Position numbers and translations under genes: made by a program
Source of the DNA: Paracoccus sp. SCSIO 75233
Lineage (GTDB): Bacteria > Pseudomonadota > Alphaproteobacteria > Rhodobacterales > Rhodobacteraceae
Assembly: GCF_027912675.1 (NCBI RefSeq)
Contig: NZ_CP115757.1
Span: 2,291,001-2,355,000 of the forward strand
Direction: 5' to 3'
Length of the DNA stretch: 64,000 nucleotides
The notes under the pieces: generated by a model
What the model saw: only the letters and a program-made list of their open reading frames with translations
The model's database searches: none
What the model was told of the DNA's origin: nothing
In this document: positions 1-64,000 of the stretch, in pieces
How positions within the stretch are numbered: position 1 is the first letter of the stretch
Layout: each line of letters starts with the position of its first letter

Positions 1-380
1 CAGAGCGGATCGCCGCCTGGGCCTTTCGCGACTTCACCATGAAGGAGGTCGTGCCGCAGGGCGAAACCGTCGCCTCCGCCCCCGTCTGGCTGGGGGCGAA
101 ATCCAGCGTGGCGCTGACCACGCAGAACGGGCTGAACGTGCTGATGCCGGTCGGCGCGGAATCGGGCGTAACGGCAGAGGCGGTTTATTCCGGCCCCCTC
201 TCCGCGCCGATCACTGCGGGCGACCGGCTGGGCATGTTGCAGATCGAAATCCCCGGCGTCGGCCCGGCCAATGTCCCGCTGATCGCGGCGGAGGATGTGG
301 CGAAGGCGGGTTTCTTCGGGCGGATGCGCAGCGCCGCGATGCGTCTGGGCGGCGAGGCCTGGCAGGCAGCGCGGCAGTAA
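1..380 (+). CDS. D-alanyl-D-alanine carboxypeptidase, C-terminal part
   Basis: The reading frame is open from base 3 to the TAA at 378-380, and the 5' end lies outside the window. The visible 125 residues match the C-terminal beta-rich domain of class A low-molecular-weight penicillin-binding proteins (PBP5/6, DacC-like). They run through a region where paired beta strands are expected and finish with an amphipathic tail (FFGRMRSAAMRLGGEAW) of the kind that anchors these periplasmic enzymes to the inner membrane. The catalytic SxxK/SxN/KTG domain would be upstream and is not visible. The family trims the terminal D-alanine from peptidoglycan stem peptides. It sits 7 bp before tmk, the usual alphaproteobacterial order (dac-tmk-holB-tatD). 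The call rests on the C-terminal domain and context. Confidence 0.8.
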   Translation, partial: ERIAAWAFRDFTMKEVVPQGETVASAPVWLGAKSSVALTTQNGLNVLMPVGAESGVTAEAVYSGPLSAPITAGDRLGMLQIEIPGVGPANVPLIAAEDVAKAGFFGRMRSAAMRLGGEAWQAARQ

Positions 381-387
381 GGCTGGC

Positions 388-1125
388 ATGTTCATCAGTT
401 TCGAGGGGATCGACGGCAGCGGCAAGTCCACCCAGTCCCGCCTTCTCGCCGAGGCGTTGCGGGCCGAGGGGCATGACGTCGTGCTGACCCGCGAGCCGGG
501 CGGTTCCGACGGGGCGGAGGCAATCCGGCGATTGCTGGTCGAAGGCGGTGCCGAACGCTGGTCCGCCGAAACTGAGCTTCTGCTGTTCAATGCCGCCCGT
601 CGCGATCACCTTGAACGCACGATCAGGCCCGCGCTTGCGCGCGGCGCGATTGTGATCACAGACCGTTTCGCTGACTCGACCCGCGTTTATCAGGGCGCGA
701 CGCGTGGCGACCTGAAGGATAAGGTCGAGGCGCTGCATGAAATGATGATCGGCATTGAACCGGATCGGACCTTTATTGTCGACGTAACATTGAACATTGC
801 CGCAAAGCGGCTACTGCAACGCGCGTCGTCGGCGTTTGCGGAAGCCGCTGCGGCATCTGCAGCGGCGGCGGCGGCAGCGGAGAAAGTCTCTGACGCTGCA
901 CAACAGGCATCACTTGCAGCAGGACATGCCGCGGAAGCGGCAAGATATGCCGAGCTTTCGGAAGTAGAGCTCGAAGATCGGTTTGAATCGATGGGCGCTC
1001 AGTTTCAGCGACAGCTACAAGATGGATTTCGAGAGTTGGCACACGCCAATTCGGCCCGCGTCCGGATCATCGACGGCAGCGGCACCGCCGAGCAGGTCGC
1101 GGCGCGCGTCCGGGCCGCGCTATGA
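388..1125 (+). CDS. tmk: Thymidylate kinase with an alanine-rich insertion
   Basis: Phosphorylates dTMP to dTDP with ATP in the cytosol. The ATG at 388 gives MFISFEGIDGSGKST, the normal N-terminus with the P-loop GIDGSGKST at residues 7-15; the frame stays open further upstream but that part overlaps the preceding gene. REPGG (about 36-40) and the DRFADST region (about 93-99) are the dTMP-binding and DRY/H-like motifs. The protein is 245 aa, against about 205-215 usual. The excess is one block of about 45 residues, mostly Ala with Ser, Glu and Gln, between the core helix ending RLLQRAS and the LID motif EDRFE (roughly bases 826-970). It is predicted helical. The stop overlaps the holB start (ATGA), so the two are translationally coupled. 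Confidence 0.95.
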   Translation: MFISFEGIDGSGKSTQSRLLAEALRAEGHDVVLTREPGGSDGAEAIRRLLVEGGAERWSAETELLLFNAARRDHLERTIRPALARGAIVITDRFADSTRVYQGATRGDLKDKVEALHEMMIGIEPDRTFIVDVTLNIAAKRLLQRASSAFAEAAAASAAAAAAAEKVSDAAQQASLAAGHAAEAARYAELSEVELEDRFESMGAQFQRQLQDGFRELAHANSARVRIIDGSGTAEQVAARVRAAL

Positions 1126-2216
1126 GCAGCGACGAAGCCCCCGAATCCGACCGCGTTCCCGGCGCGCCGCACCCGCGCCATAGCCCGACGATTATTGGTC
1201 AGGATCACGCGGTCGCAGATTTTCTGGGTGCCGTCGACGCGAAGCGGCTGCATCACGCATGGCTGATCACCGGCCCACGAGGCGTCGGCAAGGCGACGCT
1301 GGCCTGGCAGATCGGGCGCTGGCTGCTGGCGGACGGGGATGCGAAATCCCTGACAGCCCCGCCCGATGACCCGGTGGCACGTCGGATGGCTGCACTGTCA
1401 GAGCCAAGACTGCATCTGGTCCGGCGTGGCTTCGATCAGAAGACCGGCAGATTGCGGGCGGAAATCGGGGTGGATGATATCCGCGCGCTTCTGTCCTTCT
1501 TTCATCTGAGCGCCGCAGAGGGCGGACGGCGGGTGGCCATTGTCGATGCAGCGGACGAGCTGAATGGTGCCGCGTCGAACGCGCTTCTGAAGATACTCGA
1601 AGAACCGCCCGCAGGCGGGGTGATCCTGCTGATCGCCCATCAGCCTGCCCGATTGCTGCCGACCATCCGTTCGCGCTGTCGAGAGTTGCGGCTTGCACCG
1701 TTACCGCCCGAGGAGATGCAACGGGTTTTCGCAGCGCTTGAAATTGACGGGGATGCGCAGGCCTTGGCCGCGCTTTCCGGCGGATCGGCGGGGGAGGCTC
1801 TGCGGCTGGCGGGACAGGACGGGTTGGAAGCCTATGCCAATATTGTCGCCCTGTTCGCCACGCTGCCACGTTTCGACAGGACAAAGGCACGCGCCCTGGC
1901 CGAGGCCGCAGGGGCGCGCGCGACTGCCGATGGCGACCCGTTCGATCTGACGGTCACTCTGCTGGACCGCTTCCTGACCCGTCTTGCCCGCGCCGGGCTG
2001 ATGGGCGCGCCGGTGCCGGAGGCCGTGCCGGGTGAGGCTGAACTGATGGCCCGCCTCTGCCCGGACGCCGATGCAGCGCGCATCTGGGCTGGTGCGCAGG
2101 CGGAGCTTTCGGCGCGGGCCAGAACCGGGCGGGCAGTCAATCTTGACCCTGCCGCGCTTGTGATGGATATGCTGACCCAACTTGCCGGGCAGGCCCCGGC
2201 GCACACGAAAGCCTGA
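1122..2216 (+). CDS. holB: DNA polymerase III delta' subunit
   Basis: Clamp-loader subunit of 364 aa. Residues about 20-60 carry the opening HHAWLITGPRGVGKATLAW, a P-loop-like GPRGVGKAT of the AAA+ fold. A sensor-like region follows, with LLKILEEPP at about 150 and TIRSRCRELRL at about 185-195. These are hallmarks of delta'/gamma proteins (LLKxLEEPP, SRC motif). The zinc-binding cysteines typical of gamma/tau are not evident, consistent with delta'. The start overlaps the tmk stop by four bases, and tatD begins 3 bp after the stop, so this is a tight tmk-holB-tatD operon. The frame contains long antisense ORFs that are GC artefacts. Confidence 0.93.
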   Translation: MSSDEAPESDRVPGAPHPRHSPTIIGQDHAVADFLGAVDAKRLHHAWLITGPRGVGKATLAWQIGRWLLADGDAKSLTAPPDDPVARRMAALSEPRLHLVRRGFDQKTGRLRAEIGVDDIRALLSFFHLSAAEGGRRVAIVDAADELNGAASNALLKILEEPPAGGVILLIAHQPARLLPTIRSRCRELRLAPLPPEEMQRVFAALEIDGDAQALAALSGGSAGEALRLAGQDGLEAYANIVALFATLPRFDRTKARALAEAAGARATADGDPFDLTVTLLDRFLTRLARAGLMGAPVPEAVPGEAELMARLCPDADAARIWAGAQAELSARARTGRAVNLDPAALVMDMLTQLAGQAPAHTKA

Positions 2217-2219
2217 CCG

Positions 2220-3026
2220 ATGCCTTTTCCCGATGCCGGCGAGGCGGTCCCGATCGTGGACAGCCACTGCCATCTCGACTTTCCGAATTTCGACGGGGAT
2301 CGCGACGATCTGATCGCCCGTGCGCGGTCGGCGGGTGTGACCCGGATGGTCACGATCTGCACCAAGCTGCGCGCCGAGCCGCAGGTTCGCGCGATTGCCG
2401 AAGCGCATGACGGGGTGTTTTACGCCGCCGGGACCCACCCGATGAGCGTGGCGGATGAACCGATGGCAACGGTCGATGATCTGGTCGCGCTGGCCGCACA
2501 TCCGAAATTTGTCGGCATCGGTGAGACCGGGCTGGATTATCACTACACAGCGGAATCGGCAGCGGCGCAGCAGGAGAGCCTGCGCATCCATATCGAGGCC
2601 GCGCGCCGCACCCGCCTGCCACTGATCATTCACGCCCGCGACGCCGATGAGGATATGGCGCGGATCCTGACCGAAGAACACCGCGCGGGTGCATATGGCT
2701 GTGTCATGCATTGCTTCTCGTCCGGTGCGGGGCTGGCACAAGCGGCGCTCAATCTCGGGTTTTACCTGTCGATGTCGGGGATCGCGGCATTTCCACGCTC
2801 GTCCGAGCTGCGGGAGATTTTCACAGCGGCCCCGCTGGATCGCATTCTGGTGGAAACCGACGCGCCCTATCTCGCCCCGCCCCCACACCGGGGAAAACGA
2901 AACGAGCCTGCATTCGTGACCCGCACTGCCGCGAAGGGTGCGGAGGTTTTTGGGCTTTCCTACGCCGAATTCGCTGCCCAGACATCGGCGAATTTTGACC
3001 GGCTGTTCACGAAGGCCGCGGCATGA
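2220..3026 (+). CDS. TatD-family metal-dependent deoxyribonuclease
   Basis: TIM-barrel metallo-hydrolase of 268 aa in the amidohydrolase-like TatD/YcfH group. It has the N-terminal metal site VDSHCHLD (about residues 13-20), GIGETGLDY (about 100-108) with the bridging Glu, PLIIHARDAD (about 137-146), MHCFSS (about 161-166) and the C-terminal ILVETDAPYLAP (about 209-220). All expected His, Asp and Glu ligands are present. Family members have Mg-dependent 3'-5' exonuclease or DNase activity; in alphaproteobacteria the copy downstream of holB is conserved. The ATG at 2220 is the first after the holB stop. The gene ends overlapping the next start (GCATGA). Confidence 0.9.
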   Translation: MPFPDAGEAVPIVDSHCHLDFPNFDGDRDDLIARARSAGVTRMVTICTKLRAEPQVRAIAEAHDGVFYAAGTHPMSVADEPMATVDDLVALAAHPKFVGIGETGLDYHYTAESAAAQQESLRIHIEAARRTRLPLIIHARDADEDMARILTEEHRAGAYGCVMHCFSSGAGLAQAALNLGFYLSMSGIAAFPRSSELREIFTAAPLDRILVETDAPYLAPPPHRGKRNEPAFVTRTAAKGAEVFGLSYAEFAAQTSANFDRLFTKAAA

Positions 3027-3826
3027 TCCGCGTCACCATCCTCGGCTGCGGGTCCTCCGGGGGGGTACCACGGATCGGCGGCAATTGGGGCGCATGCGAT
3101 CCGGCAAACCCGAAGAACCGCCGCCGCCGCTGCTCCATCCTGATTGACCGGATCGGGCCCAAGGGCAAGACGCGGATACTGATCGACACCGGCCCCGATC
3201 TGGTGCCGCAGCTTCTCGGCACCGATGTGGTGACGCTGGACGCCGTGATCTGGACGCACCCCCATGCCGATCATATCCACGGCATCGACGACCTGCGCCA
3301 GTTGGCCTATAACGCGCGCGCTCGGGTACAGGGATATGCCGACACACCGACCACACAGGCGCTGCGCGACAGGTTCGACTATATCTTCGCCTCGCCGCCG
3401 GGATCGAACTATCCGCCAATCTGCGACCTTCATCCGTTCGAGGAAACGATGACATTTGACGGCGCGGGCGGTCCGGTGATAATCGAACCGTTCGAGGTGC
3501 CGCATGGCGAAATCGTGGCCCTTGGGGTCAAGATCACGACATCCGGCGGCGGCATCGTCTATCTTCCGGATGTGCAGACCATCCCGGAAGCTGCGTGGCG
3601 GATCATCGGCACGCCGGAGGTCTTCATCTGCGACGCGCTGCGCCACGATCCGCATCCCAGCCACGCCCATCTGGCCCAGACGCTCGAATGGATTGAGCGG
3701 TCGGGTACGCCGCGCGGCGTGCTGACCAATATGCATATCGACATGGATTACGCCGCGACCGATGCCGAAACACCGGGCCACATTACCCCGGCCTATGACG
3801 GCATGGTGATCGAGGCACAGCCGTGA
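3023..3826 (+). CDS. MBL-fold metallo-hydrolase, PhnP/RNase Z-like
   Basis: Cytosolic metallo-beta-lactamase-fold protein of 267 aa. The N-terminus ILGCGSSGGVPRIGGNWG is the family signature for PhnP-type phosphodiesterases. The metal motif is THPHADHIHGIDDLR (about residues 77-91), and further His ligands occur in VPHGE, HPSHAH and the C-terminal NMHID. PhnP acts on cyclic phosphate intermediates of phosphonate use, but copies next to tatD lie outside phn operons and their substrate is unknown, so no symbol is given. The start overlaps the tatD stop by 4 bases, and the stop overlaps the AEC transporter start (GTGA). Confidence 0.85.
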   Translation: MIRVTILGCGSSGGVPRIGGNWGACDPANPKNRRRRCSILIDRIGPKGKTRILIDTGPDLVPQLLGTDVVTLDAVIWTHPHADHIHGIDDLRQLAYNARARVQGYADTPTTQALRDRFDYIFASPPGSNYPPICDLHPFEETMTFDGAGGPVIIEPFEVPHGEIVALGVKITTSGGGIVYLPDVQTIPEAAWRIIGTPEVFICDALRHDPHPSHAHLAQTLEWIERSGTPRGVLTNMHIDMDYAATDAETPGHITPAYDGMVIEAQP

Positions 3827-4764
3827 GCACGCTGTTCGACGTCGTCCTGCCAGTGTTTCTGGTGGTCGGCTTCGGTTATCTGGTTGCGTGGCGGGGCCTG
3901 TTTTCAGAGGCTGCCGTCGATGGCGTCATGCGGTTTGCTCAGAATTTTGCTGTGCCGGTTCTGCTGTTTCAATCCATCGCCAAGCTCGACCTGTCGGCGG
4001 AATTCAACCTGCCAATGCTGGCGGCATTCTATATCGGGGCGTTTTCTTCTTTCACGGTCGGCGCACTGGGCGCGCGATGGATCGGGCGACCGCCGGAGGA
4101 TTCGGTTGCCATCGGGTTCATCTGCCTGTTTTCAAACTCGCTTCTTCTCGGCGTACCGATCACCGAAAATGCCTATGGCAGCGGGGCTCTGGCGGGAAAC
4201 TGGACCATCATCGCGATACATTCGCCCTTGCTCTACACCTTCGGCATCACGGTGATGGAGTTCACCCGCGCCCGCGGGCAGAACCTGTCCATTGGCCGTG
4301 TCGCCTTGCGTGCGATGACCGGGGTTATTCGCACGCCGCTGGTCATCGGCATTCTGGCGGGCGCTGTCATGAACCTGCTGCGGCAGGCCGGGCTGGTACT
4401 GCCATCAGGATTCTGGGATGCGGTCGGGATGATGGCACGGGCCGCCCTGCCATCAGCGCTGTTCGCCCTTGGAGGGGTGCTTTACCGCTACAAGCCAGAG
4501 GGCGACAGCCGCGCGATCTTCATGTGCTGCTCCGCCTCGCTGGTCCTGCATCCGGTCATCACCTACGGGCTGGGACAGATCTTCGGGTTGGAGATCGCGG
4601 CACTCCGTTCGTCCGTCATGACAGCGGCGATGGCGCCGGGGGTGAACGCCTATCTGTTCGCCTCGATTTACGGCGTCGGCAAGCGGGTCGCGGCATCGTC
4701 TGTCCTGATCGCGACGGCGCTGTCGATCCTGACGATCTCGCTGTGGCTTGAGGTATTGCCTTGA
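3823..4764 (+). CDS. AEC-family (auxin efflux carrier-like) transporter
   Basis: Inner-membrane protein of 313 aa with about ten hydrophobic segments. It opens FDVVLPVFLVVGFGYLVAW and has a central inverted-repeat organisation, as in AEC/Mem_trans carriers. The mid-protein stretch FSNSLLLGVPITENAYG matches the conserved N(S/T)xxxGxP motif, and the C-terminal half repeats it as TAAMAPGVNAYLFA. Bacterial members export or import dicarboxylates and similar small acids; the substrate cannot be told here. The GTG start at 3823 overlaps the stop of the upstream gene, making it the last gene of the forward block. The 186 bp that follow hold no gene and separate it from the convergent etfA. Confidence 0.85.
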   Translation: MSTLFDVVLPVFLVVGFGYLVAWRGLFSEAAVDGVMRFAQNFAVPVLLFQSIAKLDLSAEFNLPMLAAFYIGAFSSFTVGALGARWIGRPPEDSVAIGFICLFSNSLLLGVPITENAYGSGALAGNWTIIAIHSPLLYTFGITVMEFTRARGQNLSIGRVALRAMTGVIRTPLVIGILAGAVMNLLRQAGLVLPSGFWDAVGMMARAALPSALFALGGVLYRYKPEGDSRAIFMCCSASLVLHPVITYGLGQIFGLEIAALRSSVMTAAMAPGVNAYLFASIYGVGKRVAASSVLIATALSILTISLWLEVLP

Positions 4765-4950
4765 TTTTGTGATCGGTGAAGTGACGGCGCCCCCACAAGT
4801 CCACCGTTTGGGATTGGATGTCGCGGAATCGCGGACATGCTGGAATTGCGTGGACCGTATAGACCTCAGCATCGTAGACGCAGCGAAAACCAGCATCTCC
4901 TGAGCTTTGGCACCGCGCGGTTCATGGATATTTAGGCCAGGCTGAAAGGC

Positions 4951-5877
4951 TCACAACTTTTCGGTCAGTTCCGGGACGATGTTGAACAGGTCGCCGACGA
5001 GGCCGTAATCGGCGATCTGGAAGATCGGGGCTTCCTCGTCCTTGTTGATCGCCACGATGACCTTCGAATCCTTCATCCCCGCAAGGTGCTGGATCGCGCC
5101 GGAGATGCCGATGGCGATGTAAAGCTCCGGCGCGACCACCTTGCCGGTCTGGCCGACCTGCCAGTCATTCGGGGCGAAGCCTGAATCGACCGCCGCGCGG
5201 CTGGCACCGACGGCAGCGCCGAGCTTGTCGGCGAGCGCCTCGATGATGGCGAAGTTCTCTTCCGAGCCGACGCCGCGACCGCCGGAGACCACGCGGCCCG
5301 CCGAGGTCAGTTCGGGGCGGTCGCTTTCGGCCACCTCATCCGAGACCCAGGCAGACAGCGCCGGGTCCGGGCCGATCGCCTGATCGGTGACGGATGCAGA
5401 GCCGCCCGCGCCTGCCGCATCGAAGCTGGCGGTGCGCACGGTCAGCACCTTCTTGGCGTCCTTCGACTTCACCGTCTGGATGGCATTCCCGGCATAGACC
5501 GGACGCTTGAACGTGTCGGCATCGACCACCTCGGAGACATCCGAGATCACCATGACGTCCAGCAAAGCCGCCACGCGCGGCATGATGTTCTTGGCATCGG
5601 TCGTCGCAGGGACCGCGATATGGTCGTAATCGCCCGCCAACTCGACCAGCAGCGCGGCGGTCGGTTCGGCCAGACGGTGACCATAGAGCGCATCCTCGGC
5701 GACCAGCACCTTGGCCACGCCGTCGATCTTCGCGGCTTCCTCAGCGGCAGCCTTGGCCGACGATCCGGCACAGAGCACCGTCACATCGCCCAGACCCTTC
5801 AGCGCATTGACCGCCTTGCCCGTGGCATCCGCGTTGAGTTCCCCATTGGTGACTTCACCCAGCAGCAGAACAGCCAT
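4951..5877 (-). CDS. etfA: Electron transfer flavoprotein alpha subunit
   Basis: FAD-binding large subunit of ETF (308 aa), which accepts electrons from acyl-CoA dehydrogenases and passes them to ETF:quinone oxidoreductase. The C-terminal FAD domain is clear: [17 protein letters not shown] (about 200-216), then [12 protein letters not shown] and the signature [15 protein letters not shown] (about 261-275), ending [14 protein letters not shown] and [11 protein letters not shown] chose the ATG at 5877 (MAVLLLGEV) rather than the in-frame GTG one codon earlier. Its first base is the last base of the etfB stop (TGATG), so the subunits are coupled. It ends this reverse operon and is expected to serve the acyl-CoA dehydrogenases elsewhere in the window. 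Confidence 0.96.
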
Positions 5878-6635
5878 CACACAACCCCCGCTTCTTTCAG
5901 TTTCGAGACAAGCTCGTCGACATCGCCGACGATGATCCCGGCCTTGCGGCCCTCGGGTTCGGCGGTGTGGGTAATCTCCAGCCGCGGGGTCACGTCCACG
6001 CCGTAATCCGCCGCCGTCTTTTCATCGAGCGGCTTCTTCTTCGCCTTCATGATGTTCGGCAGCGAGGCATAGCGCGGTTCGTTCAGCCGCAGATCCGCCG
6101 TCACGATGGCGGGCAGTTTCACCTCGATGGTCTGCAACCCGCCATCGACCTCGCGGGTGACCTTGGCCGCATCGCCTGCAATCTCCAGCTTGGACGCGAA
6201 TGTCGCCTGACCCCAGCCGAGCAGGGCTGCCAGCATCTGGCCGGTCGCGTTCATGTCGTTGTCGATGGCCTGTTTCCCGGCGATGACCAGCTTCGGCTGT
6301 TCCGCGTCGATCACCGCTTTCAGGATCTTCGCGACCGCCAGCGGCTCGATATCCTGATGCACATCATCCGCCGCGACCACCAGAATGGCCCGGTCTGCGC
6401 CCATGGCCAGCGCCGTGCGCAGCGTCTCCTGCGCCTGCTTGACGCCGATCGAGACCACCACGACCTCTTCCGCCGTCCCCGCCTCCTTCAGACGGATCGC
6501 CTCTTCCACGGCAATCTCGTCAAACGGGTTCATCGACATCTTCACATTCGCAAGATCAACACCGGAGCCGTCAGATTTAACCTTCGGCTTCACATTATAG
6601 TCAATCACGCGCTTAACCGGCACGAGGATGTTCAT
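5877..6635 (-). CDS. etfB: Electron transfer flavoprotein beta subunit
   Basis: AMP-binding small subunit of ETF, 252 aa. The ATG at 6635 gives [19 protein letters not shown], the standard N-terminus, and is preceded by AGGAGG at good spacing; the open frame extends far upstream but lacks homology there. The beta signature [20 protein letters not shown] is at about 32-51, and [20 protein letters not shown], the recognition-loop region, at about 121-140. The C-terminal [19 protein letters not shown] is the family's conserved lysine-rich stretch. It is coupled to etfA by a one-base overlap and follows the acyl-CoA synthetase gene by 13 bp. Confidence 0.96.
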
Positions 6636-6648
6636 GGAGGCCTCCTTT

Positions 6649-8256
6649 TCATAAGGGACGGTTTGGTTTGACGCCTGCATATCGATCTGGCAGGTCGCGG
6701 CGCAGTAATTTTCCGCTGGTTGTCCGTGGGAGGTGATCGATAAAGCGGATATCGCGGGGTATCTTGAAAGCAGCGAGTTCTGCCCGGCAACACGCCTCAA
6801 GCTGTGAACGGGTGTCATCATTCGCAGCAATGCCATCCTCAAGCGCCACCAGCGCCACGAGGCGTTCGCCCAGATCGTCATCGGGAATACCGGTCACAGC
6901 TGCATCCTTCACGAATGGATGTCCGGCCAGAATACCCTCAACCTCGGCGGGATAGATATTGACACCGCCGGAGATGACGACGTCGCCGCGTCTTGACGCC
7001 AGAAACAGCCACCCATCTTCGTCAAGGTAGCCGAGATCGCCAACCGTGATCAGCTCACCATGATGAGCATCCGCCGTCTTGCCCGGATCATTGAGATATT
7101 CAAAGCCGCCATGCGGGCGGAAATAGACCGTCCCGATAACCCCCGCCGGCAGTTCTTTTCCATCGGGATCGAGGATATGTATCGAGGTGCCGTCCAGCGC
7201 GCAGCCGACCGTTCCGGGTCGTTCGAGCCATTCGCTTGATGTGACAGCGGCGGTCGAGCCCTCTGTTGCGCCGTAGAATTCATTGACGATCGGCCCGAAC
7301 CATTCGATTGCAGCATGCTTGATCCCGACCGGACAGGGGGCGCCGCCGTGGACAACCGCCTCAAGCGACGACAGATCATGACTGCCCCGTAACTCTGGGG
7401 AAAGCCGCAACCAGCGGCCGATTATCGTCGGAACAGTGAAAACGGTCGTGACACGGTAGCGTGCGATCAGTGCGAGTTGTTCCTCTGCCGAAGGACGTTC
7501 GGCGACGACCACCGTATGCCCGAAATGCAGCGCAGTCATTGCCTGACGTCCCGGTGCCGCATGGTAAAGCGGCAAGGCCGCAAGATGGACACCGGCCCCG
7601 GGATGCATGCCAAGACGGCCGAAGAAATTGATGAGCGGCGCGCCGACGCCGGGCGGCCCTTTGCGCAGCGGTTTGCGTACGGCCTTCGGAACGCCCGTCG
7701 TTCCGGATGTATAGCCCATGAATTCGCCACGCACGCCAGAGGGCGGCGCTTCGGTCGGCAAGCCAGCGTGGAACGCGGAATATGACCTGACCGATCCCCC
7801 GTCGCCATCTAGGACAATCACCTGTTCGGGTTTCAGGCCCAGATCCCGGATCACGCCGCCGATCCCGTCCAGAAGCGTTGCATCGACGAAAAAGCAACGC
7901 GCCTGACTGTCGGTGAGAACATGGGCAAGTTCGCGGCTGGTAAGCTGGGCACTGACGGGAACGAAATAGAGGCCGCTCTGCTCTGCCGCCAGCCGCAGTT
8001 CGAAATATTCGCGGCGGTTCGGGATCATGGCGAGGATCCGGTCGCCGGTCTGCAGCCCTTCCCGCGCAAAGGCGTTCGACAGCTGGTTGACCCTGTCACG
8101 CAACTCGCCAAATGTCATGCTGCCCCGGGCGGGTTCGACAATGGCCAGACGCGCGGGATCCTGTGCGGCGACATCGCCAAAAAATGGCATCGCCGCCGCA
8201 GGGCGGGCCGGAGAGGTCGGCGGCTCTGGCCCGTTGGAGGTGATGATATCGATCAT
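6649..8256 (-). CDS. AMP-forming acyl-CoA synthetase/ligase
   Basis: Class I adenylate-forming ligase of 535 aa. It activates a carboxylate with ATP to acyl-AMP and transfers it to CoA. Motifs in order: A3 core [15 protein letters not shown] (about 178-192), A5 [14 protein letters not shown] (about 308), A7 [20 protein letters not shown] (about 399), A8 [11 protein letters not shown], and the C-terminal catalytic lysine in [12 protein letters not shown]. The start at 8256 overlaps the thiolase stop by one base (TGATG). The acid specificity is not readable; neighbours (thiolase, etfBA) point to a fatty or aromatic-alkyl acid bound for beta-oxidation. The reading frame continues 71 codons upstream inside the thiolase gene, but that part is not homologous. 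Confidence 0.9.
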
Positions 8257-9320
8257 CACCCTACTGCCAGGTTTTCGTAAATCGTCGCGTTTGCCATGCC
8301 TCCGCCCTCGCACATGGTTTGCAGACCGTAACGGATTCCATCCCGCGCCATCCGGTGGATCAGGGTGGTAGTCAGTCGCGCCCCCGAGCCGCCCAGCGGA
8401 TGACCAAGCGCAATCGCACCACCCGTGGAATTCACCAGAGCGGGATCGGCATTTGTTTCGTGCAACCAAGCGCCGACGACACTGGCAAAGGCTTCGTTCA
8501 CCTCGAACGCACCGATGTCATTCATGACCAGACCGGCCTTTTTCAGCACCTGCTGGGTCGCCCGGATCGGCCCGTCCAGCATGATCACCGGCTCACTGCC
8601 GATGATCGTCGCCGCGCGGACCCGGACCAGCGGCGTCAGCCCAAGTTTCTTCGCCTTTTCGGCGGACATCATCAGCACTGCCGCCGAGCCATCGGAGATC
8701 TGGGAGGAGTTGGCCGCAGTCACCACCCCCTCCGGATCGAAGGCCGGGTTCAGCGTCGCCAGCTTTTCCACGTTGGAGCCACGCCGGATGCCCTCATCTT
8801 TTGACAGGACCGCGCCTTCGGGATTCGTGATAGGGGTAATTTCGGCCTCAAACAGCCCGTCATCCTCAGCCCGTGCTGCACGTTCATGGGATTTGACGCT
8901 GTATTCATCCAGCCATTGTCGCGACAGGTCGTATTTCCGGGCCAGCATCTCGGCGCTTTTGCCTTGATTGAACTGAATGCCCTCATAGCGCTCCTGAATA
9001 CGGGGGCTGTTCGGATCGCCCAGATTGACCCGGCGCGCTGACCCCATCGGGATCCGGCTCATGCTTTCCACGCCGCCAGCGACGACGATATCGGCCTGTC
9101 CCGAGCCGATCACTGCCGCAGCAAAATGGATCGCCTGCTGGCTGGAGCCGCATTGCCGTTCAATGGTCGTACCCGGCACATGCTCGGGCCAGCCAGCGGC
9201 AAGCACCGAATTGCGCCCGATATTACCGGCCTGTTCGCCGACCTGACCGACACATCCCCAGATCACGTCTTCAACCATTGCCGGGTCGAGATCGGCTTTC
9301 CGGGCCAATGCATTCAGCAC
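8256..9320 (-). pseudogene. Acetyl-CoA acyltransferase (thiolase), 5'-truncated by an IS
   Basis: The visible 354 residues are a thiolase from about residue 35-40 onward. They contain the acylated cysteine in IERQCGSSQQAIHF, GGVESMSRIPMGSARR, the mid-domain ATIIGSEPVIMLDGP, NEAFASV, and the C-terminal GGAIALGHPLGGSGARL with the catalytic His; the second active-site Cys is in MCEGGGMAN. The N-terminal strand and helix of the fold are missing, because the IS3-like copy 1 abuts the gene at base 9320/9321. The GTG at 9320 is an accident of the junction, not a native start. The missing 5' part is not found beyond the IS, so it has been deleted or moved. The protein is unlikely to fold, although cysteines and His are intact. 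Confidence 0.88.
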
Positions 9321-9366
9321 TGTCCCCCGTCAGCGGCTATGGCACAGATTTGAGGTTGTGATTTAA

Positions 9367-9423
9367 GGAGGATTTGGGCTTCGTCGTAGTGACGAAGGAA
9401 CGAAGATGAAGCCCAAATCCTCC
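9367..9423 (+). repeat. 16-bp perfect stem-loop at the transposase start
   Basis: GGAGGATTTGGGCTTC at 9367-9382 is an exact inverted repeat of 9408-9423, with a 25-base loop. The orfA ATG (9406-9408) lies at the loop/stem border and its first codons form the 3' arm. A competing 7-bp hairpin (9379-9385 with 9391-9397) covers the likely ribosome-binding region GAAGGA. The same structure recurs in copy 2 (15404-15460). It could block translation of transposase from transcripts that enter the element from outside, a known self-limiting strategy in other IS elements; the function here is inferred. Confidence 0.7.
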
Positions 9424-9792
9424 AATTCAAAATCGCCGACCAAGCCCCCTGCAGATCGGGTGGTCAAGGACATCCGGCGTCAGACCCGCCGCCACTTCTC
9501 GGCCGAAGACAAGATCCGCATCGTGCTTGAAGGTCTTCGCGGTGACGACAGTATCGCCGAGTTGTGCCGCAAAGAGGGCATCGCGCAGAGTCTGTACTAC
9601 AGCTGGTCCAAGGAGTTCATGGAAGCCGGCAAACGCCGCCTGGCCGGGGACACCGCCCGTGCGGCGACCTCCGGTGACGTGCAGGACTTGCGCCGCGAAG
9701 CCCGTGCGCTGAAGGAGTGCGTGGCGGACCTGACGCTGGAAAACCGCTTGCTTAAAAAAAGCATGATCGCGGATGGGGGCGACGACGAATGA
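9406..9792 (+). CDS. IS3-like transposase OrfA (copy 1)
   Basis: DNA-binding subunit of 128 aa. The helix-turn-helix region runs about residues 30-65 (FSAEDKIRIVLEGLRGDDSI, then AELCRKEGIAQSLYYSWSKE), typical of IS3/IS911-type OrfA. A leucine-rich coiled coil follows at about 90-120 (DLRREARALKECVADLTLEN), as used for multimerisation. The stop overlaps the orfB start (ATGA). Near the end is a run of seven A at 9754-9760, followed by G, in the position where IS3 elements shift frame by -1. After such a shift the orfB frame is open and would give an OrfAB fusion. The start lies in a stem-loop. Confidence 0.9.
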   Translation: MKPKSSNSKSPTKPPADRVVKDIRRQTRRHFSAEDKIRIVLEGLRGDDSIAELCRKEGIAQSLYYSWSKEFMEAGKRRLAGDTARAATSGDVQDLRREARALKECVADLTLENRLLKKSMIADGGDDE

Positions 9793-10769
9793 GGTATCCC
9801 GCATCCGAGAAGCTGGAGATCATCCGTATCGTCGAGCAGTCGCACCTGCCGGCCAGGCGGACGCTGGACCAGCTCGGCATTGCCCGCCGGACCTTCTACC
9901 GCTGGTATGACCGCTACCGGGAAGGTGGGCCGGAAGCGCTGGAGGATCGCCCTTCGGCACCGAACCGGGTGTGGAACCGCATTGGCGAGGACATCCAGGA
10001 CCAGATCGTCGAGATGGCGTTGGAGGCGACCGACCTCAGCCCACGCGAACTGGCCGTGCGCTTCACCGACGAGAAACACTACTTCGTGTCGGAAGCCACG
10101 GTCTACCGGTTGCTCAAGGCCCATGACCTGATCACCAGCCCAGCCTATACGGTAATCAAGGCGGCCGATCAGTTCCACACCAAGACCACGCGGCCGAATG
10201 AGATGTGGCAGACCGACTTCACCTACTTCAAGATCATCGGGTGGGGCTGGATGTACCTCTCGACGGTGCTTGACGACTTCTCGCGCTACATCATCGCCTG
10301 GAAGCTATGCACCAACATGCGGGCCGAGGACGTGACCGACACGCTGGACCTCGCGCTCGCCGCCTCGGGCTGCGACAGCGCCACCGTTCTACACAAACCC
10401 AGGCTGCTATCGGACAATGGCCCCAGCTACATCGCGGGCGAGCTGGCCGAATACATCGAGTCCAACAAGATGAGCCATGTGCGCGGCGCGCCGTGCCACC
10501 CGCAGACCCAGGGCAAGATCGAGCGCTGGCACCAGACCCTGAAGAACCGCATCCTGTTGGAGAACTACTTCCTGCCCGGCGACCTCGAGTCCCAGATCGA
10601 GGCCTTCGTCGAGCACTACAACAACCAGCGTTACCACGAGAGCCTGGCCAACGTGACGCCTGCCGATGTCTACTTCGGCAGGGCACAGGCCATCATCAAA
10701 CAGCGCGAAAGGATCAAACGAAAAACCATCGAATATCGGCGCTTGCAGCACCGCAAGCTCACAGCCTAA
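9789..10769 (+). CDS. IS3-like transposase OrfB, integrase domain (copy 1)
   Basis: DDE recombinase of 326 aa. An N-terminal helix-turn-helix/HTH_21-like part (residues 1-100) precedes the rve integrase core. The catalytic acidic residues are recognisable: D in MWQTDFTYFKI (about 139), D in LLSDNGPSYI (about 202) and E in HPQTQGKIERWHQTLKNR (about 238). The conserved YNNQRYHESLANVTPADVYF lies near the C-terminus. All three acidic residues are present, so the enzyme should be active. Translated identically in copy 2. It can be made by ATGA-coupled initiation or by -1 frameshifting from orfA. Confidence 0.92.
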   Translation: MRYPASEKLEIIRIVEQSHLPARRTLDQLGIARRTFYRWYDRYREGGPEALEDRPSAPNRVWNRIGEDIQDQIVEMALEATDLSPRELAVRFTDEKHYFVSEATVYRLLKAHDLITSPAYTVIKAADQFHTKTTRPNEMWQTDFTYFKIIGWGWMYLSTVLDDFSRYIIAWKLCTNMRAEDVTDTLDLALAASGCDSATVLHKPRLLSDNGPSYIAGELAEYIESNKMSHVRGAPCHPQTQGKIERWHQTLKNRILLENYFLPGDLESQIEAFVEHYNNQRYHESLANVTPADVYFGRAQAIIKQRERIKRKTIEYRRLQHRKLTA

Positions 10770-10843
10770 CATCAAATCCCAGACGAGGCCCGCTCTCCGC
10801 TAGTCTACGCCCCAATCTGCGCCAAATGTTCTGACGACGGACA

Positions 10844-11489
10844 GTGCGAAGCGCACACGCATCGGGAGAGATTTGGTTCTCGGGGCAGAATCGGGATAGA
10901 TTGTGACTAAAATTCCAACTGTCGCCATGATTGTAAGCATAACGAGGAAGCCTGGAATGACTCCGGCTACGAACAGCTTGGCGATTGAGACTTCTGCCAT
11001 AAAACCATAGACGATGAGACCGACCGATGGCGGTATAAGCATTGCGAGTGTCCCGGAAATTGCAACGACGCCTCCGGCAAGCTTAGGCTCGTAGCCCTGC
11101 CTAAGCATTGAGGGAATGGTAGACGCCGAGAGGGTCGCGGCGGCACCGGTAGAACTGCCGCAGATGGCTGCAAAGCCAGCTCCGGCCACCGCGGTCGCCA
11201 TGGCGAGTCCACCCCTGATGCGGCTCAGCCATGCGGCGGCTGTCTTGAACATATCTTCGGCGATCCCGCTTAGCAGAACCAGTTCCGCCATCACCAGGAA
11301 CATTGGGATCGTAATCAGTTCGTAAACCGAAACGGTCGCAAGCGGTGTGGTATCCAAGATGCCGAAAAGAAAGGGTGTACTACCTGCTAGGTAGAGCCCG
11401 ACAGCTCCGGCGATACCCATACTGAAGGCGACCGGAATGCCCAGGACCAAAAGAAAGAGCATCAGCGCAGTAATTGTGAAAACAAGCAT
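10844..11489 (-). pseudogene. TRAP transporter large permease DctM, 3'-truncated
   Basis: The first about 215 residues of a DctM-type large membrane subunit, normally about 425-435 aa. The frame starts at the ATG at 11489 and shows the usual opening hydrophobic segments, then IPMFLVMAELVLLSG, GSSTGAAATLSASTIPSML, and GTLAMLIPPSVGLIVYG with the PP(S) motif. It runs into the right end of IS3-like copy 1 after RFALS; the extra residues to a stop at 10800 are IS-encoded. About half of the transmembrane segments are lost, so the permease cannot work. The partner dctQ (start 12025) is intact and ends 2 bp upstream of this gene. The 3' half is absent from the window. Confidence 0.9.
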
Positions 11490-11491
11490 AG

Positions 11492-12025
11492 CTAATGACC
11501 CGAAAATGTGGATGGAAGAGCGGGGCCGTTACCACGACCCAAGGCGGCCGCCACATGGCCAATACCGTTTACGAACAGACGAAATGCAAGCAGTGCGCTG
11601 CCGCCTGACACAAGAGCGTATGTCAGCCAGATTGGCCAAGGGATTGACCCCGGAAGCACTTCTTCGCGCAGAAAGCTGTTCCAGGCCCGACTGCCCGAAA
11701 GCCACGCGATCAGCGCAAACAAAACGGTGGTCGCAAAACATCCGACTGCTTCCACAGCGTGCTGAAGCCCCGGTGCAAGTGAACCAAGCACAAAGTCGAT
11801 CCGGATCTGGGCTCCGCGTGAATACGCGCCGGACAAAATGCAGAAATACGCGGCAACCATCAGGTAGTGGGCAACGAGATCCTGGGTGCCATGGATCGGC
11901 GCATTGAACGCATAACGCATGGCTGCGTCCGCCGTTACCGCAAGCATCATGATGACCAGCGCTAAAACCGCTATAGACGAGAGCAATTTCTCAAGCTTGT
12001 CGAGAAATCGGGGTATCGGACCCAT
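11492..12025 (-). CDS. TRAP transporter small permease DctQ
   Basis: Small integral membrane subunit of 177 aa with four predicted membrane segments: SSIAVLALVIMMLAVTADAA (about 16-35), LVAHYLMVAAYFCILSGAYS (about 50-70), one around AVEAVGCFATTVLFALIAWL and one near YALVSGGSALLAFRLFV. The DctQ-type arginine occurs in AAMRYAFNAP. I used the ATG at 12025 because GGGAGG lies 9 bp upstream and the residues beyond it are not family-like. Its dctM partner is truncated by an IS, and no binding protein gene adjoins it, so the transporter is inactive as it stands. The promoter region is AT-rich with an ACTATA-containing motif at 12161. Confidence 0.85.
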   Translation of the reverse strand: MGPIPRFLDKLEKLLSSIAVLALVIMMLAVTADAAMRYAFNAPIHGTQDLVAHYLMVAAYFCILSGAYSRGAQIRIDFVLGSLAPGLQHAVEAVGCFATTVLFALIAWLSGSRAWNSFLREEVLPGSIPWPIWLTYALVSGGSALLAFRLFVNGIGHVAAALGRGNGPALPSTFSGH

Positions 12026-12644
12026 GACCTGCCTCCCTGTGATTCGACTTCGATCGTGAGAACCACCGGCCGGGCAAGTCCACACAGAATGTGGTCGAAC
12101 TGCATCGCACTATTCCCTCCCTGTATGGCGGCCAGACCATGAATAAACCAATGTTAGTATAATAAGACTATATAATCAAGATATTTGTCATCGCAGCGGT
12201 CGAAGCAAGATGGATCGTAAGGGCGGTCAGTTTCGGGAAGAAGAAATAAATGTCAAATACGGACCAGATCTTCCACTTTAGATCGCCTCGTCGGCCCTCG
12301 CCTTTCAAGGTTGCTGCAACTCTGGGCACGCCGTTCTAACAGCTTCGGCGCGGGAGAAGCGGCACCGCAACTCGGGCAATCCCGAAGAAGACCAAAACGG
12401 TGCAACAGGTAAAAGCCTGTTATGCAGCATCGGCGTAGCTCTTTCCAATACAATACTAATAAACCCATTGACCATCCTATGGAAATAATATAGATGTGTC
12501 CGGCGAGCGCGGACTTCTGCGTACCGCGGTGGTGCCAGTGCGGTAGGGCTTTTCTGCTTGCCGGCTGAGCGTTCAGATTTGCGGTGTGTATCTTACAAAC
12601 AGAGGGCGTGATGCCGAAGCATCAGTTTTGCCTTTGGGGGAGCG
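12026..12644. other. Divergent intergenic region dctQ / BKACE
   Basis: 619 bp between the reverse dctQ and the forward BKACE gene. The part at 12130-12190 is strongly AT-rich and is the best place for divergent promoters. A 71-codon reverse frame at 12253-12468 has two cysteines and many arginines but resembles no family I know and has no convincing ribosome-binding site. I do not call it a gene. The stretch 12430-12500 is again AT-rich. Nothing else is recognised. Confidence 0.5.
12161..12173 (+). promoter_or_regulatory. AT-rich ACTATA motif (site 1)
   Basis: AATAAGACTATAT, 136 bp upstream of dctQ and 472 bp upstream of the BKACE gene. It matches AATAAAACTATAG at 41076 and TTTAATACTATAG at 42636. 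It may be an operator shared by the catabolic genes, perhaps for the GntR regulator at 44.1 kb. Known only by eye. Confidence 0.35.
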
Positions 12645-13592
12645 ATGACTGAGCCTTTAAAGAAGCCTGTTCGAAAGGTGATCATTACCTGTGCTGTTAC
12701 GGGATCGATTCACACTCCATCGATGTCTCCGCATCTCCCGGTTACCCCACACGAAATCAGTGACGCGGCTATAGGAGCTGCCGAGGCTGGAGCCGCGATT
12801 ATTCATCTGCATGCCCGGAACCCGGAAAACGGCGTGCCGGATCAGTCTATCGACGCCTATAAGAACATTCTCCCGGTTATAAAGCAGCAGACCGGGGCTG
12901 TCCTGAATATCACCACCGGCGGTTCGACCTTGATGAGCACCGAAGAACGGCTCGGGCCCGCGCTGCATTACAAACCCGAGGTTGCGAGCCTGAACATGGG
13001 CTCGATGAACTTCGGCCTTTATCCGATGCTGAACCGATTCAAGAACTTCAAATACGACTGGGAGGAGGAATATCTGCGCACATCCGATGACCGGGTGTTC
13101 AGGAACACTTTCAGGGACATCGAGCTGATACTGACCAAATGCGCCGACAATGGCACACGTTTTGAGGTAGAGTGTTACGACATCGGCCATCTCTATACCT
13201 GTAAACACTTCGTTGACCGAGGCCTTATCAAGCCGCCGTTCTTCATCCAGTCGGTCTTCGGCATCCTCGGTGGCATCGGTCAGCATCCCGAAGACGTCAT
13301 GCACATGAAGCGTACTGCCGACCGGCTTTTCGGCGATGACTACCGGTGGTCGGTACTGGGCGCCGGGGCCCGGCAGATGCAGATCGCCACGCAGTCGGTG
13401 ATGTTGGGTGGCAACGTCCGGGTCGGGCTTGAGGACTCACTGTGGCTGGGACGCGGCAAGCTGGCGGAAAGCAATGCGGCGCAGGTCCGTGCCGCGGTCC
13501 AAATGATTGAGGCGCTTGGGATGGAGGTCGCAACCCCCGGTCAGGCGCGTGAAATGCTGGGGCTTAAGGGCGGTCACGATGTCAACTTCTGA
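12645..13592 (+). CDS. BKACE (beta-keto acid cleavage enzyme, DUF849)
   Basis: Zn-dependent TIM-barrel enzyme of 315 aa. The family condenses a beta-keto acid with acetyl-CoA to give acetoacetate and a new CoA ester (the prototype, Kce, acts on 3-keto-5-aminohexanoate in lysine fermentation). Zn ligands are visible in AAIIHLHARNP (HxH, about residues 51-61). The catalytic glutamate is in GGNVRVGLEDSLWLGRGKL (about 253-271), and STGG-like TTGGST lies at about 89-94. Substrate specificity differs widely between members and cannot be read. The ATG at 12645 has GGGGGAG before it. The following enoyl-CoA hydratase starts inside its last 14 bases, so the two form an operon continuing, apart from an IS, to 21044. 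Confidence 0.9.
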   Translation: MTEPLKKPVRKVIITCAVTGSIHTPSMSPHLPVTPHEISDAAIGAAEAGAAIIHLHARNPENGVPDQSIDAYKNILPVIKQQTGAVLNITTGGSTLMSTEERLGPALHYKPEVASLNMGSMNFGLYPMLNRFKNFKYDWEEEYLRTSDDRVFRNTFRDIELILTKCADNGTRFEVECYDIGHLYTCKHFVDRGLIKPPFFIQSVFGILGGIGQHPEDVMHMKRTADRLFGDDYRWSVLGAGARQMQIATQSVMLGGNVRVGLEDSLWLGRGKLAESNAAQVRAAVQMIEALGMEVATPGQAREMLGLKGGHDVNF

Positions 13593-13983
13593 GGTTCTGA
13601 AGACCGAAAAAGCGGATGGCATTTTGCGGCTTACAATCAATCGTCCGGAAAGGCGTAACGCGCTGAACGACGCGCTGATTGCGCAATTGACCCAAGCCTT
13701 TGTTTCTGCATCGCTGGATCCCGAGGTTCGGGTGCTAGTGCTGAGTGCGGTCGGCGATAAAGCATTCTGCGCCGGGGCTGACCTGAATCCCAGTGCCGGT
13801 ACCTTCGGTTTCGATTACTCTGAACCAACCACCACCTATGCCGAACTACTGCGAACTGCACGAAAAACCGCTGTTCCGGTGATTGGTCGGATCAATGGTT
13901 TCTGCCTTGCGGGTGGTATGGGGTTGCTGGCGATCTGTGATATGGCGGTCGCGGGTGATACGGCTGAATTCGGCCTTCCAGAA
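13579..13983 (+). pseudogene. Enoyl-CoA hydratase, 5' half (split by IS3-like copy 2)
   Basis: The first 135 codons of a crotonase-fold hydratase. It shows INRPERRNALNDALI (about 20-34), the oxyanion-hole segment DKAFCAGADLNP (about 58-69), and the second segment RINGFCLAGGMGLLAICDMA (about 102-121). It runs into the IS after FGLPE; beyond that, the frame continues 13 codons of IS sequence to a stop at 14022. If the IS and one 9-bp repeat are removed, the frame continues exactly as FGLPEVRVGLFPMQVAAL into the 3' half at 15516, giving a normal protein of 260 aa. The gene was therefore intact until a simple, probably recent insertion. The catalytic glutamates fall close to the break. Confidence 0.93.
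13975..13983 (+). repeat. 9-bp target-site duplication, left copy
   Basis: CTTCCAGAA directly before IS3-like copy 2, repeated exactly at 15507-15515 just after it. Removing the IS and one copy restores the hydratase reading frame. Confidence 0.93.
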
Positions 13984-14057
13984 TGTCCGTCGTCAGAACA
14001 TTTGGCGCAGATTGGGGCGTAGACTAGCGGAGAGCGGGCCTCGTCTGGGATTTGATG

Positions 14058-15038
14058 TTAGGCTGTGAGCTTGCGGTGCTGCAAGCGCCGATATTCGATG
14101 GTTTTTCGTTTGATCCTTTCGCGCTGTTTGATGATGGCCTGTGCCCTGCCGAAGTAGACATCGGCAGGCGTCACGTTGGCCAGGCTCTCGTGGTAACGCT
14201 GGTTGTTGTAGTGCTCGACGAAGGCCTCGATCTGGGACTCGAGGTCGCCGGGCAGGAAGTAGTTCTCCAACAGGATGCGGTTCTTCAGGGTCTGGTGCCA
14301 GCGCTCGATCTTGCCCTGGGTCTGCGGGTGGCACGGCGCGCCGCGCACATGGCTCATCTTGTTGGACTCGATGTATTCGGCCAGCTCGCCCGCGATGTAG
14401 CTGGGGCCATTGTCCGATAGCAGCCTGGGTTTGTGTAGAACGGTGGCGCTGTCGCAGCCCGAGGCGGCGAGCGCGAGGTCCAGCGTGTCGGTCACGTCCT
14501 CGGCCCGCATGTTGGTGCATAGCTTCCAGGCGATGATGTAGCGCGAGAAGTCGTCAAGCACCGTCGAGAGGTACATCCAGCCCCACCCGATGATCTTGAA
14601 GTAGGTGAAGTCGGTCTGCCACATCTCATTCGGCCGCGTGGTCTTGGTGTGGAACTGATCGGCCGCCTTGATTACCGTATAGGCTGGGCTGGTGATCAGG
14701 TCATGGGCCTTGAGCAACCGGTAGACCGTGGCTTCCGACACGAAGTAGTGTTTCTCGTCGGTGAAGCGCACGGCCAGTTCGCGTGGGCTGAGGTCGGTCG
14801 CCTCCAACGCCATCTCGACGATCTGGTCCTGGATGTCCTCGCCAATGCGGTTCCACACCCGGTTCGGTGCCGAAGGGCGATCCTCCAGCGCTTCCGGCCC
14901 ACCTTCCCGGTAGCGGTCATACCAGCGGTAGAAGGTCCGGCGGGCAATGCCGAGCTGGTCCAGCGTCCGCCTGGCCGGCAGGTGCGACTGCTCGACGATA
15001 CGGATGATCTCCAGCTTCTCGGATGCGGGATACCTCAT
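14058..15038 (-). CDS. IS3-like transposase OrfB (copy 2)
   Basis: 326-aa rve/DDE recombinase, translated identically to OrfB of copy 1. The D, D and E of the catalytic triad are in MWQTDFTYFKI, LLSDNGPSYI and GKIERWHQTLK. The start ATG overlaps the orfA stop by four bases. Transcription runs against the interrupted hydratase operon, so the element may also put antisense RNA across the 5' half of that gene. Confidence 0.92.
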   Translation of the reverse strand: MRYPASEKLEIIRIVEQSHLPARRTLDQLGIARRTFYRWYDRYREGGPEALEDRPSAPNRVWNRIGEDIQDQIVEMALEATDLSPRELAVRFTDEKHYFVSEATVYRLLKAHDLITSPAYTVIKAADQFHTKTTRPNEMWQTDFTYFKIIGWGWMYLSTVLDDFSRYIIAWKLCTNMRAEDVTDTLDLALAASGCDSATVLHKPRLLSDNGPSYIAGELAEYIESNKMSHVRGAPCHPQTQGKIERWHQTLKNRILLENYFLPGDLESQIEAFVEHYNNQRYHESLANVTPADVYFGRAQAIIKQRERIKRKTIEYRRLQHRKLTA

Positions 15039-15421
15039 TCGTCGTCGCCCCCATCCGCGATCATGCTTTTTTTAAGCAAGCGGTTTTCCAGCGTCAGGTC
15101 CGCCACGCACTCCTTCAGCGCACGGGCTTCGCGGCGCAAGTCCTGCACGTCACCGGAGGTCGCCGCACGGGCGGTGTCCCCGGCCAGGCGGCGTTTGCCG
15201 GCTTCCATGAACTCCTTGGACCAGCTGTAGTACAGACTCTGCGCGATGCCCTCTTTGCGGCACAACTCGGCGATACTGTCGTCACCGCGAAGACCTTCAA
15301 GCACGATGCGGATCTTGTCTTCGGCCGAGAAGTGGCGGCGGGTCTGACGCCGGATGTCCTTGACCACCCGATCTGCAGGGGGCTTGGTCGGCGATTTTGA
15401 ATTGGAGGATTTGGGCTTCAT
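15035..15421 (-). CDS. IS3-like transposase OrfA (copy 2)
   Basis: 128-aa helix-turn-helix protein, same translation as OrfA of copy 1, with the C-terminal coiled coil and the A7 run near its end for possible -1 frameshifting. The start codon lies within the same 16-bp stem-loop (15404-15460). Confidence 0.9.
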   Translation of the reverse strand: MKPKSSNSKSPTKPPADRVVKDIRRQTRRHFSAEDKIRIVLEGLRGDDSIAELCRKEGIAQSLYYSWSKEFMEAGKRRLAGDTARAATSGDVQDLRREARALKECVADLTLENRLLKKSMIADGGDDE

Positions 15422-15506
15422 CTTCGTTCCTTCGTCACTACGACGAAGCCCAAATCCTCCTTAAATCACAACCTCAAATCTGTGCCATAGCCGCTGACGG
15501 GGGACA

Positions 15507-15515
15507 CTTCCAGAA
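15507..15515 (+). repeat. 9-bp target-site duplication, right copy
   Basis: CTTCCAGAA directly after IS3-like copy 2, identical to 13975-13983. Confidence 0.93.
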
Positions 15516-15893
15516 GTTAGGGTTGGACTCTTCCCGATGCAGGTCGCGGCATTGATGCAGACCATGCTGCCGCCGCGCGTCTTTGCGGAGATGTGCTATA
15601 CTGGGGAGAGGCTGAGCGCTGCCGATGCACTGGCTTGCGGGCTCGTAAGTCGCGTGGTCCCGCCGGATGAACTGAGCGCTGCCACCGACGCGATGGCGGC
15701 CTCCGTGGCCAAGAACTCCCCGTCGGCGATCCGGCGCGGCAAGTATGCGCTGACCGCGATGGCGGGTATGACGTTCGAGCAGCGTATCGCTTACATGGAG
15801 GCGCAGGCCGGTCTGATGCCGATGACCGAAGACGCCCGCGAGGGTCTTGCAGCCTTTGCCGAGAAACGCGCACCGCGGTGGACGGGCAAATGA
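15516..15893 (+). pseudogene. Enoyl-CoA hydratase, 3' half
   Basis: The last 125 residues of the split hydratase: VRVGLFPMQVAALMQTMLPP, the trimerisation/C-terminal helices GERLSAADALACGLVSRVVP and AIRRGKYALTAMAGMTFEQR, ending RAPRWTGK. It could be translated alone from the ATG at 15537, but it lacks both oxyanion-hole segments and would be inactive. The stop (15891-15893) overlaps the ATG of the HMG-CoA-lyase-like gene at 15890, confirming the original operon. The IS sits between this part and the operon's promoter, so downstream expression may now depend on the IS or on internal promoters. Confidence 0.92.
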
Positions 15894-16828
15894 ACGATCT
15901 CCCAAGCCGCGCTCATATCACGGAGGTTGGTCCGCGCGAGGGCTTTCAGTTCGAGCCGCCGCATATCACGACCGCTAACAAGATCCGGTTGGTTGATGCT
16001 CTGTCCCAGACCGGCTTGCCCGAGATAGAATGTGCGTCGTTCGTGAACCCTAAGGTCGTGCCACAAATGGCCGACGCTTTCGCCATCGCGGAGGGCATCA
16101 CCAGACATGACAGAGTGGCCTACCGCTGCATCTGGTTAAACGAGAAAGGCTTTTTGCAGGCGCTCGGCAGCGGGTTTGACACGCCTGCGCTGACCTCCGG
16201 GTCCGCTTCCGACACGTTTCTGCTGAAGAATAATAACAGCAGCCCGGATCAGCAGCTGGAACGTCAGCGCAAGCTTCGGCACGTCTATAATGAAAACGGT
16301 CTGGGCAGCGGGCCAGTCTACCTTTTCACCGCATTTGGCTGCAACTACGAGGGCGCGATCCCGGTCAAAAAGGCCCTGCAGCGCTGCGCTGAGCTCGTTC
16401 ATATCTGCGAAGAGGCAGGGGTGCCGCCGGCCAACATAACGCTCTGTGATACCATAGGGGCCGCCGGTCCCGCAGATGTCCGCGCGCTGGTGTCCGCCGT
16501 CCGCGAGCGCTGGGACTACCCGGTCGCGCTGCACCTGCATGACACGAGGGGCCTCGGTATCGCAAACGCACTTGCCGGGCTGGAGTTGGGCGTGGCGCGG
16601 TTCGACAGTTCGGTGGGCGGCTTGGGCGGCTGTCCTTTCGCAGGCAACCGGTCCGCCGCAGGAAACGTCGCAACGGAAGAACTGGCTCTGATGTGCGATC
16701 GTATGGGTGTCGAGACTGGTATTGATCTTGGTGCGCTCGTCGAGGTCGCCAGCCTTGCCGAAGAAATCGTCAGCCACCCGCTGCCGGGCAGGCTTTCGAA
16801 GGCGGGTCTGTTCAACGCAACCCTCTGA
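15890..16828 (+). CDS. Hydroxymethylglutaryl-CoA lyase-like enzyme
   Basis: DRE-TIM metallolyase of 312 aa. HMG-CoA lyases cut 3-hydroxy-3-methylglutaryl-CoA to acetoacetate and acetyl-CoA; relatives cleave citramalyl-CoA-like or other 3-hydroxyacyl-CoAs. Visible motifs: ITEVGPREGFQFE near the N-terminus (divergent form of the DxxPRDGLQNE metal/substrate motif), VALHLHDTRGLGIANAL (metal-binding HxH, about 214-230), and GGLGGCPFAGNRSAAGNVAT with the catalytic loop Cys (about 245). The first motif carries E for the usual D and F for L, so the substrate may differ. The ATG at 15890 overlaps the hydratase stop. It is the second complete gene of the forward CoA operon. Confidence 0.85.
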   Translation: MNDLPSRAHITEVGPREGFQFEPPHITTANKIRLVDALSQTGLPEIECASFVNPKVVPQMADAFAIAEGITRHDRVAYRCIWLNEKGFLQALGSGFDTPALTSGSASDTFLLKNNNSSPDQQLERQRKLRHVYNENGLGSGPVYLFTAFGCNYEGAIPVKKALQRCAELVHICEEAGVPPANITLCDTIGAAGPADVRALVSAVRERWDYPVALHLHDTRGLGIANALAGLELGVARFDSSVGGLGGCPFAGNRSAAGNVATEELALMCDRMGVETGIDLGALVEVASLAEEIVSHPLPGRLSKAGLFNATL

Positions 16829-16863
16829 GGCGCAGCACAAGGCAAGCCGCCCGACAGACGAGG

Positions 16864-18060
16864 ATGAGAAAGATGAAGAAACCAAGATTGCCCGCTGGCA
16901 TTGAGCAAACCGACGAACGCTGCCAGATTGCAGACTCCGTCCGCCGTATCTGCGACAAATTTGATGATGACTGGTGGCTGGAAAAGGAGCGGAGGGCAGA
17001 GTTCCCGCACGAATTTCATCAAGCCATGGCCGAGGCTGGCTGGCTCGGAATCACCATGCCTGAGACATATGGCGGCGCGAACCTCGGGGTGACCGACGCG
17101 GCGCTTCTGATGCAACTGATTGGCAATTCGGCGGGAGCGATGGCTGCCTGCTCGTCGATCCATATTAACCTCTTCGGTCCGCATGCCATGGTTAGGCACG
17201 GCACCAAAGAGCAAAAGGATCGCATGATCCCGCCGCTGGTTACGGGAAAGCATATCGCTTGTTTTGGCGTGACCGAACCGGATGCCGGGCTCGACACTAC
17301 GCACATCACAACCCGGGCCGTCAAGAACCGCGATCACTACATCGTAAATGGCCAGAAGGTCTGGACCTCAACCGCGCAGCAGGCACATAAAATACTGTTG
17401 CTGACACGCACCACGCCCATTGAGGAGTGCAAGCGTCCGATCGACGGTATGACTCTCTTCTACACGGACCTCGACCGTTCTAGGATTAAGGTCACTCCGA
17501 TTGAAAAGATGGGCCGTGCGGCGGTGAATTCGAATTCGATTTTCATCGAGGACCTGAAGGTTCCGGAAGAGGACCGGATCGGCGACGAGGGCGCGGGCTT
17601 CAAACTGCTGCTCGATAGCCTGAACCCCGAGCGTGTTTTGGTCGCCGCGGAGGCGATAGGCGTCGGTCGCCGGGCGCTGGAAAAGGCCGCTGACTACGCT
17701 AACGAACGTGTCGTGTTCGGCCGTCCCATTGGGCAGAACCAGTCGATCCAGCACCCGCTGGCGCAAAGCTGGATGGCGCTGGAGGCCGCCGATCTGATGG
17801 TCTGGCATGCAGCGCGTCTTTATGACACCGGTCAGTCCTGTGGGGCCGAGGCAAATAGCGCGAAATTCCTCGCCGCCGATGCTGCGTTCGATGCCTGTGA
17901 CCGCGCGGTGCGCACCCATGGCGGCTTTGGCTACGCCAAGGAATACCACGTGGAACGTTATATGCGTGAAATCATGCTACCGCGCATAGCCCCGGTGACA
18001 CGTGAACTCATCATGTCATTCATAGCGGAGCGCGTGCTTGAATTGCCCAAATCCTATTGA
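16864..18060 (+). CDS. Acyl-CoA dehydrogenase
   Basis: FAD enzyme of 398 aa that makes the alpha,beta double bond in an acyl-CoA and gives electrons to ETF. It has the three-domain ACAD layout: N-terminal helices (about 1-130), the mid beta domain with CFGVTEPDAGLDTTHITTRA (about 136-155) and KVWTSTAQQAHKILLLTRT, and C-terminal helices with ERVLVAAEAIGVGRRALEKA. RTHGGFGYAKEYHVERYMRE is the FAD-binding C-terminal segment. A glutamate in LNPERV is at the position used as base by the isovaleryl/long-chain types, while the C-terminal loop has GYAKEYHVER. Acyl specificity is unknown. It follows the lyase by 35 bp. The first ATG at 16864 is used; a second lies three codons later. Confidence 0.9.
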   Translation: MRKMKKPRLPAGIEQTDERCQIADSVRRICDKFDDDWWLEKERRAEFPHEFHQAMAEAGWLGITMPETYGGANLGVTDAALLMQLIGNSAGAMAACSSIHINLFGPHAMVRHGTKEQKDRMIPPLVTGKHIACFGVTEPDAGLDTTHITTRAVKNRDHYIVNGQKVWTSTAQQAHKILLLTRTTPIEECKRPIDGMTLFYTDLDRSRIKVTPIEKMGRAAVNSNSIFIEDLKVPEEDRIGDEGAGFKLLLDSLNPERVLVAAEAIGVGRRALEKAADYANERVVFGRPIGQNQSIQHPLAQSWMALEAADLMVWHAARLYDTGQSCGAEANSAKFLAADAAFDACDRAVRTHGGFGYAKEYHVERYMREIMLPRIAPVTRELIMSFIAERVLELPKSY

Positions 18061-18068
18061 GGCCCGTA

Positions 18069-18800
18069 ATGAAACTGGATGGCAAGTCAGCGCTGATTAC
18101 CGGAGCTTCGTCGGGCCTTGGCGCCCATTTTGCGAGGGTTTTGGCCATGCAAGGAGCGCATGTAACCTGTGTCGCCCGCCGTGTCGAGCGCTTGGAGGTG
18201 CTGGTCACCGAAATCGGTGCCCGTGCCCGCGCCGTGGCGCTGGACGTGACCGACCCGGGCAGCGTGGCGGCAGCCTTCGAGGGCCGCGCCTATGACATCG
18301 TGATCAACAACGCCGGCGTCACCCATGACGGCCCGGCGCTGACGACCACCGAGGACAACTGGTCCTGGGTCATCAACACCGACCTGAACGGCGTCTTCCG
18401 CGTGGCCCAGGGCGCGGCGAAGTCCCTTGTGGCCGCCGAGAAGGGCGGCAGCATCATCAACATCGCCTCGATCCTGGGCCTGCGCGTGGCGGGGAACCTC
18501 TCGGCCTATGCCACGGCAAAGGCAGGCGTGGTGCAGATGACGAAGAGCCTCGCGCTCGAATGGGCCCGCCACGGCATCCGCGTCAACGCGCTTTGCCCGG
18601 GCTACATCGAAACCGACCTCAACCGCGATTTCTTCGCCTCCGACGCCGGCAAATCCCTCATCAAACGCGTCCCCCAACGCCGCCTAGGCCAGATGTCCGA
18701 CCTCGACGGCCCCCTCCTGCTGCTCGCATCCGACGACAGCAGCTTCATGACCGGAGCAGAGATTGTCGTCGACGGCGGGCATCTCGTCTCTTCGCTGTAG
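18069..18800 (+). CDS. SDR-family oxidoreductase (LvaD-like position)
   Basis: Classical short-chain dehydrogenase of 243 aa with cofactor motif TGASSGLG (about 13-20), NNAG (about 83-86), and catalytic S in INIASILGLRVAG and YxxxK in LSAYATAKAGVVQM. It ends IVVDGGHLVSSL. The ATG at 18069 is preferred over an in-frame TTG at 18057 that overlaps the upstream stop. It lies directly before the ACAD10/11-like dehydrogenase and the phosphotransferase-like kinase. In the Pseudomonas levulinate cluster an SDR (LvaD) is adjacent to the corresponding pair, so it may oxidise a hydroxyacyl-CoA formed by hydration. From about base 18230 the sequence becomes richer in GC and in C-ending codons than the gene's own start. 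Confidence 0.87.
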   Translation: MKLDGKSALITGASSGLGAHFARVLAMQGAHVTCVARRVERLEVLVTEIGARARAVALDVTDPGSVAAAFEGRAYDIVINNAGVTHDGPALTTTEDNWSWVINTDLNGVFRVAQGAAKSLVAAEKGGSIINIASILGLRVAGNLSAYATAKAGVVQMTKSLALEWARHGIRVNALCPGYIETDLNRDFFASDAGKSLIKRVPQRRLGQMSDLDGPLLLLASDDSSFMTGAEIVVDGGHLVSSL

Positions 18801-18810
18801 GAAAGTACCC

Positions 18811-20019
18811 ATGGATTTCACCATCTCACCCGAGGTCGAGGATTACCGCGCGAGGATTGCGAAGTTCGTCGAACGCGAACTGCTGCCGCTGGAAGAGGAC
18901 CGGTCTAACTACGACCCGCACGAGAACATCAGGACGGATGTCCTGAATACCATGCGCGCGCGGGCGAAGGCCGAGGGGCTCTGGTGCCTGCAACTGAAGA
19001 AGAAAACCGGCGGGCAGGGGCTGAACAAGGTCGGCATGGCCGTCTGCTACGAAGAGATGAACCGCTCGATTTTCGGGCCCGTCGTCTTCAACGCGGCAGC
19101 CCCCGACGACGGTAACATGCAGGTGCTCGAGAAGGTCGGGACCGCGGCGCAGAAGGAGGAATGGCTCCAGCCCATCGTGCGCGGTGACGTTCAATCAGCC
19201 TTCGTGATGACCGAGCCGGCGCCGGGCTCGGGCTCGGATCCGGGCGGCATGATGCTGACCAAGGCCGAGAAGAAGAATGACCGCTACATCATCCGCGGCC
19301 GCAAGTGGTTCATCACCGGGGCCGAGGACAGCGATCATTTCATCCTCATCGCCCGCACCTCCGACGACCCGCGCAAAGGCCTTTCGGCCTTCCTGCACCG
19401 CCGCGACACACCGGGCTTCCGCATCGAACGGCGCATCCCAATCATGGGCCCGGAAGAACATGGCGGTCACTGCGAGGTGGTCTACGAGGACGTGGAGATC
19501 CCCGCCGAGAACCTGCTGATGGAAGAGGGTGACGGCCTCAAGCTGACCCAGATCCGTCTCGGGCCCGCGCGGCTGACCCATTGCATGCGCTGGCTGGGCC
19601 TGTCGAAGCGCTGTGTCGAGGTGGCCAGCGAATATGCCCATAACCGCTTTGCCTTCGGCGAGCGCCTGTCGCAGCGCGAGAGCGTTCAGATGATGATGGG
19701 CGATCTGGCGATGCAGATCGAGGTCGGGCGCATGTTAGTGGCCAAGGCGGCCTGGGAGCTGGACCAGGGCAGTTTCGCACGCAAGGAGGTCTCGATGGCC
19801 AAGGTCCACGTGGCGAATCTTCTGCACAAGGCCGCCGATACCGCGATCCAGATCAACGGCGCGCGCGGCTATTCGAAGGACACGCCGCTTGAGTGGATCT
19901 ACCGTTATGCCCGCCAGGCGCGGCTGGTCGACGGGGCCGACGAGGTCCACAAGATGTTGCTGCACCGCAACATGGAAGCCGAAGGCCGCGACTTCTGGAA
20001 GTGGGGCGTGGGCGTATGA
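18811..20019 (+). CDS. ACAD10/11-like acyl-CoA dehydrogenase (LvaC-like)
   Basis: 402-aa acyl-CoA dehydrogenase-fold protein of the ACAD10/ACAD11 clade. Diagnostic stretches are AAPDDGNMQVLEKVGT (about 91-106), FVMTEPAPGSGSDP (about 131-144), EEHGGHCEVVYEDVEIP, and above all RLGPARLTHCMRWLGLSKRC (about 249-268), plus the C-terminal DGADEVHKMLLHRN. In this clade the position holding the catalytic Glu of ordinary dehydrogenases is altered. Characterised relatives (LvaC, human ACAD11) remove a 4-phosphate from a 4-phosphoacyl-CoA to give an enoyl-CoA. The kinase gene that would make that intermediate follows with a 4-base overlap, the same pairing that is fused in human ACAD11. The assignment to this chemistry is inferred from residues and context. 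Confidence 0.85.
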   Translation: MDFTISPEVEDYRARIAKFVERELLPLEEDRSNYDPHENIRTDVLNTMRARAKAEGLWCLQLKKKTGGQGLNKVGMAVCYEEMNRSIFGPVVFNAAAPDDGNMQVLEKVGTAAQKEEWLQPIVRGDVQSAFVMTEPAPGSGSDPGGMMLTKAEKKNDRYIIRGRKWFITGAEDSDHFILIARTSDDPRKGLSAFLHRRDTPGFRIERRIPIMGPEEHGGHCEVVYEDVEIPAENLLMEEGDGLKLTQIRLGPARLTHCMRWLGLSKRCVEVASEYAHNRFAFGERLSQRESVQMMMGDLAMQIEVGRMLVAKAAWELDQGSFARKEVSMAKVHVANLLHKAADTAIQINGARGYSKDTPLEWIYRYARQARLVDGADEVHKMLLHRNMEAEGRDFWKWGVGV

Positions 20020-21044
20020 CTGTAACGACCACTGGCATGGCTGATTTCGATACGTCGGCGCTGGCGGCCTACCTTCGGCAGACCTTTGGTGCGACAGAGA
20101 CCATCAAGCTGGACCGGATAGCCGGCGGACAGTCCAACCCGACCTATTTCCTGACGTTCGGCGATCAGCGGCTGGTCTTGCGCAAGCAACCCAACGGTCC
20201 GATCCTGAAAGGCGCGCATGCCATCGACCGGGAATATCGCGTGCTCCGCGCGCTGCATCCGGCCGGCGTTCCTGTGGCAGAGCCCGTCCTGTTTCACGAA
20301 GACCGCGATGTCGTCGGCACGCCGTTCTACCTGATGAAGCGTGTCGAGGGCCGGGTCTTTGCAGACGGTGCGTTGAAGGATGCAGACCCGTCCGAACGGT
20401 ATGCAATGTGGATGGGGCTTGCCGATGCGATGGCCACTATGCACTCCGTACGGCCAGAGGAGGCGGGCCTGGGAGATTTCGGTCGTCCGGGTAACTACTT
20501 TGACCGCCAGGTCTCGCGCTGGCTGAGGCAATGGCGCGAGAGCCAGAGCGGCCCGATCCCCGAGCTCGACGCGCTGGCCGACTGGCTGCTGGCAAACCAG
20601 CCCGAAGATGACGGACGGGTCAGCCTGGCGCACGGTGACTATCGTATGGGCAACGTGATCTTTCACCCGATCGGGCCCCGGGTCGCGGCGATCCTTGATT
20701 GGGAACTGTCCACGCTTGGGCATCCTCTTGCCGATCTTGGTTACTGCTGCATGGCCTGGCACACGTCGCCGGAGGAATACGGCGGCCTCCTCGGCCTCAA
20801 CCTGGCGGCCAATGGCCTGCCAACGGAAGAAGAATTCGTAGCCCGCTACATGGCGGCAAATCCCGGCATGGCACCGCTGACCAAATTCCATAAGGCCTTT
20901 GCCCTGTTCCGGTTCTCAGTGATCTGGGTTGGCATCGCCGACCGCGTCCGAACCGGAACAGCCGCAAGCGCCGACCGGGCAGACCCACTGCATCTGGCCC
21001 GTCGGTTTGCGGTACGGGGGAACGAGGTCACCAGGGAAGTGTAA
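20016..21044 (+). CDS. Aminoglycoside-phosphotransferase-family kinase (LvaA/ACAD11-N-like)
   Basis: 342-aa kinase-fold protein matching the N-terminal domain of ACAD10/11 rather than drug-resistance enzymes. Visible motifs: IAGGQSNPTYFLTFGDQRLV (about 27-46, glycine-rich loop and the following strand), VLRKQPNGPILKGAHAIDRE with the ATP-binding Lys, VSLAHGDYRMGNVIFHP (about 205-221, catalytic HGDxxxxN) and VAAILDWELSTLGHPLADLG (about 226-245, DWE metal-binding motif). All catalytic residues are intact. Relatives phosphorylate the 4-hydroxyl of 4-hydroxyacyl-CoA. It starts at the ATGA overlapping the dehydrogenase stop, so the two subunits of the proposed kinase-lyase pair are made together. 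It is the last gene of this operon; the next element is an IS256 scrap. Confidence 0.87.
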   Translation: MTVTTTGMADFDTSALAAYLRQTFGATETIKLDRIAGGQSNPTYFLTFGDQRLVLRKQPNGPILKGAHAIDREYRVLRALHPAGVPVAEPVLFHEDRDVVGTPFYLMKRVEGRVFADGALKDADPSERYAMWMGLADAMATMHSVRPEEAGLGDFGRPGNYFDRQVSRWLRQWRESQSGPIPELDALADWLLANQPEDDGRVSLAHGDYRMGNVIFHPIGPRVAAILDWELSTLGHPLADLGYCCMAWHTSPEEYGGLLGLNLAANGLPTEEEFVARYMAANPGMAPLTKFHKAFALFRFSVIWVGIADRVRTGTAASADRADPLHLARRFAVRGNEVTREV

Positions 21045-21205
21045 GACTGCGGACGTCTATAGGCGTGGCCTTACCCGGCTCGGTTGATGCGACCCCTACA
21101 AGCGAGTTGCGAGAGGTGCCGATGGCGGCACGCATACCCCCAGGATGATGACTCATTTGGGCATTCTGCCCCCTGTCAGTTCAGCAAACTCCCCGGCAGC
21201 ATCGT

Positions 21206-21381
21206 CCGAAACTGCGCAGCACGAACCCGATCAAGCGCTTCAATAAGGAGGTCAAGCTCGAGCGCCGCGCCGGCGTTGTCGGGACCTTTCCGAACAAGGC
21301 TTCATGCTTCTGATCGGCGCCGTGCTGTTCGAACAAAATGACGAGAGGCAGACCGCAAGCCGCGACATGATGGTCGGGGGC
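21206..21381 (+). pseudogene. IS256-family transposase, C-terminal remnant with frameshift
   Basis: Translation gives PKLRSTNPIKRFNKEVKLER and then VVGTFPNKAS, the conserved C-terminal block of one IS256 subgroup (STNPLERLNKE...VVGIFPN). After KAS a stop appears in frame; the continuation LIGAVLFEQNDE is found in another frame, so at least one frameshift is present. The rest of the transposase and both IS ends are missing. It fills most of the 368 bp between the kinase operon and the convergent lactonase-like gene; the flanking bases 21045-21205 and 21382-21412 show nothing else. Confidence 0.75.
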
Positions 21382-21412
21382 TTTGCCCCGGGGCAAGCTC
21401 TCCCGGCGCGAT

Positions 21413-22213
21413 TCAGGGGGTTCCGGGCGCATGATCCAGGCGTACAATCCAGTCCTTGGTCAGGGGTGAAAGCGCCGGATATCGAACGGAAACCAAGGGA
21501 TCATGACCAGGTATGATATGATCGAAACTATCGGCCAACCGTTTGACAGATTCGTAGCCTTCCAATGCATCCGAAACCGAATCCAGATACGGAAATACGC
21601 GGCGATCTTCGAGATGTGCGTAGAAATGAGCTACGTCTGACGCAATAATAACATTGCCCCTCTTCGTCTTCACGCGAACAGATTGCAGGCCCCTAGAGTG
21701 ACCGCCCATATGATGCAACGTAATTCCTGGGAACAACTCGGTGTCCCCGTCATGGAAACGGACCGAGCCTGCATAGACACGTCGAACCATGTTTACGACA
21801 TCTTCAGCGTCATATGGCAGATTTAACGCCCTGTGGCACATACAGCGCCCGGTTGCGAAGGCCATTTCGCTATCTTGCAAGTGGAAGCAGGCGTTCGGAA
21901 ACAGGCCATCATTGCCGGCATGGTCGTAATGCATATGACTTATTATCACATCGGTAACGGCATTCCGGTCGATTCCCAGCGCCTCGAGCCCTTCCGCAAC
22001 CGGTCGCGAAATTTTTCGCTTTCGCTTTCGCGCCGACACCTCATCGAAACCCGTATCGACTACGATCGTTCGTGACGAATTGCACAGTATCCAGATATAG
22101 TAGCTAATCGGGATGGGCTGGTCATGCGGATCTCCCCCTATGAACACTTCGGCACCGTTCCGATCTCCTTCAGCGTACCGAACGGCGAACGCCTCATAAA
22201 CATCATCACTCAT
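21413..22213 (-). CDS. MBL-fold hydrolase, N-acyl homoserine lactonase-like
   Basis: 266-aa metallo-beta-lactamase-fold protein of the lactonase (AttM/AiiA-like) subgroup. The zinc motif is VIISHMHYDHAGN (HxHxDH, about residues 89-101). Later ligands are in LHHMGGHSRG (about 156-165), NVIIASDVAHF (Asp, about 177-187) and FDHIIPGHDP (about 233-242). These are all seven metal-binding residues expected for a dinuclear site. The start MSDDVYEAFAVRYAEGDRNG at 22213 is chosen because the family's N-terminus begins there. It may open a lactone substrate to a hydroxy acid, which would suit the neighbouring kinase/dehydrogenase pair; quorum quenching is an alternative. It is followed at 149 bp by livK on the same strand, upstream in transcription. 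Confidence 0.82.
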   Translation of the reverse strand: MSDDVYEAFAVRYAEGDRNGAEVFIGGDPHDQPIPISYYIWILCNSSRTIVVDTGFDEVSARKRKRKISRPVAEGLEALGIDRNAVTDVIISHMHYDHAGNDGLFPNACFHLQDSEMAFATGRCMCHRALNLPYDAEDVVNMVRRVYAGSVRFHDGDTELFPGITLHHMGGHSRGLQSVRVKTKRGNVIIASDVAHFYAHLEDRRVFPYLDSVSDALEGYESVKRLADSFDHIIPGHDPLVSVRYPALSPLTKDWIVRLDHAPGTP

Positions 22214-22362
22214 TGTGGCTCTCCGGTTCGCCTGTAAATTTGGCAGTGATCTGATTTGGCGTTGCCCCTTCACGTTCAGGAAAGGACGATGCCGAGGTGC
22301 AAGTATCTGAACAGCGCAAAGTTAGCGCCGTGGACAACAGGGGTTCAGCGAACTCCTCAAAG

Positions 22363-23583
22363 TCAAAACTTTGGCGCTGTCACAGCAAGCGACTCTGGGA
22401 ATACGGCCTGCGGCACCCCGTCAATCCACTGGACAATAACGACGCTGGCATCGATCCGCCGACCGGCTTCATCGAAAGCAAGTTCACCACCCGGATAGTA
22501 TTTTGCCGGTCCACCCCGGAGATTTCTCAGCGCTTCCGCGACGGCTTCCCTGCTAGGTTCATCCGCTTCTTCAATAGCTTGCTTTAAAAGAAACATATCG
22601 CCGTAGGTCGATATGGCGTTTTGAGTCATCCAAGGCTCGTTAAATTCGCTCGACATGCGTTCGACCAAATCCTCATGGCCTTTGAAACCAAAATTCCCGG
22701 CGGCGAAAATCACACCCTCAAGCCGCTCTGCTCCAACCGTGTCGATCATGTCGCGCTCACCGATCGTCGAGCCGAATGAAACGATGGGAATATCAACACG
22801 AAGTTCTTTCATCTTTTCGAGAACCAGCTTGATATCTGAAACCACGGTTGGAAGAAGGAAAATGACGTCAGGTTTTCGGGCACGCAATTTTTGAATCAAC
22901 GAAGTGGCATCTACCAATGGTGGAGTGAAAACCTCGCCAACGCTCAGCTCTAGATTATTGGCGGCCAGCAAGCCCCCGGTTGTCATGGCATCGTACAAGG
23001 ACGAGGATGCTGCCGTGTTATCGCTGATAATGCCGACACTGGTAGGCCGTTTGCCGGTGGCTTCTTCAGCAAGGTCGAGCATGATCGGTATCGCAAGCCC
23101 TGCCTGCTTGTTTCCCGGAGCCGAGGTCTGAAAAACATATTCGAAACCGCGTTCCGTGATCAGATTGGAGTATGACAGCGTCAGGACCGGCAGTTTTGCA
23201 CGTTCGGTAACCTCTGTGACCGCAAGCGTGAACGATGACAGGTATGAGCCTGTTGCGGCCACGATATCGGGATAATCGGCAACCATTCTCTGGGCGGCGG
23301 CCTTTGCTTTGTCCGTGGAATCTCCCGTATCGATGACAACGAGGTCAAGCTGAGCGCCGCCCAGTGATTGGATGCCTCCGGCGGCATTGATATCCTCGAT
23401 GGCCATCTTTGCGCCCATTTCCATTAATTGGCCGAAGCGCGCATAGAGTCCGGACATTGGGGCGATAAGGCCAACACTGACTTTATCCTGCGCCTGGCCG
23501 GGGCTTGCCGGTAATAGCATCGCTGTACTCAGCGCTGCGACCGCCACCAACATTCTCATTTTTTGCAGCAGATTTCTCATCAT
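22363..23583 (-). CDS. ABC transporter substrate-binding protein, LivK-like
   Basis: Type I periplasmic binding protein of about 406 aa. It has an N-terminal Sec signal (MLVAVAALSTAMLLPASPGQAQ) that probably ends at AQA-like cleavage near residue 29. The mature protein begins DKVSVGLIAPMSGLYARFGQ, with GAKMAIEDINAAGGIQSLGG next, the standard opening of branched-chain amino acid/amide/urea-type receptors. Of two adjacent ATG codons, the one at 23583 has GGAGG six bases away. It belongs with livF directly upstream in the operon. Because it sits with a lactonase-like enzyme and 4-hydroxyacyl-CoA genes, the ligand may be an organic acid rather than leucine, but this cannot be seen. Confidence 0.87.
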   Translation of the reverse strand: MMRNLLQKMRMLVAVAALSTAMLLPASPGQAQDKVSVGLIAPMSGLYARFGQLMEMGAKMAIEDINAAGGIQSLGGAQLDLVVIDTGDSTDKAKAAAQRMVADYPDIVAATGSYLSSFTLAVTEVTERAKLPVLTLSYSNLITERGFEYVFQTSAPGNKQAGLAIPIMLDLAEEATGKRPTSVGIISDNTAASSSLYDAMTTGGLLAANNLELSVGEVFTPPLVDATSLIQKLRARKPDVIFLLPTVVSDIKLVLEKMKELRVDIPIVSFGSTIGERDMIDTVGAERLEGVIFAAGNFGFKGHEDLVERMSSEFNEPWMTQNAISTYGDMFLLKQAIEEADEPSREAVAEALRNLRGGPAKYYPGGELAFDEAGRRIDASVVIVQWIDGVPQAVFPESLAVTAPKF

Positions 23584-23626
23584 TAAACTCCTCCCTGTCT
23601 TTGAAATACTGGCAATCGGTAGCGCA

Positions 23627-24334
23627 TCACATGCCGAGATACGCCTCCCTGATGCGATCATCGGCCCGCAGCGCGCTATTGTCGCCCTGGAGAACAATTC
23701 GACCTGTTTCGAGCACATAGCCGTGGTCCGCGAACTCGAGCGCTTCGGCGACACGTTGCTCGACGAGCAGAATCGTGAGCCCCGTATCCCGGCGTATGTC
23801 CATGAGCTTATCGAAGATAAAATCGGCAACGGCAGGTGCAAGCCCCATGGACGGCTCGTCTAGCATCAGCAGCGAGGGGGACGAAGCCAGCCCACGACCA
23901 ATCGCCAACATCTGCTGCTCTCCGCCAGAGAGCGTTCCGGCCAATTGGGTCTGCCGCTGTTCCAGTACCGGGAACCATTCGAAAACCCTCTTTCTGTTCT
24001 GGTCCCAGTTCCTCTGGCCAGACTTCGGATAGGAGCCCAGCTCCAGGTTCTCCAGCACCGAGAGCGAAGGAAAGACCTGTCGGCCCTCCGGGACATGCGC
24101 GATTCCCGCTCGCGCGCGCTCGAAAGGTTCAAGCGCAAGCAGATCCTGGTCCAGGAACTCAATCGAGCCCGACATGGCCGTTACCGTGCCCGAGATTGTT
24201 TTGAAAAGAGTACTTTTGCCCGCACCGTTCGGCCCCACGATAGATACGAACTGGCCCTGCTCAACGGCTATGGTTATTTCCTTGAGCACCGGGGTTTCAG
24301 AGTACCCTGAAGTCAAGTTATTGATGTTGAGCAT
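23627..24334 (-). CDS. ABC transporter ATP-binding protein, LivF-like
   Basis: 235-aa ATPase. Walker A SIVGPNGAGKSTLFK is at about 31-45, the Q-loop region follows, and the signature LSGGEQQMLAIGRGLASSPS precedes Walker B LLMLDEPSMGLAP at about 155-167. LTILLVEQRVAEALEFADHG carries the switch His-equivalent region. The LivF-type ending YLGM is present. The start at 24334 overlaps the livG stop by 17 bases, the usual liv arrangement. All ATPase motifs are intact, but the partner ATPase LivG is reduced to a stub and no complete LivH/LivM permease remains in the window, so this transporter is probably dead unless permeases are supplied from elsewhere. Confidence 0.92.
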   Translation of the reverse strand: MLNINNLTSGYSETPVLKEITIAVEQGQFVSIVGPNGAGKSTLFKTISGTVTAMSGSIEFLDQDLLALEPFERARAGIAHVPEGRQVFPSLSVLENLELGSYPKSGQRNWDQNRKRVFEWFPVLEQRQTQLAGTLSGGEQQMLAIGRGLASSPSLLMLDEPSMGLAPAVADFIFDKLMDIRRDTGLTILLVEQRVAEALEFADHGYVLETGRIVLQGDNSALRADDRIREAYLGM

Positions 24335-24410
24335 GAGCCGTGCTCCATTTCTTGCCAAGATATGCTTCGATGACACGCGTGTCCTTGACGACATCCTGAG
24401 GTGGCGTCAG
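24318..24410 (-). pseudogene. LivG ATPase, C-terminal stub
   Basis: Only the last about 30 codons survive: LTPPQDVVKDTRVIEAYLGK, then KWSTAHAQHQ and TAA at 24318-24320. The sequence VIxAYLGK is the hallmark end of LivG. Upstream it meets DNA belonging to the IS6-type element; the exact border between 24400 and 24450 is not certain. The ABC core is gone. Confidence 0.8.
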
Positions 24411-24452
24411 ACGAATTCTAACCCGTCTCAAATTGCCGACCCAAGCCCATTC

Positions 24453-25159
24453 TTATCCCGCGCAAAGTTGACGCCACTCGGCAAGGGCGTCGGTTCGGCT
24501 CGTTTTGAAATGTTGGCGTTGCGTGAGGTGGCGATCGAGATTGAAATGGTTGCTTATATCAGCATGGACAGCGGCGAATTTCTGCAGGTTGCCCATGCTA
24601 CGAAAACCCATCATCGCCCGCTCTCGTCGCCGGAAGGGCTGATGCGAATTCTCGGCCCTGTTGTTCAGGTGCCGCCCCGTCATGTGCCGATCTGTTGCAC
24701 CGATCTCGCGCAAGGCAGCAGGGTAGGATCGCAGCAGATCCGTGACGATTTTTTCAGGTATGCCGTATCGCCTGATCATTTTCTTGAGAAATTTTAATGC
24801 CGCCTTCCGGTCCCGCCGTTTGCTGAGATACACATCAAGAACCTCACCCTCGTGATCGACGGCGCGCCACATATAATGCTGCACACCGTTGATCTTCACG
24901 AAGACCTCGTCCAGATGGCAACGCCACTGCGGTCCATTGTGAAACTGGGCAAGCCGTTTCCGGCGGATTTTGTGGGCGAAGACGGGGCCGAACCGTTGCC
25001 ACCAGAACCGGACGGTCTCGTGGCAGATGTCGATGCCGCGTTCATGCAGCAGATCCTCGACATTTCGAAGCGACAGCGGAAACCGGATTACATCATCACC
25101 GCGAGACGGATGATTTCGGGTGAGGTTTTAAAGTAGCGGAAGGGAGAAGTTTTCGGCAT
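24453..25159 (-). pseudogene. IS6-family transposase with a frameshift
   Basis: Starts MPKTSPFRYFKTSPEIIRLA at 25159, then hits TAA after AVMM. Loss of one base (the context should read TAT ATC) puts the rest in another frame: RFPLSLRNVEDLLHERGIDI, the DDE core with D in WRCHLDEVFVKINGVQHYMW, D in KIVTDLLRSYP and E in NNRAENSHQPFRRRERAM, ending ALAEWRQLCAG. With the base restored it would be about 235 aa, normal for IS6/IS26-like elements. The catalytic residues remain, so inactivation looks recent. I could not define its terminal repeats. It separates the livG stub from the urease operon. Confidence 0.85.
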
Positions 25160-25215
25160 ACCGCGAAGGTAGGGGGCAGGCGATCGCACGCAAGTTCGGT
25201 TCTCTTGACAGAGCC

Positions 25216-25890
25216 TCAGCCCGCCCAGCGAATACCTTTTGTCAACATAGCCTGATGCAAGGTCGGCCTCTCGAACCTCAACCCACCCTCAAGAACAATA
25301 AAATCAGTGATTGCATCTATGCCATTTCCTGAACGGAGGCTGGTCATGACTACTGGTAGTACGCCGCGTGCAGCCTGGGCGTCCTTTTGAAGCAGCCCGA
25401 TATCAACACCCACATGCGGCGCAAGGTCGATTTTGTTCACCACCAGCAGGTCGGAGCGAGTCAGCCCCGGACCTCGTTTGCGCGGTATGTCCTGGCCCGC
25501 AGCCGTGTCGATCACATAGATCGTGAGGTCGGCCAGTTCCGGGCTGAAGGTGGCGGCGAGATTGTCGCCGCCGGATTCGACCAGCACAAGGTCCAAGCCG
25601 GGCAGATTGTCAGTCAGGTCCGCAATCGCGGCGAGGTTGATGCTCGCATCCTCCCGGATTGCCGTATGCGGGCAGCCTCCGGTCTCCACACCGTGCACGC
25701 GTTCTTGCGGAAGCACCTGCGCGCGCATAAGGGCTTCGGCGTCCTCTCGCGTGTAGATGTCATTCGTGACCACGGCCATCGACAGCCGAGGGGCGAGCGC
25801 GCGCGCAAGCTCTATGGTCAATGTTGTCTTGCCAGCCCCGACCGGCCCACCGATGCCGACGCGGAGGGGGCCGTTTATTTGGTTCATCAT
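25216..25890 (-). CDS. ureG: Urease accessory GTPase UreG
   Basis: SIMIBI GTPase (224 aa) that energises nickel delivery to urease with UreD/UreF/UreE. The P-loop [15 protein letters not shown] is at about 9-23, the metal-binding Cys-Pro-His of UreG is in [14 protein letters not shown] (about 68-81), [15 protein letters not shown] (about 106-120) is strongly conserved, and [12 protein letters not shown] gives the NKxD base motif. Two ATG codons are adjacent; the one at 25890 forms an ATGA overlap with the ureF stop. It is the last gene of the urease operon. Confidence 0.96.
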
Positions 25891-26552
25891 GTGCGGAAAA
25901 TCCTTGTTGTCATGGTTTCATGCCGTGCCTGGGCGATCTCTGCACCGATTGCACAACCGCCGAGATTGCTTTCGGTGGCGTCCGCGGCCTGCGCTGCGAT
26001 GTTCAGTATCTGGGGAGACAATGCCGCCAGAAGCCGCTGCCCCTCTGCCTGGCCGAGCGGCATGAACCTGACCGCCGCTTGTATCAGGTTGAACGCCAGC
26101 CCGTGAAGATAGAGCCCGATCACCTCCCTGCGCGGCAGCTCGAGACGGGCGCAGGCTCGACCGACAGCCACTGGCAGGGCGGCAGGCGCGGCCTCCGTTG
26201 CGGTCAGCGGGCCAGCCATTGCGACGAAGGCTGTTCCTTGTTCTACCGTTTCGGTCAGCCGCTCAGCGGTCAGGCACATGGCGCGGGCGAGATCGTCGAG
26301 CGCCGGATAATCCGCGCCCGGTCGCAGGCAGAGCGACAGGATTACGGCGTCCGACCAACCGGTGCCGTACTCCAGCACATCCGCAATCCATGCCGATAGC
26401 GTCGCACCGTCGCGGATGATGCCGGAATCCATCGCATATTCCAGCCCCTGTGAATACGCGAAGGCGCCGGTCGGAAATACCGGAGACAGAAGCTGGACAG
26501 CCAGCAGCCGACCGGCATCAGTGGGAATGACCGAATGTCCGTCCATGTCCAT
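25887..26552 (-). CDS. ureF: Urease accessory protein UreF
   Basis: All-helical activator of 221 aa that bridges UreD and UreG. The opening [20 protein letters not shown] (about 17-36) is the family signature (SPxxPxGxFxYSxGLE), with [16 protein letters not shown] at the end resembling the conserved (R/H)xxxxxRLFxS terminus. The ATG at 26552 lies 35 bases inside ureE; a second at 26546 is possible. Longer upstream frame is ureE sequence and not UreF-like. Coupled to ureG. Confidence 0.93.
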
Positions 26553-26985
26553 AAGCACCGCCTTCGGGACGGAAGGGAGAAAAGCCTTTCGTGATCGTTG
26601 CGCCCAGCTTGCCCAGCATATCCTCCAGCACCGGATCGGCACGGATCACCAGATGATTTGGCGCAATCTCGCAAGGGCAATGCCGGTTACCGATATGCCA
26701 GGCGAGGCGCGGCAGGTCACCCTCGATCCGCAACACCGGTTCATGCGCTTCCGTCACCTCTATGGCGGTCCCGTCTGACAGGCCAAACGCTGCGCCGGGA
26801 TCGAGGCTGATCGTCTGCGGCAGATCGACCATGAATGCCGCGCCGCCTTCGGTCGACAGCCGCTTTCGCCGCAGGCAGCGGGATTCGTAATCAAGGACCA
26901 CGCGGCCCACGATCTTGCGGCCATGATTGGCGGGAAGGACGCAAACCGCCACGCCGATCTGATCGCCATTCGTCATGAAATTCAT
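26518..26985 (-). CDS. ureE: Urease accessory nickel chaperone UreE
   Basis: 155-aa metallochaperone. The N-terminal domain binds UreG, and the C-terminal domain has LAWHIGNRHCPCEIAPNHLV (about 94-113), with the conserved interface His of UreE (GNRH). The tail [14 protein letters not shown] carries three His that could bind nickel, a short version of the long His tail of enterobacterial UreE. Start at the ATG 26985 with GAGG about 7 bases upstream; an ATG at 26976 is also possible. It follows ureC by 12 bp and overlaps ureF. Confidence 0.93.
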   Translation of the reverse strand: MNFMTNGDQIGVAVCVLPANHGRKIVGRVVLDYESRCLRRKRLSTEGGAAFMVDLPQTISLDPGAAFGLSDGTAIEVTEAHEPVLRIEGDLPRLAWHIGNRHCPCEIAPNHLVIRADPVLEDMLGKLGATITKGFSPFRPEGGAYGHGRTFGHSH

Positions 26986-26997
26986 CTCGGACCTCAC

Positions 26998-28701
26998 TCA
27001 ATAAAGAAAATACCGTTGCGCAAGCGGCAACTCCCGTGCCGGTTCGCAGGTGAGCAATTCGCCGTCTGCCCGGACCTCGTAGGTTTCCGGATCGACTTCG
27101 ATATCCGGCGTGGCGCCGTTCAGGCGCATATCCCGCTTGCCGATGTCGCGTGTGTTCTGAACCGCAACTGCCTGCTTCATCAGCCCATCGGTCGCCCCGG
27201 TTTCCAGCCCTGCCGCGCTAACGAAATGGACCGCAGCCGATTGCGCGGCCCGGCCGAGTGCGCCGAACATCGGGCGCGAGTACATCGGCTGCGGTGTGGG
27301 AATCGAGGCATTCGGGTCACCCATCTGCGCCATGACAATCTGTCCGCCGATGAGCGACATTTCGGGTTTCGCGCCGAAGAAGGCAGGCGACCAGATCACC
27401 AGATCGGCGCGCTTGCCGGTCTCGACACTGCCGACATGGCTGCTGACCCCATGCGCTACAGCCGGGTTAATGCTGTATTTCGCGATATACCGCCGGGCGC
27501 GGAGATTGTCGTTCTCTCCGGTCTCGCCCGCCAGCCGTCCGCGCTGCTGCTTCATCTTATGTGCGGTCTGCCACGTCCGCATAATGACTTCGCCAACGCG
27601 ACCCATGGCCTGGCTGTCGCTGCTGATGATCGAGAAGGCGCCCAGATCGTGGAGTATGTCCTCTGCTGCGATTGTTTCGCGCCGGATGCGGGATTCGGCA
27701 AAGGCCACATCCTCGGGGATGGCGCGGTCGAGGTGGTGGCAGACCATCAGCATATCCAGATGTTCCTCGATCGTGTTTATCGTATAGGGCCGTGTCGGGT
27801 TGGTTGAGGAGGGAATGACGTTCTGGCTGCCGACAACGCGCATAATGTCGGGCGCATGCCCGCCGCCCGCACCTTCGGTGTGATAGGCATGGATCGTGCG
27901 GCCCGCGATGGCGCGAAGCGTGTTCTCGACAAAGCCGGATTCGTTCAGCGTGTCCGTGTGGATCATAACCTGAACGTCCATCTCATCTGCCACGTTCAGG
28001 CAGCAGTCGATGGCCGCAGGGGTGGTCCCCCAGTCCTCGTGCAGCTTCAGCGCGCAGGCCCCGGCGCTGATCTGCTCGATCAGAGCGTCGGGGCGGCTGA
28101 CGTTACCCTTGCCCGCGAGACCGATATTGACGGCCAAGCTGTCAGCGGCTTCGAGCATCCGGCGGATATGCCACGGCCCCGGCGTACAGGTGGTGGCAAG
28201 CGTGCCATGCGCCGGGCCGGTGCCGCCGCCGATCATGGTGGTGATGCCCGAATGCAGCGCATCGTCCACCTGCTGGGGACAGATGAAATGGATATGGCAG
28301 TCGATGCCGCCCGCAGTGACAATGCGGCCTTCGGCGGCGATGATTTCAGTGCCGGGGCCGATGACGATATCAACGCCCGGCTGGGTGTCGGGGTTGCCCG
28401 CCTTGCCGATGGCCGCGATCTGACCGTCCCTAAGGCCGATATCGGCCTTGTAGATGCCGGAATGGTCGAGGATCAATGCATTTGTGATCACGGTATCCAT
28501 TGCCCCGGCTTGGCGGGTGATCTGGGATTGCCCCATGCCGTCGCGGATGACCTTGCCGCCGCCGAACTTGACCTCCTCGCCATAAATCGTCAGATCGCGC
28601 TCGACCTCGATGATCAGGTCAGTATCGCCAAGGCGGATTCGGTCGCCCGTTGTCGGGCCGAACATATCGGCATAGGCCGCGCGGGAGATTTCAACTGGCA
28701 T
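26998..28701 (-). CDS. ureC: Urease alpha subunit (catalytic)
   Basis: Catalytic subunit of the nickel urease, 567 aa, full length. It hydrolyses urea to ammonia and carbamate. Nickel ligands: [12 protein letters not shown] (HxH, about 133-138), the carbamylated lysine in [15 protein letters not shown] (about 213-227), [12 protein letters not shown] (about 246) and [18 protein letters not shown] (about 269-286). The flap with catalytic His is in [20 protein letters not shown], and the final nickel Asp in [12 protein letters not shown]. The C-terminus [16 protein letters not shown] ending is present. The start overlaps ureB by 11 bases. Confidence 0.97.
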
Positions 28702-29005
28702 CCAAAGCCCCCATCACCTTCTGATCGAACCCCCAGACGGCACGCGCTCCGGAAAGCGGGATCAGCTGGACCTCTCGTCTCTGCCCCGGCTCAAATCTGA
28801 TCGCGGTGCCTGCAGCGATGTCCAAACGCATGCCGCGTGCGGCGGCGCGGTCGAACTCCAGACCGGAATTGGCTTCCGCGAAGTGATAATGGCTCCCGAC
28901 CTGCACCGGGCGGTCGCCGGTATTGGCGATCATCAGCGTGATCGCATCGCGGCCCTGGTTGAGCGTGATGCTGCCTGCCGCCGGAATGACTTCACCTGGG
29001 ATCAT
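28691..29005 (-). CDS. ureB: Urease beta subunit
   Basis: 104-aa structural subunit. It opens [16 protein letters not shown] and contains [20 protein letters not shown] (about 35-54) and [16 protein letters not shown] (about 66-81), all diagnostic of UreB. It is separate from the gamma subunit, the usual bacterial three-subunit arrangement. The upstream neighbour in transcription is the HupE/UreJ gene, 3 bp away; it overlaps ureC downstream. Confidence 0.96.
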
Positions 29006-29008
29006 GTC

Positions 29009-29563
29009 CTACCCCGCGACCGCAAGCGCAGTACCGCCGATAGCCGTCAGCAGTCCGGCTGCGCGGATTGCCGTTGCTGAGATGGCCTTGCCCATTGCGA
29101 TGCCCAGCCCATGCAGCATGGCCGTCGCCGCTGCAAATCCTGCCGCGTAGATCATTATCCCGTTTGCCGGACCCTCCGCCCCATGCGCCCAGCCATGCGC
29201 CGTACCAAAAACCGCCGCTGCGCTCAGCATGACCGACAACGGGACGCGCACCGCCATTGCAACTAGCGCGCCGAGGACGATGCACGAGGCGAGGATCGTC
29301 GGCTCTACTATGGGAAGTCCCACCCCCGCCGCGCCGAGCGCACCGCCAAACAGCATCGCGCCGACAAAGATCAACGGCAAGGCCCAGAGCGCCCGCCCGC
29401 CAGTTTGCGCAGCGAGCAGGCCAAGCGCGACCATTGCAAGCATATGATCCGCACTGCTGAACGGATGGTTGAAACCGGAAACGAAGCTGCCGGATTCATG
29501 ACCTGTATGAGCAAGCGCGGCAGAGGGCAATAAGGTGGCCAGAAGGATCGGAATACTTCTCAT
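29009..29563 (-). CDS. ureJ: HupE/UreJ-family nickel transporter
   Basis: 184-aa membrane protein. A cleavable signal (MRSIPILLATLLPSAALA) is followed by HTGHESGSFVSGFNHPFSSADHMLAMVALG, where HxxxxxxxxxGxxHPxxGxDH-like residues form the metal-binding motif of HupE/UreJ permeases. About six membrane segments follow, including a His-containing helix GTAHGWAHGAEGP. Members move nickel (or cobalt) across the membrane for urease or hydrogenase; in this operon the role should be nickel supply. It lies between ureA and ureB, a position seen in some alphaproteobacteria. The symbol follows the family usage. Confidence 0.87.
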   Translation of the reverse strand: MRSIPILLATLLPSAALAHTGHESGSFVSGFNHPFSSADHMLAMVALGLLAAQTGGRALWALPLIFVGAMLFGGALGAAGVGLPIVEPTILASCIVLGALVAMAVRVPLSVMLSAAAVFGTAHGWAHGAEGPANGIMIYAAGFAAATAMLHGLGIAMGKAISATAIRAAGLLTAIGGTALAVAG

Positions 29564-29572
29564 TGCGGTTTC

Positions 29573-29875
29573 CTATCGGATTGGATGGTGAACGGTGACG
29601 AGCTTGGTGCCGTCGGGAAACGTGGCCTCGACCTGAACTGTCTCGATCATGGACGGCACGCCTTCCATGCATTGATCAGCGCGGATAACCTCTCCACCCG
29701 CCGACATCAGCTCGGAGACGCTGCGCCCGTCGCGTGCGCCCTCGATCACGAAATCGGTGATCAGGGCAATCGCCTCCGGGTGGTTCAGCTTGACACCACG
29801 TCCGAGTCGCCCGCGCGCAACCATGGCAGCGAGACTGATCAGCAGCTTATCCTTTTCGCGTGGGGTGAGGTTCAT
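29573..29875 (-). CDS. ureA: Urease gamma subunit
   Basis: 100-aa structural subunit. It begins [20 protein letters not shown] and contains [20 protein letters not shown] (about 32-51) and [20 protein letters not shown] (about 70-89), ending with the family's VHHPI motif. Full length. It lies 10 bp after ureD and is the first structural gene of the operon. Confidence 0.97.
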
Positions 29876-29885
29876 GCCGGATCTC

Positions 29886-30689
29886 CTATGACTGCCAGAC
29901 GCGGGGCAGGCAGCCCGGTCGGAGTATCTCGATCAGCCGTGCCATCTGGCGACGCAGCGGCCATGCGTCAGGCGACAGCGCGCGCAGGATCAGCCGTCCC
30001 GGCAGGGCAGAAGCCGTCGCGGTCACCTCGGGCTCGGCCAGGGCGGCGCGTAACTCTGGCAGACGGTCCTCTGCATGGGGTTCGGACAGGATCAGTACGG
30101 CGAAGGCCCGCGCATTTTGCAGCAGTGCCGGTGTGCCTGCGCGTCTGGGTCCCGCGTCGTCGAGGCGAAACGGATCGTAAAGCTCAAGCCGCCCGTTCCG
30201 GCGAATACAGCGCGTGTCGGACAACGTGAGACGCGAGGGATTTTCTCCCATTGCCGCGCGGCCCAGAACGATTGTTTCCAGCCCCAGAAATGCCGCGTCG
30301 CCTGTCAAATCGATTATGGTATCGCGGCGCAGCCTGGCACCGTCGAATAATATGGTTTCTTGCGGCAGCCAGTTCGCCGAACTGCCCTCAGCCGCTGTGA
30401 TATGGACCATTGCCTGTGCAGGACTGGCCTCGGCGCGATAGGCACGCTCCGCCGTCTGAGTGGTGGCCGTGATCTGCATATCCGGGCCAATAGACAGCCG
30501 GTATTCCAGTTCATCATCCGATGTCAGCCCGCCGGATGTGTTCAGAAACACAATCTCTGGGACGGGGCCGTAGCTACGCGGGATCATCGCCTTTGCGCTG
30601 CCGGATTGGGACAATCCGGTCAACCGCCCCGCGGCCATTGAGACGGCGGCACTACCGGTACTGCGTTGAAGACGGATCACATCGAACAT
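29886..30689 (-). CDS. ureD: Urease accessory protein UreD/UreH
   Basis: 267-aa accessory protein that binds apo-urease and passes nickel from UreG/UreF through a tunnel. It has the conserved [20 protein letters not shown] (about 50-69), [11 protein letters not shown] (about 75-85) and [18 protein letters not shown] (about 107-124). It is the first gene of the ure operon, so the promoter should lie within 30690-30895 or read through from urt. That 206-bp gap has no gene. Confidence 0.93.
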
Positions 30690-30895
30690 GTTTTGACGCT
30701 AGCCCTGGCAGGGAGGGAAGTTCATCCGAAACCAGACACAAACGGGTGCCGGAACCGGATGTGCCAAAGAAACGGGCAAGGAGGGAAACCCGTGGTCATG
30801 AGGCAGGCACGCCTTGAACGCCGATGACCAGATCTGGTGCCCTTTGATCCCGTGCGTGAGCGCTCCGCCTAAGTGAAGAGGATTGACGGGATTCA

Positions 30896-31603
30896 TCAAG
30901 CCGCCGCGAGGCTGGCCAGCCGGTTGTGCAGCAGGTCACGTTGCAGCCGCGCCTTCGGGCCGTCGATGACCACCTGCCCGCGTTCCAGCACGCTGAAACT
31001 GTCGGCGAGATCCCAGGCGAAATCGAAATACTGCTCGACCAGCACGATCGCCATATCGCCGCGGTCGCGCAGGGCGGAAATTACCTTTCCGATCTGGGCG
31101 ATGATATTGGGCTGGATGCCCTCGGTCGGTTCGTCCATCAGCAGCACCTTAGGACGAATCACGAGCGCACGGGCGATGGCGAGTTGCTGCTGCTGCCCGC
31201 CGGACAGATCGCCGCCCCGGCGTTGTGCCATTTCGGCCAGAACCGGGAAGCTGTCATAGATTTCGTCCGGCACCTTGCGTTCCCCGGCGGCGAGACAGCC
31301 GAATCCGGTTTCGAGGTTTTCTCGCACCGTCAGCAGCGGAAATATCGCGCGTCCCTGCGGCACATATGCCACGCCGCGCCGGGCCATCGCCTGTGCGCTC
31401 ACACGGCCCAGCCGCTCCCCCATCAGCCGAAGCTCACCGCCCGAGCGTGGGAGGCGCCCGGCGAGCAGATTCATCAGGCTGGTCTTGCCAACCCCGTTAT
31501 TGCCCATGACGCAGGTGACGCGCCCGGGCTCTGCGGTCAGAGAAACCCCGTGCAGGATCTGCGAGCTGCCGTAATGCAGCGTGACGTTTTCAGCTTCGAT
31601 CAT
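30896..31603 (-). CDS. urtE: Urea ABC transporter ATP-binding subunit UrtE
   Basis: LivF-type ATPase of 235 aa. Walker A VTCVMGNNGVGKTSLMNLL (about 29-47), signature DLSGGQQQQLAIARAL (about 134-149), Walker B KVLLMDEPTEGIQPNI (about 154-169) and the H-loop region MAIVLVEQYFDFAWDLAD. The phrase EPTEGIQPNIIAQIGKVI is typical of UrtE rather than LivF. Last gene of urtABCDE, two bases after urtD. Confidence 0.95.
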   Translation of the reverse strand: MIEAENVTLHYGSSQILHGVSLTAEPGRVTCVMGNNGVGKTSLMNLLAGRLPRSGGELRLMGERLGRVSAQAMARRGVAYVPQGRAIFPLLTVRENLETGFGCLAAGERKVPDEIYDSFPVLAEMAQRRGGDLSGGQQQQLAIARALVIRPKVLLMDEPTEGIQPNIIAQIGKVISALRDRGDMAIVLVEQYFDFAWDLADSFSVLERGQVVIDGPKARLQRDLLHNRLASLAAA

Positions 31604-31605
31604 TT

Positions 31606-32346
31606 TCAGCGCCCCAGATAGACTTCGATCACGTCGGGATTGGCCGACACATGGTCCAGCGAGCCCTCCGCCAGCACGGAACCCTGATGCAGAACGGTCA
31701 CCTTGCAGTTCAGCCTGCGGACAAACTCCATGTCATGTTCCACCACGACGACCGCACGGGTTTCCGCCAGCCGTTTCAGCAGGGTCGTGGTCTGCTCCCG
31801 CTCGGCCAGCGTCATCCCGGCTGCGGGTTCGTCGACCAGCAAGAGGCGCGGTTCCTGCGCCAGCAACATGCCGATTTCCAGCCATTGTTTCTGGCCGTGC
31901 GACAACTCCCCCGATTTGCGGGGCAGGTAGTCGGCCAGCCCGACCTCTGCCGCCAGTTCCCCGACCCGCTGCCGAGAGGACGCATCGGACTTCCAGAACA
32001 ATACACGGAACGGCCCGCGTGCCGCCTTTAGTGCCATCATCAGGTTGTCCGCAACGCTCTGATCCTCGAAGACGGTCGGTCGTTGGAACTTGCGGCCGAT
32101 GCCTTCGCGGGCGATCTGCGCCTCTGACATCCTGAGCAGCGATCGCGAGACCTCTCCCCATAAAACCACACCGCTGTCCGGGCGGGTCTTGCCGGTCACG
32201 ATGTCCATGAATGTGGTCTTGCCAGCCCCGTTAGGCCCGATAATCGCGCGCAGCTCTGCAGTGCCGATATTGAAGGACAGATTGTTGATTGCCTTGAACC
32301 CGTCGAAGCTCTTCGACACACCGGATACTTCCAGAAGCGCGCTCAT
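31606..32346 (-). CDS. urtD: Urea ABC transporter ATP-binding subunit UrtD
   Basis: LivG-type ATPase of 246 aa. LSFNIGTAELRAIIGPNGAG leads into Walker A GPNGAGKTTFMD; the signature is ELSHGQKQWLEIGMLLAQEP, followed by Walker B LLLVDEPAAGMTLAERE and VVVVEHDMEFVRRL. LSHGQKQWLEIG is characteristic of UrtD. The ATG at 32346 overlaps the urtC stop by four bases; the frame is open well upstream within urtC, but that part is not homologous. Confidence 0.95.
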   Translation of the reverse strand: MSALLEVSGVSKSFDGFKAINNLSFNIGTAELRAIIGPNGAGKTTFMDIVTGKTRPDSGVVLWGEVSRSLLRMSEAQIAREGIGRKFQRPTVFEDQSVADNLMMALKAARGPFRVLFWKSDASSRQRVGELAAEVGLADYLPRKSGELSHGQKQWLEIGMLLAQEPRLLLVDEPAAGMTLAEREQTTTLLKRLAETRAVVVVEHDMEFVRRLNCKVTVLHQGSVLAEGSLDHVSANPDVIEVYLGR

Positions 32347-33566
32347 GCCTCTGCCTCCCTTTCCTGCAATGACCCGAGATCCGGACCGAGATCCGTTCCA
32401 TGCCGATTGGGATGGCGCAGTCCGGCAATGGCGTCGATGATCGAGGACAGGCCACGCGGCGCGAACAAGGTCACCAGCACAAAGGACACGCCAAGCAGCA
32501 CTTGCCACCAGTTAACCCATTGGACCGTGTAGAAGCCGAGGTTCAGATCGGGCGCCCGCCCGCCGGTGAACCAGCTTGACAGAAGCGAGACGGCAACCGC
32601 GCCGATGACCGCGCCATAGAGCCGTCCGCGCCCGCCGATTGCGACCCAAACGGCCAGATAGATCGAGGCAATGGGCGCAAGCTCTGCGGGATTGATGATG
32701 CCCGCCTGCGGATAGTAAAGCGCCCCGGCGATAGCGCAGATCATCGCGGTCAAGGTGAAAATGAACAGCTTGTAGCCTTCGACCGAGTAACCGAGGAACC
32801 TGACCCGCGCCTCGTCATCGCGGATCGCACGGATCACGCTGCCGAACTTTCCTGCTACCAGCCAGCTCGCCAGCAGGTAGCACAGCGCAAGCGCAAGCGC
32901 CGAGGCCCAGAGAAACCAGACCGAGATCACCGATTGCGGCGTCTCTGTCAGGCCGGGGATGTTCTGCAAGCCCGACAGTCCGTTATTGCCGCGGAATCCG
33001 CTGTCATTTTGAAACAGCCAAAGTGCGAGTGCCAGCGTCATCGCCTGCGTCAGGATCGACAGATAGACCCCGTTGACGCGCGACCGAAAGGCCAGCCAGC
33101 CGAAAATCAGCGCAAACAGGCCCGGCACCAGAACCACCAGCAAAAACTGCATGGGCAGGCTGCCCGCGAAGGTCCAGCTCCACGGCAGATCGCTTGAGCC
33201 GACGACGCCGAAAATCTGGCTGGCGATGCCCTCTTTCAGCTCTGTCGGGGTTGGCGGGATCGGGGCGTTGGCCATGGTGGCGGCAACGATTTCCCCGGTG
33301 CGGGCATACATCAGCCACATCCCGATCATGTATCCGCCAAGGGCAAAGAATGCCATGTGGCCAAGCGACAGGATGCCCGCGTAGCCCCAGACCAGATCCA
33401 TAGCAAGCGCGGCAAGCGCCAGACACAGCGTCTTGCCAAGCGTCTTGACTGTCGAGGTCGGCACCGCGCCATTCCCGTAAGCCTGTGACATCAGCGTCGC
33501 GGCAATGGTGAAGATCGCAAGGACGGCAAGAAAGATCAGCAGGGATGGGTTTTTACGAATGAACAT
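32343..33566 (-). CDS. urtC: Urea ABC transporter permease UrtC
   Basis: LivM-type permease of 407 aa with about ten membrane segments. Typical stretches are DLVWGYAGILSLGHMAFFAL (about 59-78), where GYxGxxSLGH is the family motif, a periplasmic loop rich in Pro, and AIRDDEARVRFLGYSVEGYK (the EAA-like coupling loop, about 246-265). NPAELAPIASIYLAVWVAIG and GRGRLYGAVIGA come near the end. Three bases separate it from urtB. Confidence 0.95.
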   Translation of the reverse strand: MFIRKNPSLLIFLAVLAIFTIAATLMSQAYGNGAVPTSTVKTLGKTLCLALAALAMDLVWGYAGILSLGHMAFFALGGYMIGMWLMYARTGEIVAATMANAPIPPTPTELKEGIASQIFGVVGSSDLPWSWTFAGSLPMQFLLVVLVPGLFALIFGWLAFRSRVNGVYLSILTQAMTLALALWLFQNDSGFRGNNGLSGLQNIPGLTETPQSVISVWFLWASALALALCYLLASWLVAGKFGSVIRAIRDDEARVRFLGYSVEGYKLFIFTLTAMICAIAGALYYPQAGIINPAELAPIASIYLAVWVAIGGRGRLYGAVIGAVAVSLLSSWFTGGRAPDLNLGFYTVQWVNWWQVLLGVSFVLVTLFAPRGLSSIIDAIAGLRHPNRHGTDLGPDLGSLQEREAEA

Positions 33567-33569
33567 GGC

Positions 33570-35471
33570 TCAGCCCTCCACAAAGCGACCGCGTGTCGGG
33601 AATATGCCGCGGGGCCGAAACTGGATGAAAATGATGATGAACAGGATCATCCATGTCTGCGCGGCCAGCGTATTGGCCGGGTTCAGCACCTCGATCCATT
33701 TCTGCAAGCCCCCGATCAGCGCCGCACCCGCCAGCGTCCCCCAGATATTGCCGACGCCGCCGACGACAACGGTCATGAAGCTTTGCACGATATAGGCCTG
33801 CCCAAGCTCGGAGGTGACTTGTGCAAACAGCCCGATCGCGACGCCCGCGATGCCCGCAATCCCGGATCCCCATCCAAACGTCATCATTGCCACCCGGTCG
33901 GGATTGATCCCCATTGATGCCGCCATACCGGGATTCTGTGTCACTGCCCGCATGTTCAGCCCCAGCCGCGTGCGTTTGGTGATGAACAGGAACAGAGCCA
34001 GAAACAGCAGCGCCAGAACGAAGATGGCGACCCTGATCGTGGAAATCGAAACCATCTCGCTGAAACTGATGGACCCTCCCAGCCAGTCTGGTGCCGTCAG
34101 GGGACGAGCCTGCGTGCCAAAGATATTCTTGGCAAGCTGCTGCAACGCGATAGAAACGCCGAATGTCGCCAGCAGCGTCTCCAGCGGGCGATTGGCCAGA
34201 TAGCGGATAACCAAACGGTACAGGACCACCCCAGCCAGTGCCGTCACGAAGAAGGCCAGCGGCAGCGCCACGATCAGCGACAGCGTGCGATTGGCGATAA
34301 ATCCCTGCACAACATAGCCGGTATAGGCTCCCATCATTATGAACTCGCCATGCGCCATATTGATGACGCCCATCACTCCGAAGGTGATTGCGAGTCCGAT
34401 CGCCGCAAGGAAATAGATCGACGCGAGCGACAACGCATCAAGCGCAATATCCGTACCCTGCGCCAGCCTCTCGCGGGTTTGCAGTGCATTCAGCGCCTCG
34501 CGCGCGGCATCGGTCACCTCGGCTGAGGGTTCGGTATAAACATCCGCAAAGATATTCGCCTCAAGAGCCGCATCGACCTCTGCCGCCGTGGCAGCGGGCT
34601 GAACCAGCCCCTGATCCGCAAGCACTGCATAGGCACGGTCGCGGCTTTCCATATCGTTCAGCTCATTGACGGGAACACCGCCGACCCGACCGTTCTCGAT
34701 ATGTTGCGCCAGCGCTGATTTCTGCGCTTCATCCGTCAGCCGCGCCCGGGCAAGTCCGGTTTCCACCAGCAGTCGATAGGCCTCGTCGCGGGTGATGTCC
34801 TCATCGACACGCAGGTCACGGGCAATATTCGCCCCGGCCGGCAGGTTATCCCCCGCAAAGCGCGTCGTTGCCAGCAGAGGGTTCAGCCGCGCCTGTACAT
34901 CGCTGGCGGTATTGCCGGCAAAGCTCTCGATCGCCAGGACACGCGCCGCCGGATCAGTGTCGAAGCCGATGGTCAGCAACCGTTCCAGCCGCAGTTTCTG
35001 CGCCGCGATATCAGGATCGGGATCGTCCAAGGCTCCGCGCAGCGCCGCCAGGTGTTCCGGTGCTGCGTTCCGGCCAAGCGCATCAAGTGCCGCCCGCCTG
35101 CGTGCTGGGTCGGGATCGGAAAGCTGGGCTGGAACCAGAGCCGCCGCGATCAGGCCCCGCACACCGGAATTCGGTCGCAGCATGTCGATTTCCGCAGTGA
35201 TCGCCGCGCCTGTAACGGCATCGGTCGCCGTCTCCTCTCGCAGAATCGCAAAACGACCGTCTCCGGTCAGACCGACGCTACGGTCGCCCCAAGCCTCAAG
35301 AAAGGCGACCGCACCGTCACCGCTTGCAGCGATTTTGTCGATCACCGGACCGATTGTCTGGCGAGAGGGGCGCTCGATCTGTTCGCGATTGGCGTCCAGA
35401 ACGGTGCCGAGATCCTGTGCCCACGCGGGGACCGTAAGCAGAATCAACAGGAAGATTAGAATAGGGCGCAT
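33570..35471 (-). CDS. urtB: Urea ABC transporter permease UrtB with periplasmic domain
   Basis: LivH-type permease, 633 aa. A signal-like start MRPILIFLLILLTVPAWAQD is followed by about 320 residues of soluble, alanine-rich helical repeats (for example RRRAALDALGRNAAPEHLAA and DPDPDIAAQKLRLERLLTIG). These resemble HEAT-like repeats and should lie in the periplasm. The membrane part starts at about 350 (SLASIYFLAAIGLAITFGVM) and contains GVINMAHGEFIMMGAYTGYV and FGWGSGIAGIAGVAIGLF. The soluble N-terminal domain is normal for UrtB and absent from LivH. The ATG at 35471 is chosen because the signal peptide starts there; the frame continues upstream without homology. Confidence 0.94.
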   Translation of the reverse strand: MRPILIFLLILLTVPAWAQDLGTVLDANREQIERPSRQTIGPVIDKIAASGDGAVAFLEAWGDRSVGLTGDGRFAILREETATDAVTGAAITAEIDMLRPNSGVRGLIAAALVPAQLSDPDPARRRAALDALGRNAAPEHLAALRGALDDPDPDIAAQKLRLERLLTIGFDTDPAARVLAIESFAGNTASDVQARLNPLLATTRFAGDNLPAGANIARDLRVDEDITRDEAYRLLVETGLARARLTDEAQKSALAQHIENGRVGGVPVNELNDMESRDRAYAVLADQGLVQPAATAAEVDAALEANIFADVYTEPSAEVTDAAREALNALQTRERLAQGTDIALDALSLASIYFLAAIGLAITFGVMGVINMAHGEFIMMGAYTGYVVQGFIANRTLSLIVALPLAFFVTALAGVVLYRLVIRYLANRPLETLLATFGVSIALQQLAKNIFGTQARPLTAPDWLGGSISFSEMVSISTIRVAIFVLALLFLALFLFITKRTRLGLNMRAVTQNPGMAASMGINPDRVAMMTFGWGSGIAGIAGVAIGLFAQVTSELGQAYIVQSFMTVVVGGVGNIWGTLAGAALIGGLQKWIEVLNPANTLAAQTWMILFIIIFIQFRPRGIFPTRGRFVEG

Positions 35472-35529
35472 TCCGAGCCTTTCCGATAGTCCAAATGGGG
35501 CGGCACATGACCGCCGCCCCGTAACGATG

Positions 35530-36813
35530 TCAGTAGTTTGATTGAACCTGCACGCAGTTGCCGGTCTCGGTATTGAACATGCCGCAGGCCTTGCCCGGCC
35601 AATCAGCATCCAGCACCGCCGAATCTGGCAGGAAATCGGTCCAGGCATCGCCCGGCACCGGGTCGGTTTCGCTGACGATGTCGAACTGGCCATCCTCGCG
35701 AATTTCACCGATCAGCACCGGCTTGGTCAGGTGATGGTTCGGCAAAACCGTCGCTGTCGAGCCGGTCAGGTTCGGCACCTCGACACCGACAATGGCATCC
35801 AGAACCGCATCGGTTTCCGGGCTGCCCGCCGCCTCGACCGCCGCGACCCATGCGTTAAAGCCGATCATTGTGGCTTCCATCGGGTCGTTGGTGACGCGAT
35901 TTTCATCGCCGGTGAAGCTGCGCCACTCCTCGATGAAGGCTGCGTTTTCAGGCGTGTCCGCACTCTCGAAATAATTCCACGCCGCCAGATGCCCGACGAG
36001 GTTTTCGGTATCCAACCCCGACAGTTCTTCTTCCCCGACCGAGAATGCCATCACCGGCAGATCCATGGCCGAGACACCCGCCGCGGCAAGTTCCTTGTAG
36101 AAGCCCACATTCGCGTCGCCGTTGATGGTCGAGACCACGCCCACCTGCTTGCCGTCATTGCCGAGTGCAACGACGTCAGCCACGATCTTCGACCAGTCGG
36201 AATGGCCGAACGGGGTATAGTTGACGAAAATATCCTCTTCCGCGACGCCGTTATCCTTGAGATAGGCCTCAAGGATGGTGTTGGTGGTGCGCGGATAGAC
36301 ATAGTCTGTACCAAGCAGCGCCCATTTTTCGACGCCCAACTCGTCACGCATGTAGTTCACAGCCGGAATAGCCTGCTGGTTCGGGGCAGCGCCGGTATAA
36401 ATGACGTTTTTCGAGGATTCCTCGCCTTCGTACTGCACCGGATAGAACAGCAGCCCGTTCAGCTCCTCAATCACCGGAAGAACGGATTTGCGACTGACCG
36501 AGGTCCAGCAGCCGAAAATCGCGTCGACACCCTGATCCGAGATCAATTCCCGGGCTTTTTCCGCGAAAAGCGGCCAGTCCGAAGCCGGATCGACGACAAC
36601 CGCCTCGATTTGCTTGCCGAGCAGCCCGCCCTTGGCGTTCTGCTGCTCGACCATCATCAGGACCGTATCCTTCAACGTCGTCTCCGAAATCGCCATCGTG
36701 CCGGATAACGAATGCAGCACCCCAATCTTGATTGTGTCGTCTTGCGCCCATGCGACGCCGGTCAGCGTCAGGCCAAGCGCGCTGCCAAGAAGAACGGATC
36801 TGAAACCCTGCAT
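35530..36813 (-). CDS. urtA: Urea ABC transporter substrate-binding protein UrtA
   Basis: Periplasmic urea receptor of 427 aa. Signal peptide MQGFRSVLLGSALGLTLTGVAWAQ, then DDTIKIGVLHSLSGTMAISE. The UrtA fingerprint GCWTSVSRKSVLPVIEELNG and LLFYPVQYEGEESSKNVIYT (about 125-165) is clear, and GTDYVYPRTTNTI follows. The C-terminus is SNY. The ATG at 36813 is preceded by GAAAGGGAAAG. It heads a urtABCDE operon placed directly upstream of the ure operon on the same strand, a transport-plus-hydrolysis unit that is usually nitrogen-regulated. I see no clear sigma-54 promoter; a 9-1-9 palindrome lies 128 bp upstream. Confidence 0.95.
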   Translation of the reverse strand: MQGFRSVLLGSALGLTLTGVAWAQDDTIKIGVLHSLSGTMAISETTLKDTVLMMVEQQNAKGGLLGKQIEAVVVDPASDWPLFAEKARELISDQGVDAIFGCWTSVSRKSVLPVIEELNGLLFYPVQYEGEESSKNVIYTGAAPNQQAIPAVNYMRDELGVEKWALLGTDYVYPRTTNTILEAYLKDNGVAEEDIFVNYTPFGHSDWSKIVADVVALGNDGKQVGVVSTINGDANVGFYKELAAAGVSAMDLPVMAFSVGEEELSGLDTENLVGHLAAWNYFESADTPENAAFIEEWRSFTGDENRVTNDPMEATMIGFNAWVAAVEAAGSPETDAVLDAIVGVEVPNLTGSTATVLPNHHLTKPVLIGEIREDGQFDIVSETDPVPGDAWTDFLPDSAVLDADWPGKACGMFNTETGNCVQVQSNY

Positions 36814-36940
36814 GTCTTTCCCTTTCGGGCCGCACAGGCTCAACCGCTTCCCGTCGTTCGGGCGCGGTGCTAAACCACGGCGGCAACATCGTTGCATCCG
36901 TGCGGCGGCATCGTTTTCCAGTCGGTTGCCGTCGCACACA

Positions 36941-36959
36941 AACGGTCGCTGCGACCGTT
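36941..36959. promoter_or_regulatory. Perfect palindrome upstream of urtA
   Basis: AACGGTCGC-T-GCGACCGTT, a 9-bp perfect inverted repeat with one central base, 128 bp before the urtA start. It has no U-run, so an operator is more likely than a terminator. The rest of 36814-37111 shows no gene. Confidence 0.45.
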
Positions 36960-37111
36960 CGCAGTTGCAGAAGACGATTGGCTTCTTCGGGAAGGCAATC
37001 CGCTGAGGTTATTTGTGTCGCGTGTCACCGCCATATGATGCTCTGGGCATCATCAATTTCTTTAAATGCCCAAACTCCGGGCAGGTTTGAGATCAATCTA
37101 CTTCTGAGGAA

Positions 37112-37423
37112 CTGGAGCGCGAACTTGCCATCAAGATTGGAGAGATCTTCGGCATCGTGGAGGGTCCCAAGGAGGATAAATCCGGCTGGTCGGCCTTCCT
37201 GCTCCACCTGGTGGATCGTGGGCTGTCAGGCGTGCAACTGATCGTCTCGGACGCCTGTCGCGGCCTTGTCGAAAGCGCGGCCGAGTTCCTGCCCGATGCC
37301 GGGTGGCAGCGTTGCGTCGTGCATTTCTACCGCAACGTCTTCAGCCTCGTGCCTGCTGGCAAGGTTCGTGACGTCGCCAAGATGCTGAAGACGATCCACG
37401 CGCAGGAGGATCACAGGGGGTAA
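37112..37423 (+). pseudogene. IS256-family transposase, internal fragment
   Basis: About 100 residues of the catalytic core: EIFGIVEGPKEDKSGWSAFL, then LVDRGLSGVQLIVSDACRGL, VESAAEFLPDAGWQRCVVHF and YRNVFSLVPAGKVRDVAKML, up to KTIHAQEDHRG and a stop. DACRG carries the second catalytic Asp of the family. Both the N-terminal part and the C-terminal Glu-containing part are missing. This subgroup differs from the IS256 remnant at 21206, so the two are not halves of one element. Confidence 0.8.
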
Positions 37424-37489
37424 TCCCTCCGGAAAGTAGGGGGCTTTAAAAGTAGAATTTTCTCGGCAAAGTGCACGAGGAGATTTCGT

Positions 37490-37605
37490 ATGAAGACCAG
37501 CAGATACACAGAAGCGCAGATACTCGCGATCCTGCGGCAGGCCGAAGGCGGTGTGCCTGTAGCCGAGCTGTGCCGGGAGCACGGCATGAGCAGCGCATCG
37601 TTCTA
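37490..37605 (+). pseudogene. IS3-family OrfA, N-terminal fragment
   Basis: MKTSRYTEAQILAILRQAEG and VPVAELCREHGMSSASFY form the helix-turn-helix of IS407/IS2-type OrfA, preceded by CGAGGAG. Homology stops after SFY at about base 37605, where the frame should read KWR but enters unrelated sequence that appears to be the end of the IS110-type element. The rest of this IS3 element is not found to the right. Confidence 0.75.
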
Positions 37606-38611
37606 TATCTATGGATGTCTCTCCCTTTGCAAGGTTTCTTCGGATCAGATCTGACGGCATTTCCCTGGTTGCAAACATCTATCCGGCGTCGCCGTTTGGA
37701 TGGCGCGCCCAAATGGGAATTCCGCATGGTGAGCCTCAACAAATGGTCGGCCTCAGGGGCCATTATAAAAGCCAGGTTCCTCACACACCGGAGTTTGCCG
37801 GTCGGTTCATTTCCTTGGTCGTCTTGCAATCCTCTTCTTTGCTCAGGCGTGAGCGCGGAACTCTTCGTTTCTTCGCAGCATCGCCCAGATGATGCGCGCG
37901 TTCTTGTTGGCGACCGCGACAATGGCCCGGTTCATGCCGCGCCTTTCGCGGATCGAGTTGACCCATCTGCTGAAGGCGTCGGTTCGTCCTTGCGACACGC
38001 GGACGACTGAGCGGGCGCCATGGATCAGCAACGTTCGGAGGTGTTTGTCCCCGCGTTTGCTGATGCCCATCAGTAGGCGTTTGTCGCCACTGGAATGCTG
38101 GCGTGGCACCAGACCCATCCAGGCTGCCATGTGCCGTCCGTTCTTGAACTCTTTGCCGTCGCCGACAGCGGCGACAACAGCCGTTGCCGTTTTGGAGCCG
38201 ACACCGCAAATCTGGGCGATCCGCTGGCAATCCGGGTTTGATCGGAAGACTTGATCGATGCGCCTGTCGAAGGCTTTGATCCGCGCATCGAGTTGCAGCA
38301 AGAACTCGAACAGATCAGAGATGATCTCGCGGGTCATGTCCGTAAGGCCGTTAGATCGATCCTCCAATATCTCAGGAATGCGCTGTCGCGCCCGTCCCAA
38401 GGTCAAAGGGATTGTGACACCTCGGTCGAGTAAAAGACCCCGCATCTGGCAGGCCAAGGCCGTGCGGTGGTTCACCAGTCGTCGGCGCGCGCGGTGCAGA
38501 GCCTGAATGTCTTGTTGCTCTTCGTTCTTGGGCGGGACGAACTTCATGTTAGGTTGCATCAGGGCGGTACAAATGGCTTCTGCATCGTTGCGGTCATTCT
38601 TCTGATGCTTA
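37606..38611 (-). mobile_element. IS110-family element, 5'-truncated
   Basis: Remnant with one end at about 37606, inside an IS3-type orfA. Its other end was removed or displaced by the IS5-type element that starts at 38612. It carries the transposase 37843-38611 and about 237 bp of non-coding end sequence (37606-37842) in which I see no gene. Boundaries are estimated from where the neighbouring homologies break off. Confidence 0.6.
37843..38611 (-). pseudogene. IS110-family transposase lacking its N-terminus
   Basis: About 256 residues of a transposase of normally about 340. The piece begins in the DEDD domain (KHQKNDRNDAEAICTALMQP, the third acidic motif) and contains the C-terminal Transposase_20 domain: RIAQICGVGSKTATAVVAAV and MAAWMGLVPRQHSSGDKRLL, with the conserved serine region GISKRGDKHLRTLLIHGARS. 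The first about 85 residues, including the initial catalytic Asp, are missing, because IS5-type sequence joins at 38611/38612. Inactive. Confidence 0.85.
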
Positions 38612-38672
38612 GGTCGTGTTGACAAAAGGGATTCACATCAGGCTTTGAGCATGATTCAAGCTGGCATCTGCG

Positions 38673-39104
38673 ATGGAGACCAGCTTGGCACGAGACCTTA
38701 TGTCGGACGAGGAATGGACGTTCTTTGAGCGCTTCATCCTCGCCGTCCGCGCCCCGAACGGGCGTAAACCCACCAACCACCGCCTCGTTCTTGATGGGAT
38801 TTTCTGGATTGCCCGAACCGGGGCGCCTTGGCGCGATCTTCCCGGGGAGTTCGGCAAGTGGTCGAGCGTCTATCGGCAATTCCGGCGCTGGACGTTGGCC
38901 GGGCTCTGGGAGGACATCATGGAGGCACTGAACCAGAGCGGAGCTGTGCCAAGCGCCCTGCAGATGATCGACAGCACCGTAATCCGCGCCCACCATCAGG
39001 CAGCGGGCGCTAAAGGGGGACTCCACGACAGGGTTTCGGCCGTTCTCGAGGTGGCTTTACGACCAAGATCCACCTCCTCGTCAATGCACACGGGCTTCCC
39101 ATGA
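38673..39104 (+). CDS. IS5-family transposase, first frame
   Basis: 143 codons; homology holds to about residue 115. LMSDEEWTFFERFILAVRAP and NHRLVLDGIFWIARTGAPWR form the DUF4096-type N-terminal domain. FGKWSSVYRQFRRWTLAGLW follows, then QMIDSTVIRAHHQAAGAKGG with the first catalytic Asp. Past base 39014 the protein sequence becomes non-homologous, while the -1 frame takes over. Slippage can occur on the GGGGG run at 39015-39019. Confidence 0.87.
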   Translation: METSLARDLMSDEEWTFFERFILAVRAPNGRKPTNHRLVLDGIFWIARTGAPWRDLPGEFGKWSSVYRQFRRWTLAGLWEDIMEALNQSGAVPSALQMIDSTVIRAHHQAAGAKGGLHDRVSAVLEVALRPRSTSSSMHTGFP

Positions 39105-39460
39105 GGACAGAGATCACGCCAGGCCAGACGTCGGACTATCTCGGCTTCGATCTGGTGATGGCGGATAATCTGCCCCGCCCGAGCGTGCTGCTCGCGGATC
39201 GCGGCTACGATGCAGACAAGATCAGAGACGGCATGGAAGCGCGCAACGTCCTGCCCGTGATCCCGATGCGAAAGTCCCGCAAGAAGCGGATTGGTGTCGA
39301 TCGCTCGCTGTATCGCCTGCGTAATCTGGTCGAACGCTGCTTCAACAAGCTCAAGAACGCCAGGCGTGTCGCGACCCGCTACGACAAGACGGCGGAAAGC
39401 TTCCTCGGCTTCATTGACATCACGTCGATCCGTCTCTGGATCCGCCATTTGTCAACATGA
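39014..39460 (+). CDS. IS5-family transposase, second (shifted) frame
   Basis: Continuation in the -1 frame: FGRSRGGFTTKIHLLVNAHG and LPMRTEITPGQTSDYLGFDL, then LLADRGYDADKIRDGMEARN with the second catalytic Asp, and LYRLRNLVERCFNKLKNARR with the catalytic Glu. An independent start is possible at the ATG at 39101, but the region between 39014 and 39101 is homologous, so it is read through by frameshifting. All catalytic residues are present; the element may be active. Confidence 0.85.
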   Translation, partial: RGTPRQGFGRSRGGFTTKIHLLVNAHGLPMRTEITPGQTSDYLGFDLVMADNLPRPSVLLADRGYDADKIRDGMEARNVLPVIPMRKSRKKRIGVDRSLYRLRNLVERCFNKLKNARRVATRYDKTAESFLGFIDITSIRLWIRHLST

Positions 39461-39464
39461 CCTA

Positions 39465-39693
39465 AATACGGGCCCAGCTGGCTTCCGAGCCAAGGTTGCG
39501 TGATAGTCGAAAAAATGAAGAGCGCGAAAAACATGCCCATCATCATGAAATCGCCTTGGGCGAAGTTCACGACTCTCATGATCCCGAAAATCAGCGCCAG
39601 ACCAAAACACATCAGGCCGTACATCGCGCCCAATAATAATCCGCTGACCAAAGCCTGTAGAGCAGCCTCGGTTAATATTTCCCACTCGCTCAA
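39465..39693 (-). pseudogene. LivH permease, N-terminal stub
   Basis: About 76 residues of a branched-chain amino acid-type permease: LSEWEILTEAALQALVSGLL, GAMYGLMCFGLALIFGIMRV and VNFAQGDFMMMGMFFALFIF (first two membrane segments and the NFAHG-like motif). The TTG start at 39693 has GGGAGGG six bases upstream. The gene is cut by the right end of the IS5-type element. It has the same strand and the expected operon order relative to the livG stub, livF and livK at 22.4-24.4 kb, with livM missing. The 217 bp upstream of it (39709-39925) hold nothing recognisable. Confidence 0.83.
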
Positions 39694-39925
39694 GTAGATC
39701 CCTCCCAATACAAGACTTAAGTGACGTCTCGCCCTGCCCGGCTATCAACGGAGTATCGGCGGGACAGCACTGACAATCAGCCAGTCAGCAGCGGCTGCTG
39801 CACGGACAATGGCGTCAAAGCGAACTTAGCAAGCGACAAATTTTGTAACGCACCAAGCAGTTTAGCCTGCATGCTGCTGGACCACCCCTGCTCCTGACCA
39901 AAAGCGTACTTTCCCGATGCTCCGC

Positions 39926-40672
39926 TTAGAGCCCGGCCACCGTGAACCCACCGTCAATTTTTAGCCGGGTGCCGGTAATTGAGCGTGCACCTTCAGATGC
40001 CAGAAACACCGCGGCAGCACCAATCTCTTCAGCGGTTGCAAGCCGCTTTAGCGGAGTCAGATCTATACGGCTCTTCCATCCGTCCTCGTCAACCAGCGCC
40101 AGCGTGCCTGGCGTTACAACTGAACTTGGCGCGAGGGAATTCACCGTGATCCCATAAGGGGCGAGTTCTCCGGCTTGTTGGCGTGTGAGGGTGTCGATCG
40201 CACCCTTTATCGAGCTGTAAACCGCACCTCCGGGGATCGAAACATCAACCCCGATCGACGACATGTTGATTACTGAACCACCCCCGCGTGCAATCAAATG
40301 GGGGGTCGCGGCCTGTAAAGACCAAAACACGCCCTTGATGCCCACATCGAGCATTTTCGCTGTGATGCCCTCGTCCATCTCGACCAGCGGTGCGTATTTG
40401 AACAGAACGGCGTTGTTTACAACGACGTCCAGCCCACCTGCACTGGCGGCAAATTCATCAATGGCCTGCTTTACAGCCAGTCTTTGCGTGATATCGCACT
40501 CGTATGCGAATGCCGTACCGTCAGGAAAGGTCGCTACGGCCTGCTTCAACTCCTCGGCCTTTAAGTCGAGAAGGCCGACGGTGGCACCTTCCGCAGAGAA
40601 GGCTCTGGCGATTGCCAGCCCGATCCCCCCACCGCCGCCGGTAACAAATACAGATCTCCGTGTGGTACGCAC
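39926..40672 (-). CDS. SDR-family oxidoreductase
   Basis: Classical short-chain dehydrogenase of 248 aa. Cofactor motif VFVTGGGGGIGLAIARAFSA (about 7-26), an acidic D in LLDLKAEE suggesting NAD(H), VVVNNAVLF, catalytic S in VINMSSIGVDV and YxxxK in AVYSSIKGAIDTLTR. It ends LKIDGGFTVAGL. I chose the GTG at 40672, with AAGGAGGG five bases before it, over the longer ATG start. Substrate unknown; it is transcribed divergently from the carboxymuconolactone-decarboxylase-family gene. Confidence 0.88.
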   Translation of the reverse strand: MRTTRRSVFVTGGGGGIGLAIARAFSAEGATVGLLDLKAEELKQAVATFPDGTAFAYECDITQRLAVKQAIDEFAASAGGLDVVVNNAVLFKYAPLVEMDEGITAKMLDVGIKGVFWSLQAATPHLIARGGGSVINMSSIGVDVSIPGGAVYSSIKGAIDTLTRQQAGELAPYGITVNSLAPSSVVTPGTLALVDEDGWKSRIDLTPLKRLATAEEIGAAAVFLASEGARSITGTRLKIDGGFTVAGL

Positions 40673-40745
40673 GATGCCCTCCTTCAACCGCATCGGACTC
40701 AGCAGGGATTAACGTAGGGCAACCCATGTTTGCCTGTCAACCTAT

Positions 40746-40758
40746 TTATAGTTTTTCT
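40746..40758 (-). promoter_or_regulatory. AT-rich ACTATA motif (site 2)
   Basis: Read on the reverse strand it is AGAAAAACTATAA, 74 bp upstream of the SDR start at 40672. It resembles the sites at 12161, 41076 and 42636. Confidence 0.3.
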
Positions 40759-41075
40759 ATCTCAGCGCTCTTTCGGCTCAGTGGCAGGCCCGACACCATC
40801 GCGCCGTGACGGGGTCCCAAGACCGGAACGCTATTGGTAGCCACCGGACTCACCCGGGAGGAAGAATCGCATTGCAACGCACCCCGACCCGACCAGTAAT
40901 CCGCTTTGCGCCAAAGCTCAGCATCAGTCCCGCTGCCGTTCATGGGTCATTCATCTTCATGTTGGCCCGCTTAGCCAGTTCGCCGCGTGCGGCCGCACAC
41001 CGGGCCCGGGCCATCCACCTGTAAGGCCATATTCCCAACCTCAGCAAGCACCCGCTGAGTAGAAGGTGTTCCAAT

Positions 41076-41088
41076 AATAAAACTATAG
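41076..41088 (+). promoter_or_regulatory. AT-rich ACTATA motif (site 3)
   Basis: AATAAAACTATAG, 121 bp upstream of the decarboxylase-family gene. Best match to site 1 (AATAAGACTATAT). Confidence 0.35.
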
Positions 41089-41141
41089 ACGATACTTTGA
41101 GTTATTGATATGCACAGCGGGTACTGGGCGAAATTTTCCAA

Positions 41142-41152
41142 CCATATATAGG
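41142..41152. promoter_or_regulatory. CCATATATAGG near-palindrome (first copy)
   Basis: Eleven-base near-palindrome, 57 bp upstream of the gene at 41209. An identical copy lies at 51270-51280 upstream of the aldehyde dehydrogenase. Confidence 0.35.
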
Positions 41153-41208
41153 ACGCAGCGACGCCGCCTGCCGCCAATCATAGACAGAAGGAACAAAGGG
41201 GTTTGTTG

Positions 41209-41571
41209 ATGAACGCAGCAGAGAAGGGACGATCCATTCAGGTCGACATGTTTGGTGACGACATGATGGCTAGAAGGGCAGAGACTACGACACCGTTCAA
41301 TAAGCGAATTCGTGACCTGATCGAAACCTATTGCTTCGGCGAGGTTTGGGGCGACGAAACACTGACTAAGCGCGAGCGGAGCCTTTTGGTCATGGCGATT
41401 CTGGCCACGCTGGGACGTACACCTCAGCTGAGACTTCATATTGGTGCCGGCATTACCAATGGCTGCACGGCCGAAGAAATCCGGGAGGTCATGGCACAGG
41501 TGGCAATTTATGCCGGTATCCCGGCGGGCGTGGAGGGTACGGAAATCGCGGAAGGCGTTATAAAGGGATAG
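41209..41571 (+). CDS. Carboxymuconolactone decarboxylase-family protein
   Basis: Small alpha-helical protein of 120 aa of the CMD/AhpD-like fold. Typical are FGEVWGDETLTKRERSLLVM (about 38-57) and LRLHIGAGITNGCTAEEIRE (about 69-88), corresponding to the H(x)AxNxGxTxEEIxE motif of gamma-carboxymuconolactone decarboxylase. The CxxC pair of AhpD-type peroxidase partners is absent, so a decarboxylase or isomerase-like role is more likely. No aromatic ring-cleavage genes are nearby, so the substrate is unknown. ATG at 41209; a TTG two codons earlier is possible. It is followed by an SDR gene at 135 bp. Confidence 0.83.
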   Translation: MNAAEKGRSIQVDMFGDDMMARRAETTTPFNKRIRDLIETYCFGEVWGDETLTKRERSLLVMAILATLGRTPQLRLHIGAGITNGCTAEEIREVMAQVAIYAGIPAGVEGTEIAEGVIKG

Positions 41572-41706
41572 GCGGTTCGGGCTAAGTAAGATGGTACCGC
41601 AGCCAGGTGCGGTTCGCTCGGCATGACCCAAAAGGACTTGCGGGTTGGTTTCGCAGATCGTCAGCCATCAGAAATCTGGTATAAAATAGGCACGGAGGTA
41701 CAGGAT

Positions 41707-42480
41707 ATGGCCAGGCTCGACGGGAAAGTTGCCGTAGTTACAGGTGCGGCGGGCGGTATAGGTGCGGCTGTTGTGCGCCGGTTTGTTGCAGAAGGCGCTC
41801 AGGTTTTTCTGACGGATCGCGATCCTGTATTGTTGTCAGCCCTCTGCGAAGAACTTGGTGACAGAGCGGACTTTTCTGTCGCTGATATTTCTGACGAAAC
41901 CGACGTTAGAGCAGTCTTTAGGGGCGCTGAGGATCGGTTTGGCCCCATAGACATCGCGGTCCTCAATGCCGGAATTGTGGGAAAATTTGGTGAGATTGGC
42001 GCACTGTCGGCAAGCGATTTCGACCAGGTGATGGCCGTGAACGTTCGGGGTGTCTTTTTAGGCTTGTCGTGGTTGATGCCTGTGATGAAGGCGAGGCGTT
42101 CGGGTTCCATCACAGTTCTATCGTCTACTGCGGGCTTGCGAGCTTCGACAGGGCTTGCGCCATACGTGACCAGCAAACACGCTGTCATCGGCATGATGCG
42201 AGCGGCCGCGATAGAGGGCGCGGCATACGGGGTGCGCGTTAACACGGTCAATCCGGGGCCGATCGAAACCGAAATGATGCGTAAAATCGAGCGCGGACGG
42301 AAGAGCGAGGCTGCAGACCTGGCATATGCTGCCACCAAAGGTAAAATTCCTATGAAAAGATATGGTCAGCCCGAAGAGGTCGCAGCACTAATAACGTTCC
42401 TTTCTAGCAGCGAGGCTTCATATTGCTCGGGCAATACCTATCTGGTGGACGGCGCTGCAATTGCGGGTACTGCGAGTTAA
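41707..42480 (+). CDS. SDR-family oxidoreductase (paralogue of 51571)
   Basis: 257-aa short-chain dehydrogenase. VAVVTGAAGGIGAAVVRRFV is at about 8-27, D in LTDRD suits NAD(H), then AVLNAGIVGKFGEIGALSAS, catalytic S in ITVLSSTAGL, YxxxK in LAPYVTSKHAVIGMMRAAAI, and SYCSGNTYLVDGAAIAG at the end. Start at 41707, with GGAGG about 10 bases before it. It is strikingly similar to the SDR at 51571 (for example LNAGIVG, GLSWLMP, SKHAVIG, VNTVNP, PIET, IPMKRYG, GNTYLVDG), so the two are paralogues in one accessory region. Confidence 0.88.
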   Translation: MARLDGKVAVVTGAAGGIGAAVVRRFVAEGAQVFLTDRDPVLLSALCEELGDRADFSVADISDETDVRAVFRGAEDRFGPIDIAVLNAGIVGKFGEIGALSASDFDQVMAVNVRGVFLGLSWLMPVMKARRSGSITVLSSTAGLRASTGLAPYVTSKHAVIGMMRAAAIEGAAYGVRVNTVNPGPIETEMMRKIERGRKSEAADLAYAATKGKIPMKRYGQPEEVAALITFLSSSEASYCSGNTYLVDGAAIAGTAS

Positions 42481-42789
42481 GAAGAAAACGCCTGGACATT
42501 GCAGGCTCTCCGTCTGCCCGAACGGCATACCGCGACCGAGTCGCCACGCGTGGCGGCAACAAAATCGGCGTAAGCAAGCGATTGCTGATGCGACCGGCAG
42601 TTTGCAACCTTGCCACGTTGACCGATAGTTCTATATTTAATACTATAGCTATGGAGACTTAGATCTCCGTCTGCAGGTCTGGAAAACCGGCACGTCTGGA
42701 ATACCGGGCCCAAAATATAGCGTTCTCAAAAAGGGCCGGCTTCGCCAGAGCGAGGAAAGCGGTACTCTCAGGATAAGGATTTGGGGGAG
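42481..42789. other. Intergenic region SDR / CoA-transferase
   Basis: 309 bp without a gene. The AT-rich part 42625-42655 is the likely promoter of the CoA-transferase gene and contains the ACTATA motif at 42636. Short reverse frames here look accidental. Confidence 0.45.
42636..42648 (+). promoter_or_regulatory. AT-rich ACTATA motif (site 4)
   Basis: TTTAATACTATAG, 142 bp upstream of the CoA-transferase start; it shares its 3' half with site 3. Confidence 0.35.
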
Positions 42790-43980
42790 ATGAAGCCATT
42801 ATTGGGTATAACAGTACTGGATTTGAGCCGGGTTCTGGCGGGCCCCCTCTGCGCTCAGACATTGGGCGACCTGGGCGCGAATGTCATTAAACTGGAAACT
42901 ATCGGTTCGGGCGACGAAAGCAGGACATGGCCTCCGTTCCACAACGGTGTATCAGCGGCTTACCTCATGGCAAACCGCAACAAGCGCAGTGTGGCCATCA
43001 ACCTCAAGTCGAGCGACGGACAGAAAATTCTGCATCGGCTGGTTGAAAGTGCTGATGTGGTGGTCGAGAGTGCAGCCACAGGAGTCAGCGCGCGGCTGGG
43101 TGCGGACTACGAAACTCTCAGGTCGATAAACGAAAAGATCATCTACTGTACTATTTCAGGGTTTGGGCGCACCGGTCCGCTCAGGAAGGCGCGGGGTTAC
43201 GATGTCATTCTCCAGGCCTACAGCGGGATGATGAGCATGACCGGCTACGCGGAGGGTGGGCTTGTGCGGGTCCCATATTCGCCGATCGATCAGACGACCG
43301 GCCATCATGCGGTAACCGGTATCCTGGCAGCGCTGCTGGAACGTGGAAGGACCGGCAAGGGCACATACATTGAAGTTTCGTTACTAGAAACCGCGGTCAA
43401 CTTCCTGAATTATAACATCCAATCTTATCTAGTAACTAAAGAACTTCCGGCCCGCCCGGGCTCGGCACATCCGGGAATCGCACCATACCAAGCGTTCGAG
43501 ACTGCGGATCGTGCCGTGATAATCGGGATTGCCAACGACAAGTTGTGGCGAGCGTTCTGCAAATCGTACGGTGTCGATGAACTGGCCGAGGACCCACTGT
43601 TTCTGACAAACAGGGACCGGGTGCAGAACCGCGCTGCGGCAGTAGAGGTCGTACAGTCGATTGTCCGGGATATGGCGTCCGCGACGCTCTTAGAACAGCT
43701 CGAGAGTATCGGGATACCCAGTGCACCTGTGAATACTCTGGAGGATCTCATTCGTTCGCCTCAATTGAAGGCAAGGGGTATGCTGCAGGAAATTACCGGT
43801 GACGGCGCATGTGCCGGCGCATGGTCGGTGCCCTTGCCGATACTGTTTGATCAACATGAAAGAGGTCTTGGAAGCCCCCCCCCGCGCCTGGGCGAACACA
43901 CTTCGCCGGTACTGCGTGAAGCGGGGTTTTCGGACGAGGAGATCAGATCATTTGAAGGCGCAGGTGTCGTGGCAAGCTGA
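42790..43980 (+). CDS. CaiB/BaiF-family (class III) CoA-transferase
   Basis: 396-aa transferase that moves CoA between a donor CoA ester and a free carboxylic acid. N-terminal KPLLGITVLDLSRVLAGPLC (about 2-21), NRNKRSVAINLKSSDG (about 60-75), the catalytic Asp in RVPYSPIDQTTGHHAVTGIL (about 159-178), and GKGTYIEVSLLETAVNFL. The C-terminal PPRLGEHTSPVLREAGFSDE is the family ending. ATG at 42790 gives the standard N-terminus; a TTG at 42781 has a better-spaced AAGG and remains possible. It likely loads the imported acid with CoA without spending ATP. Confidence 0.9.
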   Translation: MKPLLGITVLDLSRVLAGPLCAQTLGDLGANVIKLETIGSGDESRTWPPFHNGVSAAYLMANRNKRSVAINLKSSDGQKILHRLVESADVVVESAATGVSARLGADYETLRSINEKIIYCTISGFGRTGPLRKARGYDVILQAYSGMMSMTGYAEGGLVRVPYSPIDQTTGHHAVTGILAALLERGRTGKGTYIEVSLLETAVNFLNYNIQSYLVTKELPARPGSAHPGIAPYQAFETADRAVIIGIANDKLWRAFCKSYGVDELAEDPLFLTNRDRVQNRAAAVEVVQSIVRDMASATLLEQLESIGIPSAPVNTLEDLIRSPQLKARGMLQEITGDGACAGAWSVPLPILFDQHERGLGSPPPRLGEHTSPVLREAGFSDEEIRSFEGAGVVAS

Positions 43981-44098
43981 AATGTTCTGACGAAAAACCT
44001 TGCAGGATAGCTTCCTTTCGAGTTTGCGTATAAGGTAGGCCGGTTAATGTAACTATTTGCGTTGAAGGTCGTATACCCGGTCTGGAAGGATGATTGTC

Positions 44099-44848
44099 AT
44101 GACTATGCCTAAACTCAAACAGGGTTCTGTGACGCTCTATGCGCAGCTGGCAAACATCCTGCGAGATAAGATCTATTCGGGTCTCTGGCAGAACGGCGAA
44201 TCTATTCCGACGCTTAACGAGCTTGCCGATGAGTTCGAGGTAGCGCGCGTGACGGTGCGTCAGGCAGTAAACCTGCTGAGCGAAGAGGGTCTGCTTTCGA
44301 GTCACCGTGGCAAAAGAACTCATGTAACATGGGTTCCGCCGAGCGGGTCCGAGAAGCCGCTGTTCCTGTCCGTCGGAATTCCTGAGCATGACTCCGCTAC
44401 CTACACCGTCGACATATTTGACTACCAGGAATTTGAAAAGCTGCCACCACGGCAGTTTGAAAAAGGCACCAGCGATGGACCATATGTGCGCATTCGCAAG
44501 CGCGACCTATACAACGGGGTTCCATATACTTGCTCGGAAAATTTTGTTCGGATTGACGTATTTCGTAAGTTTCGCCCGGGTGGAGAAACTTTCTCAAAAA
44601 TTGCCTGGCTGATCAAAGATGTCATGGCTTCAAAGGCCATGACCGGATATGAGTATATTCAGGTAGGTATGCCAACGGATGAAGAGTGCCAGAAGCTTCT
44701 TTGCCCATCCTCCATACCAGTAGCGCGTATCACGCGTACCTTCCTTGATGCGGAGGACCAGGTAATCCTTTACGGCAACTACACTTATAACGGGAAAGAG
44801 TTCGGGTTAGTGCGCGATATTTCCAGCTATATTCAAAGCGGCCGGTAA
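44099..44848 (+). CDS. GntR-family transcriptional regulator (HutC-like)
   Basis: About 249 aa. The N-terminal winged helix-turn-helix has the standard GntR pattern: LYAQLANILRDKIYSGLWQN, ESIPTLNELADEFEVARVTV and RQAVNLLSEEGLLSSHRGKR (about 12-75). The C-terminal UTRA-like domain (about 90-245) would bind an effector; it has DGPYVRIRKRDLYNGVPYTC and ITRTFLDAEDQVILYGNYTY. The ATG at 44099 has GGAAGG nine bases before it; 44090 and 44105 are alternatives. It is the only transcription factor in the accessory region, so it is the leading candidate to bind the ACTATA or CCATATATAGG sites. Confidence 0.88.
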   Translation: MTMPKLKQGSVTLYAQLANILRDKIYSGLWQNGESIPTLNELADEFEVARVTVRQAVNLLSEEGLLSSHRGKRTHVTWVPPSGSEKPLFLSVGIPEHDSATYTVDIFDYQEFEKLPPRQFEKGTSDGPYVRIRKRDLYNGVPYTCSENFVRIDVFRKFRPGGETFSKIAWLIKDVMASKAMTGYEYIQVGMPTDEECQKLLCPSSIPVARITRTFLDAEDQVILYGNYTYNGKEFGLVRDISSYIQSGR

Positions 44849-44907
44849 AGTGCAGATCATGTTCGCCGGGCCAGACTACAATCATTATTGGCCAAAATCC
44901 CTGTCGA

Positions 44908-45822
44908 TCAAGCAGATTGCGCGTTCGGTTCGTGACCGAAAGTTGCGCCTGCCCAATTCTCATAAATTTGGATTACCTTGCCGTAGTCTTCTTTGCCCAT
45001 GCCCTGCTGCATCGCGAATGCAAACACGTTAACGACGACCGGCAGAAGCCAAAGCGGCGCACCAAGCTTCTGCGCTTCGTCACAAAACAGTTTGACGTCC
45101 TTGTGAACAAGCTCGGTCGCGAAGCGCATCGGAAAGCTGCGGTCAAGGATGCACTCAGGGATTTTTACTTCTGTCGCAAATGACCGCCCGCTTGAACAGT
45201 TGATGATATCAAGCATCTGCTTTGGATCGAGACCTGCTTTTGCACCGAAGACGAGGCCCTCATAGCTGGCGATGACCGAGGCTGCAGAAAGTACGTTGTT
45301 CACCAGCTTCATGGTCTGAGCCTGCCCAGGCACAGGCCCTACGTAGAAAATAGACTTGCCGATCAGATCCAGCAAGGGCTTCGCGCCGTCAAATGCCTCT
45401 CGGCTGCCCGAGCTCATAAGCGTCAGCGTTCCTTTTTCAGCGCCACCGACGCCCCCGCTGACAGGGCAGTCGAGGTATCCAATTCCTTTGGCTTCGAGAA
45501 CGCCAGCCAGCTCAGTGGCCACGGAACTTCCGGTCGTCGAGAGATCGACAACCAGGCGCAGTCGTTCAGAGCCCGAGCTTGCAATCCGGGTTACGACAGC
45601 CTTAACTGCCGGAGGCGTCGGAAGGCTGAGAAAGATAACGTCCGCTGCGGCGGCCAGATGGTCCAGCGAGGCAGCAATATTAAAACCTGATCTTGTCGCA
45701 TGATCGATCACCGTCTGTTCACGATCGAAGATGTGCACCGGAATATCCGATGCCAACAGCCGCGTCGCCATATGGCGACCCATGTTGCCCAGGCCGACGA
45801 AGCCGATATCTTTCCATTCCAT
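44908..45822 (-). CDS. 3-hydroxyisobutyrate dehydrogenase-family oxidoreductase
   Basis: 304-aa beta-hydroxyacid dehydrogenase. Rossmann motif IGFVGLGNMGRHMATRLLAS (about 7-26), substrate motif YLDCPVSGGVGGAEKGTLTL (about 114-133), catalytic lysine in MKLVNNVLSAASV (about 170), and the C-terminal KDVKLFCDEAQKLGAPL. The family oxidises short 3-hydroxy acids such as 3-hydroxyisobutyrate, tartronate semialdehyde or sulfolactaldehyde. The symbol cannot be chosen. Start at the ATG 45822, which matches the family N-terminus. It follows the orphan TRAP binding protein by 92 bp on the same strand. Confidence 0.87.
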   Translation of the reverse strand: MEWKDIGFVGLGNMGRHMATRLLASDIPVHIFDREQTVIDHATRSGFNIAASLDHLAAAADVIFLSLPTPPAVKAVVTRIASSGSERLRLVVDLSTTGSSVATELAGVLEAKGIGYLDCPVSGGVGGAEKGTLTLMSSGSREAFDGAKPLLDLIGKSIFYVGPVPGQAQTMKLVNNVLSAASVIASYEGLVFGAKAGLDPKQMLDIINCSSGRSFATEVKIPECILDRSFPMRFATELVHKDVKLFCDEAQKLGAPLWLLPVVVNVFAFAMQQGMGKEDYGKVIQIYENWAGATFGHEPNAQSA

Positions 45823-45914
45823 ATCAGACAATTCCTTCAATTTCGTGATGGCGTCGTGCCCAATCCGCAGCGAGCTTGCAACTCCGAAGCAGATCGTTTC
45901 ACCACTCCACCAAA

Positions 45915-46925
45915 CTAGTTATCCGCCAGAGCCGCACGCATTGATTCCAACGCTTCTTTGCCGGGAAGATCGCTGGAGACCATGTTTTCAACCCAGTTCG
46001 CCTGAAGCTCCTGCGCAATGGGTTCGAAGTCCTTCAGTGTTTCGGGCGTAGCTTTGAAGAACGTGGCACCAAGCTCTTCCATTTCCCTGATGGCGGCGGT
46101 GTTCGCTTCTTCCAGCACCTCGCAAACATGCGCACTCGTTTCTTCGCCAGCCTGGTCGATGAAGCTTTTGAGCTCGTCAGTCAAACCATCGTACACCGAA
46201 GAGCGCATAACATAGGTAACAACAAAGTTGCTAAAGCCGAACCCAGCGGTTCCGAATTTCGTCTGATCGTAAAGGTCGTAACCCTTGTAGGAACTGTAAG
46301 GACCGAGGTTGAAATCGATAGTGCCACGCTCCAATCCGTCATAGACTTCCGCTCCCGGCAAGTTCACCGGAACACCACCCAAAGCCTCGACAACCAGGTT
46401 CGTCGCATTTCCGGAGGAGCGGATTTTTTTGCCCCTGATATCATCAAGCGATTTGATTTCGAGACGAGGGCCGCTGATCTGATAAGGAGGGTTCATGTTG
46501 GCGAAGACCAAATGCACACCCTGGCTGTCAAAGTCCACTTCCTTTAATGGGGTTGTGTTCGCGGCCGCTAAGTATGCTCGGGTTCCCTCGCAAACTCCCG
46601 AAAACAACCCCGGAAGACCGGCAACATCCGAGAGTGGCATTTTTGACGGCACATAGGCTGGCGCGACATACGCCATGTCTACCGTTCCGGATTGAACGAG
46701 AGTCAACATATCTGCGGCCTTTCCGAGCTGCGAGGCCGGAAAATACTCTACCTCAATACGACCGCCGGACAGCTCTTCAACCCGATCGATAAAGAACTGA
46801 GCACCTTCACGCGATTGCACATGCGTTGTTGGATACGAGTCGGCAATCCGCAGGGTGAAGTCTTGCGCAAAGCCAGTGCTGCCGATGACTGAAAAGCACA
46901 TAAACGCCAGTTTTCCAGAGATCAT
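45915..46925 (-). CDS. TRAP transporter substrate-binding protein DctP (orphan)
   Basis: 336-aa periplasmic receptor with signal MISGKLAFMCFSVIGSTGFA and mature start QDFTLRIADSYPTTHVQSRE. Conserved TRAP features are RIEVEYFPASQLGKAADMLT, LRIRSSGNATNLVVEALGGV-like KIRSSGNATNLVVEALGGVP with the substrate-carboxylate-binding Arg, and EVYDGLERGTIDFNLGP. ATG at 46925 has GGAGGG eight bases before it. No dctQ/dctM follows; downstream is a hydroxyacid dehydrogenase. An IS66 element lies 59 bp upstream of the start, probably cutting it from its original promoter. It may have served the dctQM pair now broken at 10.8-12 kb. Confidence 0.88.
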   Translation of the reverse strand: MISGKLAFMCFSVIGSTGFAQDFTLRIADSYPTTHVQSREGAQFFIDRVEELSGGRIEVEYFPASQLGKAADMLTLVQSGTVDMAYVAPAYVPSKMPLSDVAGLPGLFSGVCEGTRAYLAAANTTPLKEVDFDSQGVHLVFANMNPPYQISGPRLEIKSLDDIRGKKIRSSGNATNLVVEALGGVPVNLPGAEVYDGLERGTIDFNLGPYSSYKGYDLYDQTKFGTAGFGFSNFVVTYVMRSSVYDGLTDELKSFIDQAGEETSAHVCEVLEEANTAAIREMEELGATFFKATPETLKDFEPIAQELQANWVENMVSSDLPGKEALESMRAALADN

Positions 46926-46976
46926 GCAATAGCCCTCCCTTTTTCGCGGCCCAGAATAAGAAAATGGCCGCGTTAA

Positions 46977-46984
46977 TCTTCGAT
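46977..46984 (+). repeat. 8-bp target-site duplication, left of IS66
   Basis: TCTTCGAT directly before the IS66 element, repeated exactly at 49389-49396. Confidence 0.92.
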
Positions 46985-47068
46985 GTAAGCGGTGCGCCGC
47001 TCCCACACTTACGGCGTGACGCCTGATCTGCGATTCAGAGGCTTCTTTGATTTGTGGGGAGTTTCTGG

Positions 47069-47455
47069 ATGGTAGCTACAAGCGAGTTTCTGGCAAGGGA
47101 GCCGCGTCGGGCGGACGGCAAGCGGACTTGGCCGCCGGAGTTGAAGGCTCGGATCGTGGCGGAGACTCTGATTGAAGGCGAGACGGTCAATGCGGTTGCT
47201 AAACGGTATGAGTTGATCCCCAGCACGGTGTCTGACTGGCGACGAATGGCGCGGCAGGGCAAACTGGTTCTGCCAAATTTGGAAGGTATGGATTTTGTGC
47301 CTGTTGAGATCGAGGCGTCTGCGCCTTTGGCCCAGCCTCTGGCCGTCACTTCCTCAAACACGATTGATGTGATCAAAGGCGATGTCACCGTTCGTCTTGA
47401 TGCGGCAACGCCAGCCGCGCGACTCGCCGAGATCGCGCGGGCTTTGGCCACGTGA
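47069..47455 (+). CDS. tnpA: IS66 accessory protein TnpA
   Basis: 128-aa helix-turn-helix protein: WPPELKARIVAETLIEGETV and NAVAKRYELIPSTVSDWRRM are the IS66 TnpA signature, and RLAEIARALAT ends it. ATG at 47069 with GGGGAG eight bases upstream. Its stop overlaps the tnpB start (GTGA). A diverged fragment of the same protein family lies at 60255. Confidence 0.92.
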   Translation: MVATSEFLAREPRRADGKRTWPPELKARIVAETLIEGETVNAVAKRYELIPSTVSDWRRMARQGKLVLPNLEGMDFVPVEIEASAPLAQPLAVTSSNTIDVIKGDVTVRLDAATPAARLAEIARALAT

Positions 47456-47805
47456 TCATGCCATCCCACAAGGTTCGGATTTTTGTAGCCAGTGACCCGG
47501 TGGACTTCCGCAAGGGCCATGATGGGCTGGCCGCTTTGGTGCAGAGCCACCTGCGCCAGAAGCCGTTTGATGGGTCGGTCTATGTGTTCCGGGCCAAGCG
47601 CGCGGATCGGCTGAAGCTGATCTACTGGGACGGTAGCGGGTTGGTGATGGCCTACAAACGGCTCGAAGATAACAGCTTCACATGGCCCGCGGTCAAGAAC
47701 GGGGTGATGCGCCTGGAACCGGCCCAGTTTGAGGCGCTGTTTGCGGGGTTGGATTGGCGGCGCGTGCGCCCTTTGGAGGTGGTAGCGCCCTCTGCGGCGG
47801 AGTGA
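47452..47805 (+). CDS. tnpB: IS66 accessory protein TnpB
   Basis: 117-aa IS66 Orf2 protein, full length: VRIFVASDPVDFRKGHDGLA, then VYVFRAKRADRLKLIYWDGS and GLVMAYKRLEDNSFTWPAVK. Start GTG at 47452 overlapping the tnpA stop; ATG at 47458 is an alternative. Needed with TnpC for transposition. Confidence 0.94.
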   Translation: MIMPSHKVRIFVASDPVDFRKGHDGLAALVQSHLRQKPFDGSVYVFRAKRADRLKLIYWDGSGLVMAYKRLEDNSFTWPAVKNGVMRLEPAQFEALFAGLDWRRVRPLEVVAPSAAE

Positions 47806-47860
47806 CTCACGGGGTTGTTTGCGCGGGTCATTCTGCCCTTGTTTTGTTATGGGATGGGGC

Positions 47861-49372
47861 ATGACTGTGCCTGACAAATTGCCCGATGACATTGCCGAAC
47901 TGAAGGCGATCATCCGTACGCAGCAGGATCAGAATGCGCGGCTTGAAGCCTTGGTCGCTTCGTTCAAGAAGGCGCTCTTCGGGGCCAAATCCGAGAAGCT
48001 TGACCCGGCCCAGTATGAGTTGGAACTCGAGGATATCGAGACCGCCATCGCGCAGGTGGAAGCAGAGATCGACGCGGACGAGCGCACCGCGCCCGTGCGG
48101 CCCCCAAAGCCGCGCCAGACCAATCGCGGATCACTGCCCAAACATCTGGAACGGGTTGAGGTGGTCATTGAACCCGAGCAATCCTGCGCCTGCGGAACTG
48201 AGCGTCACGTCATTGGCGAGGAGGTCAGCGAACGGCTGGACATCATCCCGGCCCAGTTCCGTGTGATTGTCACCCGCCGCCCCAAATACGCCTGCCGCTC
48301 CTGTGAGGGTGGGATCACCCAAGCGCCTGCACCCGCCCACATCATCGCGGGCGGCATGCCAACCGAAGCAACGCTCGCCCATGTGCTCGTCTCAAAATAT
48401 GCCGATCACCTGCCGCTCTATCGGCAGGCACAAATCTACAGCCGCCAAGGGATCGATCTGGATCGCTCGACCCTGGCCGGGTGGGTAGGCAAGTCGGCGT
48501 TTGAATTGACCCCGGTCTATGAGGCGCTCATGGCCGATCTGAAGCGCTCCACCAAGCTCTTCATGGACGAAACACCTGCACCGGTTCTGGCCCCAGGGCG
48601 CAAAAGCACCAAAACCGGTTACTTCTGGGCGCTGGCCCGTGATAACAGGCCATGGGGCGGCGGCGATCCTCCCGGAGTGGCGTTTACCTATGCGCCCGGT
48701 CGGTCAGGGCAGCATGCGGATAACATCTTGAGCGGCTTCAGCGGCACCCTGCAGGTTGATGGATACGCAGGCTATAACAGCTTGCTCAAACGCCCTACAC
48801 AGGATGTGGTGCTGGCCTATTGCTGGGCACACGCGCGGCGAAAATTGCATGACGTCACCCAATCTGGAGCTGCTCCAATCGCGCAGGAAGGCCTGGCGCA
48901 AATCCAGGCACTCTACCGTATCGAAAAAGACCTGAGAGGCCTGCCTGCCGATCAACGGCACGCTGCACGACGGGACCGCTCAAAACCCATCATCGACGCC
49001 TTCAAGCTCTGGCTCGCCCAGAACCGCGCACGCGTCTCAGCGAAATCGCCGACCGGTGAAGCCCTGAAATACATCGCCAAATACTGGGATGGCATGTGTA
49101 GGTTCCTCGACGATGGCCGCATCGAACTCGACAACAACCCTGTCGAGCGCACCATCCGCCCCATCGCTCTGAACCGCAAAAACGCGCTCTTCGCCGGACA
49201 TGATACCGGCGCTCAAAATTGGGCCGTAATCGCATCCCTGATCGAGACCTGCAAACTCAACGGGATCGAGCCGCATGGCTATCTGTCCGGTGTCCTGACA
49301 GCCATCGCAGGCGGGCACAAACAAGCGGATATCAAAGAATTGCTGCCTTGGAACTACACCGCACCAGTGTGA
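47861..49372 (+). CDS. tnpC: IS66 transposase TnpC
   Basis: 503-aa DDE transposase. A coiled-coil leader (about 1-75), the zinc-finger CACGTERHVIGEEVSERLDI with PKYACRSCEG (about 108-150), and the catalytic domain with D in KRSTKLFMDETPAPVLAPG (about 236-254), D in GTLQVDGYAGYNSLL (about 290-304) and E/N in RIELDNNPVERTIRPIALNR (about 420-439). The IS66_C tail follows, ending LPWNYTAPV. No frameshift; the element should be capable of moving. ATG at 47861 preceded by GGGATGGGG. Confidence 0.95.
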   Translation: MTVPDKLPDDIAELKAIIRTQQDQNARLEALVASFKKALFGAKSEKLDPAQYELELEDIETAIAQVEAEIDADERTAPVRPPKPRQTNRGSLPKHLERVEVVIEPEQSCACGTERHVIGEEVSERLDIIPAQFRVIVTRRPKYACRSCEGGITQAPAPAHIIAGGMPTEATLAHVLVSKYADHLPLYRQAQIYSRQGIDLDRSTLAGWVGKSAFELTPVYEALMADLKRSTKLFMDETPAPVLAPGRKSTKTGYFWALARDNRPWGGGDPPGVAFTYAPGRSGQHADNILSGFSGTLQVDGYAGYNSLLKRPTQDVVLAYCWAHARRKLHDVTQSGAAPIAQEGLAQIQALYRIEKDLRGLPADQRHAARRDRSKPIIDAFKLWLAQNRARVSAKSPTGEALKYIAKYWDGMCRFLDDGRIELDNNPVERTIRPIALNRKNALFAGHDTGAQNWAVIASLIETCKLNGIEPHGYLSGVLTAIAGGHKQADIKELLPWNYTAPV

Positions 49373-49388
49373 ACGGCGCACCGCTTAC

Positions 49389-49396
49389 TCTTCGAT
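49389..49396 (+). repeat. 8-bp target-site duplication, right of IS66
   Basis: TCTTCGAT directly after the IS66 element. The following 266 bp (to 49662) hold no recognised gene; a 46-codon frame at 49536-49676 has a good GGAGGG but no similarity I can name. Confidence 0.92.
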
Positions 49397-49662
49397 GCAG
49401 TTTCCGCGAAACCCATAACCCGCCGTTTATCATATACATAAAGTTCCGTCTATGGGTTTTTTATTACTGTACTGATTTCCGGGTAACCAATCGGTCTTCG
49501 TCATGACGCAACCGCCGAACACTTGGAGGGTGCCTATGCGGATGGACCAGACGCGACGGCTCGCACCCGAAGATCTACCGCGCGAACGCAGAAATCAGAC
49601 AGTTGCAGTGCCAGGCTCCTGTCACGGCTGGATGAAAGTTCAGGGGCAGGTCAGCGGAACTG

Positions 49663-51147
49663 TTAGTCTGCGTTGATTGTTACAGCCTTTTCATAGAGAT
49701 AACCATCGACATGCCGACTCCCCCCTTTCCAGCCATATCCCGAATTTTTGACGCCACCGAAACCAATCATCGGGTCGACAAGACCATAGCAATTTACCCA
49801 GACTTGGCCGGCCTGAATTCCGTGAACCATCCTCATTGCCTGTTCAAGGCTCCGCGTCCAGACTGCGCCGCCCAGCCCGTACTCCGTGTCGTTGGCCATT
49901 GCCAGAACGTCGTCGGCACTCTCGAATGGTATGACGGAGACTACAGGCCCGAATATCTCCTCGCGGGCGATCCTCATGGTACTGGTCACGTCGGCGAAGA
50001 CAGTCGGGGTGATGTAGTATCCCTGGGCCAGATCACCGCTCAAACGTTCACCGCCCGTCACAAGTGTGGCGCCCTCGTTCTGTCCAATTTCAATGTACTT
50101 CATCACGCGTTCGAGCTGTCCTTGGGACACGACGGGGCCGAGCACGGTGTCCGTGTCAAAGGGGTGGCCCACTTTCAAGGATCCGGTGAACGCAGCGAGC
50201 CTGGACAGGAAATCTTGCTGAATGCTCCGCTGCACGAATATGCGCGTGCCGGCATAGCAGATCTGACCACTGTTATTGAAAACACCCATAGCTGCGCCGG
50301 GAACGGCTTTGTTCAAATTTGCATCTTCAAAGATTATGTCAGGTGATTTTCCTCCCGTCTCCAATTGGAGACGCTTCATGTTCCCTGCAGAGGATTTGAT
50401 TATCTCGCGTGCGGTCGCAGTCGACCCCGTAAATGCGAGGCGATCAACATCGGGATGCAGCGCGAGCGCACTTCCCGCTTCGGCGCCAGTCCCGGTTACG
50501 ATGTTCACGACACCTTCAGGCACACCGGCGTCGGCAATTACCTCAGCCATTAGAAGCGAGCTCAAGGATGCATCTTCCGCGGGCTTGATTACGACCGTAC
50601 AACCGGTCGCAAGCACACCGCCGAGGATCCACCAAATACTATATAGCGGTGCATTCCAAGGGATGATGCCACCAACAACACCGACCGGCGCCTTCAAAAT
50701 CATGGAGGTGACATTGCCCTGGTACGGGCTTGCGAAAGTCTCGCCGCGGCATTGCAGTGCTTGTGCAGAGAAGTAACGCACGACCCGTCCGATCGCCGTT
50801 TTCGACGCGGCGACTCGTGAAAGAGGCGCGCCAACATCAAGACTTTCGACCATTGCAAGCTCGTCGAATCTCTCCTCGATGATTTTGGCAATCCTCAAAA
50901 GGGTTTCCTGACGCTCAGCGGGGGTGAACCTGCTCCACGGTCCGGTAAAGGCCGTACGGGCGACGGCTACCGCGTGGTCGATATCTGCAGCACTTCCGCG
51001 TGCCAGACTAGCGAGGACTTCGCCCGTGCCAGGATTATAGGTATCGAAACGCCTTCCGTCCGCCGCCAGACGGCTACGACCACCAATATACAGATCTTTC
51101 GCCGGGTTCTGGAGGAAAGGAGGGAAAGGGAACTCTGGAAACGTCAT
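49663..51147 (-). CDS. NAD(P)-dependent aldehyde dehydrogenase
   Basis: 494-aa ALDH-superfamily enzyme that oxidises an aldehyde to the acid. WNAP in GGIIPWNAPLYSIWW is at about 157, the cofactor loop LAFTGSTATAREI at about 233, the general-base Glu in LQLETGGKSPDIIFEDAN (about 257), and the nucleophilic Cys in NSGQICYAGTRIFVQ (about 291). EEIFGPVVSVIPF and GGVKNSGYG near the end complete the pattern. The ATG at 51147 has GGAG six bases before it; an upstream start adds ten non-conserved residues. Transcribed divergently from the SDR at 51571. Confidence 0.93.
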   Translation of the reverse strand: MTFPEFPFPPFLQNPAKDLYIGGRSRLAADGRRFDTYNPGTGEVLASLARGSAADIDHAVAVARTAFTGPWSRFTPAERQETLLRIAKIIEERFDELAMVESLDVGAPLSRVAASKTAIGRVVRYFSAQALQCRGETFASPYQGNVTSMILKAPVGVVGGIIPWNAPLYSIWWILGGVLATGCTVVIKPAEDASLSSLLMAEVIADAGVPEGVVNIVTGTGAEAGSALALHPDVDRLAFTGSTATAREIIKSSAGNMKRLQLETGGKSPDIIFEDANLNKAVPGAAMGVFNNSGQICYAGTRIFVQRSIQQDFLSRLAAFTGSLKVGHPFDTDTVLGPVVSQGQLERVMKYIEIGQNEGATLVTGGERLSGDLAQGYYITPTVFADVTSTMRIAREEIFGPVVSVIPFESADDVLAMANDTEYGLGGAVWTRSLEQAMRMVHGIQAGQVWVNCYGLVDPMIGFGGVKNSGYGWKGGSRHVDGYLYEKAVTINAD

Positions 51148-51570
51148 CAGGAACTCCGAATTGAAGGGCGGTATCACGCTTGGACGAAGATGTTCTTCTC
51201 AGACTTTGCGAACACCTCGAAGATCGCGGTCTGTCTGTAACCGACCGATAGCGAGCACAATAAATAGTTCCATATATAGGCCTTTTTGTCAGAATGTCAA
51301 ACCTGTATTGATGATGGCCTGCCAGCTCTGAAGTCAGGTCGGGGTTTTCCGGCGGCAGGGGGGCCATCCAGATGAAGGCGCCCTCACCAACGGGGTCCGG
51401 GCGGCCTGTTTCCACCTGACGCCGGTCATCGGCCAACGCCGAGCAAGCGATCGTCAAAGGGATGCTCCATTATAATAAATGTTATTGACCATCCTTCAAT
51501 ACTTATCTAGCTTCCATAGCTGTATTCGTAAGGCCTCTCGCACCTTACGGCGGACAGGGGAGGACCAACC
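51148..51570. other. Divergent intergenic region ALDH / SDR
   Basis: 423 bp. AT-rich stretches at 51255-51300 and 51465-51520 probably hold the two promoters; the CCATATATAGG motif is at 51270. Between them 51310-51460 is GC-rich with a reverse open frame (51457 down) that has no recognised homology and seems too short after removal of the promoter region. Could be a gene remnant. Confidence 0.45.
51270..51280. promoter_or_regulatory. CCATATATAGG near-palindrome (second copy)
   Basis: Identical to 41142-41152. It lies 123 bp upstream of the aldehyde dehydrogenase start. Confidence 0.35.
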
Positions 51571-52323
51571 ATGCCGAAGGTCGCTTTCATCACCGGTGCT
51601 GCGGGCGGTATCGGAAGCGCCACCGCGCGGAAGTTTGCCGCCGGGGGCTACAGCCTGTTTCTGACGGATACAGACGAAGCGGGCCTAAGGACCCTAGTCG
51701 ACGACATTGAGGTCGAAGCCGGTTACGCTGTGTCGGACGCGGCGGACGAAAGTTCGGCTCTAAGCGCTATGGAGGCGATGCTTACCCGCTTCGGGAAGGT
51801 CGATGTCGCAGTGCTTAATGCTGGTATCGTGGGGTCGACAGGTCGGCTAGGAGCCATCACACTCGAGGACTTCCGGCATGTCATGGCCGTAAATGTCGAG
51901 GGCGTTTTCACCGGTTTGTCCTGGCTCATGCCGGCAATGGCCGAACACGGCGGTGGATCGATCGTCATCCTCTCATCCGTGGTCGGACTGCGCGGCAGCG
52001 TCGGATTAGCACCTTACGTCGCAAGCAAGCACGCCGTCATCGGCCTAATGCGTACGGCGGCGCTGGAAGGCGCCAAACGGGGCATCCGGGTCAATACCGT
52101 CAATCCCGCGCCCATTGAAACACTGATGATGCGCCATATTGAATCCGGCAGAAACCCAACCAATGCGGAAGCCGTGCGGGACGCCAACGCCGCGGCCATC
52201 CCCATGAAGCGTTACGGCCGTGCCGAAGAAGTTGCTGAGATGATCTCCTTCCTTGCCGGGGATGCCGCGTCCTACTGCACGGGCAACACCTACCTGGTCG
52301 ATGGCGGATATCACGGTCGCTAA
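51571..52323 (+). CDS. SDR-family oxidoreductase (paralogue of 41707)
   Basis: 250-aa short-chain dehydrogenase. VAFITGAAGGIGSATARKFA, D in LTDTDEAG, AVLNAGIVGSTGRLGAITLE, catalytic S in IVILSSVVGL, YxxxK in LAPYVASKHAVIGLMRTAAL, ending SYCTGNTYLVDGGYHGR. GGGGAGG is followed by the ATG after about 8 bases. It is a close paralogue of the SDR at 41707 and lies next to a TRAP operon, so it probably oxidises the imported compound or an early product. Confidence 0.9.
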   Translation: MPKVAFITGAAGGIGSATARKFAAGGYSLFLTDTDEAGLRTLVDDIEVEAGYAVSDAADESSALSAMEAMLTRFGKVDVAVLNAGIVGSTGRLGAITLEDFRHVMAVNVEGVFTGLSWLMPAMAEHGGGSIVILSSVVGLRGSVGLAPYVASKHAVIGLMRTAALEGAKRGIRVNTVNPAPIETLMMRHIESGRNPTNAEAVRDANAAAIPMKRYGRAEEVAEMISFLAGDAASYCTGNTYLVDGGYHGR

Positions 52324-52483
52324 GTGTTTGATCCCGCCATTTGATGGTGCGTGATCTGAACATATCGTTGCATTTTCATTAAAAACTGGTAGACCGGTCT
52401 TTAAGATAACTTTGAATCAGACAAATGATTCGGCAAACGTTGCGAGCCGGTCGGCGAGCAACTCTTTCGGGAGGAGAAGATCG

Positions 52484-53620
52484 TTGAAACTTGTATGCCT
52501 TGTATGCACTAATGCGGCGGCCATCGTTGCGTCCCTGATCGGCACGTCATCATCAGCAGAAACATTCGCAAATGCTACGTGGCTTGCGCCGACACACCAG
52601 GCCACAATAGAGATGCAGGATGGGTTTTCAGAGCGTGTGCGCGAGAAAACCAATGGTGCGATAGATTTCGAGGTTTTCGCAGGATCTGCTCTGTTACCTG
52701 CCGCCGGAACGATGGAAGGCGTCAGAACCGGGGTTGCTACGGCAAGCATATATTCACCAGCATATTCTCCTTCCGAATTTCCGCTCCTCAACACGATGGG
52801 TGACATCGGATTTGTCAATCCGGACGCGACGGTTCTGGTATTCGCTCTGGCGGATCTGCTGGTTCATAATCGGGACCTAGATGAGTGGGACAAGCAAGGG
52901 GTTGTCTTCATTGCGGGAGCTGGAACACCGATTTATCAATATATGTGCACCAAATCCGGAATTGGCAGTGATCTGCAATCACTGAAGGGCGTCAAAGTGC
53001 GAACAAACGGGGGCATCTGGACGCGTGCAACGAGCGCTCTCGGCGCCACCCCGGTCAATCTTTCCGGGTCCGAGATCTATACGGGCTTGGAAAGGGGAGC
53101 GGTTGACTGCCTGTCGGCCGATATCGGTCACCTCCTCGGAGGTGAAAATATCGGCGAACTTACCGAGTCCATTGCAATGTTGGATTTACCACCTGTTTAC
53201 CACAGCGGCGGAATTATCCTGAATAAGGAGTTCTGGGAATCCCGAACAGATGAAGAGCGCCGCATAATGCTGGAAGAGGGCTTCCGCTCCACAGCTTACC
53301 TCACCGCACGGTACGCGCAGGATATCGAGAAGAATTTGTCTTGGGCGAAGGAACAGGGCATTGAGATTGTCACACCTGAAAATGACGTTAAAGCTGCGTA
53401 TGCTGCTTTTGTTGGCGAAGAAATGGGCGGGTCCATCCCTGTTGCCAAAAAGCTCGGGGTAGACAATCCAGAGCAATATCAATCACTAATGATTGAATAT
53501 ATCAATAAGTGGACGGAGTTGCTTGATGGGGTTGATCGCACTGATGGCGAGGCCGTGTGGGCGGTCGCAAAAGACGCTGCACTTGGCGATTTAGATCCCT
53601 CTACATATCGTATGGACTGA
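52484..53620 (+). CDS. TRAP transporter substrate-binding protein DctP
   Basis: 378-aa periplasmic receptor. I take the TTG at 52484 (LKLVCLVCTNAAAIVASLIG, a signal peptide, then TSSSAETFANATWLAP). GGGAGGAG lies about 9 bases before it, and the longer frame beginning at 52412 adds 24 charged residues that would spoil the signal. LKGVKVRTNGGIWTRATSAL carries the ligand-binding Arg region, and GSEIYTGLERGAVDCLSADI is the conserved TRAP signature. It heads a dctPQM operon (52.5-55.7 kb), possibly with the SDR upstream. Confidence 0.88.
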   Translation: MKLVCLVCTNAAAIVASLIGTSSSAETFANATWLAPTHQATIEMQDGFSERVREKTNGAIDFEVFAGSALLPAAGTMEGVRTGVATASIYSPAYSPSEFPLLNTMGDIGFVNPDATVLVFALADLLVHNRDLDEWDKQGVVFIAGAGTPIYQYMCTKSGIGSDLQSLKGVKVRTNGGIWTRATSALGATPVNLSGSEIYTGLERGAVDCLSADIGHLLGGENIGELTESIAMLDLPPVYHSGGIILNKEFWESRTDEERRIMLEEGFRSTAYLTARYAQDIEKNLSWAKEQGIEIVTPENDVKAAYAAFVGEEMGGSIPVAKKLGVDNPEQYQSLMIEYINKWTELLDGVDRTDGEAVWAVAKDAALGDLDPSTYRMD

Positions 53621-53867
53621 GCTGACCAAAGCTGGGGTGCCGAGCCAGATTCTGGCTTGGCGCAACCGCATTGACCATGAAGGGGTCTCGCGGCGGCAGC
53701 CTACAGCCACCCCGGAGGGACCTCGGTCAAACCTGCTTATATAAAATATGCAATTCGCCGGTAAAGTCGGGATTGTTTAGCTCGCGGTGTCCATCAACCA
53801 AGCGGGAACTTTCCGTTAACTCAATGAAAGTGCCGCTCTTTCCTGCCAACAGCGAGATAAAGTATCG

Positions 53868-54398
53868 ATGCAAATACTTGATAAATTATCCAGACTCGCA
53901 CTGATAGTAGCCGGTCTTTTCCTGCTCCTGATGATGGTACATATTTCTCTGGATGTCGCCCTGAAACTACTGTTCAGCAGACCAATTGCCGGAACTTTGG
54001 AAATAGTATCCACATACTATATGGTCGCCGGCGTGTTTTTCCCAATCGCCGCTGTCGAAATGGCGCGATCATCCATCTCCGTAGATGCGGTTTACCAGTT
54101 CTTTCCTCAGAGCGCAAAAAAACTCTGCATGGTACTGGTTCTTGGGCTTTCGGCGGCGACGTATCTAATCCTAGCATGCTCGAGTTGGGGGGATGCTATC
54201 AGATCCTATCGCATTAAAGAACAGATGATCGGTCAGGTATTCGTCACTATTTGGCCAAGTCGGTTTGTTCTGCCAATCGGTTTCGGCCTCGCTGGACTGG
54301 TCTGTTTCGGTTATCTGCTCGCATTCTTGCTCCGCAAGGATGCCCGTGATCGACTGCTTGCAGAGCATGATGAAGCAGAAGGAGGCATCGATGGATAG
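53868..54398 (+). CDS. TRAP transporter small permease DctQ
   Basis: 176-aa membrane protein with four predicted helices: LALIVAGLFLLLMMVHISLD (about 10-29), TYYMVAGVFFPIAAVEMA (about 50-67), LCMVLVLGLSAATYLILACS (about 86-105) and FVLPIGFGLAGLVCFGYLLA (about 133-152). It overlaps dctM by eight bases. The 247 bp before it (53621-53867) contain no gene; base composition from here to 56760 is clearly more AT-rich than the backbone. Confidence 0.85.
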   Translation: MQILDKLSRLALIVAGLFLLLMMVHISLDVALKLLFSRPIAGTLEIVSTYYMVAGVFFPIAAVEMARSSISVDAVYQFFPQSAKKLCMVLVLGLSAATYLILACSSWGDAIRSYRIKEQMIGQVFVTIWPSRFVLPIGFGLAGLVCFGYLLAFLLRKDARDRLLAEHDEAEGGIDG

Positions 54399-55698
54399 GT
54401 TTGAAATCGGCCTGGCTGGCGTTGCCGTAACATTCTTGTTAGTTATTGTTCGCGTTCCGATCTCAGTGGCACTGGCCACAACATCGTTTGTCGGACTTTG
54501 GATTTTGACAAACTTAACTGCCGCATTTGGGATGCTCAAAGCCGTACCCTACCAGTTTATTGCAAACTGGTCATTCAGCTCTGTTCCGATGTTTCTGCTG
54601 ATGGGTTTCGTGGCCAGCCGGGCGGGGCTGACATCCGGTCTTTTCAGGTTGATGCGGGTGGTCCTTTACCGCATACCGGGCGGCCTTGCCTGTTCGACAG
54701 TGGGTGCTTGTGCATTGTTCGCAGCCGCATCAGGCTCAAGCGTTGCAACCGCAGCAGGGATGGGAAGAATTGCGATCCCCGAAATGCGGAAAGCCGGCTA
54801 TGCATACAGCCTTTCGGCCGGGTGCGTTGCGGCTTCCGGAACGTTGGGATCACTTATCCCGCCTTCCGTCGTCATGATTATGTACGGGATATTTGCTCAG
54901 GCCCCAATCGGAAAGCTGTTTATAGCGGGCGTTATTCCAGGCATTCTGACGGCCGTAGCATATATCGCAATGATCGTAATTGCAGTGAAAATAAAACCGG
55001 AAATTGCTCCCGCAGGCCGTGAAAGGCTCGAACGGGGTAATTTGAAAGAGGCGGTTCTTGAATCCTGGCCATTGCCGGTTTTGGTTATCGGCGTCATCGG
55101 AGGAATTTATTCGGGAATTATGACACCAACGGAAGCTGGTGCCGTAGGTGCGTCATTGGCGTGCATTATCGCAATATCCCGAAAATCACTAACCAGGAAA
55201 GTTGTCTCTGAGGCACTTAGCGATACAGCCCTAGGAACATCCAGGCTCTTCCTTATTGCGATGGGTGCCAGCATGTTTACTACATTCATGGGCCTGGCCG
55301 GGTTGCCTTCAGTAATATCCGATTTTTTCGCGGCTCGAAATACAGACGCCTTGTCCATAATACTTATGGTGGCGGTTCTGTATATAGTCCTGGGCATGTT
55401 CATGGACTCTCTGGGCATAATGCTGCTAACCCTGCCTATTCTTATTCCAATCCTTCAGGACGCAGATGTAAATCTTATTTGGTTTGGAATTTTGGTCGTC
55501 AAGCTTCTCGAAATTGGGCTGGTTTCGCCGCCTTTCGGCTTGAACGTATATGTGATCCACTCGCTTTTGCGAGGCGCTGCATCTCTTCCTACCATCTTCA
55601 AAGGGGCGCTTATGTTCTTGGCTATGGACATACTGGTTGTAGCCGCAATGATAATATGGCCCGAAATTGCACTATGGCTACCTGAAAATATGAATTAG
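54391..55698 (+). CDS. TRAP transporter large permease DctM
   Basis: 435-aa large permease with about twelve membrane segments. SVPMFLLMGFVASRAGLTSG, ASGSSVATAAGMGRIAIPEM, ASGTLGSLIPPSVVMIMYGI and MTPTEAGAVGASLACI are standard DctM motifs, repeated in the two halves of the elevator fold. FGILVVKLLEIGLVSPPFGL and NVYVIHSLLRG are near the end. GGAGGC precedes the ATG at 54391. Complete; partners DctP and DctQ are upstream. Confidence 0.93.
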   Translation: MDRFEIGLAGVAVTFLLVIVRVPISVALATTSFVGLWILTNLTAAFGMLKAVPYQFIANWSFSSVPMFLLMGFVASRAGLTSGLFRLMRVVLYRIPGGLACSTVGACALFAAASGSSVATAAGMGRIAIPEMRKAGYAYSLSAGCVAASGTLGSLIPPSVVMIMYGIFAQAPIGKLFIAGVIPGILTAVAYIAMIVIAVKIKPEIAPAGRERLERGNLKEAVLESWPLPVLVIGVIGGIYSGIMTPTEAGAVGASLACIIAISRKSLTRKVVSEALSDTALGTSRLFLIAMGASMFTTFMGLAGLPSVISDFFAARNTDALSIILMVAVLYIVLGMFMDSLGIMLLTLPILIPILQDADVNLIWFGILVVKLLEIGLVSPPFGLNVYVIHSLLRGAASLPTIFKGALMFLAMDILVVAAMIIWPEIALWLPENMN

Positions 55699-55702
55699 CC
55701 AT

Positions 55703-55739
55703 AGCGAGAGGTGCAGGATTTCGCTTAGCTGTTTTTTTT
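55703..55739 (+). terminator. Possible rho-independent terminator after dctM
   Basis: A short stem AGCGA (55703-55707) with TCGCT (55721-55725) is followed after six bases by eight T (55732-55739). The stem is weak, so readthrough to the next gene is likely. Confidence 0.35.
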
Positions 55740-55818
55740 GGTTCAGTGTCAATGCGCAAAGGAATGGATCGCGGGATTGGAATTAGAAATCGCCCTGAAT
55801 GCAAGAAAGGACAATGCA

Positions 55819-56760
55819 ATGAAAAATGCAATGAAAGTTGGATTTGTTGGATTGGGATCAATGGGACGCGGGATGGTCGCCAACCTGCAAAAAGCAGGCT
55901 ATCAGCTCGTTGTGAATGATCTGTCTCAAGCTGCAGCAGTGGATGCGATAGCAGCTGGGGCTATGTGGGCGGAAACGCCGCGCGAAGTGGCTGAGGACGC
56001 GGATCTGGTTTTCACATCTCTTCCTATGCCTGCAGATGTGCAGGCAGTCAGCGCCGGAACCGACGGGCTGATAGCGGGCCTCAGTGAAGGTAAGGTCTGG
56101 GTCGACACATCAACTAACGACCTTGATGTCATTCGCGAATTGCACGGGATTCTGGTACAAAAGAAAGTGTACCTGCTCGACGCGCCGATTGGCGGCAGCC
56201 CGCATAACACGGTTAGGGGCGATATTATTTTTTGGGTTGGTGGGGAGGAGCGGGCATTTCAGCTGGCCAAACCCGCGCTGGACGCAATAAGCGAGAATGC
56301 GCTGTTTGTAGGGGAATGCGGCTCCGGCACGATTACAAAACTTGTTCAAAACATGTTTTCCTTGGCGCTGCTCTCTGTTCAAATTGAGTGCCTTTCTATG
56401 GGTGTTAAAGCGGGCGTTGATATGTTGCCACTTTGGAAGGCCCTGCGTCAGGGTCGGTTGGGCCAGATGCGCACTTTCGATTTGATTTCCGCAGGCTTCC
56501 TGCCTAACAAGCTCGATCCGGCCAAATTCTTCCTGAAGCTTGCCGAAAAGGATGCACGCCTTGCCCTTCAGATTGGACGCTCAAACCGGGTGCCGATGAA
56601 ACTCTGCAGTGCCGTCCATCAGGATATGCTTGAGGCGTTGAACCGGGGGTGGGAAATGCGGGATGCTCAGAGTTTTCTGGAGCTGCAAATGGAGCGTTCA
56701 GGGCTTCCACCATCATTCTTGACGCAAGAAGAAGTTGACGCCGTTAAAGAAAGCACGTGA
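55819..56760 (+). CDS. 3-hydroxyisobutyrate dehydrogenase-family oxidoreductase
   Basis: 313-aa beta-hydroxyacid dehydrogenase. VGFVGLGSMGRGMVANLQKA (about 6-25), the substrate motif LLDAPIGGSPHNTVRGDIIF (usually DxPVSGG; here IGGSP), and the catalytic Lys/Asn pair in GTITKLVQNMFSLALLS. KLAEKDARLALQIGRSNRVP replaces the usual KDLxLA segment. Start at the ATG 55819 after GAAAGGAC. It is only distantly like the enzyme at 44908, so substrates may differ. It lies between two TRAP operons, and the DNA is AT-rich like dctQM before it. Confidence 0.87.
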   Translation: MKNAMKVGFVGLGSMGRGMVANLQKAGYQLVVNDLSQAAAVDAIAAGAMWAETPREVAEDADLVFTSLPMPADVQAVSAGTDGLIAGLSEGKVWVDTSTNDLDVIRELHGILVQKKVYLLDAPIGGSPHNTVRGDIIFWVGGEERAFQLAKPALDAISENALFVGECGSGTITKLVQNMFSLALLSVQIECLSMGVKAGVDMLPLWKALRQGRLGQMRTFDLISAGFLPNKLDPAKFFLKLAEKDARLALQIGRSNRVPMKLCSAVHQDMLEALNRGWEMRDAQSFLELQMERSGLPPSFLTQEEVDAVKEST

Positions 56761-57230
56761 AGGTATCCGTTATCAGGACGCCGGGACTGTCGGTAGTGGC
56801 AACCTTGCGAGGTAACTTGTCCGGCAACTGATCCTGCGCCAGAAAATGGGCGGGCTCAAGAAAGTAACCGGTGGCCTCAGCCCCGGAGCAGATGCTGGTG
56901 TGTCGGGAGCCATCAACGTCGGGCGGCGTGCGCAACAAGTGGTACTGAGCACATCGCGGGTAAGGATAATTGCCGGTCACTTGTGCAGGGAGAGGTTGGT
57001 TTCCCCGGGGTCGGGCGAACAACAAGGAGGGATTGCCACAGCTCTTCATTTGCCTTGTTTTATTGGAATGAGGCTGATAGGATGGTTTTTAGGATTATTA
57101 TGGGGAAACCGTCAGAGATTTTGGCTTGTACAGCGGCCTGGGACACGGCGCCAACCTCGTTCCGACGTCGGTCGGGAGTTGATCAGGCCAGCCCAACACG
57201 GATCCAATCGGCAACGAGGAGGAGGATATA
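56761..57230. other. 470-bp region without a recognised gene
   Basis: Both strands have open frames here (a forward one from 56846, a reverse one down to 56744), but neither has family resemblance, and the forward one overruns the dctP start. The section 57050-57120 is AT-richer and could hold the promoter of the following TRAP operon. GAGGAGGAT just before 57231 is the dctP ribosome-binding site. It may be an old gene remnant. Confidence 0.45.
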
Positions 57231-58253
57231 ATGAAGCTCATTCACGTCCTAAAGGGTGTCGCACTAGCTGGTATTCTTGCAGCCGGTGGGTCGGTCGCCT
57301 TTGCTCAGGAAGTCACCCTGAAATGGGCCGACCAGTTCCCGCTGACCCATACGTCGTCGCGGATCGCCGCCCAACCCTTCATCACCGAGATTGAAGAGCG
57401 GAGCAACGGCCGGATCAAAATTCAGCATTTCCCGGCCGAGCAGCTTGCCAAGGGCGCGGGTCTTCTCGACGCCGTGCGCAATCGCGTGGCCGACATGGCC
57501 CTGATCATCCCAAACTACAACTCGGACAAGCTACCTTTGACGAGTGCCGGTGAGCTTCCGGGACTGTTCACGGAAAGCGTTGCGGCGACTGAAGGCTTTA
57601 ACGCCTATATTACGCAGGACCTGCTGGAACGGGAATACCTGCCACTACGGGTGCGCCCGCTTTGGGGTACAGTCACGCCTCCGTACCAGATCATGTTTCG
57701 CGAGGGACACACCGTCCGCAACGTCTCGGCCCTCAGGGGTGAGAAGCTCCGGGTTCCGGGATCCACTGGCGAACTGATCGCCAAAGCGCTTGGCGGTGTG
57801 CCGGTGAAGGTGCCCGCTTCGGATCTTTACCTCGCCCTACAGCGCGGAACGGTCGACGGGGCTCTCTACAATGCACCTAGCATCATTGCTTACAAGATTG
57901 AGGACGTGACCTCCTCGATCTCGCGCAACGGGTCCTTCGGCGCAGTGACGACGGCCCTTATCATCAACGACGATGTTTGGGAAGACCTGTCCGGGGAGGA
58001 CCGCGCCCTGATCCAGGAGGTTGCGGACGATATCCGCAAGGCATACGCCGAAGGCTACGAGGCCGAAACGCAGGAGGCCTACCAGAAGATGGAAGCTGCC
58101 GGCGTCGAGGTGGTGTCACTGCCCGATGACGCACTTGCGGCAGTCTCCGACAAGCTCGAATCGGTTCGTGATGCCTGGGTCGGGCAGCTTTCTGCCCGGG
58201 GTCTGCCCGCACAGGAGATGCTGGACGCCTACGTCACTCGCCTAGCCGAATAA
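57231..58253 (+). CDS. TRAP transporter substrate-binding protein DctP
   Basis: 340-aa receptor with signal LIHVLKGVALAGILAAGGSV and cleavage after AFA, mature QEVTLKWADQFPLTHTSSRI. RIKIQHFPAEQLAKGAGLLD, the Arg-containing LRGEKLRVPGSTGELIAKAL, and ASDLYLALQRGTVDGALYNA are conserved TRAP elements. GC and codon use return here to backbone-like values. First gene of the third TRAP system (57.2-60.1 kb). Confidence 0.93.
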   Translation: MKLIHVLKGVALAGILAAGGSVAFAQEVTLKWADQFPLTHTSSRIAAQPFITEIEERSNGRIKIQHFPAEQLAKGAGLLDAVRNRVADMALIIPNYNSDKLPLTSAGELPGLFTESVAATEGFNAYITQDLLEREYLPLRVRPLWGTVTPPYQIMFREGHTVRNVSALRGEKLRVPGSTGELIAKALGGVPVKVPASDLYLALQRGTVDGALYNAPSIIAYKIEDVTSSISRNGSFGAVTTALIINDDVWEDLSGEDRALIQEVADDIRKAYAEGYEAETQEAYQKMEAAGVEVVSLPDDALAAVSDKLESVRDAWVGQLSARGLPAQEMLDAYVTRLAE

Positions 58254-58331
58254 AGTCGCGCCACAGCCCATCCCGAGCCGCGGCAGCGCCGCTGCGGCCC
58301 GGATACTGACCCAGCATAGGAACGGCATGGC

Positions 58332-58832
58332 ATGGCCCGGACACTGGACCTTATCGACCTGGTCTTCATGAGGATTGCACAGACTTCGCTCGTCCTGATG
58401 ATGATTTCCATCAGCGCGGATTCACTTGGACGCTACCTGTTAAACGCTCCCCTTCAGGGTAGCTTTGAGTTCAACTCCTTATACCTGATGGTCATCGTGA
58501 CGTTTTTCGGGATGCCGGCGGCCTATTCTTCCGGTGGGATGATCCGGCTCGACGTGCTGACGGAGTCTCTGTCGCTCGTGCCGTACCAGTTGTCCGAGCG
58601 GTTCAACACCCTGGCTGGCGCGATTGTCTTCGGGTTCATCGCCTGGCACGCCGGGCATGAGGCCTACGAGAAGTTCGCAAGCCGTGACACGACCTTCGGG
58701 GTCATCGAGTTCCCGGTCTACTGGAGTTACGTCTGGGTGCCTCTCGGATGCCTGCAGATGGCCCTGCGCCTTGCCTATGAGACGATTTTCCCGGCCATCC
58801 GGCCCGTCCGGCATGACGAGGTGTTCGAATGA
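58332..58832 (+). CDS. TRAP transporter small permease DctQ
   Basis: 166-aa four-helix membrane subunit: IAQTSLVLMMISISADSLGR (about 15-34), FNSLYLMVIVTFFGMPAAYS (about 47-66) and TLAGAIVFGFIAWHAGHEAY are visible. The DctQ arginine is in ADSLGRYLLNAP. ATG at 58332. Its stop overlaps the dctM start by four bases. Confidence 0.9.
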   Translation: MARTLDLIDLVFMRIAQTSLVLMMISISADSLGRYLLNAPLQGSFEFNSLYLMVIVTFFGMPAAYSSGGMIRLDVLTESLSLVPYQLSERFNTLAGAIVFGFIAWHAGHEAYEKFASRDTTFGVIEFPVYWSYVWVPLGCLQMALRLAYETIFPAIRPVRHDEVFE

Positions 58833-60127
58833 CACTGATTGCCATCGGCTGTATCGTCTTCCTCTTCCTGTTACTGCTCAATGGAGCGCCGGTGGCCTTC
58901 GCCATGCTCATCTCCGGTGCCGTTGGTCTTATGCTCACTGGCGGCTACTACCCGCTGGTCGGTATCCTGAAGTCAGCGCCATATGAACATGTGGCCAGTT
59001 ACACGCTGACCACCCTGCCGATGTTCATTCTGATGGCCGAGTTTTTAACAGCGGGCCGGTTTACCCGCGACCTGTTCACCGCATCGGACAAATGGCTAGG
59101 TCATCTGCGTGGCGGCGTGGCGTATTCGGCTGTGGCCGGCGGCGTCCTGCTGGCGGCGATTTCCGGATCCTCTTCGGCTGCCGCCGGGACCCTGTCTTCG
59201 GCCGCCTATCCCGAGATGAAGCGACTCGGTTACGACACCGGCTTCTCGACGGCCGTGCTTGCCGTTGTCGGTACGCTCGCCATCATGATCCCGCCCAGCA
59301 TCGGCCTGGTGTTCTACGGCATCATCACCGAAACCTCGGTCGGTAAACTCCTGGTTGCGGGCTTCGTTCCCGGTGCCGTCACTGCTGCTGCAAGCGCTTT
59401 TGCCATTTACTTCCAGATCCGCCGTCGACCAGAGGTCGCGCCGCGATCCGAGCACAGGGCGACGCAGGCCGAAAGGAAAGAGAGCATACGCTCCGTCTGG
59501 CCGGTACTGCTTCTGATGCTTGTGATCATCGTCGCCATCTACTCTGGCGTGATCACACCGACCGAGATCGCTGCGGTCGGTGCCCTCATGGCCCTGATCC
59601 TGACCATAGTGATGGGGCGCGCCGGCTTCGCAGGTTTCTCGGTCGCCCTGGCCAATGCGACCCGGAACAGCGCAATGATCCTGGCGATAATCGGGTGCTC
59701 GGCGGTCTTCGGCGCCTTTATTACGCTGACCGGCGTGACTCAGTCACTCCTCTCGGCCATCCAGGAAGCCGGTGTTCATCGCTATGTGGTACTTCTGGCG
59801 GTGCTCCTGCTTCTGCTCATCCTTGGTTTTTTCCTGGACCAGATTGCCATTCTCGTCCTCACGATGCCGCTGGTGTTCCCGCTGTTGAGTGGCCTGGGGT
59901 TCGACCCGGTGTGGCTTGGCATCATCTTCGTCAAAACCGCCGAGATCGGGTTGATCACGCCACCTATGGGCCTCAACGTGTTTATCGTCTCCGGCACGAC
60001 CGGTGTTCCGCCGCGCGAGATCTTTCGCGGAATCTGGCCTTTCGTGGCCACTGAATTCGGCGTGCTCTGCCTGCTGGTTACGGTACCCGGGCTGTCACTC
60101 TGGCTGCCTGCGCTGGCAGGCTTCTGA
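58829..60127 (+). CDS. TRAP transporter large permease DctM
   Basis: 432-aa large permease, full length. LLLLNGAPVAFAMLISGAVG, TLPMFILMAEFLTAGRFTRD, ISGSSSAAAGTLSSAAYPEM, GTLAIMIPPSIGLVFYGIIT, ITPTEIAAVGALMALIL and the late FVKTAEIGLITPPMGLNVFI are diagnostic. It is coupled to dctQ (ATGA) and ends the last accessory operon before the rRNA region. The truncated dctM at 10.8 kb shares the same motif order but is a different sequence. Confidence 0.94.
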   Translation: MTLIAIGCIVFLFLLLLNGAPVAFAMLISGAVGLMLTGGYYPLVGILKSAPYEHVASYTLTTLPMFILMAEFLTAGRFTRDLFTASDKWLGHLRGGVAYSAVAGGVLLAAISGSSSAAAGTLSSAAYPEMKRLGYDTGFSTAVLAVVGTLAIMIPPSIGLVFYGIITETSVGKLLVAGFVPGAVTAAASAFAIYFQIRRRPEVAPRSEHRATQAERKESIRSVWPVLLLMLVIIVAIYSGVITPTEIAAVGALMALILTIVMGRAGFAGFSVALANATRNSAMILAIIGCSAVFGAFITLTGVTQSLLSAIQEAGVHRYVVLLAVLLLLLILGFFLDQIAILVLTMPLVFPLLSGLGFDPVWLGIIFVKTAEIGLITPPMGLNVFIVSGTTGVPPREIFRGIWPFVATEFGVLCLLVTVPGLSLWLPALAGF

Positions 60128-60254
60128 CCCCATATGGTCCGGACGCTCGCCGCAAGGGTCCGGCTCCGGGCCGGTTCACGCGATGAGCGTACTTCTCATG
60201 TGTTTGACGTCGGCGTCCACCGGACAGATTTAGGGGTTTGAGAATTTGAACCGC

Positions 60255-60448
60255 CCCGGATTTACCGGAGAGTGTGACGACAGATGATTGGCCCTGACAT
60301 CATACCGCGCCGCCAAATCCCGAACCGTTGCTCCCTCGACCAACGTCTCAGCCACAATCCGCGCCTTCAGCGCATCCGGCCACCGCCGGTGACACCGAGC
60401 TCCAACAATCGCGTCAATGTCCGTGAGAAACTCCGTTGAGCGCTCCAT
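60255..60448 (-). pseudogene. IS66 TnpA, N-terminal fragment
   Basis: MERSTEFLTDIDAIVGARCH, RRWPDALKARIVAETLVEGA and TVRDLAARYDVRANHLSS match the N-terminal two thirds of IS66 TnpA; homology stops at NHLSS and unrelated residues follow. It differs from the intact copy at 47069. The stretch 60128-60254 contains sequence that looks like an IS end, and 60449-60627 holds no gene. Confidence 0.8.
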
Positions 60449-60627
60449 GGAGAAAGTCCCTGCAAAACTACACCACGCACGGACTCGCAGATCAGACGCT
60501 CACAAGGAAGGTGGGGTCAAAACACCGGTTACTTTCCATGTCGCATTGGTGTTGCACGGAGGAAATCGGAGCGCCTGTAAGTGATTGGAATCGTGAGGAA
60601 AGACTTTGCGTTATGTTGCAACGCGAG

Positions 60628-60648
60628 AAGAGCGGTTGCGGCGCTCTT
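60628..60648. terminator. Hairpin downstream of the rRNA operon
   Basis: AAGAGCG (60628-60634) and CGCTCTT (60642-60648) form a perfect 7-bp stem with a 7-base loop, 38 bp past the tRNA 3' end on the reverse strand. There is no T-run, so it may be a pause or processing hairpin rather than a full terminator. Confidence 0.4.
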
Positions 60649-60685
60649 GCACTGTCATAACTCATTGATTTTCAGTAATTATTTT

Positions 60686-60762
<77 letters not shown>

Positions 60763-60851
60763 ACAGGTGCGCTTGGTGCGCGGCTGCACCGATCTGTTTT
60801 TGATGGTGCGTGTTGTTTTCATCGTTTCGAGAGATTGCGTTTCTTTTCAGA

Positions 60852-60966
60852 TCTGGCGGTGACCTACTCTCCCACGTCTTGAGACGCAGTACCATTGGCG
60901 CGACGGCACTTAACGGCCGAGTTCGGGATGGGATCGGGTGTTTTGCTCGTGCTATGTCCACCAGAT
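60852..60966 (-). rRNA. rrf: 5S ribosomal RNA
   Basis: About 115 nt. Read in reverse it has TCTGGTGG at the 5' end, CCCGATCCCATCCCGAACTC (loop B/C region) and GTGGGAGAGTAGGTC, then CGCCAGA to close the terminal stem. Ends are set by stem pairing and may be off by one or two bases. Confidence 0.95.
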
Positions 60967-61058
60967 CGGAGAAGAAACGCTCAGCGTTGCGCCCGTTTTG
61001 TTGGGCGTCATGTTGTCCAAGGATGCTTTTGGAGTGGAGATCTTTTGAGATCTGGCCA

Positions 61059-61069
61059 CTTCCGGATCA

Positions 61070-61077
<8 letters not shown>
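61059..61077. repeat. 23S rRNA processing stem, 3' arm
   Basis: 19 bases that are an exact inverted repeat of 63928-63946; in the transcript the two flanks of 23S pair and form the RNase III cleavage stem. Confidence 0.85.
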
Positions 61078-63937
<2,860 letters not shown>

Positions 63938-63946
63938 ATCCGGAAG

Positions 63947-64000
63947 AAGACAGACCTAAATCCGTCACGCCCCCCTTTGTAAAAGGCGCCGTCACTTCCG
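63947..64000 (-). other. Start of the 16S-23S spacer
   Basis: 54 bp between the 23S processing stem and the window edge. The tRNA-Ala, tRNA-Ile and 16S genes expected upstream in transcription are outside the window. Nothing further is visible. Confidence 0.7.

Follow-up and report, generated by a model that had tools for sequence, protein, structure and literature searches.

Genes at the locus and the break in the operon

In the window, a stretch of 64,000 nucleotides from Paracoccus sp. SCSIO 75233, three intact genes are read in the same direction on the forward strand: an SDR oxidoreductase of 243 residues (18069–18800; open frame; PF13561, 187 bits), the counterpart of LvaD; an ACAD11-like dehydrogenase of 402 residues (18811–20019; open frame), here termed P0002 and presumed to eliminate phosphate; and an APH-fold kinase of 342 residues (20016–21044; PF01636, 174 bits), presumed to act on 4-hydroxyacyl-CoA. 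The original prediction had recognized an ACAD10/11 fingerprint in the dehydrogenase, a matching phosphotransferase domain in a gene overlapping it by four bases, and an SDR adjoining the pair, all of which is borne out by the translations; the motifs EEHGGHCEV and DEVHKMLLHRN are present, the phosphotransferase motifs are found, and the ATG of the kinase lies at 20016, the dehydrogenase ending at 20019. An MBL-fold gene (21413–22273) could encode a lactonase supplying 4-hydroxy acids, but it is convergent and scores below every NCBIfam cut-off.

Upstream, on the same strand, lie genes for a beta-keto acid cleavage enzyme (BKACE; 12645–13592; 315 residues; PF05853, 362 bits), an enoyl-CoA hydratase of the crotonase type, an HMG-CoA-lyase-like protein (HMGL; 15890–16828; 312 residues), and ACADa (16864–18060; 398 residues), an acyl-CoA dehydrogenase by Pfam and NCBIfam that is of the ordinary and not the ACAD11-like kind. 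BKACE exceeds the cut-off of the NCBIfam equivalog NF053538, "3,5-dioxohexanoate:acetyl-CoA acetone transferase" (535 versus 430 bits), and its nearest PDB entries, 8rio and 8rip, are BKACE15 of P. denitrificans (PMC11961710). HMGL passes the cut-off of NCBIfam PRK05692 (255 versus 246 bits) and, aligned to 1ydo, 6nds and 2cw6, keeps His-x-His (HLHDT) as well as the Cys loop and Asn (GGCPFA...GN), which we take to be functional motifs of HMG-CoA lyase. Its Cys loop is two residues longer, however, and it reads PREG where the known enzymes have PRDG; the Asp of PRDG, presumably a catalytic residue, is thus a Glu, as opposed to the Asp of all three solved enzymes. PREG was found in all five operon copies examined (window, L162, L032, L034, L043).

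That the triad stands in an operon with BKACE, hydratase and HMG-CoA-lyase-like genes had been part of the original prediction, and it holds for BKACE and HMGL, whose operon is conserved in four other genomes; the hydratase of this strain, however, is not intact. Its 5′ part (13579–13983; PF00378, 110 bits, model positions 2–125) ends at an insertion sequence of 1523 bp with two reading frames on the reverse strand (13984–15506), and its 3′ part (15507–15893; 70 bits, model positions 124–250) begins with the second copy of a 9-bp target duplication and has a stop codon overlapping the ATG of HMGL. An identical, inverted copy of the element lies at 9321–10843, and the nine bases are repeated at the flanks of the copy inside the hydratase gene; joining these flanks restores a single open frame matching the intact hydratase of L162. 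The cut in the hydratase, together with the failure to find in this genome the type I CoA-transferase that intact relatives encode upstream in their operons, makes it probable that the pathway is impaired in this strain; the presence of its genes is no sign that it operates here.

The order BKACE-hydratase-HMGL-ACAD-SDR-ACAD11-kinase recurs with tight spacing in four other Rhodobacteraceae (L032, L034, L043 and G259, the last with L162); in L034, BKACE and hydratase share one reading frame, and the ACADa relative in G259 is 93% identical. It is this rare seven-gene operon that is new, the triad itself being common. No paper on the operon was found among titles and abstract beginnings of the open-licence literature.

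Affiliation of the dehydrogenase and the kinase

The best PDB matches of P0002 are ACAD11 (8v3u, 236 bits), 4hr3 (234.7 bits) and again ACAD11 (2wbi, 234.5 bits), with ordinary acyl-CoA dehydrogenases following from 176.5 bits downward; the kinase matches 3dxp best (293 bits), followed by ACAD11 (8v3v, 222 bits). These scores rule out a chance resemblance to the ACAD11 system. Mouse ACAD11 has R626, H634, R637 and D753 at the positions special to ACAD10/11 and LvaC, to which roles are assigned in the available text of PMC12440821; placed on 8v3u, they correspond to R249, H257, R260 and D374 of P0002, so that Arg, His and Arg on one helix and the catalytic Asp are all present (four of four placeable residues). 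The same four are kept in 19/19 rows of its clade, in all five rows paired with LvaA/LvaB, in all seven ACAD11-type rows and in L146_545, and in the alignment none is kept by ACADa, by six ordinary acyl-CoA dehydrogenases of the same genome, or by three of another kind. Human ACAD11 P463, named as a conserved Pro widening the pocket in the part of PMC11342911 available, was kept out of this count because its placement is unsure. Of the two columns that qualify, both with Pro in P0002 (P90 and P98), the ACAD11-type rows have Pro in 1/7 and 7/7, respectively, and it is the 1/7 column to which the numbering points.

It might be argued that P0002 is a plain acyl-CoA dehydrogenase and that the kinase acts on something else, as 236 bits to ACAD11 compare with 420 for an ACAD11-type bacterial protein; we regard this as highly improbable given that all four special positions are kept in P0002 and none in the six aligned ordinary enzymes of the genome. 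The kinase, aligned to 8v3v and 3dxp, keeps HGDxxxxN and DWE over a full-length APH match, which supports, by motifs, a catalytically complete enzyme. Owing to the four residues and the complete kinase motifs, the best reading of SDR, dehydrogenase and kinase is a module converting 4-hydroxyacyl-CoA to enoyl-CoA, and such a module probably forms the final stage of the larger catabolic operon.

In the tree, P0002 falls into a clade sister to the ACAD11-type one, which forms a group (100/99) that excludes it, and not inside an LvaC-ACAD11 clade as had been expected; its substrate may therefore differ from that of ACAD11-type enzymes. Within the sister clade it belongs to a seven-row subclade (100/100) with rows of the four related operons and two others. 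P. putida LvaC is absent from this tree, and its place rests on the published identity to ACAD10 (62%) and ACAD11 (56%), as given in the accessible text of PMC11342911. In the kinase tree, all 12 LvaA-type rows, that is, kinases taken from beside DUF6285 (LvaB) genes, P. putida LvaA not among them, are set apart from the kinase of the triad by a 100/100 branch; an LvaA-type affiliation is not supported. What had been staked on clade membership has therefore failed in part, with the dehydrogenase in a sister clade and the kinase beyond a 100/100 branch in trees that lack P. putida LvaA and LvaC.

These results bear on the reading that the operon serves levulinate or 4-hydroxyvalerate in the manner of lva, only with another kinase. 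The three activities are those of LvaA, LvaC and LvaD, and the nearest solved relative of BKACE accepts short beta-keto acids, making levulinyl-CoA a possible product. Yet LvaB (DUF6285) has no match in the genome (the control search matched in 2 of 14 named genomes), for which a direct levulinate operon was set aside, and the kinase lies outside the LvaB-adjacent clade. Further, the operon contains no acyl-CoA synthetase, an AMP-binding gene lying on the other strand at 6649–8259, and BKACE, HMGL and CoA-transferases play no part in lva in the available portion of its published description; the reading is accordingly quite improbable. The P. citronellolis locus is likewise without LvaB in the text of PMC6692424 available. 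In L184–L188, the present kinase is replaced by an LvaA-type kinase and LvaB beside an SDR and a dehydrogenase that match those of the triad in kind, which suggests that the two types of kinase do one job; two distinct kinase clades thus accompany one dehydrogenase group. The LvaA type is found in 9 of the 80 nearest loci.

Frequency of the triad and proposed role of the operon

Separate genes for kinase and dehydrogenase, which had been set against the single protein of human ACAD11, are the ordinary arrangement and nothing special: they are seen at 60 of the 80 nearest loci, and the genome itself carries a second SDR-dehydrogenase-kinase triad. In 56/79 related loci with room upstream, an SDR gene immediately precedes the ACAD11-like gene. 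Since BKACE, hydratase, HMGL and ACADa all stand beside the triad in only 3 of the 80 loci, its link to them could be accidental. The triad might then be a free-standing salvage system for miscellaneous 4-hydroxy fatty acids or gamma-lactones, merely downstream of an unrelated BKACE/HMGL pathway, which would also agree with its occurring twice in the genome and with an AMP ligase following it in 25/74 loci with room downstream. We consider this unlikely, as the seven-gene order is repeated with tight spacing in four other genomes, and the 100/100 subclade of P0002 holds the rows of those operons along with the two others.

Beyond the gene content, residues, conservation and break observed, we infer a scheme in which every reaction and substrate is a proposal. 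ACADa would dehydrogenate a 3-substituted glutaryl-CoA, the crotonase would hydrate the product, and the HMGL-like lyase would cleave the hydrated compound to give a beta-keto acid, R-CO-CH2-COO-, together with acetyl-CoA; from these two, BKACE would form acetoacetate and R-CO-CoA bearing a 4-oxygen. The SDR would interconvert 4-oxo and 4-hydroxy acyl-CoA, presumably by reduction in analogy to LvaD, the APH kinase would use ATP to phosphorylate the 4-hydroxyl, and elimination of phosphate by the ACAD11-like enzyme with its FAD would yield a 2-enoyl-CoA for beta-oxidation. According to the accessible text of PMC11342911, bacterial relatives of both enzymes substituted for the ACAD10 domains on 4-hydroxyhexanoyl-CoA. 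That HMGL generates both substrates, which BKACE consumes at once before an ACAD11-type module strips the oxygen, would be a novel route, which we put forward tentatively as a possibility; in the titles and abstract beginnings of the open-licence literature searched, no catabolic route from HMGL to BKACE was found. It does not appear to be a general pattern, and was rejected as such, because nine of ten stretches around HMGL relatives (two of them short) have no BKACE match, the tenth having one of 35% about 7 kb away, and because no HMGL match occurs in any of the nine stretches L163–L171 around ACADa relatives (10 stretches from 8 of 21 genomes were surveyed, that of G259 included). In L171, a BKACE and an HpcH/HpaI-type lyase accompany the ACADa relative. 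If the route is real, free beta-keto acids from 3-substituted hydroxyglutaryl-CoA, for example of ring-cleaved terpenoids, would be processed further with no need for a CoA ligase of their own.

Comparison with known systems

Accounts of the mammalian enzymes that strip fatty acids of a 4-hydroxyl date from 2024–2025 (PMC11342911 and PMC12440821, in the text available), and in bacteria this reaction seems to have few established roles apart from levulinate catabolism. An operon, conserved as this one is, that ties 4-hydroxyl removal to BKACE and an HMGL-like lyase would point to a specific, testable physiological role, and would also give BKACE, whose closest solved relative lacks a known role, a candidate function.

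With ACAD10/ACAD11 of mammals and their split bacterial orthologues the triad shares kinase, FAD dehydrogenase and the four special residues, ACAD11 being the top PDB match of the dehydrogenase and the second of the kinase. Unlike them, it comprises two separate proteins without the HAD domain of ACAD10, and P0002, in its sister clade, scores about half as high against ACAD11 as a bacterial protein of the ACAD11 type does. With the lva operon of Pseudomonas putida (LvaA, LvaB, LvaC, LvaD) it has in common that kinase, LvaC-like dehydrogenase and SDR occur together; here, however, LvaB is not found, the kinase is of another clade, the order is SDR-dehydrogenase-kinase, and the operon has no ligase but BKACE, HMGL, hydratase and a second acyl-CoA dehydrogenase. 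The LvaD step had been called an oxidation, which reverses its direction, as LvaD of Pseudomonas reduces levulinyl-CoA (PMC6692424, available text).

BKACE resembles subfamily NF053538, whose cut-off it passes, with BKACE15 as nearest structure; considered beside it was the triacetate acetoacetate-lyase of the Clostridium phloroglucinol pathway (PMC10470551, available text). In contrast to both, the present BKACE adjoins a crotonase (in frame in L034), followed by HMGL, acyl-CoA dehydrogenase and triad. HMGL, finally, resembles HMG-CoA lyase in passing the PRK05692 cut-off and in its Cys, His-x-His and Asn motifs; it differs in PREG for PRDG, in the longer Cys loop, and in an operon in which, among the genes of L162, no carboxylase is seen.

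The dehydrogenase and kinase pair

The SDR gene (18069..18800, + strand), the ACAD11-like dehydrogenase gene (P0002; 18811..20019, +) and the APH-fold kinase gene (P0003; 20016..21044, +) of the original prediction are all present as open frames; the latter two share a 4-base overlap, and Pfam assigns the three to the SDR, acyl-CoA dehydrogenase (ACAD) and APH families, respectively. Searched against PDB sequences, P0002 most closely matches ACAD11 (8v3u, 8v3v, 2wbi) and 4hr3 at 234–236 bits, ordinary ACADs following from 176 bits downward, while the top matches of P0003 are 3dxp, ACAD11 (8v3v, 8v3u) and 9o56.

According to PMC12440821, ACAD10/11 and LvaC, the dehydrogenase of the Pseudomonas levulinate operon, share special residues, which in mouse ACAD11 are R626, H634 and R637, all located on a single helix, plus the catalytic D753. 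Aligned to 8v3u, these correspond to R249, H257, R260 and D374 of P0002. Among 42 aligned ACADs, the complete set is kept in every one of the 19 sequences that make up the clade of P0002, in five of five sister rows paired with LvaA (kinase) and LvaB (its DUF6285 partner), in seven of seven ACAD11-type rows and in L146_545; none of the four occurs in six ordinary ACADs of the own genome, in ACADa (the ordinary ACAD of the operon; 16864..18060, +) or in three ACADs of another kind. The conserved proline described in PMC11342911 (human P463) could lie in either of two candidate columns; P0002 has proline in both, the ACAD11-type rows in 1/7 and 7/7. Since the special residues are accompanied by a kinase that retains the HGDxxxxN and DWE motifs, the pair is best read as phosphorylating a 4-hydroxyacyl-CoA and then eliminating the phosphate; to this extent the predicted 4-hydroxyacyl-CoA module is supported.

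The phylogenetic part of the prediction, that both proteins belong with LvaA/LvaC and ACAD10/11, is partly contradicted by trees built without P. putida LvaA and LvaC themselves. The P0002 clade (19 rows; branch supports 99/95) and the five LvaA/LvaB-paired rows form a group (100/98) which is sister to the ACAD11-type clade and outside it; that clade (7 rows, 100/99) consists of bacterial proteins picked by score, the one from L141 for its 420 bits to ACAD11 and the rest by resemblance to it. Both join with L146_545 at 97/87, several end branches of this tree being long and its outer joins less safe. A 100/100 branch lies between P0003 and all 12 LvaA-type kinases, the latter being encoded adjacent to DUF6285 genes; the side of P0003 also includes the L197 kinase, neighbour of an ACAD11-type dehydrogenase, and the L102 kinase, initially grouped with P0003, was placed by the tree among the LvaA kind.

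Conservation and state of the operon

The order BKACE (beta-keto acid cleavage enzyme; 12645..13592, +), enoyl-CoA hydratase (13579..15893, +), HMG-CoA-lyase-like HMGL (15890..16828, +), ACADa, SDR, ACAD11-like dehydrogenase and kinase recurs in three of the 80 named loci, the top-scoring ones among 593, namely those of Rhodobacteraceae MAG DJN.25 (L032), Tropicibacter naphthalenivorans (L034) and Poseidonocella sp. HB161398 (L043), and in a relative's genome, G259 (L162). A type I CoA-transferase is encoded upstream in T. naphthalenivorans and Poseidonocella; in the MAG the contig start is too near to judge this. In G259, an SCPx-like thiolase, a ChsH2-type OB protein and type III and type I CoA-transferases lie upstream and a BktB-type thiolase downstream. 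BKACE and hydratase of T. naphthalenivorans form a single 563-codon frame (L034 5269–6960), either a true gene fusion or a sequencing error. L033 is devoid of HMGL, ACADa and SDR, L036 retains HMGL and ACADa as fragments, and in L045 ACADa is present and BKACE was not found. ACADa has matches at E ≤ 1e-120 in 21 of 295 family genomes, the own among them (at most six candidates scored per genome), its relatives being at most 68% identical except in the own genome and G259; ten stretches covering 8 of the 21 were read, and only the one from G259 carries the triad of SDR, dehydrogenase and kinase. HMGL relatives outside the own genome reach at most 52% identity (385 class genomes).

In the window, a 1523-bp insertion sequence (13984–15506), flanked by a 9-bp target duplication, interrupts the hydratase; the insertion is clean and probably recent, because the flanks joined without it give one frame aligning with the intact L162 hydratase. 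The other operon genes remain open. A second, identical and inverted copy (9321–10843) has no target duplication and abuts a thiolase lacking its start (its Pfam match begins at model position 32) and a DctM lacking its end (match up to 191 of 413), which together suggest a local deletion. With the type I CoA-transferase found in intact operons as query, the own genome gives no match and G259, as a control, does. The pathway is probably impaired in this strain. Third-position GC is 0.84–0.85 in the SDR and ACAD11-like genes (18069–20019) versus 0.69–0.73 in ACADa, BKACE and kinase; a mosaic origin is possible.

Proposed upstream steps

HMG-CoA lyases yield acetyl-CoA and a beta-keto acid. BKACE converts a beta-keto acid and acetyl-CoA into an acyl-CoA and acetoacetate (PMC11961710), and its nearest solved relative accepts 3,5-dioxohexanoate and short beta-keto acids. 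Known directly are the gene set, residues, conservation and break; ACADa and hydratase would produce the substrate of HMGL, whose two products would be the two substrates of BKACE, and the resulting acyl-CoA would bear a 4-oxygen for the triad to process. Two observations speak against such a hand-over: in L171, BKACE and a relative of ACADa are accompanied by a lyase of the HpcH/HpaI type instead of HMGL, and BKACE was not seen in 9 of 10 stretches around HMGL relatives. HMGL has PREG instead of PRDG (Glu for Asp) in all five operon copies read, and its catalytic Cys loop is longer by two residues; its substrate may therefore be other than plain HMG-CoA.

Convergent to the operon, a metallo-beta-lactamase-fold protein weakly like AHL and 4-pyridoxolactone lactonases is encoded at 21413–22273 (−); if a lactonase, it could provide 4-hydroxy acids. 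Elsewhere in the genome, contig G000:C2 (220,952 bases) gives 22 matches to an ACAD query, some possibly belonging to one gene, and also holds an SCPx/ChsH2-like pair and CaiB-like genes; this makes it a large catabolic region that may be a plasmid.

The triad elsewhere and the exchange of its kinase

The P0002 genome scan gave 593 confirmed stretches, of which the 80 top-scoring were kept; among these, a P0003-type kinase (at least 45% identity) follows within 3.5 kb downstream in 60, an LvaA-type kinase lies within 5 kb in 9, and 11 have neither; an SDR is directly upstream in 56 of the 79 with upstream room. Kinase matches at E ≤ 0.001, distant kin counted, occur in 92 of 149 family genomes, the one listed genome of the same genus having none, and dehydrogenase matches at E ≤ 1e-60 in 257 of 72,556 plasmid records. 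The own genome encodes a second triad (L026 11183–19526; G000:C1:2947182–2955525), its dehydrogenase 75% and its kinase 56% identical to those of the window, with putative TetR-like, AMP-ligase-like and then 1097-codon carboxylase-like genes as neighbours.

Five stretches located via an LvaB family search (L184–L188) encode an SDR (53–59% identical) and a dehydrogenase (61–68%) of the window's kind, followed by an LvaA-type kinase with DUF6285 in place of the window's kinase type; compared with the window, this amounts to a partner exchange between kinase types. One dehydrogenase group is thus found with kinases of two clades, which speaks for a reaction common to both. Separate genes for both activities are already described for Pseudomonas and Burkholderia in PMC11342911; the triad is an ordinary module, and the operon around it is a new variant.
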